Positions 1-47,767 of a stretch of 47,767 bases of DNA are shown here, one piece after another (position 1 is the first letter of the stretch; the number at the start of each line of letters is the position of its first letter). The translations under genes and the position numbers were made by a program. The notes beneath the pieces are model-generated. The model did not search any database, had not been told where the DNA came from, and was given only the letters and a program-made list of their open reading frames with translations. The stretch comes from a virus, in the IMG/VR virus record IMGVR_UViG_3300040771_000255, positions 1-47,767 of that record. One strand, 5' to 3'.

Positions 1-345
1 GTACTGGTAGTACTTCTACTAATAATACATTTACAGGTGGTACTGTAACTGGTGCCACGCAATTTACTAATGGTATTACTGCGAATACAATATCAGCAAC
101 AACTTATTTTAATTTACCAACTGATATTAGAGTAACTGGTGGAACATATACAAATGGGACAGCTCTATTTACCAATAATACTGGTGGTACATTCAACGTA
201 ACTGGATTTAGTACTGGTAGTACTTCTACTAATAATACATTTACAGGTGGTACTGTAACTGGTGCTACACAATTTACTAATGGGGTTACTGCAAATACTA
301 TCTCAACTACAACAATATCAGCAACAACTTACCTTAATTTACCTT
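1..345 (+). repeat. 210-bp in-frame tandem repeat (70 residues)
   Basis: Bases 1-55 are identical to bases 211-265, and similarity continues to about 345 with scattered, mostly synonymous changes. The second copy carries a small in-frame insertion near its end (about 300-315). The unit is a multiple of three and lies inside the fibre-like gene, so it repeats protein sequence. More copies probably lie to the left of the window. Confidence 0.85.
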
Positions 346-404
346 CCAGTGGTGGAGGGTTATCTTTTGCTCAAATATATTCAATAACAACATTAAATTT
401 ATAA
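1..404 (+). CDS. Repetitive Thr/Gly/Asn-rich tail fibre-like protein (3' part only)
   Basis: The reading frame is open from position 3 to a TAA at 402-404, and the gene begins left of the window. The visible 133 residues are made almost only of Thr, Gly, Asn, Ser, Ala and short beta-prone stretches. The pattern TGGTVTGATQFTNG occurs twice, 70 residues apart. Such low-complexity repeated beta-strands are typical of phage fibre or appendage shafts, and the next gene also looks like a virion surface protein. The C-terminal end (residues SFAQIYSITTLNL) is not repetitive. No enzyme motif is visible. The fibre role is inferred from composition and context. The frame and the repeats are seen directly. 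Confidence 0.7.
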   Translation, partial: TGSTSTNNTFTGGTVTGATQFTNGITANTISATTYFNLPTDIRVTGGTYTNGTALFTNNTGGTFNVTGFSTGSTSTNNTFTGGTVTGATQFTNGVTANTISTTTISATTYLNLPSSGGGLSFAQIYSITTLNL

Positions 405-407
405 ATT

Positions 408-1625
408 ATGATTTTTTTAAACACAATAAATGAAACATTAGAACTTAAAACTAGTTCTACAGCTGACATCGATTTCCAAATTAATTATGTGGATATAATT
501 CCAGCTTCATCGGCAACGCCTGGTAGTAATCAAGGTAAGTCAACTATTATTGGTACAATAATACTATTATCCGCACCTTCTTCAACTATTTCAAGACAAA
601 TTAAATCTGTATTTATTAGAAATAGAAATACGACAACATCAAATACCGTATCTATAATTAAAGACGTATCAGGTGTTGAATATTTATTAACTGGTGATAT
701 TTTATTACAAGCTGGTGCTACTATCACATATGAAAGTAATATAGGTTGGAGTCTTGGTACTATCTTAATAAATACACTTACTAATGATTACCATACCGCT
801 TATCAAGACTGGCAAGCGATTATTGACCCTGTAGCTCCAGCTGCTGGTGATTTAAGGGTTTACGCAAAACCAGTATCTGGTAGAATGTTACCAAAATGGA
901 AAGGTCCATCAGGTCTTGACACGCCATTTCAACCAGCTTTTTTTGGTAATAATATTGTAATGTGGAATCCAGGATTAACTTCTGGAGCTATGATTGGTGG
1001 CGTACAAGCAGTTATAACTGCTGGTGTATCTACACTACCCAGTATTACTAGCAGATACTCTTCTTTGCGTAGAAGTGTTTTTACTTCAGCGACTGGGGTA
1101 AATACAATGAATAGTCTTAGAAGTGAAGCAGCTTTTTTTAGAGGCTCTACTACTGGTGCTGGTGGTTTCTTTTTCTTTTGTAGATTTGGTTTTACAACTT
1201 GGACAATGGGTGATAGATTATTTGTTGGAATGTGTGTCGATACTACAGCTTTATTAACCGCTGACCCATCCGCTAAATTTAATACTTTAGGGTTTGGTGT
1301 TGATGCTGCTGATATCGCTATTTCATTTATGCATAATGATAGTGTTGGTATAGCAACTAAAGACGCAATTGCTGGTCAACCAGCTTTATCTAGTAATAAC
1401 GCATATGATGCTTATATTTTTTGTAGACCTAATGATACTACAGTTTTTTATAGATTAGATGACGTAACAGGTGGTACGACACTTATAGATACATCTACAA
1501 GTGTTGACCTTCCAATATCTACGACTATGTTAATTGCAACTTGTGGTATTGGGAGTGGATTAAATGCTACAGCTGGTGCTGCAGCTATTGGTTTAAATAG
1601 AATGTATATAGAGTCTGATTATTAA
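408..1625 (+). CDS. Putative virion surface / tail fibre protein
   Basis: 405 residues, starting at an ATG three bases after the preceding stop, so the two genes are probably co-transcribed. The N-terminal third (about 1-125) is beta-rich, and a short linker at about 130-150 follows. From about residue 155 there is a globular Gly/Ala/Ser-rich part with the stretch MLPKWKGPSGLDTPFQPAFF. Similar 'K..GPSG.DTP.QP' stretches followed by a jelly-roll-like domain occur, to my knowledge, in phage tail fibre or receptor-binding proteins. No catalytic motif is visible. The position next to a repetitive fibre gene supports a role in the adsorption apparatus. It could instead be a capsid decoration protein. 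Confidence 0.55.
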   Translation: MIFLNTINETLELKTSSTADIDFQINYVDIIPASSATPGSNQGKSTIIGTIILLSAPSSTISRQIKSVFIRNRNTTTSNTVSIIKDVSGVEYLLTGDILLQAGATITYESNIGWSLGTILINTLTNDYHTAYQDWQAIIDPVAPAAGDLRVYAKPVSGRMLPKWKGPSGLDTPFQPAFFGNNIVMWNPGLTSGAMIGGVQAVITAGVSTLPSITSRYSSLRRSVFTSATGVNTMNSLRSEAAFFRGSTTGAGGFFFFCRFGFTTWTMGDRLFVGMCVDTTALLTADPSAKFNTLGFGVDAADIAISFMHNDSVGIATKDAIAGQPALSSNNAYDAYIFCRPNDTTVFYRLDDVTGGTTLIDTSTSVDLPISTTMLIATCGIGSGLNATAGAAAIGLNRMYIESDY

Positions 1626-1666
1626 AAATAGAATTAAAATAATTTACATTAATAAATAAAAACAAT

Positions 1667-2140
1667 ATGTTTGGAAGTAAAAACACTTTTTTCTTACAAG
1701 ATTCAATTATATTAGCTAATAAACGAAACCAATTAATTTTTTTATTAAAAGATATTTGGGATAGAAATAACATAGTAACTTCTTTTTATTTAGAAGCTTA
1801 TGATTTCTTTTGTATTAACCCAAAAGAATTTGATGGTGCGACAATAGTTAAAGATTTAAAAAGTATACCTAATCTTGATATTCACGCTATGATTCATGAT
1901 TATTTATATATAAAATATAAAGTATCTGTTAATTTTAAATATAAATGGTATGCAGATTTAATCTACGCAAAAGAAATGGAGTTAATGGGTGCGTCAGCTT
2001 ATTCAACATGGAGTAGGTTTATAGGGTTAACAATATTTGGTGGGTTATTCTTTACACCAATAATGTATTTTTCTGGTAATAGAATGTCTAGAGATAAAAA
2101 GAGTAGTTTTTTAAAACTTTATACTTTTTTTAAGTCATAA
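1667..2140 (+). CDS. Unknown protein with C-terminal hydrophobic segment (possibly DUF1353-like)
   Basis: 157 residues. The central part has HDYLY at residues 77-81, followed by a helix with ADLIYAKEMELMG (about 96-108) and a hydrophobic segment at about 118-136. This order (an 'HDYLY' box, then an 'AD..F.EAM...G' helix, then an aromatic or hydrophobic helix) recalls the small phage family DUF1353, but the N-terminus does not clearly match and I hold this only as a weak resemblance. The gene ends at 2140, directly abutting the stop codon of the convergent minus-strand gene. The function is not recognised. Confidence 0.6.
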   Translation: MFGSKNTFFLQDSIILANKRNQLIFLLKDIWDRNNIVTSFYLEAYDFFCINPKEFDGATIVKDLKSIPNLDIHAMIHDYLYIKYKVSVNFKYKWYADLIYAKEMELMGASAYSTWSRFIGLTIFGGLFFTPIMYFSGNRMSRDKKSSFLKLYTFFKS

Positions 2141-2293
2141 TTAGTCTTCATCATATATACCTTTTTTTGGTAAGCACTTATCATTAATAAGTTTTTCAAC
2201 AAATGAAAACATCTTTAACCCATTTTCTTCACAATATTTTTTAAGTGTAGAATGGGTTTTTGTTGTTATTTTAATATTCTTATCTCGTTTCAT
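2141..2293 (-). CDS. Small ribbon-helix-helix-like protein, likely regulator
   Basis: 50 residues on the minus strand, ATG at 2293-2291 and TAA at 2143-2141. The protein begins MKRDKNIKITTKTHSTLKKY and continues with CEENGLKMFSFVEKLINDKC. A basic N-terminus, a short beta-strand (NIKITT), a helix (HSTLKKYCEEN), a GLKM turn and a second helix (FVEKLIND) match the beta-helix-helix layout of Arc/MetJ-type DNA-binding proteins. It is the only gene found on the minus strand. Its stop abuts the stop of the convergent neighbour with no gap. A TATAAATA box (its ATATTTATA motif on the minus strand) lies 14 bases upstream, and an inverted repeat follows further up. Regulation of its own divergent region is inference. 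Confidence 0.65.
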   Translation of the reverse strand: MKRDKNIKITTKTHSTLKKYCEENGLKMFSFVEKLINDKCLPKKGIYDED

Positions 2294-2306
2294 TATAGTG
2301 TTTACG

Positions 2307-2314
2307 TATAAATA
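2307..2314 (-). promoter_or_regulatory. ATATTTATA-type promoter motif for the minus-strand gene
   Basis: On the minus strand this reads ATATTTATAC, the same core as the motif found before many plus-strand genes here. It lies 14 bases before the ATG at 2293. The sequence is AT-rich, so a single occurrence is weak evidence. Its position is what supports it. Confidence 0.4.
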
Positions 2315-2328
2315 TAGTAAAAGTATGA

Positions 2329-2356
2329 AAAAAGTATGATAGAATACATACTTTTT
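2329..2356. promoter_or_regulatory. Operator-like inverted repeat between divergent genes
   Basis: AAAAAGTATG (2329-2338) and CATACTTTTT (2347-2356) form a perfect 10-bp inverted repeat with an 8-base spacer. A third half-site, AAAAGTATG, lies at 2319-2327 in direct orientation. The group sits between the minus-strand regulator-like gene and the sheath gene. It could be a binding site for the small ribbon-helix-helix-like protein. It lacks a GC stem followed by a T-run, so a terminator is less likely. Confidence 0.5.
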
Positions 2357-2398
2357 AAAATTAAATTTTATTAAGTCTCTACTTTTGTAAAAAACTGA

Positions 2399-2412
2399 AT
2401 ATTTATAATAAA
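2399..2412 (+). promoter_or_regulatory. Putative phage middle/late promoter before the sheath gene
   Basis: The sequence is ATATTTATAATAAA, the fullest form of a motif that recurs upstream of structural genes in this window. It lies 46 bases before the sheath ATG and faces away from the minus-strand gene. The leader after it is A-rich with no Shine-Dalgarno sequence. Confidence 0.5.
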
Positions 2413-2458
2413 GAAAAGAATAAAGTAAATAATATTAAAAAATAAAAAAAGAAATAAT

Positions 2459-5308
2459 ATGTCACAAAATGTATTCGTTAGTCCTGGTGTTTATACTTCA
2501 GAAAAAGACATTTCATTCATAACACGTCAAGTAGGTGTAACCGCACTTGGGTTAGTTGGTGAAACAACTATTGGTCCAGCTTTCCAGCCAATATTTATAA
2601 CAAATTATGGTGAGTTTCAGTCATTCTTTGGTGGTTTAAATGCTACTAAAGTAAAAGATACTGGTGCTCCACAATATGAATTACCATATATTGCAAAATC
2701 ATATTTATCACAAGCTAATCAATTATTTGTAACTAGAGTTTTAGGGTTTTCTGGTTTCAAAGCTGGCGAAGCTTGGGGAATAACATTGGATGCAGCTATT
2801 GACCCTGAAACAGAGGTTGTAACACAAACAGCTACAAATGTACCAACATTATTTACATTTCAATCAACAACTGGTGCAACAGGTAGTGTAACTAGTTTAA
2901 CTTCAAGTAATCCAAGAATTCAAACATTATTTAATGCTGGTATATTAGACACAGCATTAACTGGGTTAAATCTTGCAACTGTAGGTATGACTGGAACTAC
3001 AGGTACAGAACCATTATATTATAAAATAGCTAGTAATTTTAGTGGTATTAGTTTTACTTTTAGAGTTGGTTCAGTTGGTACTAGCGGTACTTTATTAACT
3101 GGTTCTACTAGTGGTGTAACAATTCAATACAGTGGAACATCATATACTGATTGTGAGAATCAATTAGTTGCTTTAATTCGTTCTAGAGGTACAATTAACT
3201 CTTCAACTGAATTACCAGCATTTGAGGTAACTGGTTCGACTGGTGTTGCTTTTGACCCATCTTATTTAGATGCGACTATGGACGCTAAAGGTGATTTTTC
3301 ACTTAGTGGTAACTCAACACTACAGGGTTTATTCGATTATAACTTATCATTAGATTCAACAAAAATGAATTATATGCCTAGAGTATTAGGTGTTAGTGCA
3401 CAAGATGGTAAAACAGCTTTATTCGTAGAAGAATTATATGGTAATTTATTTAATGATTTATATACTGCTGGTAAAATTATCGGTGTAAAACAAACATTAG
3501 TAAAATACGGTAAAACATTTGAAGAATATCGTACTCAATATCAATCAGCTGAAACTCCTTATGTTGTTTCAGAATTACGTGGTAATAAAGTATTAAGATT
3601 ATTTAAATTTATAACTATTTCTGATGGTAACGCAGCAAATGAACAATTTAAAATATCAATCATTAATATTAAACCAGATGCTAGAGAATTTGATGTTTTA
3701 GTACGTAGTTTTTATGATACCGATGCACAGCCAGTAATATTAGAAAGTTATAGCCGTTGTACTATGGACCCTACTTCAGATAAATTTATTGGTAGAAGAA
3801 TTGGTACTGTTGATGGTTTATATGTTTCTAAATCATCTTACATTGTAGTTGAATTAGACGAGTCTTCAGATACTAGCGGTGCATTTCCAGCTGGTTTTGT
3901 TGGTCTACCAGTTAGAGATTATAAATCAAATAGTAACACAACAGTTATTGAACCATCATTAACTTATAAAAAGACATATGGTGCATTTGAGAATAAACGT
4001 AAATATTATTTAGGTCTTTCAAATACTCAAGGTATTGATGCTGACTTTTTTGATTATAAAGGTATGCCATCTAATCTATCTTATGATAGTTGGACAGGTT
4101 TAACTAAAGGTTTCCACATGGATATTGATGCTTCTGGTGTTACTATTGATAACGTGGTTTTACCATTAGGTACTGGTGGTACTTACAACCCAATATTTGA
4201 GTTTGAAACGGGTAATGCTCAATTTAGAACAGATAATGGATTAACTGGTACTGATTATGAAAAAATTTATGCTCGTAAATTTACATTCGCACCTTATGGT
4301 GGTTTTGATGGGTGGGATGTTTATCGTACAAGTAGAACAAATAAAGATACGTACATAGTTAATGGTGCAAAGGGTATTAGTGGTAGAATTTCTGGTGCTT
4401 TTTCTTATAAAACATTAACAAACGGTGATATTGGTATAAATTCAGATTACTACGCTTATTTAGAAGCTATCTATACATTCCAAAACCCAGAAGCGGTAAA
4501 TATTAATGTATTTGCAACGCCTGGAATTGATAATGTTGATAACACTAACTTGATTGAAGCTGCAATAGAAATGGTAGAACAAGATAGAGCAGATTCACTT
4601 TATATTATGACAACACCAGATGTAAATAGTGGTGGTGATATTATGAGTGTCGAAGACGTTGTTGGTTTATTAGATGGTGGTTTTGATAGTAATTATTCTG
4701 CAACATATTGGCCTTGGGTACAAATAAACGATACTGAAAATAATGTATTAATTTATGTTCCACCAACAAGAGATGTTGTTAGAAATATAGCATTCACAGA
4801 TAATATCGCATTCCCATGGTTTGCAGCGGCTGGTATAAATAGAGGTGATGTTGACGCAATTAAAGCTAGAAAAAAATTAACACTAGCTGAGAGAGATGTT
4901 CTTTATGAAAATAGAATTAACCCTGTTGCAACATTTACATCTGATGGTATAAAAATATGGGGTAATAAAACACTTCAAGTTAAAGAATCAGCACTTAACA
5001 GAATTAATGTTAGAAGATTATTATTACAATCAAGAAAACTTATATCTGCAGTTTCTATCAGATTATTATTTGAACAAAATGATTCAGTTGTTAGAAACCA
5101 ATTCTTAGGACTTGTTAACCCGATATTAGAAAATATCAGAAGTGAAAGAGGTCTTACTGACTTTAGAGTACAACTTTCAAATAGCCCAGAAGATATTGAT
5201 AGAAATCAATTAACTGGTCAAATATTCTTGAAACCAACACGTGCTCTTGAATTTATTAAATTAGAATTTGTAATTATGAATACTGGAGCTTCGTTCTCTA
5301 ACATTTAA
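2459..5308 (+). CDS. 18: Contractile tail sheath protein (T4 gp18-like)
   Basis: 949 residues. The N-terminus (VFVSPGVYTSEKDIS) is the typical start of contractile sheath proteins. The C-terminal part has the conserved sheath fold signature: an arm with ESALNRINVRRLLL, a helix-rich section, then NPILENIRSERGLTDFRV and a closing strand (FIKLEFVIMNTGASF). Sheath subunits stack around the tail tube and contract during infection. It is longer than T4 gp18 (659 residues). The extra length seems to lie in a Thr/Gly/Ser-rich section at about 120-300, likely an exposed inserted domain. The gene is monocistronic, with a promoter motif before it and a terminator after it, as suits a very abundant protein. 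Confidence 0.95.
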   Translation: MSQNVFVSPGVYTSEKDISFITRQVGVTALGLVGETTIGPAFQPIFITNYGEFQSFFGGLNATKVKDTGAPQYELPYIAKSYLSQANQLFVTRVLGFSGFKAGEAWGITLDAAIDPETEVVTQTATNVPTLFTFQSTTGATGSVTSLTSSNPRIQTLFNAGILDTALTGLNLATVGMTGTTGTEPLYYKIASNFSGISFTFRVGSVGTSGTLLTGSTSGVTIQYSGTSYTDCENQLVALIRSRGTINSSTELPAFEVTGSTGVAFDPSYLDATMDAKGDFSLSGNSTLQGLFDYNLSLDSTKMNYMPRVLGVSAQDGKTALFVEELYGNLFNDLYTAGKIIGVKQTLVKYGKTFEEYRTQYQSAETPYVVSELRGNKVLRLFKFITISDGNAANEQFKISIINIKPDAREFDVLVRSFYDTDAQPVILESYSRCTMDPTSDKFIGRRIGTVDGLYVSKSSYIVVELDESSDTSGAFPAGFVGLPVRDYKSNSNTTVIEPSLTYKKTYGAFENKRKYYLGLSNTQGIDADFFDYKGMPSNLSYDSWTGLTKGFHMDIDASGVTIDNVVLPLGTGGTYNPIFEFETGNAQFRTDNGLTGTDYEKIYARKFTFAPYGGFDGWDVYRTSRTNKDTYIVNGAKGISGRISGAFSYKTLTNGDIGINSDYYAYLEAIYTFQNPEAVNINVFATPGIDNVDNTNLIEAAIEMVEQDRADSLYIMTTPDVNSGGDIMSVEDVVGLLDGGFDSNYSATYWPWVQINDTENNVLIYVPPTRDVVRNIAFTDNIAFPWFAAAGINRGDVDAIKARKKLTLAERDVLYENRINPVATFTSDGIKIWGNKTLQVKESALNRINVRRLLLQSRKLISAVSIRLLFEQNDSVVRNQFLGLVNPILENIRSERGLTDFRVQLSNSPEDIDRNQLTGQIFLKPTRALEFIKLEFVIMNTGASFSNI

Positions 5309-5327
5309 TAGAATATAATAAATAATT

Positions 5328-5354
5328 AAACCTCTATTTTTAGAGGTTTTTTTA
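5328..5354 (+). terminator. Rho-independent terminator after the sheath gene
   Basis: AAACCTCTA (5328-5336) pairs with TAGAGGTTT (5341-5349) around a TTTT loop and is followed by further T residues. It lies 20 bases after the sheath stop codon. Confidence 0.85.
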
Positions 5355-5365
5355 TTTTATTAGAT

Positions 5366-5379
5366 ATATTTATAATAAA
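5366..5379 (+). promoter_or_regulatory. Putative phage middle/late promoter
   Basis: ATATTTATAATAAA, identical over 14 bases to the motif before the sheath gene. It sits between a terminator and the next ATG (5388), leaving a very short leader of eight bases. Confidence 0.5.
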
Positions 5380-5387
5380 CCAATGAT

Positions 5388-5792
5388 ATGACTAAAATTA
5401 GAATAACAGAAAAACAATATGAGGTGATTCTTTCATATAAATCTTTATTGAAAGAGGGTGATGATGCGATTAAAACTGATTTAAAGGTTATTTTAGCTAT
5501 TAGTGTGTTAATTGGGTTGAATATTACTGGCCATAATAAAATAATGGCTGATATGGCTTTAAAAGACAAAACAATATTTACTAAAATAAAAGAAACGTTA
5601 GAATCTAAAGATGATTTAGAAGAATTAGTAAAAGCTTTAGAGATAAAGGGACTTAAGAAACCAGAAAAAAAATTAAAAGATGTTATGGGTTCACTTATTA
5701 GTAAATTCAATACTTTATCAAATGAAAATGGTTTTAATATCAAATTATCACCAACTGCTATGGTAAATTTAAATAATCTAGATTCAGAATAA
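5388..5792 (+). CDS. Unknown small protein between sheath and tube genes
   Basis: 134 residues, not recognised. The N-terminus is MTKIRITEKQYEVIL and resembles the N-terminus of the 373-residue protein at 8696 (MAKKIKISESQYNTLQKYLV), so the two share an N-terminal tag-like stretch. Residues 5-8 hold an I-x-T-E type motif (I6-T7-E8), which fits the (I/L)-x-E rule of T4-type prohead proteases. A hydrophobic stretch at about 33-47 (ILAISVLIGLNI) could be a membrane-proximal helix or core. The rest is charged and helical. The gene has its own promoter motif and lies between two major tail genes, which suggests a virion or assembly role. That is inference. Confidence 0.6.
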   Translation: MTKIRITEKQYEVILSYKSLLKEGDDAIKTDLKVILAISVLIGLNITGHNKIMADMALKDKTIFTKIKETLESKDDLEELVKALEIKGLKKPEKKLKDVMGSLISKFNTLSNENGFNIKLSPTAMVNLNNLDSE

Positions 5793-5805
5793 AAATAAAA
5801 TAAAT

Positions 5806-5839
5806 TATTTATAAAAAAAATAAAATATGAATATTTATA
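5806..5839 (+). promoter_or_regulatory. Two copies of the TATTTATA promoter motif before the tube gene
   Basis: TATTTATA occurs at 5806-5813 and again at 5832-5839, the second within AATATTTATAAATAAT. The second copy is 34 bases before the tube ATG. No terminator separates this unit from the preceding gene. Confidence 0.45.
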
Positions 5840-5873
5840 AATAATAATAACAATAAATTAAAACAAAAACAAC

Positions 5874-6362
5874 ATGGCTGATTTACTAATGAAAATGCCC
5901 TTACCATACGAACCTAAAAAGAAAAATCGTTGGTTAATTACATTCCCAGCTGATTTAGGTATCCAACAATGGTGGTTATCAACAGCTTCAAGACCTTCTA
6001 TAACACAAAATGAAGTCGAAATTCAATTTTTAAATACATCTACATGGGTTTTAGGTAGATTTACTTGGGAATCAATCGATGTGGTATTCCGTGACCCTAT
6101 TGGACCATCAGCAACACAAGCTATTATGGAATGGGTACGTTTACATTCTGAGTCTATTACTGGTCGTCAAGGTTATGCTGCTGGTTATAAAAGACCTGTT
6201 GAACTTGAAATGCTTGACCCTACTGGTGTTGTAGTTGAGAAATGGTTATTAGATGGAACTATGTTAACTAACGTTGGTTTTGGTGATTTAGCTATGGATG
6301 ATGATAGTATTGCTGAAGTTACAACAACACTTAGATTTGATAGAGCTATTCTACTTTTCTAA
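5874..6362 (+). CDS. 19: Tail tube protein (T4 gp19-like)
   Basis: 162 residues, almost the length of T4 gp19 (163). It contains the features of tube subunits: an N-terminal strand with NRWLITFPADLG, the section STWVLGRFTWESIDVVFRDP, then a helix (ATQAIMEWVRLHSE), and closing strands ending in TTTLRFDRAILLF. It forms the inner tube through which DNA passes, polymerising on the baseplate hub inside the sheath. It follows the sheath gene with one small gene between, close to the usual 18-19 order. The leader is A-rich (AAACAAAAACAAC) without a Shine-Dalgarno sequence. Confidence 0.93.
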   Translation: MADLLMKMPLPYEPKKKNRWLITFPADLGIQQWWLSTASRPSITQNEVEIQFLNTSTWVLGRFTWESIDVVFRDPIGPSATQAIMEWVRLHSESITGRQGYAAGYKRPVELEMLDPTGVVVEKWLLDGTMLTNVGFGDLAMDDDSIAEVTTTLRFDRAILLF

Positions 6363-6380
6363 AATTTAAATTTAAAAAAT

Positions 6381-6992
6381 ATGAGAAAAATTGATAAATC
6401 ATTAAATATAGCAAAAGCTAATTTATTATCAGAACAAAGATATTTAACATCTAAGGGTATTATACGTGAAAGTGTTGAAAATGATGGTGCTGATGGTGAT
6501 GAAACTGATATGATTAACTACATTAAAAGTTTAGGTGGATTAAAGGAAGAACCATTAAATGAATTATCACCAGAGTTAAAACAGAGAGCTTTTGATTCAG
6601 CTTCTGATGAAGCTAGTAAATTAAAAAATAGTGGGGATAAGGATAACTATAATCCATTAAAAGGTGATAGAAGATTACAACAAGCTAACACTATTGGTAA
6701 CACGGTTGACCCAAAATTTATTAAAGTTGCTAACGATATTGGAACTTATTTAGGACTTCAAGCTACAGTAAAAAAGGTTTCAGACCCAAGAGGTGATAAA
6801 ATAAGTCTTAGTTTTCATAAAGGTGGTGAAGTTGGTACATATGATAAGATTTTATTATATACTATAACTAAAAATGGTTATGATGATTATGTTAAAAATG
6901 TCCAATTACCAGAAAACTTCGCTAGGAGAATTGAGAGGTTAATAATGGCACTTCAACAAAATGAGTTAGCTGGAGAACAAACAGCAAGATAA
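6381..6992 (+). CDS. Unknown tail-region protein
   Basis: 203 residues, not recognised. The N-terminus is basic and helical with L16-S17-E18 (LLSEQRYL), followed by an acidic stretch (about 33-45, rich in D and E) and a polar middle. The second half (about 115-200) looks globular with alternating strands, for example LGLQATVKKVSDPRGDKISL. It lies 18 bases after the tube gene and shares its transcript, ending at a strong terminator. Position suggests a tail assembly or virion-associated protein. The (I/L)-x-E motif near the N-terminus is like that of several neighbours. Confidence 0.6.
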   Translation: MRKIDKSLNIAKANLLSEQRYLTSKGIIRESVENDGADGDETDMINYIKSLGGLKEEPLNELSPELKQRAFDSASDEASKLKNSGDKDNYNPLKGDRRLQQANTIGNTVDPKFIKVANDIGTYLGLQATVKKVSDPRGDKISLSFHKGGEVGTYDKILLYTITKNGYDDYVKNVQLPENFARRIERLIMALQQNELAGEQTAR

Positions 6993-7012
6993 TACACATA
7001 TTAAATAAAATT

Positions 7013-7042
7013 AAAACCACTTAGAAATAAGTGGTTTTTTTT
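7013..7042 (+). terminator. Rho-independent terminator after the tube operon
   Basis: AAAACCACTT (7013-7022) and AAGTGGTTTT (7029-7038) form a 10-bp stem with a six-base loop, followed by more T residues. Confidence 0.88.
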
Positions 7043-7088
7043 ATTTTACGTTAATTTTAATAGTCTTTACAAAAAAATAAAATTATAT

Positions 7089-7099
7089 ATATTTATTTT
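7089..7099 (+). promoter_or_regulatory. Putative middle/late promoter, variant motif
   Basis: ATATTTATTTT, a one-base variant of the ATATTTATA core, lies between the terminator at 7013-7042 and the ATG at 7130. It is weaker than the other copies but in the same position relative to terminator and gene. Confidence 0.35.
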
Positions 7100-7129
7100 A
7101 AAGAGTTATAAAAAATAAATAGTTTTAAT

Positions 7130-8392
7130 ATGGAAAAAAAACCACAAGTATTCCCAAGCAAGGAACAAATAGACATAGCTAACGCTGAAAAATTAAAAAC
7201 GCAAAATTATCAAACTGAAAAAGCTGCAGCTGTAAATGATATTTATGTTGGTCCTACAACCTTAGAAGACACACCAGAGGGGCATAAAGACGCATTGACT
7301 ATGATGCAAGAACATACCGCTAGACAAATGGAACAAAAAGCAAAATTTGGTAAAGTAGTTGAATCCGATTATGCTGAAAAAACAGAAGAAGGTAATAGAT
7401 TTGTCGCACAGAATTACAATTCTCAAATTGAACTTCGTGATAAACAATTAGAAATGAATAAACAACAAACACAAAATTACCAAAAATTAGCTGAAGAAGC
7501 TTCAAATAGACAAATACCAGAAAAGAAAATGCAAGAACCGTATGTAGCTCCAGTACAACCATCATCACCATCATCACAACCATTAGTTGCAAATAATGTT
7601 AGTTATGGTCAACCAACACCTAGTGTAACACCATATATATTAGAAATTAGTCAACCTAATTATAATTCACCATTTGATGTTATCCCTTTACCTTCATTAG
7701 GTAAAACCTATAGAAATAAGAAACCAAATGTTAGACTTGGTTATATGACAACTGCTGATGAAAATATTTTAACTAGTCCAAATTTATTACAAAGTGGGGA
7801 ATTTTTAAATGTATTAATTAATAGAAAAATTCTAGAACCAGACTTGAGATATAATGACTTATTAGTCGGTGATAGAAATGCAATCATGATATGGTTAAGA
7901 GCAACAGGTTATGGTGAAATGTACCCAGTTACCCTTTTAGATGAAAATGGTGATGCATTCGATACTGAATTGAATCTTAACGAATTAAAAACTAAAGAAT
8001 TAGGTGCTGAACCAGATGATGAGGGGTTATTTGATTATACATTTAAATTAGCTAGAGCACAAGTTAAATTCAAATTATTAACGTGTAGTGATATTGACGC
8101 TATAGATGCAATTGTTAGTAGAGAAAAAGAAAACGGTGTTTTAATTGATAATACAACCACATATACATTGGAAAAACGTATTGTAGAAATTAATGGTTCT
8201 AGAGATAAACATACCATTAAAGAATTTTCAAACGTAATCAGAGTACAAGATGGAAAAGATTTTAACAAATATTTAGATATGGTCGAACCTGGGATTGATT
8301 TAAATATTACGGTTGGAACCCCAGGAGGTGGTTCCGTTAATACATTTCTTCCACTTAACATCAGCTTTTTTTGGCCTAACTTCGGAGTATAA
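7130..8392 (+). CDS. 26: T4 gp26-like baseplate hub / tail assembly protein
   Basis: 420 residues. Residues 1-130 are polar, Gln/Lys/Glu-rich and helical, and a Pro/Ser/Gln linker follows (about 135-170). From about 175 a conserved domain begins with FDVIPLPSLGKTYRNKKP, then VRLGYMTTADENIL, then VGDRNAIMIWLRATGYGEMY. This is the pattern of the T4 gp26 family ('P..G..Y....I.....T..DE..L', then 'GDR..L...LR...YG'). T4 gp26 has only about 208 residues, so the N-terminal half is extra. In T4, gp26 is needed for hub assembly. Here the gene lies between tube and tape-measure genes, the position of the G/GT tail chaperones of lambda. Its last 27 codons overlap another open frame, with a T7 run in the overlap. 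Confidence 0.8.
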   Translation: MEKKPQVFPSKEQIDIANAEKLKTQNYQTEKAAAVNDIYVGPTTLEDTPEGHKDALTMMQEHTARQMEQKAKFGKVVESDYAEKTEEGNRFVAQNYNSQIELRDKQLEMNKQQTQNYQKLAEEASNRQIPEKKMQEPYVAPVQPSSPSSQPLVANNVSYGQPTPSVTPYILEISQPNYNSPFDVIPLPSLGKTYRNKKPNVRLGYMTTADENILTSPNLLQSGEFLNVLINRKILEPDLRYNDLLVGDRNAIMIWLRATGYGEMYPVTLLDENGDAFDTELNLNELKTKELGAEPDDEGLFDYTFKLARAQVKFKLLTCSDIDAIDAIVSREKENGVLIDNTTTYTLEKRIVEINGSRDKHTIKEFSNVIRVQDGKDFNKYLDMVEPGIDLNITVGTPGGGSVNTFLPLNISFFWPNFGV

Positions 8393-8627
8393 GGTTTCTT
8401 TATTAGAAGAAATTTATTTATGTACCCAGCACTTAGATGGTTTTGGGTATAGTGATGTTTTACTATTACCAGTTTATGAAAGAAGATTTTATTTGAATTT
8501 AAAAACTAGAGATGTAATGAAACAAAATAAAACAGCGACTGATAATCAACCAAGAGGTAAACAAAATAAACTTAGCGGTGATAATCTAAAAAATAGAATG
8601 AATAATGGTGATATACCATTATTATAA
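8313..8627 (+). CDS. Overlapping +1-frame extension of the gp26-like gene (GT/gp51-like)
   Basis: The frame is open from 8313 to the TAA at 8625-8627 (104 codons), but the only possible start in the overlap is a TTG at 8313. The first ATG is late, at 8517. Sequence with clear protein character starts near the end of the overlap: FFGLTSEYKVSLLEEIYLCT, then HLDGFGYSDVLLLPVYERRF, and it ends in a basic polar tail. Short domains with 'Y....LP...R.FY' after the gp26 domain are known from T4-like phages, and I suspect a gp51-like or lambda T-like extension. Because it lacks a credible start codon and overlaps the gp26-like gene by 80 bases, expression as a frameshift fusion is most likely. The product name is inference. 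Confidence 0.6.
   Translation: MEPQEVVPLIHFFHLTSAFFGLTSEYKVSLLEEIYLCTQHLDGFGYSDVLLLPVYERRFYLNLKTRDVMKQNKTATDNQPRGKQNKLSGDNLKNRMNNGDIPLL
8366..8372 (+). promoter_or_regulatory. Candidate programmed frameshift site (T7 run)
   Basis: Seven T residues are read as TTT TTT T in the gp26-like frame, eight codons before its stop at 8390-8392. Moving +1 (or -2) here enters the downstream open frame, which reads GCT TTT TTT GGC across the same bases. The fused product would have about 414 residues of the gp26-like protein plus about 84 more. A homopolymer sequencing or assembly error is the main alternative. Confidence 0.5.
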
Positions 8628-8628
8628 T

Positions 8629-8664
8629 AAAATACCTGTAATTAATTACGGGTATTTTGTTTTA
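8629..8664 (+). terminator. Rho-independent terminator
   Basis: AAAATACC (8629-8636) pairs with GGTATTTT (8651-8658), extended inward by a T-G wobble and GTAAT/ATTAC pairing, and followed by a T-rich stretch. It lies directly after the stop codon at 8625-8627. Confidence 0.8.
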
Positions 8665-8668
8665 TAAG

Positions 8669-8682
8669 ATATTTATAATCAA
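8669..8682 (+). promoter_or_regulatory. Putative middle/late promoter
   Basis: ATATTTATAATCAA, matching the ATATTTATAATAAA motif at all but one position. It sits 11 bases past the preceding hairpin and 13 bases before the ATG at 8696. Confidence 0.5.
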
Positions 8683-8695
8683 ATACTATTAAAAA

Positions 8696-9817
8696 ATGGC
8701 TAAAAAAATTAAAATTAGTGAATCACAATATAATACATTACAAAAATATTTGGTTGAGACACCTTATGATGAAGTATATAAAAGTATTAAAGTGGATGAT
8801 ATAATAGAAATCGAAAACAAGGGTAATATTTCTAAATATAAAGTAATGTATTTTGGTGGTAATCAAAATGTTGTTTTATCTGGGGTAACACCAAATGTTA
8901 ATAAATATTATTTTGCAATGAATAAAAACGATTTTTATAATGGAACTTTAAAAGCTAGGTTTATACCAAAAGACGAATTTATCGCAAATAGAGATATTGA
9001 CACTTGGAAAGAATATAGTATGAATATTACCAGTTTCAAACTAATCAGAAATAATTCAATTATTGACACTGTAGATATTAATGATTCAACACAGGAACCA
9101 GAAGAACCGCAAACACCACAAGGTGATGTAGTATCAGAACCAATAGATTTAAATCCTAAAAATACTAGCCCTGAAGCTATTGCTGCTGAAAAGGATGAAG
9201 AAGATAAAAAAGAAGCGGCTAAAAAAGAAGCTGAAATTAAAGCTGCTGGTCAAAGAGCTTTAGAGGCGATTATTAATGATAAAGACTTACAAGCAGCTTT
9301 TTATAGACAACCTAGTTTTTGGAAATTATTTGTTGCTGATATGACTGGAACAAAAGCGGTAGGTAAAGGTATAGTACCAACAGTTATTGGTTTAGTTAAT
9401 AGATATAAAAATAAAGAAACTAATGAGAAAGCTTATGAAGATTTTAAACGACATAGAATAGCTGATTTTAGTGTTTTAGAATTAGTTGAAATTATAGCTA
9501 CTGGTGACCAAAATCCGTTTTTTGCAATTGAACCTAATGTTGATTTAAACGCTACAGTTCAAGATTATTTTGAACCAACTACTGGGAATGTTAAATTAGT
9601 TAATAATAAAATTAGTCCTGATAGACCAAATGGTTTTTCTATGTATGTTAGAGGTATAACTAATGAAGAAAACGTATATCTATGTGATTTTGAAACAACT
9701 AGGGATGAGGTTGATAAGGTTACTGATACAAGGATTAAAAACAAATATAAAACAAAAACTCCAGTTAAAGTTAGATTTAACGTATCTGCTGGATATATCC
9801 CACAAAAAAATAAATAA
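8696..9817 (+). CDS. Unknown protein upstream of the tape measure gene
   Basis: 373 residues, not recognised. Three parts are visible. An N-terminal part (1-130) begins with KKIKISESQYNTLQKYLV, related to the start of the protein at 5388, and carries an I7-S8-E9 motif. The middle (about 135-200) is an acidic, Pro/Glu/Lys/Ala-rich linker with a charged helix (EKDEEDKKEAAKKEAEIKAA). The C-terminal domain (about 200-373) has helices followed by strands (VKVRFNVSAGYI). The gene runs with only two bases of spacing into the tape-measure gene and has its own promoter motif, so both are probably expressed together. A tail assembly or internal tail protein is plausible but not shown. Confidence 0.6.
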   Translation: MAKKIKISESQYNTLQKYLVETPYDEVYKSIKVDDIIEIENKGNISKYKVMYFGGNQNVVLSGVTPNVNKYYFAMNKNDFYNGTLKARFIPKDEFIANRDIDTWKEYSMNITSFKLIRNNSIIDTVDINDSTQEPEEPQTPQGDVVSEPIDLNPKNTSPEAIAAEKDEEDKKEAAKKEAEIKAAGQRALEAIINDKDLQAAFYRQPSFWKLFVADMTGTKAVGKGIVPTVIGLVNRYKNKETNEKAYEDFKRHRIADFSVLELVEIIATGDQNPFFAIEPNVDLNATVQDYFEPTTGNVKLVNNKISPDRPNGFSMYVRGITNEENVYLCDFETTRDEVDKVTDTRIKNKYKTKTPVKVRFNVSAGYIPQKNK

Positions 9818-9819
9818 AG

Positions 9820-12261
9820 ATGGCAGCATTAACACCAGAAGAATTAGCTAAACTAGCGTTAGAGCAGACGAAATTAGCTACGATACAATTAAAAGAACAA
9901 GCAAAAATTAGAGCTGAGTTAAGTAATAGTCTTGATGGTTATATCAAGGGTATTAAGGATTTAAAAGCTATTCAAGATACTATAAAATATAATGAGGAAA
10001 AAATATTAAAGTTAAAAAATGATGGTATTACAAGAACTGATGAGGAACTAGCAATACATGAAGCTAAACTTAAAATATTAGAAGAACAAACAAAAATATT
10101 AAGAACTCAAGGTGTTGAATTAAAAGCAGCGCTTAAAACCGTAAACACAACAAATTTAGCTATGTCTAAAATTGCATCTTCAGCGGTTAAAGGTTTGGCC
10201 CAATTACCAGGTATTATACAAAACTCATTTGGTAAACTTAAAGGTTATGGGTTATTTGAAATGGATAAGGCAATTAAAATGTCAGCATTACAAATGGGTC
10301 TTTTAGGTAAAGAAGGTGATGAATTTAATAAGACAATGATTAGGGTCGCTGGTGATACTAACAATATTGGTGTTACTGTTGAGAAATTAAGCGCTTTACA
10401 AGCTGATTTTAATTATAATCTAGGTAGAACTCTTATGCTTAGTGATAAGAACCTTAAAGCTATGGCAGCGATGTCAGTGGCTACAGGTTTAAGTTCTGAA
10501 GATGTAGGTCAAATGGCTTCTGATATGGATGAACAAGGTAAGTCAGTATCAGAAACCAGTAAGTATTTAGAGGACAGTATGAATAGTAGTCACGCAATGG
10601 GTCTTAATGCTACTAAAGTTATTAAGAATATTCAATCAAATATGAAATTACTTAATAAAACTAATTTTAAAGATGGTGTTAAAGGTTTAGAAGCTATGGG
10701 TAAATTAGCAACTAAATTAGGTGTTAAAATGGATTTTGCTGCTGGTATGAGTGATAAACTATGGGATATCGAAGGTGCTGTAGATATGTCTGCTCAATTG
10801 CAAGTTATGGGCGGTGCTTGGGCTAAACTAGCTGACCCATTCCATTTAATGTATATGGCTCGTAATGATATGAAAGGTTTAACTGAAGAAATAGCAAATG
10901 CTTCACAAGCATCTATGCATTTAGGTAAAGATGGTGGAATAGAAATGACTTCAATGGAAATGTCTAGACTTAAAATTGTAGCTAAAGAGGCTAATTTGGA
11001 ATATGATGACTTAGTTAAATCTGGAAAAGAACTCTTTAAAATGAATAAAGTAAAACAACAGATTGGTTTTCAAGTTGACCCAGAAACTAAAGAATTTATA
11101 GCAAATACAGCCCAATTAAATAAAAAAGGTAAAGCAGAAATTGATATTAAAGGTTATACTAAATTAATGTCACAATTAACATCTGCAGATGTTAATTATT
11201 TAAAAACTAAAACATTAGAAAAAGCAAGTTTAGAAGAACGAGCTAAAGCATCGCAAAATTTTGACGATAAGGTTACAAATTTTATTAATATGGTCAAAAC
11301 ATATATGTTACCAATTATTGATGGAATTAATGATGTGTTAAGTCCAATCGTAGATAAATTTATGAAAGGTGATTTTAAAGGTGAAATACGTAAAATTGGT
11401 GAAAGTATTGGTAACTCTATAATAGCTGTAAAACCAGTTTTTGACGCTATTGGTAATTTTATAAACATGTTAGGACCAGGTAAAACTTTAGGGTTATTAT
11501 TTGGTGGTAAAATACTATTTGATGTGGCTTTATGGGCTTTGAATGGTGTTAGTTTAGGTCAAGCATTTTTAGCAACAACTAAAAGTTTTGGAAATGGAAT
11601 GCCTGGTGCGTCAAGTTCATGGACACCAGGTCAATCTGGAAACGGTAAAGGTTGGTCTATGGGTAAAAGAGTTGGTGCTGGTGTTGGTCTAGGCGTTGCT
11701 GGTATGGGAGCTGATTATTTAACAGATAAATACACTGAAGAAGGTAGTAACGCTAATATTGGTGGTAAAGCACTGTCTGGTGCTTTATCTGGCGCTGCTA
11801 TGGGTGCAATGTTAGGTCCTTGGGGGTTAGCTGGTGGTGCATTAATTGGTGGATTATATGGTGGTATAACAGCAGCAATGAAAGAACCAAAAAATAAAAT
11901 AAATGGAGTTAATAACCCAACAATAAAACAACCAATTAATGATGGAATATCTAAAAGTGGTTATAGTAGAGGTATTTTAGCTGGTGGGACTATTACACCA
12001 ATTAGTAATAAAGATGATTTAATGTCTTTTAAATCTAAAGGTCTTATTGATAATGCTTTAAATAAAAATGCAAATGTTCCAAGTACAATGAAAATTGAGT
12101 TTGGTGAGATTAAATTTGGTGGTGAATTAAAATTAACAACACCAGGTTCTCCTGGTCAAGGTATAGATTTACTTAAAAACCAAGATTTCATTAGAAACAT
12201 GACTACGTTGATACATTCTGAAACACAAAAACAAATTAATGGTGGAAAAAATAAAGGTTAA
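9820..12261 (+). CDS. Tail tape measure protein
   Basis: 813 residues. Residues 1-110 are a long charged coiled coil (many E, K, L heptads), followed by helical sections rich in Ala, Met and Lys. A hydrophobic zone covers about 485-590 (with LGPGKTLGLLFGGKILFDVA), and a Gly/Ala-rich segment at about 610-690 (GAGVGLGVAGMGADYL and GPWGLAGGALIGGLYGG) resembles membrane-inserting zones of tape measure proteins. The size, helical content, glycine-zipper-like region and position after tube and gp26-like genes support this role. The protein would set tail length and be ejected with the DNA. It takes the place of T4 gp29 (590 residues), but I cannot claim sequence similarity to it. Confidence 0.8.
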   Translation: MAALTPEELAKLALEQTKLATIQLKEQAKIRAELSNSLDGYIKGIKDLKAIQDTIKYNEEKILKLKNDGITRTDEELAIHEAKLKILEEQTKILRTQGVELKAALKTVNTTNLAMSKIASSAVKGLAQLPGIIQNSFGKLKGYGLFEMDKAIKMSALQMGLLGKEGDEFNKTMIRVAGDTNNIGVTVEKLSALQADFNYNLGRTLMLSDKNLKAMAAMSVATGLSSEDVGQMASDMDEQGKSVSETSKYLEDSMNSSHAMGLNATKVIKNIQSNMKLLNKTNFKDGVKGLEAMGKLATKLGVKMDFAAGMSDKLWDIEGAVDMSAQLQVMGGAWAKLADPFHLMYMARNDMKGLTEEIANASQASMHLGKDGGIEMTSMEMSRLKIVAKEANLEYDDLVKSGKELFKMNKVKQQIGFQVDPETKEFIANTAQLNKKGKAEIDIKGYTKLMSQLTSADVNYLKTKTLEKASLEERAKASQNFDDKVTNFINMVKTYMLPIIDGINDVLSPIVDKFMKGDFKGEIRKIGESIGNSIIAVKPVFDAIGNFINMLGPGKTLGLLFGGKILFDVALWALNGVSLGQAFLATTKSFGNGMPGASSSWTPGQSGNGKGWSMGKRVGAGVGLGVAGMGADYLTDKYTEEGSNANIGGKALSGALSGAAMGAMLGPWGLAGGALIGGLYGGITAAMKEPKNKINGVNNPTIKQPINDGISKSGYSRGILAGGTITPISNKDDLMSFKSKGLIDNALNKNANVPSTMKIEFGEIKFGGELKLTTPGSPGQGIDLLKNQDFIRNMTTLIHSETQKQINGGKNKG

Positions 12262-12327
12262 TTAGTGTTGATTATCAGTTGATTAACTTTTATTTTATTT
12301 TTAATTATAAATTAATGTTTAAATAGC

Positions 12328-12358
12328 TTGACATTGTGAAATAAATTCCGTAAATTTG
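12328..12358 (+). promoter_or_regulatory. Host-type Bacteroidota promoter TTG-N20-TAAATTTG
   Basis: TTG at 12328-12330 and TAAATTTG at 12351-12358 are separated by 20 bases, an exact fit to the Bacteroidota sigma consensus (TTG at -33, TAnnTTTG at -7). Transcription would start at about 12363-12366. No gene follows directly. Instead a pure AT tract and a terminator follow. Confidence 0.75.
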
Positions 12359-12359
12359 C

Positions 12360-12465
12360 TATTATAATATAATTAAATAAATAATAAAATATATATAAAT
12401 AAATAATATATAAAAATAATATAGATAAATAATTATATATAATATAAATATATAATTAATAAAAA
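12360..12465 (+). other. Extreme AT tract (106 bases with one G), candidate unwinding element
   Basis: From 12360 to 12465 the only G or C is the G at 12424. The tract contains near-palindromic TA-rich pieces, for example around 12431-12457. No open frame or start context is seen. Its place directly after a strong promoter and before a terminator suggests that it melts easily during transcription. A DNA unwinding element of a transcription-started replication origin is one explanation. An AT-rich spacer with no function is another. Confidence 0.6.
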
Positions 12466-12487
12466 GGTGCTAATAGTACCTTTTTTT
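12364..12487 (+). ncRNA. Candidate small transcript of about 120 nt
   Basis: A promoter at 12328-12358 and a terminator at 12461-12487 enclose a segment without a plausible coding frame. A transcript starting near 12364 would be about 120 nt, almost all A and U before the terminator hairpin. It could be a regulatory RNA or a replication primer. Only the flanking signals are seen, and the RNA itself is inference. Confidence 0.4.
12461..12487 (+). terminator. Strong Rho-independent terminator
   Basis: AAAAAGGTGCT (12461-12471) pairs with AGTACCTTTTT (12475-12485) around a three-base AAT loop, with one G-T wobble. T residues follow. The A and T runs would also let it act on the opposite strand, though no gene needs that here. 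Confidence 0.88.
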
Positions 12488-12548
12488 ATTTTAAACCAAT
12501 TTCAATTATAAAAGAAACATTTATTTTAGTTAAATTTTTAGTATCATA

Positions 12549-12566
12549 ATATTTATATATAAATAA
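12549..12566 (+). promoter_or_regulatory. Palindromic middle/late promoter motif
   Basis: ATATTTATATATAAATAA, whose core of 16 bases (TATTTATATATAAATA) is a perfect palindrome and so holds the motif on both strands. The same 18 bases occur at 23636-23653. The ATG of the next gene is at 12572, five bases after the palindrome. Confidence 0.5.
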
Positions 12567-12571
12567 ATCTT

Positions 12572-15500
12572 ATGGCAATATTTTATAATACTAATAATCC
12601 AACACCATCTTCATTAAATACTATCAATAGTGTTTCAATGAATATTAGAGATTTTCTATTAACTAAAAACATATCTTCAACATATCCTCAAATTGGCACA
12701 AGTATAAATGGTAGTCCTCAAATTGGTGAACCAGTATTAGATACACAATCAAATTTATTAAATACTTACCCACATCAACAACTAACAGGTGATATTCAAG
12801 CAATTCAAAACCTCGATGTTTTAGGTAGTGTATTGAATGGTCAAGGAATTGGGTTAGGTAGTAAAGGTATTGTACCAAACTTCGATATTAGGGGTTCTTT
12901 AGCTGGAAGAATATTAGGTGCTACAGGTCTTTTAAGCGATACTAAGATAGGAACTATAGCTGGACAACAATTAGCTTTAGCTTTAGCTAATAATGCCACA
13001 TTTAACGTAGAACAGAGTTTATTTGGTAAATTAAACGCTGCGGATAATTTATTAAGTTTAGTAAAGAATGGTACACTAGCTGGTTTTAGACCAGATTATA
13101 AAATAACAGTACCATCAAGCACTATTGGTGTTGTTGGTGAGTTCACTAGTAGAATGTTAGGGTTTACAGTACCTAGAAGTTATTTAAATGATTCTGGTTC
13201 TATATTTCAAAATGAAAATAAAGGTGTTGGTAATATAGAACGAGCTAATAGTATGTTACTAAACACTGGTAAGGGTCAAGTTTTATCATTATTAAAAAAT
13301 ATAAAAAGTAACATAGGTCCAATAAAATCAGTATTTAGAAGTGGATACGCACCAGGTTTTACAAATAATAAAGGTGTTAGACAAATTAGTGAAGAAGAAA
13401 GTAATGTTTATGCTTTTGATAAATTAGGGCAAAATATTAATCTATTAAGTAATTCTATTGATGGTATAATACCAGATTTAATGCATAATAGTGAAGATAA
13501 TGTCAGTAATTATGGTTTTACTAGTCCAGAAATGAATGGTACTGGCCCTTATGGTAATATTGGATATGATAATAGAAAAGTTAGTGATATCGGTTTTACT
13601 TGGACGACAAATAATGGTGATGCTGTAAATACAACAACTGATAATGATGAAATTATTGGTGATAAAAAATCGTTATTGGTAAAAACACAACAATTATTCA
13701 ATAGTAAAGGTTTGAAAAGTATGATATCAGTAAAAGGTGATATGAAAGCTGTATCTAATCAATTACAAACAACAAATGGTGGTGGTTTATCTAAAGGTAG
13801 TGCGGTATTAAGTGGTTCAATGTATAAAAAAGATGGTACATATGTTGGTAATAATTCATCAGCTAATGATACATACTGTAGAAGTTGGACAACATTAGAT
13901 AGATACGATACTGTTAATAAATTAATTAGAAATAATGGTTTAGATGAAAATTCTGTATATGGTAAGAAAAATATACCATATAGGTTTCAAACTGAGGGTA
14001 GTGTATTAGATACTAATGGATTCCCTAAAATAGCACCATATAGAGATGACCAACCAGAAGACCCTAAAAAATTTATGTTTTCACTTGAAAATTTAGCATG
14101 GTCTGATAATATTGCTGATTTACCTCAAAGTGAAATTGGTTCTGGTGATATCGCTAATGATAAAAAAGGTAGGATTATGTGGTTTCCACCATACGACATC
14201 ACGTTTAGTGAAAATAATTCAGTAAATTGGGAATCTACAAATTTTATAGGTAGAGGTGAACCAATATATACGTATAATAATACTGAAAGGTCAGGTACAT
14301 TAGGTTTTAAGGTAATTGTAGACCATCCTAGCAACGTAAATGCTTTTAGAGGTGATAAGGGTCCAAGTGATAATTATGTTGCCTCATACTTCGCTGGTTG
14401 TGTTGAACCAAATAAATTTTGGAGAAATAAATTAACAATTAATCAAACTAATCAATTAATTAATGAAAATACTAATACACCACAATCAGCTGTAATTACA
14501 AAAGAAAAAGCTCCAGATATAAAAATTATTTTTTATTTCCCAAATGATAATGCTATAATACCAAATAATTATGAAAATGGTTTAAGTGGACCGTTAATTA
14601 CTGATTTAATAGATTACACTAATAACCCACGTGGAGATGGATATGGTATTGATTTATATAAATCAGATGGTTTTACATCTGGTATTCATCAAAAAGTGGG
14701 TTGGTATGATAATACTAATTTTGGTTTAAACGCTTCTAGTCAATATTCTACTGGTGTTGTTTTTAATGGTGTCACATATATGGGTTTAAGGGATGTAAGT
14801 AGTTTAATGGTGGCTTTAAATACGTATATTAATGATGAATGTCCAAGTTGTGTTGTTAATATATCTGGATATGCTAGTGAGCAAGGTGTTGAGAGTTCAA
14901 ATAATCGATTAATTAAAAGTAGAGGTGAATATATTACAAATATACTTAAAGGTGGATTATTTAAAAAACTAACAGATTCTGATAAAAATAAAAGGTTTAA
15001 AATTGTTGATGGTGGTATTATAAAATCTGCTGGTTGTAAAGTTGGAGTTGAAGAAGATATTGACCAAAAGGCTTGTAAAGAGGCTAGAAGGGTTGAAGTA
15101 ACATTTAAATTTGATGCAAATATAGCTGCAGAATCTATAGTTAAACCAAATATTAAAATTAAAACTGAAAATAAAAGTGTTAGTCAAAAAATAATTAACG
15201 AGTATTATAATGAAACATTATATTTTGATAGGTTAAAAGAAAGTGACCCTTTTGTTTTTGATTCATTTAGGGAGAAAATTAAATATTTTCACCCAGCATT
15301 TCATTCAACTACACCAGAGGGTTTAAATTCAAGACTTAACTTTTTATTACAATGTACGAGACAAGGACCAACATCAGAATTACAAGGGCCAAATAATTTA
15401 GCATTTGGTAGAGCACCTGTATGTATTCTTAGAATTGGTGATTTTTATAATACTAAAATTGTTATTGATAATATTGGAATTACGTATGAACCTTTAGTTT

Positions 15501-16228
15501 GGGATTTAAACCCAGAAGGTATTGGGGTACAACCAATGATAGCTGTTGTAGATATAACATTTAAATTTTTAGGTGGTTCTGCACTTATGGGTCCAATGAA
15601 TAAGTTACAAAATGCGTTATCATTTAACTATTTTGCTAATACTCAAGTATATGACCCTAGAGCTGATTATTTATCTAAAAAAAGACCTAGCTATAAAACC
15701 AAGACTAAAGATGGTAAAGAGATAACGGTAAATGCGAAAGAAACAATAAGTGGTTATTATATTAATGATGGTCAAAAAGGTGGTGTGGATTCTAGGTTAG
15801 AACTACCTAGACCAGAAATTGTTGTTGATGATATTGACCAAATTAAAATTAATGATGAAATTTTTACTGGTTTAGAAATAACACCAACTGATGTTACTGA
15901 TGTTGATAAAAAAATTAATATTAATGTTAGTTTTGTCGGTATTAGAACGTATGAACCAGAAATTGCTGATGGTACTGTTTATTTAAAAATTACAACACCA
16001 GTTGCGTTAACAAGTGAATATAGTTTTAAATTAGTGATATTTGATACTAAAAATAACCCAAAAGATATTGGTATTGGTAAATTAAGTATTAGTACTACTG
16101 AACAAGTATTTGCATTTAACACAATATTAAATATTGATAATTTTAGTATTACGTCTGACGTTAATACTTATCAATATAAATTAGAAATAACAAATTTAAA
16201 ACCAGTTTCTGGTACTATAAGTTTATAA
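12572..16228 (+). CDS. Large baseplate protein: tube-initiator-like domain with an inserted OmpA-like domain
   Basis: 1218 residues. Residues 1-640 are not recognised. An OmpA-like peptidoglycan-binding domain seems to span about 650-845: it opens with IKIIFYFPNDNAIIPN, later has VNISGYASEQGVESSNNRLI followed by a Ser-Arg-Gly-Glu helix, and closes with ARRVEVTFKF. These match the OmpA strand-helix-strand core, with an insertion after the first strand. At about 918-1005 there is a section with FGRAPVCILRIGDFYNTKIV and ITYEPLVWDLNPEGIGVQP, which resembles tube-initiator/LysM-adaptor proteins of contractile systems (roles of T4 gp48/gp54). The C-terminus (about 1080-1218) looks like an Ig-type beta domain. 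It precedes gp53-like and hub genes, which supports a central baseplate location. Confidence 0.75.
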   Translation: MAIFYNTNNPTPSSLNTINSVSMNIRDFLLTKNISSTYPQIGTSINGSPQIGEPVLDTQSNLLNTYPHQQLTGDIQAIQNLDVLGSVLNGQGIGLGSKGIVPNFDIRGSLAGRILGATGLLSDTKIGTIAGQQLALALANNATFNVEQSLFGKLNAADNLLSLVKNGTLAGFRPDYKITVPSSTIGVVGEFTSRMLGFTVPRSYLNDSGSIFQNENKGVGNIERANSMLLNTGKGQVLSLLKNIKSNIGPIKSVFRSGYAPGFTNNKGVRQISEEESNVYAFDKLGQNINLLSNSIDGIIPDLMHNSEDNVSNYGFTSPEMNGTGPYGNIGYDNRKVSDIGFTWTTNNGDAVNTTTDNDEIIGDKKSLLVKTQQLFNSKGLKSMISVKGDMKAVSNQLQTTNGGGLSKGSAVLSGSMYKKDGTYVGNNSSANDTYCRSWTTLDRYDTVNKLIRNNGLDENSVYGKKNIPYRFQTEGSVLDTNGFPKIAPYRDDQPEDPKKFMFSLENLAWSDNIADLPQSEIGSGDIANDKKGRIMWFPPYDITFSENNSVNWESTNFIGRGEPIYTYNNTERSGTLGFKVIVDHPSNVNAFRGDKGPSDNYVASYFAGCVEPNKFWRNKLTINQTNQLINENTNTPQSAVITKEKAPDIKIIFYFPNDNAIIPNNYENGLSGPLITDLIDYTNNPRGDGYGIDLYKSDGFTSGIHQKVGWYDNTNFGLNASSQYSTGVVFNGVTYMGLRDVSSLMVALNTYINDECPSCVVNISGYASEQGVESSNNRLIKSRGEYITNILKGGLFKKLTDSDKNKRFKIVDGGIIKSAGCKVGVEEDIDQKACKEARRVEVTFKFDANIAAESIVKPNIKIKTENKSVSQKIINEYYNETLYFDRLKESDPFVFDSFREKIKYFHPAFHSTTPEGLNSRLNFLLQCTRQGPTSELQGPNNLAFGRAPVCILRIGDFYNTKIVIDNIGITYEPLVWDLNPEGIGVQPMIAVVDITFKFLGGSALMGPMNKLQNALSFNYFANTQVYDPRADYLSKKRPSYKTKTKDGKEITVNAKETISGYYINDGQKGGVDSRLELPRPEIVVDDIDQIKINDEIFTGLEITPTDVTDVDKKININVSFVGIRTYEPEIADGTVYLKITTPVALTSEYSFKLVIFDTKNNPKDIGIGKLSISTTEQVFAFNTILNIDNFSITSDVNTYQYKLEITNLKPVSGTISL

Positions 16229-16246
16229 TAATAAAAATAATTTAAG

Positions 16247-16567
16247 ATGGCTAAATATTATGACCGATATTCAAAATTCAGAAACAATGCTGACATGAAA
16301 CCAGTACCTGGAATTACTATTCAAGAAATTGGTTCAGATAAATACAACACATATAAACAAGGAGTCACTAGACTTGACAAATTGAGTAATATGTACTATA
16401 ATAACCCATATGGTGGTTGGTTAATTATGTTAGCTAACCCTGAATTTGGTGGTTTAGAATTTAATATTCCAAATCAAACAGTTATCAGAATACCATTCCC
16501 TTTCGATAGTGCAATTGAAAGATATATTATAGAAGTTACAAATCACCAAAAATTATATGGAGAATAA
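16247..16567 (+). CDS. 53: Baseplate wedge protein, gp53/LysM-like
   Basis: 106 residues. The order RYSKFRNN, then LDKLSNMYYNNPYGGWLIML, then IPNQTVIRIPFP is the pattern of gp53-like baseplate proteins, which contain a LysM-type fold ('L..IA..YYG.P..WW.I'). T4 gp53 (196 residues) binds the wedge to the hub. This protein is only half that length and lacks an extended N- or C-terminal part. Its last 11 bases overlap the start of the hub gene, so the two are likely translationally coupled. The family call is from motif and position and is fairly sure. The exact T4 equivalence is less so. Confidence 0.75.
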   Translation: MAKYYDRYSKFRNNADMKPVPGITIQEIGSDKYNTYKQGVTRLDKLSNMYYNNPYGGWLIMLANPEFGGLEFNIPNQTVIRIPFPFDSAIERYIIEVTNHQKLYGE

Positions 16568-19500
16568 TAGAATAGGTTGCCGTTCTGGTAGAACAAAAAT
16601 AGTAGACCCAAATAAATTTGATAATCAATCATCATCCAATAATGTACCAGTACCATTAGAAGATTTGAATATTTCAGTAATATTACAAACGTTTAAAAAA
16701 GGTAGAACAGTATTAAGTGCTGGTCCTAAGACTAGCTCTGTTGAAAGTACGGAAGATTTAACTGTTAATTTTATTAATGGTTCTAATATTAATGGTAAAA
16801 AAGTATTAACAACTAATTATAGTGATTTAACGACCATTTTTGATGGTGATTCTGAAACAGAGGGGTTAGGTATTACTAATATTAGTATAGATTTTAATAG
16901 TTCTATGTCACCTATAGTCGTTATTGATTTTATAGATGTTAGAGGTAGCGCTATTTTTCAAAATGAGGCAAACTTAAAAAATGGTACTAATAAATACAGT
17001 ACTTTTTTCCAATTACCATATCCATTATTTGAATTAACGATTAAGGGTTATTATGGTAAACCAGTTAAATATTGTTTACACTTAACTAAATTTAATTCAA
17101 AATTTAATTCACAAACTGGTAATTTCGAAATAACCACAAATTTTATTGGTTACACCTTTGCTATGTTATCCGATATGCTTATTGGTTATCTTAAAGCTAT
17201 ACCGTATACAAAGATAGGTGCTGAAAGATATGCTATTGTTAATAATGCTAGAGCAGCTGTTAATCCACCATTACCAGAGATTTTAAACTTAAATGAGTTA
17301 ATGATTAAAATCTCTAACATTAATGAAGAAATAGAAAAAGTTTCAGCGGATGACCCTGATTCTGCTTTATTAGGTAATATCGATAATAAGAAAGATATAC
17401 TATTAACAATAGAAAACAATGTAAGAGCACTTGGTATTGATTTAGACACTAGAGGTGATACAAATGAAAATTATGAATACATCATATCAACACCTATTAA
17501 TATAAAAGAAAATAAATCAATAATAGATAAATTCACAAAAATAGTATTACCAAATATTGAATTATTTAATAAAGATAATCTTGTTGGTTTAGATGTGAGT
17601 GCATTTAAAATACCTAATTTAGATAGTCCAAATAAAAATTGGGTTGGTATAGATAAAAATAATATAATTAGAAGTACTGATATTGGAGATGTAAACCTTT
17701 TAAAATATATAAATAATAACTCTAAAAATATTAGTTTATTAGATAACACTAAATTTGATGCATGGGATTTAACTGGTATATATGCTACTATAAACTCGGC
17801 TAAAAATGGGTTAGAAGTTAACTATGCTTCAGCTAAAAAGAGTTTAGCGATAAGTGTACAATCTAAAATTAGAGAAGTTATAGGGTTTGACCCAACAGTT
17901 AGAAATATTATTGAAGTATTTACAACAGCAGTTGAGGTTTTTATGGAAACTATTTTTACTGTATCTAAAAGTGCTGAAGAAGATGTTAATAAACTTAGAG
18001 AAAAACAATTAGCCCCAAAATTTAAAAGTAAAAAAAATACTGATTTAAAAATACTTACTGAAATTTTTCCATGGCCAGATTATAGAGAAAGTACTGAAGT
18101 TGGTTTACATGAGGCTTATACTGAAAAATATTTAGGTGCGACTAATGTTTTAACTACACCTACTGATGTTCATGAATTAAATTTTATTGATGACTTATTA
18201 CGAGCTTTTCTTATCGCACAACAAAAAGTTGATGAAGCTATAAATAACACTAATAAAGAAAATTGGATACCAGTTAGCCCTGTAGATACCCGTTTATTTA
18301 ATATTGGTAAAGCACCATATTCTAGAATTGAAGGTACTAGTAAGGCTGAGGTGATAAAATTATTATTAATTAGGGGTATGACTTTTTTAGGTTATACTAA
18401 TAGTAATTTAACAGGTAAAGAAATTGATACTATGGCTGATAGTGAATTTAACGATGTAATGTTAAATTTAAGTGATGATTCCTTGTCAACAGTAAAAACT
18501 AGTTTAAGTACTTTAACTTTAGATGATTTTACTAGTGTTAAAAGTGATGTTAAAATAGATGATACTATTAAAAAAGATAAATCAATAGTATCTTATGATG
18601 ATAAAAATGAGGTGTATTTTTATCACTATATAACTTATAGTAATAATGAAAAATTACCTAACACTATAGATAATTATACTATAGGCACAAGTGTTATACC
18701 TATTGATAGTGGTTTTAGTTCTGATACAAATTGGCCACTTTCTGATGAATCAGCACTGGAGTTTAAAAGTGATTATAATTTATTTTTAACTAACGTTAAT
18801 GGTGGTAACCCTAATATAGGTAGTAAAGCTAATGGTGGTGTTTATTTTAAATTAATAAAACCTTCTGATTTTAATACAACAGTATCATTACCAGATACTT
18901 TTATCGCTACCACAAGTAGTAAATTTATATTAGAAAAATTAATTGGTAAAATTGGTTCAAATCCACAAGCTGAAGCTGCTGGTTTTAATGCTTTTGCTGG
19001 TAAATACGGGATTCAAGAATTTGAAAACTTAGATTATGGTGAACCTGATTTAGATGGTCTACCATTGATGTATGTATTCTATGCTGATGGTGTTCACTCA
19101 CCATCAGAAACTAGATTAAGTGGTAAATATGGAATAACTTATAATAAATCTGGATTAGCTTATCCTAGAACAAATAATGACGTTACTGATTATGATTTTA
19201 AAGATAGATTTAAATTTGTTGATTTTAATTATATAACTAAAAACATTATAAAGTCTAATGAACACGATAATTATACAAAAAATAGAGCGCTTTTTAATGA
19301 AAGACTTAAAGGTGATGATAAAATAATGTATCCATATGTTAATCAAATTATAAGAGCAAAAGCTAGTGTTATTTCAGTACGTAGTGAAGAATCACATAGT
19401 TTATTTGGTTCTAGATTATATTATGGTCAAGAACAAAGTGGATTACATTACCCTACTGAAACACCTGATGAAAAATATGAAACTAATAACATAGCTAAAG

Positions 19501-22500
19501 CATTATTATTTTTAGGTACTTTACCTTGGAATGGTTTACCGTTCGAGTTAAATGAAATCAGACACTTATTTAATATTAGGGGTGGTTTTGTACATGCACC
19601 TAAATTATGGACTGTTTATGTTGGTGGGTTAATCTGGAGACATCAATATTATGAAAAAAATAGTGTTGACCCAATTAGGTGGTTTAATAGTAATGGTACT
19701 TCATTTGTAAAACAAATAAATGATATAATTTTTAAACCACCAGGTCATGCCTATCAATATAATAAATTATATTATGATGATAAAGGTGATATATATAAAA
19801 AATTACCAATTGAATTACTATCAGGTGATAATAATGTTTTTGATGTATTTATTGATGCATTTTTAGAATTTGTTAATGGACCTTGGGAAACTTTAAAGAC
19901 AAATTGTGAAATAATTAAAAGTGGTAGTTTAGTTGATTTTGACGAAATAATCCATCATTTCTATGATGAAGGTCGTTACGATGGTGATTTAGATGTGTTA
20001 GAAACTGTGATAAGAGCACAATTACCTAAACTAATTAATTATGATAAATATAAAATATTTTCACCAGTTGAAATAGGTAAAGGTAGAGAATTTTTCTTAG
20101 AATTTAATAGTGATGCTGTTGGTTATAACCCGTCTAAAGAAATTGTTAAATTATTAACAGAGGAAATAATAATATCAAATTCTTCATATAGAACATTTAT
20201 AAATGATACTAGTAATACTAATAAAAATTTACCTATAACAGTAAATCCTGATTATTTTGAAAGATATTTTAACCGTATAATTAAGAATTTCTTACCAAAT
20301 ATAACAGCACAAACAACAATTAAAAAAGAACAAGAACAAGAAATTTTTGGTACGAGTAATGAAGAAATAATAAAATTACAATTATATAGAACATGTAAAA
20401 ATATATATGATAAATGGTTAGGTGGTACAACAGATGTTGATAATTTAATATTCCAATGTGGTGAATCTGGAACTAGAAATAATAAAGATTCTGAATTAGC
20501 AAACTTTTATCGACCAGGTGACAAACCAAGATTAATTGATAGTTTTAGGTTTGTTGATAGGGCTTTTGGTGATATAGGTGATAAATTATACGTTAACCCA
20601 ATACCTGTTAATGACTATTTAATAAATAGCCCAAATACTAGTTTCTATGATGCTGTGGGTCACTTGTTAACATCAAATAATTTTAATTTCATAGCTTTAC
20701 CTACATTTATTAACTATAATGATGATAAGGAATTAAACGCTATGTTTGAACCATTTGAAAATTATGATAAAGCTGTTGAAGATGGTATTTGTGGTCCATC
20801 ATTTGTTTGTATGTATGTTGGACAAACATCAAAACATTTAGATTTTGGTGGTTCTAATTATAGTAATGATGGTATTGATTTTCATTGTAATAACGATGGA
20901 AACCTTATTGACGTGCCATTAGATTATTCAGCCACAGCTAATGAATATGATAATGATGTAGCTGTTTTTAACGTTAATTATTCACAACAAAACCAAAATA
21001 TATTTAAAGATATTACTTTGGACCAAAATGAATTTACCGAAACTGATGAGTCATTACAAGTAACTGATATGATTGCAAGTAAAGGTACTGAAAATAACAG
21101 AACATTAGCTGGTCAAAATATTTATAATGTTTATTCGGTTAGAAGTTATAAAGCTGAAGTTGAAATGTTAGGTAATGCTATGATTCAACCAATGATGCAT
21201 TTTCAATTAAATAATATTCCAATGTTTCATGGTGGGTATTTAATTACACGTGTTAAACATAACATAAAACCAAACCACATGACAACAAGTTTTACTGGCG
21301 TTAGGGTTAGGTACCCAAAGACTAAATTACTTGATGGTGCTGAGTTTTATATGAGCATGCTCGATTCGTTAAATCTAACAAATACAATTGGTGGTGGTGG
21401 TGGTAGTAGTAGCGTATCACCAATAGTACAAGTAATTAAACGAAATGGTGGTGTTAACGGTGATTTTGCCAAGGGTAATATTAAAAATCCAATAATACCA
21501 ATATTAAAAACAATGGGTGTACATTGGGATATTGGTGGTGATAAATTAAAAATATTAAGTGAAGCTCAAGCACCATTAATTGAAATGTTAAATGATTGGG
21601 TTACTTGGATGAAAAGTAATGGATTTAAGGGTAATAATGGAAATTATATTTCAGTTATTAGTGGGTATAGAACAGTAGAAACACAAGAAGAAATTAAAAA
21701 TCACGCACCTAATAGTTCAGCAATACCTGGAACATCTATGCATGGTTGGGGTATTGCGGTAGATTTTAATTTTTATAATAAAGATGGTAAGTTAGTTAAA
21801 AACTATATTAATAATAGCAAACCAAACTTAACTGAAGGTTATAATTTAAAAACTAATCCAGCGCTAGAGTGGTTATATGACCATTCATATCAATATGGTT
21901 GGATAATACCAGAGGGTTTAAGAAATGACTTTGGTGTTGAAGAATTTTGGCATTTTGAGTATCATGGTAAGTCAGCACTTTGTATTTTAAAACAAAGACC
22001 ATTAATAAAGGGTCATTTATGTGTATTAACTAACCCTATAAAACCATCAGTAATAAACCCCTCAAACCCAGGTACTCCAGCTAAAGAAGCTGATTTAAGT
22101 AACTGTAATTATGTATATGTGGGTAATGGTGATGGTTTACCAGTATCTTCACATTTATTTAATGGTGATTTGGCACAAAATCAATTAGAGGTTAAGAATT
22201 TCTTTAAAGCTTTAGGTTTAACAAAATTACAAACAGCTGCAATTATGGGGAATATTCATTATGAAAGTGGTTATGACACATCTTCAAAATATCTAGAAAA
22301 ATCGGGTCATTATAGTAGGGGACTTTTCATGTTTAACACTAGATATTATCAAGCTAGTGACTTTGGTACGACACTAGAATCACAATTAAATTATGTGTTA
22401 AAAATTGGGTATTATAAAAATTGGCTTAAATATGACCCACAACAAAGTGTTATACAATTAACATTTTTATTCGCTAGAGATTTGGAAAGGTGTTATAATT

Positions 22501-22610
22501 GTCAAGAATTAATACCTTTTGAAAATAGTGATAGCGGTAAAGGTAGAATTGGTTTTGCTATAGACACCCATAATAGGTTTAATAGTGCTGGGGATAAATT
22601 ATTTTGGTAA
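16557..22610 (+). CDS. Giant baseplate hub protein with M15 peptidase and lysozyme-like domains
   Basis: 2017 residues. The body (1-1610) contains baseplate-type sections, among them PYPLFELTIKGYYGKPVKYC near residue 150. Just before the linker, the stretch MIQPMMHFQLNNIPMFHGGY with VKHNIKPNHMTTSFTGVRVR recalls hub proteins of the gp27/gpD type. A Gly/Ser linker begins at 1612. A zinc D,D-peptidase domain of the M15/VanY type follows (about 1630-1805): ISGYRTVETQEEI, MHGWGIAVDF with H1729 and D1736, and EFWHFEY with H1799. The last domain (about 1860-2017) resembles phage tail lysozymes of the Phage_lysozyme2 type: LGLTKLQTAAIMGNIHYESG with E1903, then a GLFMFNTRYY stretch. It would sit at the tail tip and cut both cross-links and glycan of the host wall. 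T4 uses a single gp5 lysozyme. Confidence 0.85.
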   Translation: MENNRIGCRSGRTKIVDPNKFDNQSSSNNVPVPLEDLNISVILQTFKKGRTVLSAGPKTSSVESTEDLTVNFINGSNINGKKVLTTNYSDLTTIFDGDSETEGLGITNISIDFNSSMSPIVVIDFIDVRGSAIFQNEANLKNGTNKYSTFFQLPYPLFELTIKGYYGKPVKYCLHLTKFNSKFNSQTGNFEITTNFIGYTFAMLSDMLIGYLKAIPYTKIGAERYAIVNNARAAVNPPLPEILNLNELMIKISNINEEIEKVSADDPDSALLGNIDNKKDILLTIENNVRALGIDLDTRGDTNENYEYIISTPINIKENKSIIDKFTKIVLPNIELFNKDNLVGLDVSAFKIPNLDSPNKNWVGIDKNNIIRSTDIGDVNLLKYINNNSKNISLLDNTKFDAWDLTGIYATINSAKNGLEVNYASAKKSLAISVQSKIREVIGFDPTVRNIIEVFTTAVEVFMETIFTVSKSAEEDVNKLREKQLAPKFKSKKNTDLKILTEIFPWPDYRESTEVGLHEAYTEKYLGATNVLTTPTDVHELNFIDDLLRAFLIAQQKVDEAINNTNKENWIPVSPVDTRLFNIGKAPYSRIEGTSKAEVIKLLLIRGMTFLGYTNSNLTGKEIDTMADSEFNDVMLNLSDDSLSTVKTSLSTLTLDDFTSVKSDVKIDDTIKKDKSIVSYDDKNEVYFYHYITYSNNEKLPNTIDNYTIGTSVIPIDSGFSSDTNWPLSDESALEFKSDYNLFLTNVNGGNPNIGSKANGGVYFKLIKPSDFNTTVSLPDTFIATTSSKFILEKLIGKIGSNPQAEAAGFNAFAGKYGIQEFENLDYGEPDLDGLPLMYVFYADGVHSPSETRLSGKYGITYNKSGLAYPRTNNDVTDYDFKDRFKFVDFNYITKNIIKSNEHDNYTKNRALFNERLKGDDKIMYPYVNQIIRAKASVISVRSEESHSLFGSRLYYGQEQSGLHYPTETPDEKYETNNIAKALLFLGTLPWNGLPFELNEIRHLFNIRGGFVHAPKLWTVYVGGLIWRHQYYEKNSVDPIRWFNSNGTSFVKQINDIIFKPPGHAYQYNKLYYDDKGDIYKKLPIELLSGDNNVFDVFIDAFLEFVNGPWETLKTNCEIIKSGSLVDFDEIIHHFYDEGRYDGDLDVLETVIRAQLPKLINYDKYKIFSPVEIGKGREFFLEFNSDAVGYNPSKEIVKLLTEEIIISNSSYRTFINDTSNTNKNLPITVNPDYFERYFNRIIKNFLPNITAQTTIKKEQEQEIFGTSNEEIIKLQLYRTCKNIYDKWLGGTTDVDNLIFQCGESGTRNNKDSELANFYRPGDKPRLIDSFRFVDRAFGDIGDKLYVNPIPVNDYLINSPNTSFYDAVGHLLTSNNFNFIALPTFINYNDDKELNAMFEPFENYDKAVEDGICGPSFVCMYVGQTSKHLDFGGSNYSNDGIDFHCNNDGNLIDVPLDYSATANEYDNDVAVFNVNYSQQNQNIFKDITLDQNEFTETDESLQVTDMIASKGTENNRTLAGQNIYNVYSVRSYKAEVEMLGNAMIQPMMHFQLNNIPMFHGGYLITRVKHNIKPNHMTTSFTGVRVRYPKTKLLDGAEFYMSMLDSLNLTNTIGGGGGSSSVSPIVQVIKRNGGVNGDFAKGNIKNPIIPILKTMGVHWDIGGDKLKILSEAQAPLIEMLNDWVTWMKSNGFKGNNGNYISVISGYRTVETQEEIKNHAPNSSAIPGTSMHGWGIAVDFNFYNKDGKLVKNYINNSKPNLTEGYNLKTNPALEWLYDHSYQYGWIIPEGLRNDFGVEEFWHFEYHGKSALCILKQRPLIKGHLCVLTNPIKPSVINPSNPGTPAKEADLSNCNYVYVGNGDGLPVSSHLFNGDLAQNQLEVKNFFKALGLTKLQTAAIMGNIHYESGYDTSSKYLEKSGHYSRGLFMFNTRYYQASDFGTTLESQLNYVLKIGYYKNWLKYDPQQSVIQLTFLFARDLERCYNCQELIPFENSDSGKGRIGFAIDTHNRFNSAGDKLFW

Positions 22611-22634
22611 TTTAATAATAAAATAGTATATTTG
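22604..22634 (+). promoter_or_regulatory. Host-type Bacteroidota promoter TTG-N20-TATATTTG
   Basis: TTG (22604-22606) overlaps the last codons of the hub gene, and TATATTTG lies at 22627-22634 with a 20-base spacer. The next ATG is at 22639, so the transcript would start at or within a few bases of the start codon, giving a leaderless or nearly leaderless mRNA. Confidence 0.75.
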
Positions 22635-22638
22635 CAAA

Positions 22639-23271
22639 ATGATAAAAATTGCAAACATTGTTTCAGAGAATACGGTAAATGTTTCAGAAATTTTTAATGT
22701 GGTAAAGACTATGGGTGAAGTAATTCATGGTCTACCTACATTAATTATTGATTATAACTATGTGGAGAAGAATTACCCTAATTTTGATATTGGGACTAAT
22801 TGTTTATCTAAAGATTTATATTGGACGTTTAAAAAAAACCAAGACAGGGATAAACACGCTGAAGATTTAAAATTTTTTATAAATAAAATTTATGTTGACT
22901 TACTTAATAATGTACCATATTTTTTTGTTGATTTAATTAACTACCAATCAAAAACAATAATTAAAGTAATTAAAAAAATTAATAATTTTAAAAAATTATA
23001 TACATATCGTAATGGTGAAATGTTATACCTTTATGGTGATAATATAATTTTTGGTATTGATTTAAAATTATTAAAATTTATGGGGATAAACACCGATAAG
23101 GTATTAAATAAAATTAAATTAAAAAGTACGGTGTTTTATGATGAAATTGAGATACTTATTGAATATAAAAATGTTTTGATTGAAATCGATAATCAAATCA
23201 GATACATACCTTATTTATTATCAATATTCAATGAAAAAAACATTACTATTAGCAACATTCATATTCCATAA
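22639..23271 (+). CDS. Unknown protein, likely early-expressed
   Basis: 210 residues, not recognised. It is rich in Ile, Lys and Asn and looks like a soluble alpha/beta protein. Short hydrophobic strands (LPTLIIDYNYV, VPYFFVDLIN, VLIEIDNQIRYIPYLLSIF) alternate with charged helices. It has a host-type promoter directly before it, unlike most structural genes here, so it is probably transcribed early by host RNA polymerase. Its last 41 bases overlap the next gene. No signal peptide or catalytic motif is visible. Confidence 0.6.
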   Translation: MIKIANIVSENTVNVSEIFNVVKTMGEVIHGLPTLIIDYNYVEKNYPNFDIGTNCLSKDLYWTFKKNQDRDKHAEDLKFFINKIYVDLLNNVPYFFVDLINYQSKTIIKVIKKINNFKKLYTYRNGEMLYLYGDNIIFGIDLKLLKFMGINTDKVLNKIKLKSTVFYDEIEILIEYKNVLIEIDNQIRYIPYLLSIFNEKNITISNIHIP

Positions 23272-23629
23272 GAGGCTTGAGTGGTTCTTAAATTATTTAG
23301 AAGTTAATTTTAAAATAACAAAAGAAAAAGTTTTTATCTATAAAAATTTAGATGATAATACTAAATTAATTATCACTTTTAGGGTAGATATTAATAATGG
23401 TGAACATTTAAATATTAAAACATTATTCCCTAATGCGATATTAATACATAAAAACGGTAACGCCATTTATACCATAAACGCATTAAATAAAATGATTGAT
23501 AAAATGGTTGGTGATTTGACAATTAATAATTCGGAAATTAAAATAGATTGGAGTGAATATCAAAATAAAATGATTTTAACTAATAGAGGTGAATTAACCT
23601 TTTTAAATATAAGTAGGGTTTTTAACTAA
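23231..23629 (+). CDS. Unknown small protein overlapping its upstream neighbour
   Basis: 132 residues from the ATG at 23231. A TTG at 23180 in the same frame would add 17 residues, but it lies deeper in the upstream gene and has no supporting context. The protein starts MKKTLLLATFIFHKRLEWFL and continues with strands and helices, ending in TNRGELTFLNISRVFN. The N-terminus is hydrophobic for about ten residues but has no cleavage site typical of a signal peptide. The 41-base overlap with the preceding gene implies shared transcription and perhaps coupled translation. The function is unknown. Confidence 0.6.
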   Translation: MKKTLLLATFIFHKRLEWFLNYLEVNFKITKEKVFIYKNLDDNTKLIITFRVDINNGEHLNIKTLFPNAILIHKNGNAIYTINALNKMIDKMVGDLTINNSEIKIDWSEYQNKMILTNRGELTFLNISRVFN

Positions 23630-23635
23630 TTGGGG

Positions 23636-23653
23636 ATATTTATATATAAATAA
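23636..23653 (+). promoter_or_regulatory. Palindromic middle/late promoter motif (second copy)
   Basis: The 18 bases are identical to 12549-12566, including the 16-base perfect palindrome. The next ATG is at 23674. No terminator separates it from the gene upstream. Confidence 0.5.
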
Positions 23654-23673
23654 CGTAATTTAAAATATACATT

Positions 23674-23862
23674 ATGACAACAGAGAATGAAAATAAAAAT
23701 GAAAAAATAAATAAAGCTACAAGTACATTTTTAGGTAGTGAAAATACAAACCCAGATTTAGATTGTTCATCAGGTGTTTGTGTAATTAAAGGTGATAAAA
23801 GCCTTGTTGAAAGAATAAACAAAAAAATAATTACTGAAGATGGTAGACAATTATTATTTTAA
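23674..23862 (+). CDS. Small unknown protein
   Basis: 62 residues. The N-terminal 25 residues are polar (Asn, Glu, Lys), there are two Cys at 31 and 36 (DCSSGVCVIKG), and the C-terminus ends KKIITEDGRQLLF. The ending carries an I-T-E motif like the N-terminal motifs of several neighbours. The gene has the palindromic promoter motif before it and is followed five bases later by the next gene. Its regular start context and lack of overlap make it likely real. The function is unknown. Confidence 0.55.
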   Translation: MTTENENKNEKINKATSTFLGSENTNPDLDCSSGVCVIKGDKSLVERINKKIITEDGRQLLF

Positions 23863-23867
23863 TATAA

Positions 23868-24611
23868 ATGAAAAAGAAATTTAACCCAGAATTATTAAAA
23901 GAAGAACTTAAAAAATTTAGACTTATTTCAGAATATACTTTTGAAACTAAGGGCTATAATTCAGATAACCCATATACTGATGATAAATTATTATATGGTA
24001 ACTCTACGATAGATGAAGTTGATGAAAATCCAGATGCTGCTGATGAAATAGGTAAAGATTTAGGTTTACCACCTGAACAAGACATGGGTGGGATGCCAGA
24101 TACAAATGGAGCACCAGAACAAAACCCTGGAAATGCTATTGATGAACCAGCTCCAGAACCAGCTCCAGAACCAGCTCCAGAACCAGCTCCAGAAAGTGAT
24201 GGTGTTGAGGTTGATGTTACTTCACTTGTTAATTCTAGTGAAGAAGCTAAAGAATCAGCCGATAGTGCTAGTGAAAAATCAGACATGATATTACAAAAAA
24301 TTATAGATTTGGAATCACGAATCAGTAATATGGATAAAATCACTAATAAAATTGAAAACCTAGAACAAGAAATAATCAAAAGAAATCCGACAGAGGTTGA
24401 AAAATTAGAAATGCGTTCATTAAATTCTTTCCCTTATAGTCAAAAATTAACTGACTATTGGGCAGATAAAGAAGGTCAATATGATGTTATGGGTGATAAT
24501 AAGCAAGAATATATTTTAACCAAAGATGATGTTAATTCAGATTATAGTGATAATAACATAAAACAAAGTTTTACTGTTAAAAACGATGAATACGAAGAGG
24601 AAGATATTTAA
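23868..24611 (+). CDS. Acidic coiled-coil protein with Pro-Ala-Pro-Glu repeats (possible scaffold-type protein)
   Basis: 247 residues, very acidic. The N-terminus is basic-helical (FNPELLKEELKKFRLISEYT) with I20-S21-E22. Residues 40-110 are disordered, with a (PAPE)4 repeat at about 94-109. A coiled coil at about 120-170 follows (SADSASEKSDMILQKIIDLE), and the last 75 residues are polar and end EEEDI. This build (basic tip, acidic linker, coiled coil) resembles scaffold or core proteins of phage heads, but I see no specific family match and no head genes nearby. It ends at a strong terminator. Confidence 0.55.
   Translation: MKKKFNPELLKEELKKFRLISEYTFETKGYNSDNPYTDDKLLYGNSTIDEVDENPDAADEIGKDLGLPPEQDMGGMPDTNGAPEQNPGNAIDEPAPEPAPEPAPEPAPESDGVEVDVTSLVNSSEEAKESADSASEKSDMILQKIIDLESRISNMDKITNKIENLEQEIIKRNPTEVEKLEMRSLNSFPYSQKLTDYWADKEGQYDVMGDNKQEYILTKDDVNSDYSDNNIKQSFTVKNDEYEEEDI
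24147..24194 (+). repeat. Four tandem 12-base repeats encoding PAPE
   Basis: CCAGCTCCAGAA is repeated exactly four times in frame, giving Pro-Ala-Pro-Glu x4. It is a stiff linker in the acidic protein. Identity at the base level suggests recent slippage expansion. Confidence 0.9.
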
Positions 24612-24619
24612 ATAAATTT

Positions 24620-24650
24620 AACCCCTTATAATTAAGGGGTTTTTTATTTT
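24620..24650 (+). terminator. Rho-independent terminator before the replication block
   Basis: AACCCCTTA (24620-24628) pairs with TAAGGGGTT (24633-24641) with a TAAT loop, followed by a T-run. It closes the group of small genes from 22639. Confidence 0.9.
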
Positions 24651-24671
24651 ATAAAATAAAAAAAATATGAC

Positions 24672-24702
24672 TTGTTATTTCTTAAAATTAATAGTAACTT
24701 TG
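24672..24702 (+). promoter_or_regulatory. Host-type promoter P1 of the SSB gene (TTG-N20-TAACTTTG)
   Basis: TTG at 24672-24674 and TAACTTTG at 24695-24702, spacer 20. It is the upstream one of two tandem promoters and would give a leader of about 125 bases. Confidence 0.75.
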
Positions 24703-24749
24703 TAAAAAAATATCTTAAAAATATTACCTAAAAAAAATGAAAATACTAC

Positions 24750-24779
24750 TTGACTTTTAATAAATAATTAGTATATTTG
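24750..24779 (+). promoter_or_regulatory. Host-type promoter P2 of the SSB gene (TTG-N19-TATATTTG)
   Basis: TTG at 24750-24752 (within TTGAC) and TATATTTG at 24772-24779, spacer 19. It lies about 55 bases before the SSB ATG. Together with P1 it suggests strong early expression. Confidence 0.8.
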
Positions 24780-24834
24780 TACAAGAATAATAATATAATA
24801 AATAACATAATAATTAATATAATAACTGAACACA

Positions 24835-25743
24835 ATGAAAAATGGAAAATCAGCTTTAGAAGCAATGTTAGCACAATACGAAACGAATAACAAACCAAAA
24901 TATGAAAAAACAGAAAGTTCTTTTGTTTTTAATAAAAACGCATATTTTACGATTTACGACTTACCTGATGGTGTAGATTCAATGACAAAAGAAATTAGAC
25001 TATTACCTAATTTCAATGGTGGTTCCCCATTGGTAGAATATCATGGACATACAGCACCACTAGAAGGTAAAAATAAAACATTTGCATGTTTACAACACGA
25101 AAAAGGCACAGCTTGCCCATTCTGTGAAGCTAGAGAAGAATTATTATCTAGTGGTGATGCGCAAGATAAAGAATTTGCGAAAAAATACTACCCTAAAAAA
25201 TTATATGTTGCTAAAGTAATCGATAGAGCACATGAAGACCATGGTGTTAAATATTGGAGATTTAACCATGATTTCCGTAAAGAGGGTGTTTTTGATAAAA
25301 TTGTAGGTATAAGTACAAACCTTAAGAAAAACAAAGATTTATCAAATCCATTAGAAGGTCGTGATTTATCTATTTTTATTAATAGAAACCAACAAAAAAT
25401 TCCAGTAATTACAACATTGTCACATCAAGACCCAACAGTTTTATCTGAAGATAAAGAATTAATGGATACATGGTTAGCTGATGAAGGTACATGGGAAAGT
25501 GTATTTCCAGTTAAATCTTATGAGTATTTAGAGATTATCGTTAGAGGTGACACACCAGTTTGGGATAGAGAAAATAAATGTTTTGTTAGTAAAGAAGCAC
25601 AAGTTGAAGGTGAAGATAATTCAGAAAAAACTTTAGACTCTGAATTAACACTACAAGTTGAAAATGTTAAATCTAATGTTAAAGCAGCTGACGTTGTTTT
25701 AAAACCAGTAGTTGAAGAAGAAGAAGACGATTTACCGTTTTAA
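24835..25743 (+). CDS. 32: Single-stranded DNA-binding protein (T4 gp32-like)
   Basis: 302 residues (T4 gp32 has 301). It coats single-stranded DNA during replication and recombination and organises polymerase, helicase loader and UvsX. A zinc site is visible: H72, C85, C94 and C97, with spacings 12, 8 and 2, close to the H-C-C-C site of gp32. The N-terminal 20 residues are the basic self-association region (MKNGKSALEAMLAQYE). The C-terminus is acidic and ends EEEEDDLPF, the same kind of acidic tip with Pro-Phe that bacterial SSB uses to bind partners. Two host-type promoters precede it, and a terminator separates it from uvsX, which fits a product needed in large amount. Confidence 0.93.
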   Translation: MKNGKSALEAMLAQYETNNKPKYEKTESSFVFNKNAYFTIYDLPDGVDSMTKEIRLLPNFNGGSPLVEYHGHTAPLEGKNKTFACLQHEKGTACPFCEAREELLSSGDAQDKEFAKKYYPKKLYVAKVIDRAHEDHGVKYWRFNHDFRKEGVFDKIVGISTNLKKNKDLSNPLEGRDLSIFINRNQQKIPVITTLSHQDPTVLSEDKELMDTWLADEGTWESVFPVKSYEYLEIIVRGDTPVWDRENKCFVSKEAQVEGEDNSEKTLDSELTLQVENVKSNVKAADVVLKPVVEEEEDDLPF

Positions 25744-25767
25744 TAAATAAATAAAAATAATTAACAT

Positions 25768-25798
25768 AAAAAAAAGGTGAGAAATTGCCTTTTTTTTT
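25768..25798 (+). terminator. Terminator/attenuator between SSB and uvsX
   Basis: A run of A followed by GGTGA, a GAAA loop, TTGCC and nine T residues forms a hairpin with A-T pairs outside. No promoter is seen between it and uvsX, so it may only partly stop transcription and set the SSB:UvsX ratio. Confidence 0.75.
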
Positions 25799-25831
25799 AT
25801 CTAAAATAACGAAAAATAATTAAGATTTAAA

Positions 25832-26944
25832 ATGTCTCAAAAACCAGAAAAAAAACCAATAACAAAAAAACCATTTGATAATTCAGATTTTAAAAAAAGT
25901 CTAGGTTTAGGTAAGCAAGTAATAAAAGAAAAAGAAATAACTTGGATACCGTTTAAAAAAGCTTTTCACGATGCTGTTGGTGTACCTGGTGTGGCTAGAG
26001 GTTATACAACACAATTTAGAGGTTTTTCAGATGTTGGAAAATCTACTGGTATCTACGAATCGTTAGCTGGTAATCAAAAATTAGGTGATTATTCTATTAT
26101 AATTGACACTGAGGGTAGTTTTAATTGGGAGCACGCTAAATTAGTTGGTTTTAATTATCAAGAAATATTTGATGAAGAAACTGGTGAGATTATAGATTAT
26201 GATGGTGACGATTTTATGTATTTTGGTGGTAGAGACTTATTAAATTTATATCAAAATTTTGATTATAAAGATGCTAAAATGAAAACAACACCATTAAGAT
26301 ATGTTCCAGTTGTTGAAGATATTGCACGTTTAATTAATGAGATTTTAGATAAACAAGAAAAAGGTGAATTCCCACATAATATTACATTTTTATGGGATTC
26401 AATAGGTTCTATTGGTTGTTTTCAAGGTGCAGTATCTAATACTAATAATAATCAATGGACAGCTGGTGCGTTAAAAAGAGAATTTGAATCAATATTAAAT
26501 TTCAGAATACCAGATTCTAGAAGATTATCATCAAAGTATACCAACACATTTGTTGCTGTACAAAAAATATGGTTAAGACCAAATGCTGTTGGACAACCAA
26601 CAATTATGCATAATGGTGGTGAAGGGTTTAAATATGGTGTTAGAATGATTTTTCACATGGGTGGTAAATCAACATCATCAGCTAAAAAATTAGAAGCTGT
26701 AAATGCTGGTAGAAGCTATAATTTTGGTGTCACAACTGAAATACAATGTGTTAAAAATCACGTTAATGGTATTGAACTAATGGGGACTATTTGTTCAACA
26801 CCACATGGTTTTCTTAATCCATCAGAAAAAAATGCATACGTTTCAGCAAATAAGGGTTTTATCAATGCTAAACTAGGTACTAATTTCTCTGATTTTGAAG
26901 TTGTCGAGGAAGAATTAGACACTGATGCTTACTCAAAAGATTAA
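25832..26944 (+). CDS. uvsX: RecA-like recombinase UvsX
   Basis: 370 residues (T4 UvsX has 391). It forms filaments on single-stranded DNA and catalyses strand exchange for recombination-dependent replication. The Walker A motif is GFSDVGKS at 64-71, and a RecA-type acidic motif is IDTEGSF with D92 and E94. Walker B is FLWDS with D189. The section GVRMIFHMGGKSTSS (about 270-285) matches the loop region of UvsX proteins. The C-terminus is acidic. It lies directly after the SSB gene, its functional partner, with no separate promoter visible. Confidence 0.93.
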   Translation: MSQKPEKKPITKKPFDNSDFKKSLGLGKQVIKEKEITWIPFKKAFHDAVGVPGVARGYTTQFRGFSDVGKSTGIYESLAGNQKLGDYSIIIDTEGSFNWEHAKLVGFNYQEIFDEETGEIIDYDGDDFMYFGGRDLLNLYQNFDYKDAKMKTTPLRYVPVVEDIARLINEILDKQEKGEFPHNITFLWDSIGSIGCFQGAVSNTNNNQWTAGALKREFESILNFRIPDSRRLSSKYTNTFVAVQKIWLRPNAVGQPTIMHNGGEGFKYGVRMIFHMGGKSTSSAKKLEAVNAGRSYNFGVTTEIQCVKNHVNGIELMGTICSTPHGFLNPSEKNAYVSANKGFINAKLGTNFSDFEVVEEELDTDAYSKD

Positions 26945-26985
26945 AAGTAGTAAAAAAAAAGAGTATTAACCATTAAAGTTTTAAA

Positions 26986-28029
26986 ATGGGTACAAAACCA
27001 CCAAAAAGAGGTGAAAAAATAGAAAAAAAACAAAACACATTATTAGTAGATGGAAATGCCCTATTTAAAACGGGCTTTTTCGGTGCTAAGAATGTCTACA
27101 ACAAAGATGGTCAACACATAGGTGGACTATATCAATTTTTAACAATACTAAGAAAAATGTTAGTTGATGATTTATATCACAGAGTTTATGTATTCTGGGA
27201 TGGTAATCTAAGCGGTAAACTTAGATATGATTTTTATAAACCATATAAAAGTGACCGTGGTAAAGACTTTATAAATGGAACTCACCCAATAGATGCTTCC
27301 GAACTATCTCAACGTAAAATACTTTGGGAATATATTAACGAAATGTATATCAGACAACTAAAACATGAAATTATCGAAGGTGATGATTTTATAGCTTACT
27401 ACTGTCTAACAAAAAAAGAAAACGAAAAGATTACCATATGTACTAATGATACTGACATGGCCCAATTAATAAATGAAGATGTAAAAATTTATTACCTACA
27501 TTTAAAGAATTATGTTGATAATGTCAATTATTCTTCGTACTTTAGCCATCATCAGAGCAATGCTCTTTTAGTTAAATCAATAATAGGTGACACTGCTGAT
27601 TCTATAAAAGGTATAAAGGGTGTGGGTGAATCAACACTACTAACTAACTTTCCAGAATTAAAAGAAAAAGAGTTGACTATTGATGAGATAATAAAACAAG
27701 CTAAGGTTATACAAGAAAATAGAAAACAAGGTAAGAAACCACCTCTTAAAGCGTTGACAAATATCATTGAGTCTATAACGGATGGTGTACAAGGAAAAGA
27801 TATATATGCAATTAATAAAAAATTGATAAATCTTAAAGAACCTTTGATGACTAAAGATGGTATAAGGCAATTAGAAGATTTAATAGAAGGTACGTTAGAT
27901 TCTTCAGGTAGAGAGTTAAAAAACGTCATGGCTATGATGAAACGTGATGGTATAGATAAAGAAATTGGTGATTACAGATACCCTGATTATCTGGTACCAT
28001 TTAAACAATTAGTAACAAGAGAAAAATAG
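26986..28029 (+). CDS. rnh: 5'-3' exonuclease / RNase H (T4 rnh-like)
   Basis: 347 residues (T4 RNase H has 305). The enzyme removes RNA primers and flaps of lagging-strand fragments. The metal-binding acidic residues of the FEN/5' exonuclease family are all present: LLVDGNALF (D22), VYVFWDG (D72), EGDDFIAYY (D133, D134), CTNDTDM (D155, D157) and GDTADSIKGIKGVGEST (D202, D205, with the helix-hairpin-helix DNA-binding turn). An arch-type segment follows D72 with YKPYKSDRG. The C-terminal 100 residues are family-variable. It is in the same transcript as uvsX, 41 bases downstream. Confidence 0.9.
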   Translation: MGTKPPKRGEKIEKKQNTLLVDGNALFKTGFFGAKNVYNKDGQHIGGLYQFLTILRKMLVDDLYHRVYVFWDGNLSGKLRYDFYKPYKSDRGKDFINGTHPIDASELSQRKILWEYINEMYIRQLKHEIIEGDDFIAYYCLTKKENEKITICTNDTDMAQLINEDVKIYYLHLKNYVDNVNYSSYFSHHQSNALLVKSIIGDTADSIKGIKGVGESTLLTNFPELKEKELTIDEIIKQAKVIQENRKQGKKPPLKALTNIIESITDGVQGKDIYAINKKLINLKEPLMTKDGIRQLEDLIEGTLDSSGRELKNVMAMMKRDGIDKEIGDYRYPDYLVPFKQLVTREK

Positions 28030-28061
28030 AACAATTAAAAACAATTAAAAACAAAAACAAA

Positions 28062-28589
28062 ATGGCACTAAACACTAAAAAAATGGAAGAACAAGTATTT
28101 GACGAACCAAGATTCGAATTTTTATTATATGTAAATAATAATATTATTTGTCAAAGAGGTTTTAATATCCGTGATTATGATGAAAAATTCACAGATGTTG
28201 TTGAGTCTAATGAGGTTAGACAATTTCCAGAGTTTGATGAAATTAAAACATTAATCGATTCACTTACTGGTATGAATAATGGTGAGTTTGGGGAGTTAGG
28301 TATGATACCTAACCATTTAAAACAAAAATCTATTACCTATCTTTGGGATAATTATAATCCATTCCAATATCAAGGTGTTGATTCTTATAAATCACCAAAT
28401 AAAAAAGGTGATACATTCCAATTTGAGATAAAAGCTGATAATTACATTTTAGCAAAAAGTGAATTTTCTAACGAATTTTTTACATTAAACCCAAAAATAA
28501 ACGTTGATATTAGAGAAATTATACCAGAAATCATCAAAGAGATTAGGTATTATTTATCTTCAAAAAATTATTCAAAAGTGTTGGTTTAA
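28062..28589 (+). CDS. Unknown protein in the replication block
   Basis: 175 residues, not recognised. The N-terminal half is strand-rich and begins with EPRFEFLLYVNNNIICQRGF. Then comes a helical section (FDEIKTLIDSLTGMNN), and the C-terminal helix (IREIIPEIIKEIRYYLS) closes the protein. No zinc site or nucleotide-binding motif is visible. It lies between RNase H and the helicase, where T4-like phages often encode helicase loaders (gp59) or other small accessory proteins, but there is no clear match. The leader has a direct repeat of ACAATTAAAA. A hairpin overlaps its stop codon. Confidence 0.6.
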   Translation: MALNTKKMEEQVFDEPRFEFLLYVNNNIICQRGFNIRDYDEKFTDVVESNEVRQFPEFDEIKTLIDSLTGMNNGEFGELGMIPNHLKQKSITYLWDNYNPFQYQGVDSYKSPNKKGDTFQFEIKADNYILAKSEFSNEFFTLNPKINVDIREIIPEIIKEIRYYLSSKNYSKVLV

Positions 28590-28601
28590 CCAATACTTTT
28601 G
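28573..28601 (+). terminator. Hairpin overlapping the stop codon, possible terminator
   Basis: CAAAAGTGTTGG (28573-28584) pairs with CCAATACTTTTG (28590-28601), one G-T wobble, TTTAA loop that contains the stop codon TAA of the upstream gene. There is no long T-run after it, so termination is uncertain. It is nearly symmetrical and would form on both strands. Confidence 0.5.
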
Positions 28602-28602
28602 T

Positions 28603-28616
28603 ATATTTATAATAAC
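28603..28616 (+). promoter_or_regulatory. Putative middle/late promoter before the helicase-nrd group
   Basis: ATATTTATAATAAC follows the hairpin at 28573-28601 directly, 25 bases before the helicase ATG. It shows that the motif is not limited to structural genes, so it may be a middle as well as a late promoter. Confidence 0.5.
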
Positions 28617-28640
28617 AATGTTTTAAAATAGTAGACTATA

Positions 28641-30059
28641 ATGGCGAATATAGATAAGAATAATTTAGGTTACTTAGGGGCAGATTACCAATTACGATTA
28701 GTTGCTCAAATACTTACTGATAGAAAATTTGGTGAATTAATAATCGACATATTGAACCCTAATTACTTTCAAGATGAATATGTTAGAATAGTTGTGGCGG
28801 CAATTAAAAACGCAAAACAAGTATATGATGTGTTACCAGATATGGGTAGTCTTGAAGCTAGATTATTAGATGAAATTTCAGGTGATGTTCAAAGAAGATA
28901 TGCAATTTCTCAACTTAGAAAAATACAAGAAGCAAGTTTAAATGACACTATTTGGGTTCAAGACACTGCTATGCGTTTTTGTAAACAACAAGAACTAATA
29001 AAATCAGTACAAGAGATTAATAGAATCATTAGTAAGGGTGATAATGAAACTTATGAAGAATGTGCTATAATATTAAGAAAAGCGTTAGACCATGGTGATT
29101 CTAAGGATGATGGTATGGATATCTTTCACGATATTGAACATGTATTAGAGGATGATTTTAGAAAACCAATTAGAACTGGTATTCATGGTTTAGATGATAT
29201 TATGGATGGTGGTTTAGCTAGGGGTGAGTTAGCGGTTGTATTAGCACCGTTTGGTGTTGGTAAAACAACCATGTTAACTAAAATTGCTAATACAGCAATG
29301 ACTGATGGGTTGAAAGTTTTACAAATTTTCTTTGAAGATAACCCGAAAGTTATTCAAAGAAAACATTTAGCTTGTTGGTCTAAGATTAGTTTAAATGAAT
29401 TGTCAACACACAGAGAAGATATTATGGATATTGTAACTGAAATGACAGCTAAAAAAGGTGTGTTAAAACTTAAGAAATTTTCTAGTGATGGTACAACAAT
29501 ACCAGTTATTAGACAATATATTAGAAAATTAACAGCGCAAGGGTTTAAACCTGATATTTTAGTGTTAGATTATATTGACTGTGTTGAACCATCTAGAACA
29601 TTTAGTGATGTAAATGTAGGTGAAGGTAGTGTGATGAGACAATTTGAAACTTTATTACATGAATTAGATATAGCTGGATGGACAGCTGTACAAGGTAATA
29701 GAAGCTCTATTTCAGCTTCAGTTGTTGAGGCTAACCAAATGGGTGGTTCGATTAAAAAAGGGCAAATTGGGCATTTTGTTGTATCTATTGCTAAAACATT
29801 AGACCAAAAAGAAAATGGCACCGCTACTATGGCGATACTTAAATCTCGTTTCGGTAAGGATGGGGTTGTATTTGAAGATATAGTTTTCAATAATGCAACG
29901 ATTCAAATTGATATGGGTGAAAAAGATAGAGGTCATACACGTGTAGAGTATAAAAAAGTCGTTGAGACACAAGAAAAAGCGAAAGCTAATAGAATAATGG
30001 ATGCTGCTAAACAAAGAAAAAGTCTTTTAGGTGGTGTTTCAGATGAAGAAAACAATTAA
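28641..30059 (+). CDS. 41: Replicative DNA helicase (T4 gp41 / DnaB family)
   Basis: 472 residues (T4 gp41 has 475). It unwinds DNA at the fork as a hexamer and supports the primase. The N-terminal domain (1-165) is helical. The RecA-type core has [20 protein letters not shown] before Walker A ([10 protein letters not shown]208). Walker B is DILVLDYID with D310. Later motifs are AVQGNRSS, which is the H3-like position, and [10 protein letters not shown] with [10 protein letters not shown]. No fused primase domain is seen, as in T4, where primase is a separate gene. The helicase probably shares a transcript with nrdB and nrdA. Confidence 0.92.
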
Positions 30060-30081
30060 TAATAAAAAAAAAATAATAATA

Positions 30082-31035
30082 ATGATTGAACCTATATTAA
30101 AAGAAAACGACAATAGATTTGTAATTTTTCCAATTGAACACCAAGATATTTTTGACATGTACTTAACCCAAAAAGCGGCTATGTGGACAGTTGAAGAAAT
30201 TGATTTATCAAAAGATATTGAACATTGGAATAAAAAATTAAGTAATGATGAAAGATATTTTATTAAGAACATATTAGCATTTTTTGCCGCTTCAGATGGT
30301 ATTGTAAATGAGAATTTAGCTATTAATTTTCTTAATGAAGTACAATATGCTGAAGCTAAATTTTTCTATGGTTTTCAAATTATGATGGAAAATATTCATA
30401 GTCATATGTATTCCTTATTGATTGACACATATGTAAAGGATATCAAAGAGAGAAATGAATGTTTCAAAGCTATTGAGTATATGCCACCAGTTAAGAAAAA
30501 AGCTGAATGGGCTCTTAATTGGGTTGATTCACCTAATTTTGTTGAAAGACTTATAGCATTTGTTGCCGTTGAAGGTATTTTCTTCTCTGGTAGTTTTTGT
30601 AGTATCTTTTATCTTAAGTCTAGAGGTTTAATGCCTGGATTATGTGATTCAAATGTTTTTATTTCTAGAGATGAAGCAATGCATGCTGATTTTGCGATAC
30701 ATTTAATCAATAACCATATTGTTAATAAACCATCTAAAGAAAAAATTAGAGAAATATTTTTATCTGCTTTAGTAATTGAAAAAGAATTTATTACTGAGTC
30801 ATTACCTGTAAGTTTAATCGGTATGAATTCTGGATTAATGAAACAATACTTAGAATTTGTTGTTGATGGTTTGTTAGTACAATTAAAATGTGAAAAAGAA
30901 TTTAACTCAAAGAATCCATTTGAATTTATGAATCAGATAGCATTAAAAACAAAACAGAATTTCTTTGAAGGTCGCTCAACTGAGTATAAAGCTGCAGATT
31001 TATCTGGTGCTATATCATTTGACGAAGAAATATAA
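30082..31035 (+). CDS. nrdB: Ribonucleotide reductase class Ia small subunit (NrdB)
   Basis: 317 residues from the ATG at 30082. An upstream start at 30031 in the same frame lies inside the helicase gene, and its extra 17 residues are low-complexity Lys/Ile/Asn, so it is rejected. All residues of the di-iron tyrosyl-radical centre are present: D72 ([11 protein letters not shown]), E103 and H106 ([10 protein letters not shown]), the radical tyrosine Y110, E164 ([10 protein letters not shown]), and E198 and H201 ([10 protein letters not shown]). The C-terminal tail ([10 protein letters not shown]) fits the part that docks on NrdA. It supplies the radical for dNTP synthesis with the neighbouring NrdA. 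It is shorter than T4 NrdB (388). Confidence 0.95.
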
Positions 31036-31053
31036 AATATAAAAATAAAAAAT

Positions 31054-33360
31054 ATGCAAGTAATAAAAAGAAATGGTCAAAAAATTGACTTTAATCCGAA
31101 TAAAATATTAATAAGAATAAAAAAACAATCATCAGGGTTAAAAGTTAACCCTGATGAGGTATTTTTAAAAGTTACACAGGGTATCGCTGACAATATGACA
31201 ACAAATCAAGTTGATGATTTAATATCTGTTGTTTCTGAGTCTCTTTCAATGAACCACCCAGATTATTCAATTTTAGCTGCTAATATATCTATTAGTAAGT
31301 TACATAAAGAAACTGAGGATTCATTTATGAAAGCAACTAAAAAACTATATAATGCTGGGTTATTAAGTGATGTTTATTTTAATAAGGTAAAAGAAAATTA
31401 CGAATTTATAGAAACAGTTATTGATTATAGTCGAGATTTTAATTTTGATTATTTTGGTTGGTGTTCACTAAAAGATATTTATTTACTTAAAATTGGTGAT
31501 TTAATAGCTGAGAGACCACAACAACTTTATGTTAGGGTAGCGCTTATGGTTACAAACACGCCAGAAGATTTTATAGAAAAATATAATGATTTAAGTAATC
31601 AAAGAGAATCTCCAGCAACACCAATTAAGATTAATATTGGAACTAAAATAGGTCAAATAGCTTCTTGTAATTTATCTATCGTTCCAGATGATTCAACTGA
31701 TGGTTTATTAGAAATGTTAGGTAGAATATCAATTTCTTCATCTAAAGCTGAGGGTATTGGTCTAGCAGTATCAAATATTCGTTCAAAAGAAAGTAACGTT
31801 GGTAAATCTAATGGTAAAGCTGGTGGTATTTTAAAATATCTTAAAGTTGTAAATGAAGCTCTTAGATTTTGGAATCAAAGGGGTAAAAGACCTGGTTCTT
31901 GTGCTGTTTATATAGAACCATGGCATAAAGATATATTTGATGTTTTAGATATGAGAAAGAAAACTGGTGATGAAAATCTAAGGGCTAGAGATTTATTTTC
32001 AGCACTTTGGGTACCAGATAATTTTATGAGAGCAGTTGAGGATAATGGTGATTGGTACTTATTTTGTCCAAATGATATTAAAGTATCTGGTTTAAAACCA
32101 TTTTATGAGATTTATGGTGCTGAATATGAGGAAGAATATAATAAAGCTGTAGAACTAGGTATTGGTACTAAAATAAAAGCGCATGACTTATGGTTAAAAA
32201 TACTTGAATCACAAATCGAGAGTGGTATGCCATATATGTGTTTTAAGGATTCTGCGAATATGAAATCAAACCAAAAAAATATGGGTATGATTCACTCAAG
32301 TAATCTTTGTGCTGAAATTATGGAAGTGACCGATGCTAAAACAACAGCTATTTGTACTCTTACAAGTATTCCACTTCAAAAGTTTATTAAAGATAATGAA
32401 TATGATTATTTAGGTTTAGGTCGTGTTACTCGCTCAATAACTAAATCTCTTAACATTGCTTTGGAGATAAACGAGTATTCAACTATAGAAGGACGTAAAG
32501 GTGGTTTAGAACAAAGAGCTTTAGGAATTGGTACACAAGGATTAGCTGATGTATTTGCGTTACTTAAAGTAGGGTTTACATCACCAGAAGCTAGATTATT
32601 AAATAAGAATATATATGAAACAATATATTTTAATGCGTTAAGAGAATCTTGTGATTTAGCAAAAGAAACTGGTTTAACATATGATGGTTATGAGGGTTCA
32701 CCAATTTCTAAAGGTGTATTTCAATGGGAAATGTGGGATTTAAAGGAAAGTGATTTATCTGGGATGCATAATTGGAAACAATTGCGTAAGGATATAATTA
32801 AATATGGTGTTAGAAATTCATTAGTTACTTGTGAACCACCAACAGCTAGTTCAGCTCGTGTTATTGGTTCTAATGAAGCTTTTGAACCATTTACTTCAAA
32901 TTTATATGTTCGTAGAGTAACTGGTGGTGAATTTGCAATGGTAAATAAACACTTAGTTAGGGAATTAGAAGAAGCTGGAATTTGGGATAGACAAACACTT
33001 AATGAATTAATTAAAAATGATGGTAGTGTTCAGAATATACCAATTATTAGCGAAGAACTTAAAGATAGGTATAAAACTGTTTGGGAAATATCTCAAAAAT
33101 CTTTAATTGAAATGTCAGCTGATAGAGGACCTTTTATCGACCAATCACAAAGTCTTAACATATTCTTTTCAACACCTACAGTAGGTAAATTAACTACCGC
33201 ACATACACTTGGTTGGAAGTTAGGTCTTAAAACTGGTCAGTATTATTTGAGAAGCCAATCCGTTGATAATAAAGCTAAACATTTAGCGATTGACATGGAT
33301 ACTGTTAAAGTCGAAAAACCAATTGACAGTCAGTTTGAGTGTTTTGGTTGTTCATCATAA
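31054..33360 (+). CDS. nrdA: Ribonucleotide reductase class Ia large subunit (NrdA)
   Basis: 768 residues (T4 NrdA has 754). It reduces ribonucleoside diphosphates to deoxy forms using the NrdB radical. An N-terminal ATP-cone starts with QVIKRNGQKIDFNPNKI. The catalytic cysteines are visible: C205 (IASCNLS), C419 with E421 (NLCAEI) and C434 (AICTLTS). The phosphate-binding PTASSARVIG motif and a tyrosine-bearing C-terminal section are present, and the redox pair is C763-x-x-C766 at the very end (CFGCSS). It follows nrdB by 18 bases. The order nrdB-nrdA is the reverse of T4. The unit ends at a terminator. Confidence 0.95.
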   Translation: MQVIKRNGQKIDFNPNKILIRIKKQSSGLKVNPDEVFLKVTQGIADNMTTNQVDDLISVVSESLSMNHPDYSILAANISISKLHKETEDSFMKATKKLYNAGLLSDVYFNKVKENYEFIETVIDYSRDFNFDYFGWCSLKDIYLLKIGDLIAERPQQLYVRVALMVTNTPEDFIEKYNDLSNQRESPATPIKINIGTKIGQIASCNLSIVPDDSTDGLLEMLGRISISSSKAEGIGLAVSNIRSKESNVGKSNGKAGGILKYLKVVNEALRFWNQRGKRPGSCAVYIEPWHKDIFDVLDMRKKTGDENLRARDLFSALWVPDNFMRAVEDNGDWYLFCPNDIKVSGLKPFYEIYGAEYEEEYNKAVELGIGTKIKAHDLWLKILESQIESGMPYMCFKDSANMKSNQKNMGMIHSSNLCAEIMEVTDAKTTAICTLTSIPLQKFIKDNEYDYLGLGRVTRSITKSLNIALEINEYSTIEGRKGGLEQRALGIGTQGLADVFALLKVGFTSPEARLLNKNIYETIYFNALRESCDLAKETGLTYDGYEGSPISKGVFQWEMWDLKESDLSGMHNWKQLRKDIIKYGVRNSLVTCEPPTASSARVIGSNEAFEPFTSNLYVRRVTGGEFAMVNKHLVRELEEAGIWDRQTLNELIKNDGSVQNIPIISEELKDRYKTVWEISQKSLIEMSADRGPFIDQSQSLNIFFSTPTVGKLTTAHTLGWKLGLKTGQYYLRSQSVDNKAKHLAIDMDTVKVEKPIDSQFECFGCSS

Positions 33361-33384
33361 TATAAAAAATAGATAAAAATAAAT

Positions 33385-33411
33385 AGGACCCATAATAGGG
33401 TCCTTTTTTTA
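33385..33411 (+). terminator. Rho-independent terminator after nrdA
   Basis: AGGACCC (33385-33391) pairs with GGGTCCT (33398-33404), six-base loop, followed by a T-run. It separates the replication block from the wedge operon. Confidence 0.9.
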
Positions 33412-33446
33412 TTTACCATATTTACTTATAAAAATAAAATATTATT

Positions 33447-33460
33447 ATATTTATCTAATA
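33447..33460 (+). promoter_or_regulatory. Putative middle/late promoter of the wedge operon
   Basis: ATATTTATCTAATA, a variant of ATATTTATAATAAA, lies 8 bases before the gp25 ATG and after a terminator. AAGAAGG right before the ATG looks like a Shine-Dalgarno sequence but is only one base from the start codon, so it is unlikely to act as one. Confidence 0.45.
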
Positions 33461-33468
33461 AAGAAGGT

Positions 33469-33849
33469 ATGGCAAAATATATAAATATAAATTATCCATT
33501 TAAAGATAGTCCTAAAGGGTTCTTTTTAGATTTAAATAGTGATGATGCATCAGCTATAAAAGCTGACCTTATGCATTTAATACTAACCAGAAAGGGTCAG
33601 AGACTATATAGTCCAGATTTTGGTACCGATTTGTTAAAATTTATTTTTGAACCTGAAGATGGGTTAACGCTTAATGGTATTAAAAGTGAAATAACTACAG
33701 TTGTTAAACGTTATCTACCAAAATTACAAATAGATGAGATAACAGTACTCCAATCAGACGAAAGCGAATATGCTGCGGTAGTAACGTTAAAATACACAAT
33801 AACAGATGATGTCTTTACAACTACTGATATCGTAATAATAAATATATAA
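33469..33849 (+). CDS. 25: Baseplate wedge protein gp25-like
   Basis: 126 residues (T4 gp25 has 132). The gp25/GpW family signature is clear: ILTRKGQRLYSPDFGT at about 38-53, followed by LLKFIFEPEDG. Gp25 bridges wedge, hub and the first sheath ring and starts sheath assembly. Its stop overlaps the start of the next gene by one base (TAATG), so translation is probably coupled. It is the first gene of the wedge operon. Confidence 0.92.
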   Translation: MAKYININYPFKDSPKGFFLDLNSDDASAIKADLMHLILTRKGQRLYSPDFGTDLLKFIFEPEDGLTLNGIKSEITTVVKRYLPKLQIDEITVLQSDESEYAAVVTLKYTITDDVFTTTDIVIINI

Positions 33850-35666
33850 TGGGAAATAATGGAATTAATTATACGTCACGAAATTTCGTAGACATACGTA
33901 CAGATTTGGTTAATATGGTAAAACAATATTATCCAGATATTTTTGGTGATTTTAACGATGCGTCAGTTGGTATGATGATACTTGAACTAAATGCTGCTGT
34001 TGGGGATATGTTATCAGTCAATACTGATAGGATGTTTCAAGAAACACAAATAGATTACGCTAAAGAAAGAAAGTCAATATTAGCAATGGCTAGGACTTTC
34101 GGTTTAAACGTACCAGGCAAAAGGCCAAGCATAACAATAGTTGATTTCAGTGTAACTGTCCCAGTATTTGGTGATAGCTTTAACGTAGCATATGCTCCAA
34201 TAATTAGAAGTGGCTCACAAGTAACAGGTGCTGGTAAAGTGTTTGAGGTTGAAACTGATATCGACTTTTCAAACCCGTTTAATATTAATGGAATTCCAAA
34301 TAGAATAATAATACCAAATCTAGATTCAAATTCTAATTTGATTAATTATACGTTAACTAAGAGAGAGATAGTTAAAAATGGGACTTCTAAAGTGTTTAAA
34401 AGAGTAATTAGTAGTTCAGATGTTAAACCATTCTTAGAAATTATTTTACCAGAAGATAACGTTATATCTGTTGAATCGATAATAACACTTAATGGTACTA
34501 ATTACTCTAAAATTCCTAATTTAGAAGATTTTACAAATTTAGATAATAGATGGTTTGAAATGGACGCACTAGCTGAAGATAAAGTTTTTATTGAAGATAA
34601 CTCTATTATAAGTGATAACTCAAGTCTAAGACCAGGTAAATGGATATCTGTAACTAGAAAATTTATTAGAGAATACACTGATTTAGGTTTTACAAAGATA
34701 ATATTAGGTGGTGGGACACAAGATACTAGTAGCCTTTGTGATTTTGATACAAATATTGCTTTAGTTAATCAAATTGGTGATTTTATTAATAATTTATCAT
34801 TAGGTGTTACACCTAGCGCAAATACTACTATGTTTATTAAATATAGAGTTGGTGGTGGTTCTGATAGTAATGTTGGTCCAAATGTTTTAACTTCATTAGG
34901 TATTGTTAATATGAACGTTAATGGACCAGATGCTACATTAAATAGTGCGGTTAAAACATCTTTAAAAGTTAATAATACATTTCCAGCTTTAGGTGGTAAA
35001 GATACCCCAAGTGTTGAAGAAATTAGAAATTTAGTTAGATATAACTTTTCATCGCAAAACAGAGCAGTAACAATAAAAGATTACCATACAAGAATTGCTC
35101 AAATGCCAGGTAATTTTGGTGTACCTTTTAGATGTGGTGTTTTCGAACAACAAAATAAAGTTAAAGTATATGTTTTAAGTTTAGATTCAAGTTCAAAATT
35201 AACTAATTCTTCTACTAGTATCTTAAGAGATAATATATCAACTTATTTATCTGAATATAGAATGCTTAATGATTATGTTGAAGTAACAAACGGTAAAATA
35301 ATAAATTTATCGTTTCAGGTAGATTTAATGATTGATAAAAAATTACCACAAGCTCAAATAATGGGTCAAGTTATTAGTGTTGTTGAACAATATATGAATA
35401 TTAATAAATACCAAATGGGTGAGAATATATATTTATCTTCACTTATTGAATTAATTAACAATGTAGGTGGAGTTTTAAACGTTGTTGATTTAAGGATTTA
35501 TAATAAAATTGGTCAGGGTGTGTATAGTCTTAACGAAATATCGCAACCATATATCAATTTAACGACTAGACAAGTTAATATTTCTGATTACACCCTTTTT
35601 GGTGACCCAATTAGTATGTTTGAAATACGTAGACCAAGTGTGGATATTATTGTTAGGGTTAAATAA
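33849..35666 (+). CDS. 6: Baseplate wedge protein gp6-like
   Basis: 605 residues (T4 gp6 has 660). It opens with INYTSRNFVDIRTDLVNMVK and FGDFNDASVGMMILELNAAV, the standard start of gp6/J-like baseplate proteins, and then AKERKSILAMARTFGLNVPG. The central beta part carries SSQNRAVTIKDYHTRIAQMP, a conserved stretch of this family. Gp6 forms the ring that joins the six wedges and rearranges on contraction. Its start shares one base with the stop of the gp25 gene, the usual 25-6 order. Confidence 0.93.
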   Translation: MGNNGINYTSRNFVDIRTDLVNMVKQYYPDIFGDFNDASVGMMILELNAAVGDMLSVNTDRMFQETQIDYAKERKSILAMARTFGLNVPGKRPSITIVDFSVTVPVFGDSFNVAYAPIIRSGSQVTGAGKVFEVETDIDFSNPFNINGIPNRIIIPNLDSNSNLINYTLTKREIVKNGTSKVFKRVISSSDVKPFLEIILPEDNVISVESIITLNGTNYSKIPNLEDFTNLDNRWFEMDALAEDKVFIEDNSIISDNSSLRPGKWISVTRKFIREYTDLGFTKIILGGGTQDTSSLCDFDTNIALVNQIGDFINNLSLGVTPSANTTMFIKYRVGGGSDSNVGPNVLTSLGIVNMNVNGPDATLNSAVKTSLKVNNTFPALGGKDTPSVEEIRNLVRYNFSSQNRAVTIKDYHTRIAQMPGNFGVPFRCGVFEQQNKVKVYVLSLDSSSKLTNSSTSILRDNISTYLSEYRMLNDYVEVTNGKIINLSFQVDLMIDKKLPQAQIMGQVISVVEQYMNINKYQMGENIYLSSLIELINNVGGVLNVVDLRIYNKIGQGVYSLNEISQPYINLTTRQVNISDYTLFGDPISMFEIRRPSVDIIVRVK

Positions 35667-35713
35667 GATTTCCTTATTTAAAAAATGTCTTATATTAAAA
35701 GAAAAACACGTAT

Positions 35714-36064
35714 ATGGGTTGTAATTGTAAAAATGAAAATGGAAGTATTGAGGATTTGTTAAATAACAATGAACCAAGTAAAAAATTAAATATCGTACAA
35801 ACAATAATTAAATATTCACTAAAAATATTAGGGTTTTTAATTATGTTAGTGTTTTTACCAATAATTAATCTAGGAATAATCTGGATAATTTTTAGGACTT
35901 TAATTTTAAATAAAAATGTTGATTTTAAACCTTTATTAACTAAAATTGGTGGACTATTTCAATCTAAAGAATATGATGACGATGACGACGATGATGATGA
36001 AGAATATAATGAAGATAACTTCACAATGTTAAACGTTGAAGATATAACAAAAAAAAGTAAATAA
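35714..36064 (+). CDS. Small membrane protein with acidic tail in the wedge operon
   Basis: 116 residues. It begins MGCNCKNENG. A long hydrophobic region at about 34-66 (LKILGFLIMLVFLPIINLGI and following) can form one or two membrane helices. The C-terminal half is cytoplasmic-like and contains eight consecutive Asp near residue 90 followed by Glu. No lipobox or known family is visible. A membrane protein among baseplate genes is unusual. It might anchor baseplate assembly to the inner membrane, as early T4 baseplate assembly is membrane-linked, but this is only inference. Confidence 0.65.
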   Translation: MGCNCKNENGSIEDLLNNNEPSKKLNIVQTIIKYSLKILGFLIMLVFLPIINLGIIWIIFRTLILNKNVDFKPLLTKIGGLFQSKEYDDDDDDDDEEYNEDNFTMLNVEDITKKSK

Positions 36065-36067
36065 AAT

Positions 36068-39000
36068 ATGGCTGATACCATTAGAATAAGAACAACACCA
36101 AACGGTGAGGATAAATATATTAAAATTAACGTAGAACAAAAATTTGATTTTATTGAGGTTTTGTCGTTAAAATTATCCCAAGAAGATGCCTATAGAAAAT
36201 TCTGCTCAGATTACGGTGTAATTGTGGGTCGAGTTTCCGTTAATAATGGTTTTGGTGTGCCTAATGCTATGGTTAGTGTTTTTATTCCGTTAGATGATAT
36301 TGATAAAAATAACCCTGAAATAAAGGGGTTATATCCATATGAGATAATAACAGACACTAATAGTAATGGTGTTAGATATAATCTTTTACCTAAAGAAGGT
36401 AATAAGGGGAATAAATGTAGTACACCAATAGGTACATTCCCGAATAAACGTGAAGTTTTAGATAATGAAATTTTAACAGACATTTATAGTAAATATTATA
36501 AATTTACCACTACAACAAATCATGCTGGTGATTATATGATATTTGGTGTACCCTTAGGTAACTACACAGTACATGTAGATGTTGACATTTCTGATATTGG
36601 AATAATTTCACAAAGACCTTATGATTTAATCAGTCAAGGTACTCCTACATCAATGTTCGGTAGTTCAACTAAATTTAAAGGTAGTAAAAAAATAGATACG
36701 TTAATACAAGTTAAAACTTTTAATTCAGGCGTTAACGTACAACCATTTTGGGGTGACATTGAAAATTGTGATATTGGTATTAATAGATTAGATTTTGATT
36801 TAAATTATAATATAACACCATCAGCAATTTTCATTGGTAGTATATATGGTGACCAAGATAAATATAGTATTAGTAAAAATTGCCGTCCAAGAAATAACGT
36901 TGGTAATTTATGTGACCAAGTATCTGGACCAGGCTCTGTTAATATGATTAGAAAAACTTTTGATGGTAAAATTGAACGTTTTGATGTTGATGGTGGTAGA
37001 GTAATAGATGATAACGGGGCATGGGCTTATCAAATACCAATGAATTTAGATTATATGATAACCAGTGAGGATGGTACCTTAATATATTCACAGGACCCAA
37101 ATATTGGTATAGCAACAAGGTCTAGTGTTAGATTTAACATTGGTATGGATGATAGTGGTGGTGATGGTAGACTTAGAACTAGGGCTAGATATTTAGTACC
37201 TAATAACCCAACAGATGTTTCACAAATTGATTATGAATTTGGGGTTAACACTAAAGAAACTAGTTTCAGAGATTTATATTGGAATAAAATTTACTCAGTT
37301 TCAAATTATATATCTAGATTTCAACCAAATAACGGTGTGGAAAATAGGAATATTACTGGTATTAAAAGTGTGGATGAATGTGCTGGTGATAAAACACCAT
37401 TCCCATATAATAGAGTAGATACTAAGGGTAACCCTATATTTAGTATTATCTGTATTATCATAAATATAATAGTATTAGTAATATCGATAATTAATAAATT
37501 TATAATACCTGTAATTAACGGTATTATATCGGTATTTAATTTTTTATTCGAAAAACTTTGTGGTATTAAAATATTTAGAACAAGAATTTTCGGTTTTGCT
37601 TGTAAACTAATAATAGATTATCTTACTTGTATTCACATAGAATGTGATAAAACTAACTATGCCCCATCATGTAGTGGTAGGGGTTATGATGAATTAGAAA
37701 AATTGGGATTACCAGTTAAAAAAACTGGTTTAGCTGATTGTGAAGCTTTTGAAATTGCTAAAATTCTAAACTTATTTAAATTTGATTTTTATAATGACTG
37801 GGTACATGGTTCACTTTCTTCTTTTCTACTAAAATATAAAAAGACTAAAAATAAAACTAAATTTTGTGATTATGATTGTGATTCGTCTGATAATAGGTGT
37901 GATAATAGTTATTTATTAGATAGTTGTTATGATAATAATAATAATTCTGAAAATAAAAGCTATTCAATAAAGATAAATGAAGGTTTAATTAAAAAAAATA
38001 ATAACCAACTATATTATGCGGCTACTACACGTAATGCTACTAATAAAATGTTTGCAACTGAAATAGTAAATTTAGGTTCCGTATTTGATTGTGACTGGCA
38101 AGGTATACCTAAAATAAGTGATTTATTAATACCTACAACATATAAAATACCACCAGATACTGAAGAATTTGATGAGACTAATACAATTGTTGAGACTTGT
38201 GGTATGGTTAAGATAAATAGTTCTAGTAGTTTATTTTTTAGTGTTAACTGTGTGGGTATTGATGTTACTTATGGTGGTTGTTTAAATCTAAGACATATAT
38301 GTGAAATGGGTGTAAATATTGATGAAACTGATTTTGATGTTGCTGGTAATGTTATACGAGCAAGTGATTGTATAATAGGTTCTAACGATATTGACAGTGA
38401 TAGAGGTAAATGGTTTAGAGATGTATTTTATGGTCTAAACAAATACACATCAACACCTTGGATTGGTTTAGATAATTTGACAATACCATCAAATGGTTAC
38501 GCTACAAATTTTAACACACAAAACATATCAACATATGATTTTGCTAGTACTGTTAATAACGGGGTTGATTATATTAATTTCAGGGGGTACCCTACTAATG
38601 GTGCGTCAGCATTTGGTCAAACTAAAAATTCATATTATTTCTATTTTGGTCTAGAGCCAGGAAAAACAGCTATCGATAAAATGAATAGTAAATTTTTCTC
38701 TGAGTGTGAGGTTATTTCTGAAAATGATGTTTTAATTGATTCATCATCAATACCAGATAGTAACTTAGATAACACAGGTTCAATTACGTTTACATTTGTT
38801 GGCGGTAACCCACCATTTGACTATACGATAGTTGGTCCTAATAATTATTTAATTATTGGTACTAGTGTAATTAATCAAACAACAACTATAAATAATTTAG
38901 CTGCTGGTGTTTATACAATAAGTGGTGTCGGTGTATTTGGTATTCCAATATCTGAAATCATTACAGTTTATGGACCTCAAGCGTTAGCTGCAACTGCTAT

Positions 39001-39997
39001 AGTTTCAAAATCTTCAACAACGGATATTAGTAATGATGGTGAAATAACAATCACTAATGTTATTGGTGGTGTATCACCTTATACTTATACTTTATTAGAT
39101 TATGCTATACCATTAAATCTTGGAGCTATTATAGAGGGACCTTCACTATTAAATACTCCTAAAATAATACAAAACCTAGAAGTAAGACCTATTAATGGTT
39201 ATACTGTAATGGTTACGGATAATGTAGGGACAAACATTTTTATTTCTGGTTTAATAGTTACGGGTTTACCAATATTAGGTGCAACATTTGTAGTGGTTAA
39301 TAATGAATGTTTTAATAGTTTTAGTGGTGAAATATCAATGACGATAAATGGTGGTCAATTACCATACACGATAGAAACAACAGGGCCTGATAATTATTCA
39401 ACTAGTGTTGCTAATCTTAAACTATTAGTGAATGGTTCCTACGTGACTACAATTACTGACTCACTAAATAATTCAATTCAATATACTAATACTATAACAT
39501 CAATTGGTAATACTGAAATAACATTAAACTTGGCATTACCAAGTGTTTTAAGGAAACAATGTAACCCATCGTATCATACTATTACAACATATGTTTCATA
39601 TAATACCACACCACCATCTTTCGTTAATTTTAGTTATTTAGATATTGATGATGTATGGCAACCATTAACACAAGTTACTTATGTTAATAGTAGTACACCA
39701 GTTATATTTACCGTTCCATCTATTAACGCTAACAATGGTCTTACTATTGCGGTTAAAGTTGGTAACTGTTATAGTGAATCACAATTTATTACTTTAGGTG
39801 ATGTCGAGAAACCAATAACAACCTTAGCTGGTAACATTTCAAAATCAGGACCATCTAGTGGTGTATATACTTATGTGGTGACTAGTAGTGGTGGTATTGG
39901 TGGTGTTTTCGGTGTTGGTACCTTTACAAGTACTTTAGCAACATATACAGCTACACTAACTGATAGTGTTGGGTGTCAAATAACAGTAACTATATAA
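36068..39997 (+). CDS. Large baseplate protein with SprB-like C-terminal repeats
   Basis: 1309 residues, in the position of T4 gp7 (1032 residues) after gp6, but without clear similarity. Residues 1-440 form a beta-rich part with a carboxypeptidase-regulatory-like segment (YGVIVGRVSVNNGFGVPNA and later GDYMIFGVPLGNYTVHVDVD). A very hydrophobic section follows at about 455-500, and then a Cys-rich region at about 510-620. From about 895 three or four SprB-type repeats occur: NTGSITFTFVGGNPPFDYTI with INNLAAGVYTISG, NDGEITITNVIGGVSPYTYT, SGEISMTINGGQLPYTIE, and a last copy ending LTDSVGCQITVTI. SprB repeats belong to gliding and surface proteins of Bacteroidota. A role in host contact at the baseplate rim is likely. 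Confidence 0.75.
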   Translation: MADTIRIRTTPNGEDKYIKINVEQKFDFIEVLSLKLSQEDAYRKFCSDYGVIVGRVSVNNGFGVPNAMVSVFIPLDDIDKNNPEIKGLYPYEIITDTNSNGVRYNLLPKEGNKGNKCSTPIGTFPNKREVLDNEILTDIYSKYYKFTTTTNHAGDYMIFGVPLGNYTVHVDVDISDIGIISQRPYDLISQGTPTSMFGSSTKFKGSKKIDTLIQVKTFNSGVNVQPFWGDIENCDIGINRLDFDLNYNITPSAIFIGSIYGDQDKYSISKNCRPRNNVGNLCDQVSGPGSVNMIRKTFDGKIERFDVDGGRVIDDNGAWAYQIPMNLDYMITSEDGTLIYSQDPNIGIATRSSVRFNIGMDDSGGDGRLRTRARYLVPNNPTDVSQIDYEFGVNTKETSFRDLYWNKIYSVSNYISRFQPNNGVENRNITGIKSVDECAGDKTPFPYNRVDTKGNPIFSIICIIINIIVLVISIINKFIIPVINGIISVFNFLFEKLCGIKIFRTRIFGFACKLIIDYLTCIHIECDKTNYAPSCSGRGYDELEKLGLPVKKTGLADCEAFEIAKILNLFKFDFYNDWVHGSLSSFLLKYKKTKNKTKFCDYDCDSSDNRCDNSYLLDSCYDNNNNSENKSYSIKINEGLIKKNNNQLYYAATTRNATNKMFATEIVNLGSVFDCDWQGIPKISDLLIPTTYKIPPDTEEFDETNTIVETCGMVKINSSSSLFFSVNCVGIDVTYGGCLNLRHICEMGVNIDETDFDVAGNVIRASDCIIGSNDIDSDRGKWFRDVFYGLNKYTSTPWIGLDNLTIPSNGYATNFNTQNISTYDFASTVNNGVDYINFRGYPTNGASAFGQTKNSYYFYFGLEPGKTAIDKMNSKFFSECEVISENDVLIDSSSIPDSNLDNTGSITFTFVGGNPPFDYTIVGPNNYLIIGTSVINQTTTINNLAAGVYTISGVGVFGIPISEIITVYGPQALAATAIVSKSSTTDISNDGEITITNVIGGVSPYTYTLLDYAIPLNLGAIIEGPSLLNTPKIIQNLEVRPINGYTVMVTDNVGTNIFISGLIVTGLPILGATFVVVNNECFNSFSGEISMTINGGQLPYTIETTGPDNYSTSVANLKLLVNGSYVTTITDSLNNSIQYTNTITSIGNTEITLNLALPSVLRKQCNPSYHTITTYVSYNTTPPSFVNFSYLDIDDVWQPLTQVTYVNSSTPVIFTVPSINANNGLTIAVKVGNCYSESQFITLGDVEKPITTLAGNISKSGPSSGVYTYVVTSSGGIGGVFGVGTFTSTLATYTATLTDSVGCQITVTI

Positions 39998-39998
39998 T

Positions 39999-41765
39999 AT
40001 GGATAGGATAAAACAAAAACTAGGGGTAGAGATATCAAAACAGTCGGTAAATAAAGACACATTTTTAAAGTTAAATATTGAAAATAGTAGTAAAATATTA
40101 CCAACAAATGATATTAATAAAGTGATAAATTTAGGTGATAGATTTAACGTAGAAAGACAAAGAAGTTCGTTTTATAGAATATTAGGTACAATAAACCCAA
40201 TAATGTCTAATGTGTTATTTAATTTAAACGATATTAACTTTGCTAATAAACAAACATTTGCTGGTTTTAATGATTATAGCTTTTTAGATGCGTCATACCC
40301 AAAAAATAATAATTTGTCTGATTTAACAGATATTAATTTTTTAGATTCTATCAGTAGTAATTTAAAAGAAGTTAATGGTTGGTTTGGTTATTTTAACCCA
40401 ATCAAAAGTAATGTTGGTTTATGTGATTTTTTCGATATGGAACCTAGTAGAGAACGTTTTTCATTCATCCCAGATACTAAACCATTTTCAGGTAGTTTGA
40501 CACCAGTTAAAAATTGGGAGTTAACAATAACATATCCAAGTAGTACAGATTCAACACATAATATTGTTAATGGTGGTTTATTAATAATTAATGCTTTATC
40601 AGTAACCTCATCAACAAGAACGATGGTAGCTTTCGGTGTCGCATGTAAACATAACTTAAGTGTTGGTACTACGGTTAAAATAACTGGTACGACTGGTTAT
40701 GATGGTTCTTATGATGTCGTTAGACTTGGATTAGATAATGGTGATTTGATTGATTATTATTTTGTTATTGATTTACCACCAACAGGAATTATAGATGGGA
40801 GTTCTAGAATGGTTAGGGTATATGGTGGTCAAGATTCTGAATATTATTTTAGGAAATTTAGAAAAATTAAAACTAGGATTACAAACGTAATAGGAATAGA
40901 CGATTATGAAACATATAAATTATCTTTTAGTGAGAATTCATTCAGTGATTCAATCTCTCAATTTGTTTTTAATGAAGATATCGATATATCAGAATTAACT
41001 GATAATCTAGGTAGACCATTAACGGAATTATATTTAACCACTATCAAAACTGATAGTGATAGTTTGTTTAGTAGTGTTTCATCGGGTATTGATACACCGT
41101 TTATGGATATTTTAATTAGTAGTAACAATACTAACCCACATTTAAGAAATGTTCCAGTAATAAATAGGATACATAATGGTACTACACCATTTACCTCACA
41201 CATACCATTAGAAACGAATATTAATATAAATAACGTTGAATTTTATGGTGATTTAGTTGAATTTAATAAATTTGAAGTAAAAGAAACAGTGTTAATTGAT
41301 GTTACACATAGGTTTAATACAAATAATAGGGAAACTGGTGCTAATATTAGTTATGTTTCTGTTATAGGTGAATCACCAATAACTACAAATATTGATTTAG
41401 GTCCAAGACAAGAGGGTTACGTTTATAAACCACATTCATTAATAACGATTAGGAGTTTATCTAGTTATATTGAACAAGGTGATACTAGTGTAGTGGGAAT
41501 ACCAGATTATGCGACTGATTTAGGTGATGGTAGATTTTTATGGCGAGACATATTAGATATTGGTTTTAATGAAAATGGTAGTACTATTATTGACTATCCA
41601 TTTTTAAATGGTTGTCATTACATGTATCAAAATAGTCTTTTTTATGTTAAAAGACAGGATGCATTTAGTCAATGGGGTTTATTTTACAGTAAATTTCCAG
41701 CTGACCCAATTGGTGAGCAAATTATAAATAACTTTACAATTAATTCAGAAAATAATGTTTGTTAA
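39999..41765 (+). CDS. Baseplate-associated structural protein, unknown
   Basis: 588 residues, not recognised. It begins with a short charged helix and then long beta-rich sections with many Asn, Ser and Asp, for example FSGSLTPVKNWELTITYPSS and RTMVAFGVACKHNLSVGTTV. A section at about 190-270 resembles a small beta domain that fibre and baseplate proteins use for attachment (KHNLSVGTTVKITGTTGYDG). It starts one base after the upstream stop and overlaps the downstream gene by 11 bases. Co-expression with wedge genes indicates a peripheral baseplate role. Confidence 0.6.
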   Translation: MDRIKQKLGVEISKQSVNKDTFLKLNIENSSKILPTNDINKVINLGDRFNVERQRSSFYRILGTINPIMSNVLFNLNDINFANKQTFAGFNDYSFLDASYPKNNNLSDLTDINFLDSISSNLKEVNGWFGYFNPIKSNVGLCDFFDMEPSRERFSFIPDTKPFSGSLTPVKNWELTITYPSSTDSTHNIVNGGLLIINALSVTSSTRTMVAFGVACKHNLSVGTTVKITGTTGYDGSYDVVRLGLDNGDLIDYYFVIDLPPTGIIDGSSRMVRVYGGQDSEYYFRKFRKIKTRITNVIGIDDYETYKLSFSENSFSDSISQFVFNEDIDISELTDNLGRPLTELYLTTIKTDSDSLFSSVSSGIDTPFMDILISSNNTNPHLRNVPVINRIHNGTTPFTSHIPLETNININNVEFYGDLVEFNKFEVKETVLIDVTHRFNTNNRETGANISYVSVIGESPITTNIDLGPRQEGYVYKPHSLITIRSLSSYIEQGDTSVVGIPDYATDLGDGRFLWRDILDIGFNENGSTIIDYPFLNGCHYMYQNSLFYVKRQDAFSQWGLFYSKFPADPIGEQIINNFTINSENNVC

Positions 41766-42579
41766 ATATCAAATTAATCTATCAACAGTACCTAGTGGAA
41801 CTACAGCGACAACAATTAATGTACCTATTAATATGGATTTCCATTTTGTGGGTCAATCTGAAGAAATTGAAGAAAAATTTGTAGCAGTAGAAACAGAAAA
41901 AGCCATCAACCCAATAATAGATTATGAAAAGGTAAGGGTAACACCAACAGATTTAAACGGTATAATTACTAGTAAAATAAGGTATAATGTTAATTTAAAT
42001 GGTAATACCAGTTACGGTTCAATTGGATTCAGCGATGAAGATATTCGATATGAAAAAAACAATTTTAAACAAACGTTTTTAAATTTAAATTTTTACGACA
42101 CGGATAACCCAATGAGTCAAATATTAGTTTCTTATATAACACTTTTTTCATATTTGAAACCTACAGATTTACATCAAAAAGGTAGTACTTCTAGAAACTA
42201 CGGGACAACTAAACCAGCTAATGAGATATCATTAAATTTTGATGTTGAAAACCCAGTTTTAAACTTTAATAGTTTATCTGAAGGTTATCACCTATATGAT
42301 TATAAAGATGAATTAAATATTGGTGAAACTAAGTATTTATATATGAGGGCAAGTTTTAAAAACGCTAAATCAGGTAAAAGTGACAATTTAATGATACAAA
42401 GCGAACCAGATACGATAGATAAGATAATACACAAGCTTTATACACGATATAAGCTAACAAGAACGACAACTGGGTATTACTACTCAATAGATGATAGTTA
42501 TTCATCTAACGTTACATACACGACAAATAACAATGGAAATGACATAACTGTTAATCTATATCAATTAAAAGTATTATAA
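41755..42579 (+). CDS. Baseplate-associated structural protein, unknown
   Basis: 274 residues, not recognised. The start ATG overlaps the preceding gene by 11 bases, and the next gene begins on the last base of its stop. It is beta-rich with Asn/Thr, opening FVKYQINLSTVPSGTTATTI, with a central stretch FLNLNFYDTDNPMSQILVSY. The tight spacing suggests that the products are made in matched amounts as parts of one complex. Confidence 0.6.
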   Translation: MFVKYQINLSTVPSGTTATTINVPINMDFHFVGQSEEIEEKFVAVETEKAINPIIDYEKVRVTPTDLNGIITSKIRYNVNLNGNTSYGSIGFSDEDIRYEKNNFKQTFLNLNFYDTDNPMSQILVSYITLFSYLKPTDLHQKGSTSRNYGTTKPANEISLNFDVENPVLNFNSLSEGYHLYDYKDELNIGETKYLYMRASFKNAKSGKSDNLMIQSEPDTIDKIIHKLYTRYKLTRTTTGYYYSIDDSYSSNVTYTTNNNGNDITVNLYQLKVL

Positions 42580-43370
42580 TGGAATTGATTAAACGTAAAA
42601 TATTATTGGAAGATAGTATAGATAGAAACTACGATAGCTTAACTTGGGGTCAAGTTACAGCAACAACATTCTATATTAATGTTATGGTTACTCAAAATAT
42701 TGATAATATGGGTATGTTTAAAGATATCACATTTATTGAGAATATTACGGGTCAAACAATTACTAACTTAACTGAAACTGAAAGATTAACATTAAGATTA
42801 CCATCTAAAACAATAGATAAGTATTATACTTTTGGTAATAGTATTATAACTGGTGCTACTGATAGTAAAATTGAAGATGTTAGGTCTTATAATGCGGTTA
42901 CACCATTTATACCTAACTTTGATATAAATAAGAGTGAATATTTAAACTATAATAATATATTAGTCAATGGTGTTGATAGGGTTAAATCATTAGATGAACC
43001 AAAAATATATGTTTTTGATACTGACGATAATTTAAATTTAGGTACTATAAACCAAACGTCTGGGTTAAAATTTTCAGATTATAGCGGTATCACTAGAAAT
43101 GTTACTATTAATGATACTAATGTTAATATACCATTAACTACTGTTAGTTATATTGGTGAGGGTTTCAATGAAACGAATACCTCACTATCTGCATCTATTA
43201 AAGAAGAATATTTATTTGGAATTATTTCTCCACCAGAAGTGGAAAACCAAGTATTTATAGATAGAGGTGTAGTATCAATAATGGATATGCATTTAAGGTT
43301 ATCCGAAATAAAAGATTTAGGTCAACTAAGCCGTTATGGTAATGGTTTTTATAAAATAAATAAACAATAA
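42579..43370 (+). CDS. Baseplate-associated structural protein, unknown
   Basis: 263 residues, not recognised. It starts on the last base of the preceding stop codon (TAATG). Strand-rich N-terminus (LTWGQVTATTFYINVMVTQN), a middle with polar loops, and a C-terminal helix with SIMDMHLRLSEIKDLGQLSR. The last part, 'V.I.RG...ME.HLRLSEI...L...GNG.Y', looks like a conserved motif, and in my experience such endings occur in baseplate proteins of this phage type, but I cannot name a family. Confidence 0.6.
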   Translation: MELIKRKILLEDSIDRNYDSLTWGQVTATTFYINVMVTQNIDNMGMFKDITFIENITGQTITNLTETERLTLRLPSKTIDKYYTFGNSIITGATDSKIEDVRSYNAVTPFIPNFDINKSEYLNYNNILVNGVDRVKSLDEPKIYVFDTDDNLNLGTINQTSGLKFSDYSGITRNVTINDTNVNIPLTTVSYIGEGFNETNTSLSASIKEEYLFGIISPPEVENQVFIDRGVVSIMDMHLRLSEIKDLGQLSRYGNGFYKINKQ

Positions 43371-43381
43371 AATAAAATATT

Positions 43382-44305
43382 ATGAGTCAAGGAACATACG
43401 GTACAATAAGACCAGCAGACATTACACCAGCAGATGTGGAGATATTTTACCATTTTACACCATCTAGGAGTAGTATTGGTAATACTATGTTACAAAAATT
43501 AGACCCAAATGAGGTTTTAATAAAGATGGATAACCCTAATAAAGTACAATCTAACGTAACAGGTACTGAAATTTTTGGTGGTATGTATACGTTAAAATTA
43601 CCTGTAAGTGTGTTCGGAACTAAAGGTTTTTATACCATAATGATTAAACCAATAGAAATTCGTACAAAAATTACTGATGTTGGTGTGTTATCAGCATATC
43701 CTGACATTAAAGGGATTGTATTTGATATTGCAACACTACCAACTGGGTTTTTAAATAATTTTGAAAATAATGGGTTAGTTGGGTATAGAATTGAGTATTT
43801 AACGCCAAATTCATCTAGTTCTGACGCTAAAGTTAATAATTTTTTTAGAATTATAACATCTAATAATAGAGCTGAACCAGTTAATCAAAACTTAACTAAT
43901 ACTAACCAAAAAGCTATAAGATATAGGTTTAACGACAATTCAACATTAACATATTGTACTGTAACGCCAAGTTCAACATCTAACGTTAAAGCAAATGTTT
44001 TACCATTTATAGGTCAACCAAATCAAGAGGTGATAATTACAAATACTTTTTTTAATCCAATTATGATTGAAGTAGAAATGGTACAACATGATATTGAAAC
44101 TATTGCGTATTCTTTATTTGGAAATCAAACTAAATCCCTTGATGATGGAATTTATACTATTTATAATTTTAATAACGATATTTATAAACAATATAACTTG
44201 TATGAAATCAAAGACGTATATAGTGGTACGCCATTATTTGAGGTAAGAGAAGAAAGAGCAAGTATTGATTTTAATAAAACATTTACTAATATAACAACAA
44301 TATAA
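43382..44305 (+). CDS. Baseplate-associated structural protein, unknown
   Basis: 307 residues, not recognised. It begins MSQGTYGTIRPADITPADVE and has regular beta-strand stretches such as MYTLKLPVSVFGTKGFYTIM and VIITNTFFNPIMIEVEMVQH. No catalytic motif, signal peptide or membrane segment is visible. It follows the previous gene by 11 bases and precedes the next by 10, in the same operon. It is probably part of the peripheral baseplate or a fibre connector. Confidence 0.6.
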   Translation: MSQGTYGTIRPADITPADVEIFYHFTPSRSSIGNTMLQKLDPNEVLIKMDNPNKVQSNVTGTEIFGGMYTLKLPVSVFGTKGFYTIMIKPIEIRTKITDVGVLSAYPDIKGIVFDIATLPTGFLNNFENNGLVGYRIEYLTPNSSSSDAKVNNFFRIITSNNRAEPVNQNLTNTNQKAIRYRFNDNSTLTYCTVTPSSTSNVKANVLPFIGQPNQEVIITNTFFNPIMIEVEMVQHDIETIAYSLFGNQTKSLDDGIYTIYNFNNDIYKQYNLYEIKDVYSGTPLFEVREERASIDFNKTFTNITTI

Positions 44306-44315
44306 GGAACAAATA

Positions 44316-47300
44316 ATGAGTAATTCTAAAATTAAGGTAGCTGGTTACGCAAAAAGAGAACTTTTTGGTAATGGTATTGAATATCGTCCATTTTCACCAG
44401 ATTTAGTTGGTGTTCAAATAGCTAGTGATGGTGGTACACCCTTATTTACTATGGGTAATTTTAGTATTACTACTAATATGGACCCAAAAAGTGATAAGAA
44501 TTTTGTAACTAATAATTTTTCTAACTTTACTACATTAACTGATTTAGATTTAACATTAATTAACCAAAATAATCTTTTAAGAGATAAATATGGCGTAATT
44601 CTTAATTTAAATAATAATAATTTAGATAATTACGCTCTTTTTGGTTCATTAAGTGAATTTATTAGAGTGTCGTTAGAGAATATTATAACAAAATGGCCAG
44701 CATCATTATTTGTTAATACAACAACTTTTTCTACTGATGGTTATATTATTAATGGTGATACTTATAACAATTATTCATATGATAGTTTAAGTGATTCGTC
44801 AAGTTTTAGAGTTAATACAACATTTATTAATAATAAGTTCCAATTAAATATACTTAAAAATGGAACAATATTAGATACTTTTAATGTAAGTAATACTTTA
44901 AGAAATGTTACAGTTAATTATACTAACTACTCAATTTTATTTAATAACGTTGAATATAATGTTGTTGGGTTTACTGGTGCAACTTCAGATATTAATGACT
45001 ATATTTACTTAAAAGTTAAAGGTGACCCATTTTCTGGGCAACTATCAACAATAGAATACCATATTAAACCTAATAAAATAAATGAAGAAATATTTTTTAG
45101 TGAAATACCAAAATTTGAAAAATACTTATTAAATCGTTTAATAACGCCAAAATATACTGCAGAATTTAATTATAGTTTAAAATCTGATACTGGTATATTG
45201 TTATACAGTACAGAATCGGTTACTTGGCCAACAAGTGATGGTTATAATATTGATTTTGATACTACAGCTTACACGGATTATGCTATTAAGTTAGTTGAAA
45301 TTTCAACTAATAATGATTTATATACTAGCGATTTAATGAATAGATTTTTAGTGTCTGAATCAATATCATCTTTTGATACAGCACCCGTTAATTTAGGTTA
45401 TTTAGACCAAGATTCTACGGGTCAAAAAATGAATAAAACGCTACATATTTATGGTAGAAATTTTGACGAGATAAACAAATATATAAAAGGGATTTCATTT
45501 TCAAATGTTGTTACGTATGATAAACAAGATAACACACCAGATATATATTTAAAAAATTTAGCTAGTGTTTTAGGTTGGGATTTAATTTCATCGGTTGTTG
45601 AAAATGGTTTATTATCAAGTTATGTTACATCAACAAAAAGTACTTATTCTGGACATACTGTTGGATTAACAGCTATTGAGGCAGATACTGAATTATGGCG
45701 AAGATTAATTTTAAACTCACCTTGGATATGGAAATCAAAAGGTACCAGAAAATCTATAGAGTTTATACTTAAATTTATTGGTGCTCCAATTGGGTTATTA
45801 ACATTTAATGAATATATCTATAAAGGTGATGGACCAATAGATATAGATTTATTTAAAAAAGTTTTAGTACTAAATGGTTTAGATAGTGATGATTTATCTA
45901 TATACCCAATTGATTCTGATGGTTACCCATCTCCATTAAGTGACTCATCAGACATGTATTTTCAAAATAACGGTCTTTGGTATAGAGAAACTGGTGGTAG
46001 TAATGCCACTATTGATATTTTAACTGGTAATAACCCACACTTAGGACCATATGATGGTGGTTTTAAATATATAAATCAATTTAAATCGTTAATTCCTAAT
46101 TTTTCAGCTGTAACTATTACTTCTGAAACTTTAACAATTAATTCAAGCAATTTATATATAAATAATGAATCAGGTACGTTTAATAAATCGGTAGAAAATT
46201 CAATATTGGATAGTGTTATTTTTACAAGTGTTAATGGTCGTAATATAAGTACTTGTTATGATTTTAACGCTACAGTTAAAATAGACCCATTACCTACAGA
46301 AATAAGTAATAAATGTGGTTGTATTACTGGTGAAATTGATAAAATTATGAGTCTTTGTATAGTACAAAAAGAACAGAATAATTCACAATCTACAATTTGT
46401 ACGGATAAAATGATTAAGGTTACTGAAGATAATGAAAATGGTGTTTATATTTTTGATTATTACCAATATAACCCAGATGGTTCGATATTCCCAAGTGGTG
46501 GGGAACCAATACCTAATACTTCAAATTATGTAACTTCTGGTTGTTGTGAATATATAGGTGGTATACCAATGTATACTGAGATGTTTGAAAATAATGTGCT
46601 GGTTAATGCTGGTTATTTTTGTCAAATTAAAGGGTTTGTTACTAATAACATAATAATTGCTAATAATGATATGGCATCGACTGTTAATGGTAGTTCTGGT
46701 GGTCAATCATTAAATAATGTGTTATCTAACGATACGGTAAATGGTTCACCAGCAACACTAAATGATGTAACACTTACTCAGATAAGTACTACAAATTACA
46801 ATGCGAATATTAACGTATTAGATGGTTCTGTTAATGTTAATAGTGGTAGTAATGGTAGTTATACGATTGTATATGAAATATGTCAGATTGATAATATAAC
46901 TAATTGCGCAACAGCAACAGTTAATGGTAATATATTTACTAGTGCAATAGTGGCTACTAATGATTCTGGTAACCCTGTTACTGGAACAACTGGTGGTGTT
47001 TCAGTTTCAAATGTATTAATAAATGATACACTTAACGGTAATCAAGCGACATTATCGAATGTTACTTTAACACAAATAAGTACAACTAATAACGGTGTTA
47101 ACCTTAATGTTAGTAATGGTTCGGTTAATGTTAATAGTGGTGTTCCAGTTGGTGATTACGTAGTTTATTATCAGATATGTGAAATAGGTAACCCTACTAA
47201 TTGTAATACCGCTACAGTAACAGTACCAGTTAAACCAGAAGATGCACCATTTGTGGTGGAAGCTGATTATATGGTATTAACTTATGAGTTTACAGATGGT

Positions 47301-47767
47301 CAAGATTTAGATACGAGAACAAGAGTTATAACACCAATTATTGGTCAAACAACAACTTGTGAATATGTTGGATGGGATAAACGTAATTCATTCCCAATTA
47401 ATAATACTTGGTCATCAACAGTAATCCCAACTGATTATTTAGTTGATTGGGCTGGTGATAATACTGGGAATGGTTTTGAGTCTGTTTTAATCAATTTAAA
47501 ACAAATAAGGTTGAATAACCCGACTCAAAATGAGTTAGTTGTAGATTGTAGAGCTTTTTGGTATACAACTAAAGGTAATAACCCAGTTAATGTAAAAGCA
47601 ACGTTCTATCTAGGTGGTACAATGGTTAAAGGTACACCAGCGACATTTAAATATACTAATACTGGTTATACCAGTACTTTTGAGTATTTAGCTACAGGTG
47701 TAGAGGTAACTGAACTTAACACAGCATTTTCACAAATTAATGGTCAAAGAATAACAACATTTAACTA
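44316..47767 (+). CDS. Large baseplate/fibre protein with adhesin-like repeats (partial)
   Basis: At least 1150 residues, open to the right edge. The start is the ATG at 44316, ten bases after the preceding stop, with AAGGA upstream. The first 780 residues are beta-rich, with a helical section ELWRRLILNSPWIWKSKGTR followed by SIEFILKFIGAPIGLLTFNE that looks like a structural core. A Cys-rich piece (CGCITGEIDKIMSLC) follows at about 669-683. Two copies of a 98-residue repeat begin at 46659 and 46953, each with VTLTQISTTN, GSVNVNSG and a C.I...TNC.TATV ending. These resemble repeat domains of large secreted adhesins in Flavobacteria. A further domain follows to the edge. It probably reaches the host surface. 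Confidence 0.7.
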   Translation, partial: MSNSKIKVAGYAKRELFGNGIEYRPFSPDLVGVQIASDGGTPLFTMGNFSITTNMDPKSDKNFVTNNFSNFTTLTDLDLTLINQNNLLRDKYGVILNLNNNNLDNYALFGSLSEFIRVSLENIITKWPASLFVNTTTFSTDGYIINGDTYNNYSYDSLSDSSSFRVNTTFINNKFQLNILKNGTILDTFNVSNTLRNVTVNYTNYSILFNNVEYNVVGFTGATSDINDYIYLKVKGDPFSGQLSTIEYHIKPNKINEEIFFSEIPKFEKYLLNRLITPKYTAEFNYSLKSDTGILLYSTESVTWPTSDGYNIDFDTTAYTDYAIKLVEISTNNDLYTSDLMNRFLVSESISSFDTAPVNLGYLDQDSTGQKMNKTLHIYGRNFDEINKYIKGISFSNVVTYDKQDNTPDIYLKNLASVLGWDLISSVVENGLLSSYVTSTKSTYSGHTVGLTAIEADTELWRRLILNSPWIWKSKGTRKSIEFILKFIGAPIGLLTFNEYIYKGDGPIDIDLFKKVLVLNGLDSDDLSIYPIDSDGYPSPLSDSSDMYFQNNGLWYRETGGSNATIDILTGNNPHLGPYDGGFKYINQFKSLIPNFSAVTITSETLTINSSNLYINNESGTFNKSVENSILDSVIFTSVNGRNISTCYDFNATVKIDPLPTEISNKCGCITGEIDKIMSLCIVQKEQNNSQSTICTDKMIKVTEDNENGVYIFDYYQYNPDGSIFPSGGEPIPNTSNYVTSGCCEYIGGIPMYTEMFENNVLVNAGYFCQIKGFVTNNIIIANNDMASTVNGSSGGQSLNNVLSNDTVNGSPATLNDVTLTQISTTNYNANINVLDGSVNVNSGSNGSYTIVYEICQIDNITNCATATVNGNIFTSAIVATNDSGNPVTGTTGGVSVSNVLINDTLNGNQATLSNVTLTQISTTNNGVNLNVSNGSVNVNSGVPVGDYVVYYQICEIGNPTNCNTATVTVPVKPEDAPFVVEADYMVLTYEFTDGQDLDTRTRVITPIIGQTTTCEYVGWDKRNSFPINNTWSSTVIPTDYLVDWAGDNTGNGFESVLINLKQIRLNNPTQNELVVDCRAFWYTTKGNNPVNVKATFYLGGTMVKGTPATFKYTNTGYTSTFEYLATGVEVTELNTAFSQINGQRITTFN
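46659..47233 (+). repeat. Two 98-residue (294-base) adhesin-like repeats
   Basis: Copy 1 starts at 46659 and copy 2 at 46953. Both contain a NDT..NG.ATL..VTLTQISTTN stretch, then a GSVNVNSG stretch, and two cysteines in the end part. The bases have diverged more than the amino acids, so this is an older, selected duplication and not a recent slip. Confidence 0.8.

Follow-up and report, generated by a model that had tools for sequence, protein, structure and literature searches.

The window analysed here, i.e., the whole 47,767-nucleotide stretch of viral DNA (positions 1 to 47,767 of IMG/VR record IMGVR_UViG_3300040771_000255), carries a gp26-like gene whose 3' end is overlapped by a second open frame, in a region that also encodes tail sheath and tail tube proteins (Table 1). 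One ORF separates the tube gene from the gp26-like gene and one ORF also lies between the latter and the probable tape measure gene. The location between tube and tape measure, which the original prediction made from the sequence had assumed, is thus borne out, with a weak assignment of the tape measure (E 0.021); in the annotations of the phages immuto and LIS04, the gp26-like gene is flanked by tube and tape measure as well. Within the window, no Rfam family reached its gathering score and no tRNA was found. Two ORFs of the tail region (5388-5792 and 8696-9817) have similar N-termini (MTKIRITEKQYEVIL... and MAKKIKISESQYNTLQ...), perhaps a targeting or cleavage signal, and the start of the contig (positions 3-404) encodes imperfect protein repeats (TGSTSTNNTFTGGTVTGATQFTNG) that perhaps belong to a cut fibre gene.

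Table 1. Features of the tail region in the window
Feature	Position	Strand	Evidence or remark
Tail sheath	2459..5308	+	PHROG_23, E 4.2e-57
Tail tube protein	5874..6362	+	PHROG_4542, E 4.2e-25
gp26-like short form, tail assembly chaperone / baseplate hub family protein	7130..8392	+	0 frame, 420 aa
N-terminal region of about 177 residues preceding the gp26 domain	7130..7660	+	upstream open frame also in relatives
Putative slip site TTT TTT TGG C	8366..8375	+	T7 then GG at the site in 74/87 loci
0-frame stop TAA	8390..8392	+	18 nt past the P-site codon
Predicted +1 extension, 84 aa, T / gp51-C-terminus-like	8373..8627	+	selection, profile links
Probable tape measure protein (weak)	9820..12261	+	E 0.021 in one comparison, with the tape measure annotated in phage immuto

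The ORF coordinates confirm the predicted overlap between the gp26-like frame, which ends at 8392, and a frame that continues to 8627: the second ORF (8313-8627, first codon TTG) lies in the +1 frame relative to 7130-8392. The predicted run of seven T (8366-8372) is indeed located inside this overlap, where codons 413-415 of the 0 frame read TTT TTT TGG. If pairing at the second TTT moved by +1 (from 8369-8371 to 8370-8372), with GGC as the next codon, the product would have 498 amino acids, 84 of them from the new frame, in which ...NISFF is followed directly by GLTSEYK.... In a family profile search, the short form is matched by PHROG_150 ("baseplate hub") at E 2.7e-7 over residues 189-404, which places it in the gp26/gp51 family discussed below. 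Pfam PF12322 did not match the window protein at E 1; it matched the relatives LIS04 (3.5e-18) and XacN1 (1.5e-21). An upstream open frame of 79-214 codons also precedes the gp26 domain in the 11 nearest relatives (L008-L018 in our numbering of loci), and in the other loci of the 87-locus set described below it never passed the 60-codon cut-off. When the extension alone was used as the query, it matched Microcystis phage Mel-JY01 at E 4e-4, directly 3' of the gp26-like match and in the +1 frame of that phage; two further matches had E 8.

Since the window holds 15 runs of seven or more T, the slip-site run included, the T7 run taken alone is no evidence of frameshifting. We compared it across a +1 set of 87 loci, comprising the best 80 of at least 587 IMG/VR relatives from a profile scan, the window and six phage records (Mel-JY01, immuto, LR756508, LIS04, SagM-GXN1 and SP-15). 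In this selection of the best 80 relatives plus seven, the protein goes on in the +1 frame in all 87 loci, five of which end at a contig edge, and the 82 complete extensions reach 61-114 residues past the slip (median, 74). The original prediction had proposed to compare the T run in related phages and had stated that relatives whose gene is unbroken and lacks a slippery run would speak against it; the opposite was found, with every locus of the +1 group interrupted at the 3' end of the gene and a run of seven T or longer at the site in 77 of the 87. Specifically, TTTTTTTGG (TTT TTT TGG) occupies the site in 74 loci of this selection, other runs of at least seven T in three (L039, L042 and L082), and T6 in three more (L004, L022 and L100). 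The remaining seven have a broken run, reading TTT CTT TGG (L002 and L077), TTT CTA TTC (L003), TTT TTA TGG (L063), CTT TTC TAC (L067), TTC TTT TGG (L069) and TTC TTT CGT (L098), and all retain the possibility of a YTT-to-TTY slip. Found together in all 87 loci, site and +1 extension are conserved well beyond chance. TTTTTTTGG has 79 copies on the strand of the gene in the 508,778 bases of the set, and among the 81 loci with Phe-Phe at the site, 79 use TTT TTT, where the Phe codon usage of these loci predicts 44.7. TGG stands in the A site in 77/87 loci, among them the window, and the 0-frame stop comes 9 to 21 nt past the P-site codon. One locus, L067, deviates from the +1 pattern: around its positions 3210-3300, the 0 frame ends in VDLFYPDFKK and a second FFGITPEYK comes later in the +1 frame, an arrangement that is either a variant or an insertion.

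The protein character attributed to the second frame past the overlap is upheld by its substitution pattern. Among eight close sequences, pN/pS of the extension is 0.47 in the +1 frame versus 0.82 and 1.55 in the other frames, i.e., the extension is under purifying selection as a protein in the +1 frame. As a control of frame, the -1 frame stays open for at least 55 codons past the stop in four of the 87 loci, and in a 90-locus set the +1 frame never exceeds 29 codons. That the second frame has no credible start, as originally stated, holds for 41/87 loci, where ATG, GTG and TTG are all absent from the +1 frame before the slip; the other 46, the window included, have a TTG or another possible start. 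The first Met is found at index 28 or later in 59 of the 82 complete extensions, and conserved residues start directly past the slip. None of the 16 annotated phage records (L001, L002, L004, L005, L089-L098, L100 and L101) joins the two frames; in some of them, part of the extension appears as a small annotated ORF (L001, 6740-6976; L002, 6833-6943; L094, 2277-2381). The predicted long chaperone is therefore missing from all 16 records, an omission that the present comparison corrects.

Other branches of the family carry the extension in the opposite frame. Our -1 set comprised 103 loci, namely, 13 phage records (jumbo phages, cyanophage C48C1 and uncultured LR756511) and IMG/VR loci of the cyanophage type (10) and the jumbo type (80). 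Each of the three large IMG/VR scans of this analysis, that for the +1 set included, contributed its best 80 loci. In 103/103 loci, five ending at a contig edge, the extension is in the -1 frame and has an XXXYYYZ heptamer, when the nearest in-frame heptamer before the stop is taken and any site within 120 nt upstream is accepted; the heptamers are TTTTTTC (74), TTTTTTT (18) and AAATTTT (11). A further best 80 cyanophage-type loci show the same pattern in 80/80 cases (TTTTTTC, 38; TTTTTTT, 35; TTTTTTA, 6; TTTTTTG, 1). Named phages with this arrangement include P-SSM2 (AGT TTT TTC GTA TAA), HTVC008M (AGT TTT TTT TAA) and phiM12 (AAT TTT TTT ACT); PHROG_150 matches two frames across the junction in all three, and the second match in HTVC008M holds two stops. 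Salmonella phage Vi01 also has its extension in the -1 frame, but the site there, GAA ATT TTC ATT, departs from the canonical heptamer. In LR756511 (L099, about 2205-2275), the -1 extension has its heptamer 69 nt upstream of the 0-frame stop, and this locus is possibly an intermediate of a switch in direction. Two partial matches (L112 and L113) stand outside the junction counts.

In T4, the two forms are encoded separately. PF12322 matches both T4 gp26 (8.8e-64) and T4 gp51 (3.9e-52); gp51 spans PHROG_150 to position 280 of 282 in one frame, and gp26 stops at position 235, which corresponds approximately to the end of frame 0 in the window. By these profile matches, gp26 and gp51 are one family, with gp51 as the in-frame long form. 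They are two separate genes on opposite strands, and Campylobacter phage CP220 likewise has two separate genes, one of them with an in-frame extension. The claim that T4 does not show a G/GT pair in this form therefore stands insofar as T4 has no single shifted gene, but the pair itself exists there as two genes, with gp26 short and gp51 long. In a quick, midpoint-rooted tree of the shared domain, built from a chosen subset of loci (65 rows), T4 gp26 and gp51 cluster with the cyanophages (branch value 98), the T4 gp26 branch being long. The +1 rows fall into one group (96), which also holds the -1 locus of LR756511 near its base in an open placement, and two changes of shift direction are needed on this tree. 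We infer that the T4 arrangement may derive from a frameshifting ancestor, and put it no more strongly because the tree is quick, 19 of its 62 inner forks are open and the T4 gp26 branch is long.

Profile comparisons connect the extensions across these lineages. The +1 extension matches the jumbo-phage -1 extension with a probability of 97.7 and the cyanophage extension with 95.8, and the cyanophage extension in turn matches the C-terminus of T4-like gp51 with 94.9. Reversed profiles remained below 1, and the best of 51 block controls reached 38.7. The direct comparison of the +1 extension with the gp51 C-terminus was not significant against this control (27.9, and 20.9 with roles swapped), and jumbo versus cyanophage (13.9; 66.2 swapped) and jumbo versus gp51 (7.6; 33.5 swapped) were weak. 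Since the direct and jumbo matches are weak, the relationship of the +1 extension to the gp51 C-terminus runs through the cyanophage bridge, by which the profiles link the two. The extension profiles were built without L067, L099 and the loci ending at a contig edge, and the gp51 profile without L122, a short ORF.

The model of the gp26 domain from the window (pLDDT 90.4) found as its top solved structures 3klu (YqbN; Z 5.1, 82 residues, 3.7 A), which we take to be a tail chaperone, a role that its structure title does not give, and the HK97 tail assembly chaperone 2ob9 (Z 5.0, 79 residues, 3.9 A). Both matches lie inside residues 1-89. Z values of about 5 are modest; 5ir0, a protein of unknown function, ties with them at Z 4.2, and the structure after that has 2.5. 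With Foldseek alone, 2ob9 appeared at rank 16 (E 2.5), and a sequence search for solved structures returned none at a significant E-value. A model of T4-like gp51 (pLDDT 81) places three C-terminal helices at the position of the extension, with lower confidence (53-64), and its matches in the PDB included no tail chaperone. Among viral predicted structures, both the gp26 domain and the gp51 models recovered the baseplate hub family.

What kind of event would join the two frames? The presence of seven or more T in 77/87 loci of AT-rich genomes is what one would expect if RNA polymerase dropped one U, or added two, in the run and so put part of the mRNAs in frame. However, the run is broken in seven of the 87 loci, in four of them down to runs of three T, and the same frame jump and YTT-to-TTY pairing are kept; moreover, sister lineages shift by -1 at tRNA-type heptamers, 11 of 103 being AAATTTT. 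We consider such transcriptional slippage very unlikely. The broken sites also bear on the direction of a ribosomal slip, which the original prediction had left as +1 or -2. Slippage by -2 is reported for phage Mu, and on a T7 run Phe could re-pair either one base forward or two bases back, the -2 product being one residue longer (predicted junction peptide NISFFGLTSEYK for +1 and NISFFFGLTSEYK for -2). Since TTC TTT TGG (L069), TTC TTT CGT (L098) and AAC TTT CTA (L003) allow Phe re-pairing one base forward and not two back, +1 is favoured, and we give -2 no better odds than a slipping polymerase.

Still less probable, in our estimation, is that the downstream frame makes a separate protein by re-initiation, as the small downstream ORFs annotated in databases might suggest (e.g., "baseplate hub assembly catalyst" in phage C48C1). 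The 41 loci without any start before the slip and the conserved residues right past it speak against this, as do T4 and CP220, where such an extension is fused in frame to a gp26-type domain. Homopolymers are also the classic site of sequencing or assembly errors, which could split one intact gene, but the +1 interruption appears in 87 separate records, cultured phages among them, and in one direction throughout the group, so that an artifact has practically negligible probability. On the recurrence in 87 loci, the broken-run variants and the start-codon counts, we rejected all four explanations.

Very probably, then, a programmed +1 frameshift produces a G/GT-like pair of tail assembly chaperones, one short and one long; the comparison of sequences supports the predicted frameshift, its +1 sense and the analogy with G/GT. 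Most ribosomes would stay in frame 0 and terminate at 8390, yielding the short gp26-like form. A minority would slip at TTT TTT TGG, the P-site Phe-tRNA moving from UUU to the overlapping UUU while UGG waits in the A site, then read GGC and add 84 residues. The resulting long form would be the counterpart of lambda gpGT and T4 gp51. If the lambda case is a guide, the short form in many copies and the long form in few may coat the tape measure protein, with the extension recruiting tube subunits. We infer this slippage, its rate, its tRNA mechanism and the role in tail assembly from the conserved site and the family. The element common to the loci would be P-site YUU re-pairing on UUY one base forward, and UUU and CCC are given in the PRFect paper, where it touches on RF2 tests, as the next most slippery P-site codons after CUU (PMC10885494). 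Strong RNA structure downstream of the site was not found in the +1 group, where folding barely exceeds the control (mean z, -0.81 versus -0.42 in the control); the -1 group does have structure there, with a mean z of -1.77 versus -0.43 in the control (98 loci). At 11-71 nt past the shift codon, z is below -2 in 44% of these 98 -1 loci. SD-like purine motifs stand just upstream of the slip in 25/82 loci of the +1 set, compared with 8/82 and 3/82 at two control positions, and none is present in the 17 nt upstream of the window's site.

Several known systems come close. Like lambda G/GT and the case of archaeal phage HSTV-2, the window would have short and long forms with a common N-terminus, encoded before the tape measure (a weak assignment here). 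An overlapping second frame conserved as protein and a conserved slippery site, both traits of G/GT-type chaperones, are present as well; lambda shifts by -1, whereas the window would shift by +1. The RF2 gene (prfB) shares the P-site YUU that slips to UUY one base forward, but its waiting A-site codon is a stop, where the window has TGG and the 87 loci mostly UGG (77/87). The RF2 frameshift also has a Shine-Dalgarno stimulator, to which nothing in the window corresponds. The -1 gp26-type cases with poly-T share with the window a T run at the 3' end of the short-form gene and a homologous extension, but use TTTTTTN or AAATTTT in the -1 loci examined; the window has TTT TTT TGG and a downstream frame of +1, unlike the -1 frame of the XXXYYYZ class. 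T4 gp26/gp51 share with it the family (PHROG_150, and PF12322 for T4 and some relatives) and the short/long architecture, but as two genes on opposite strands rather than one gene with a +1 shift.

Several of these elements have precedents. The Atkins 2016 review (PMC5009743) describes the G/GT shift as widely conserved "except T4", with tailed phages using -1, -2 or +1 in the tail chaperone role, and the archaeal phage HSTV-2 as very likely +1, the direction predicted for the window. Since +1 shifts are reported in the tail chaperones of other phages, a +1 shift in this role is not new in itself. According to citing papers, a short/long chaperone pair in T4 was already proposed by Vladimirov, Gautam and Davidson in 2022, whose title announces another mechanism in T4-like phages; they are credited with one short and one longer fused gene in some T4-like phages (PRFect, PMC10885494) and with poly-T -1 signals in T4-like phages (Adele paper, PMC12846349). 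Our searches of the open-licence literature returned no report of gp26-type genes with a +1 site.

Taken together, the sequence tests point to a conserved programmed +1 frameshift site, and family and position suggest its function. Beyond this, we lean towards a scenario in which a homologous chaperone gene kept its Phe-Phe shift point and reversed the direction of the slip, with -1 in jumbo phages and cyanophages and +1 in a large, mostly uncultured clade, while T4 and CP220 gave up the shift and came to encode the short and long forms in two genes; UUU UUU UGG C would then represent a new, widespread type of +1 site, at which a sense codon rather than a stop occupies the A site. If so, the -1 site would be mostly U UUU UUN, and the +1 clade with UUU UUU UGG would include phages of Flavobacterium, Microcystis and Gram-positive hosts. 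Frameshifting would be the usual state of the gp26 family across the lineages sampled, with the two-gene state observed in T4-type phages and one Campylobacter phage, and the family may serve as a natural experiment in which the direction of the slip was reversed and the protein is still homologous.
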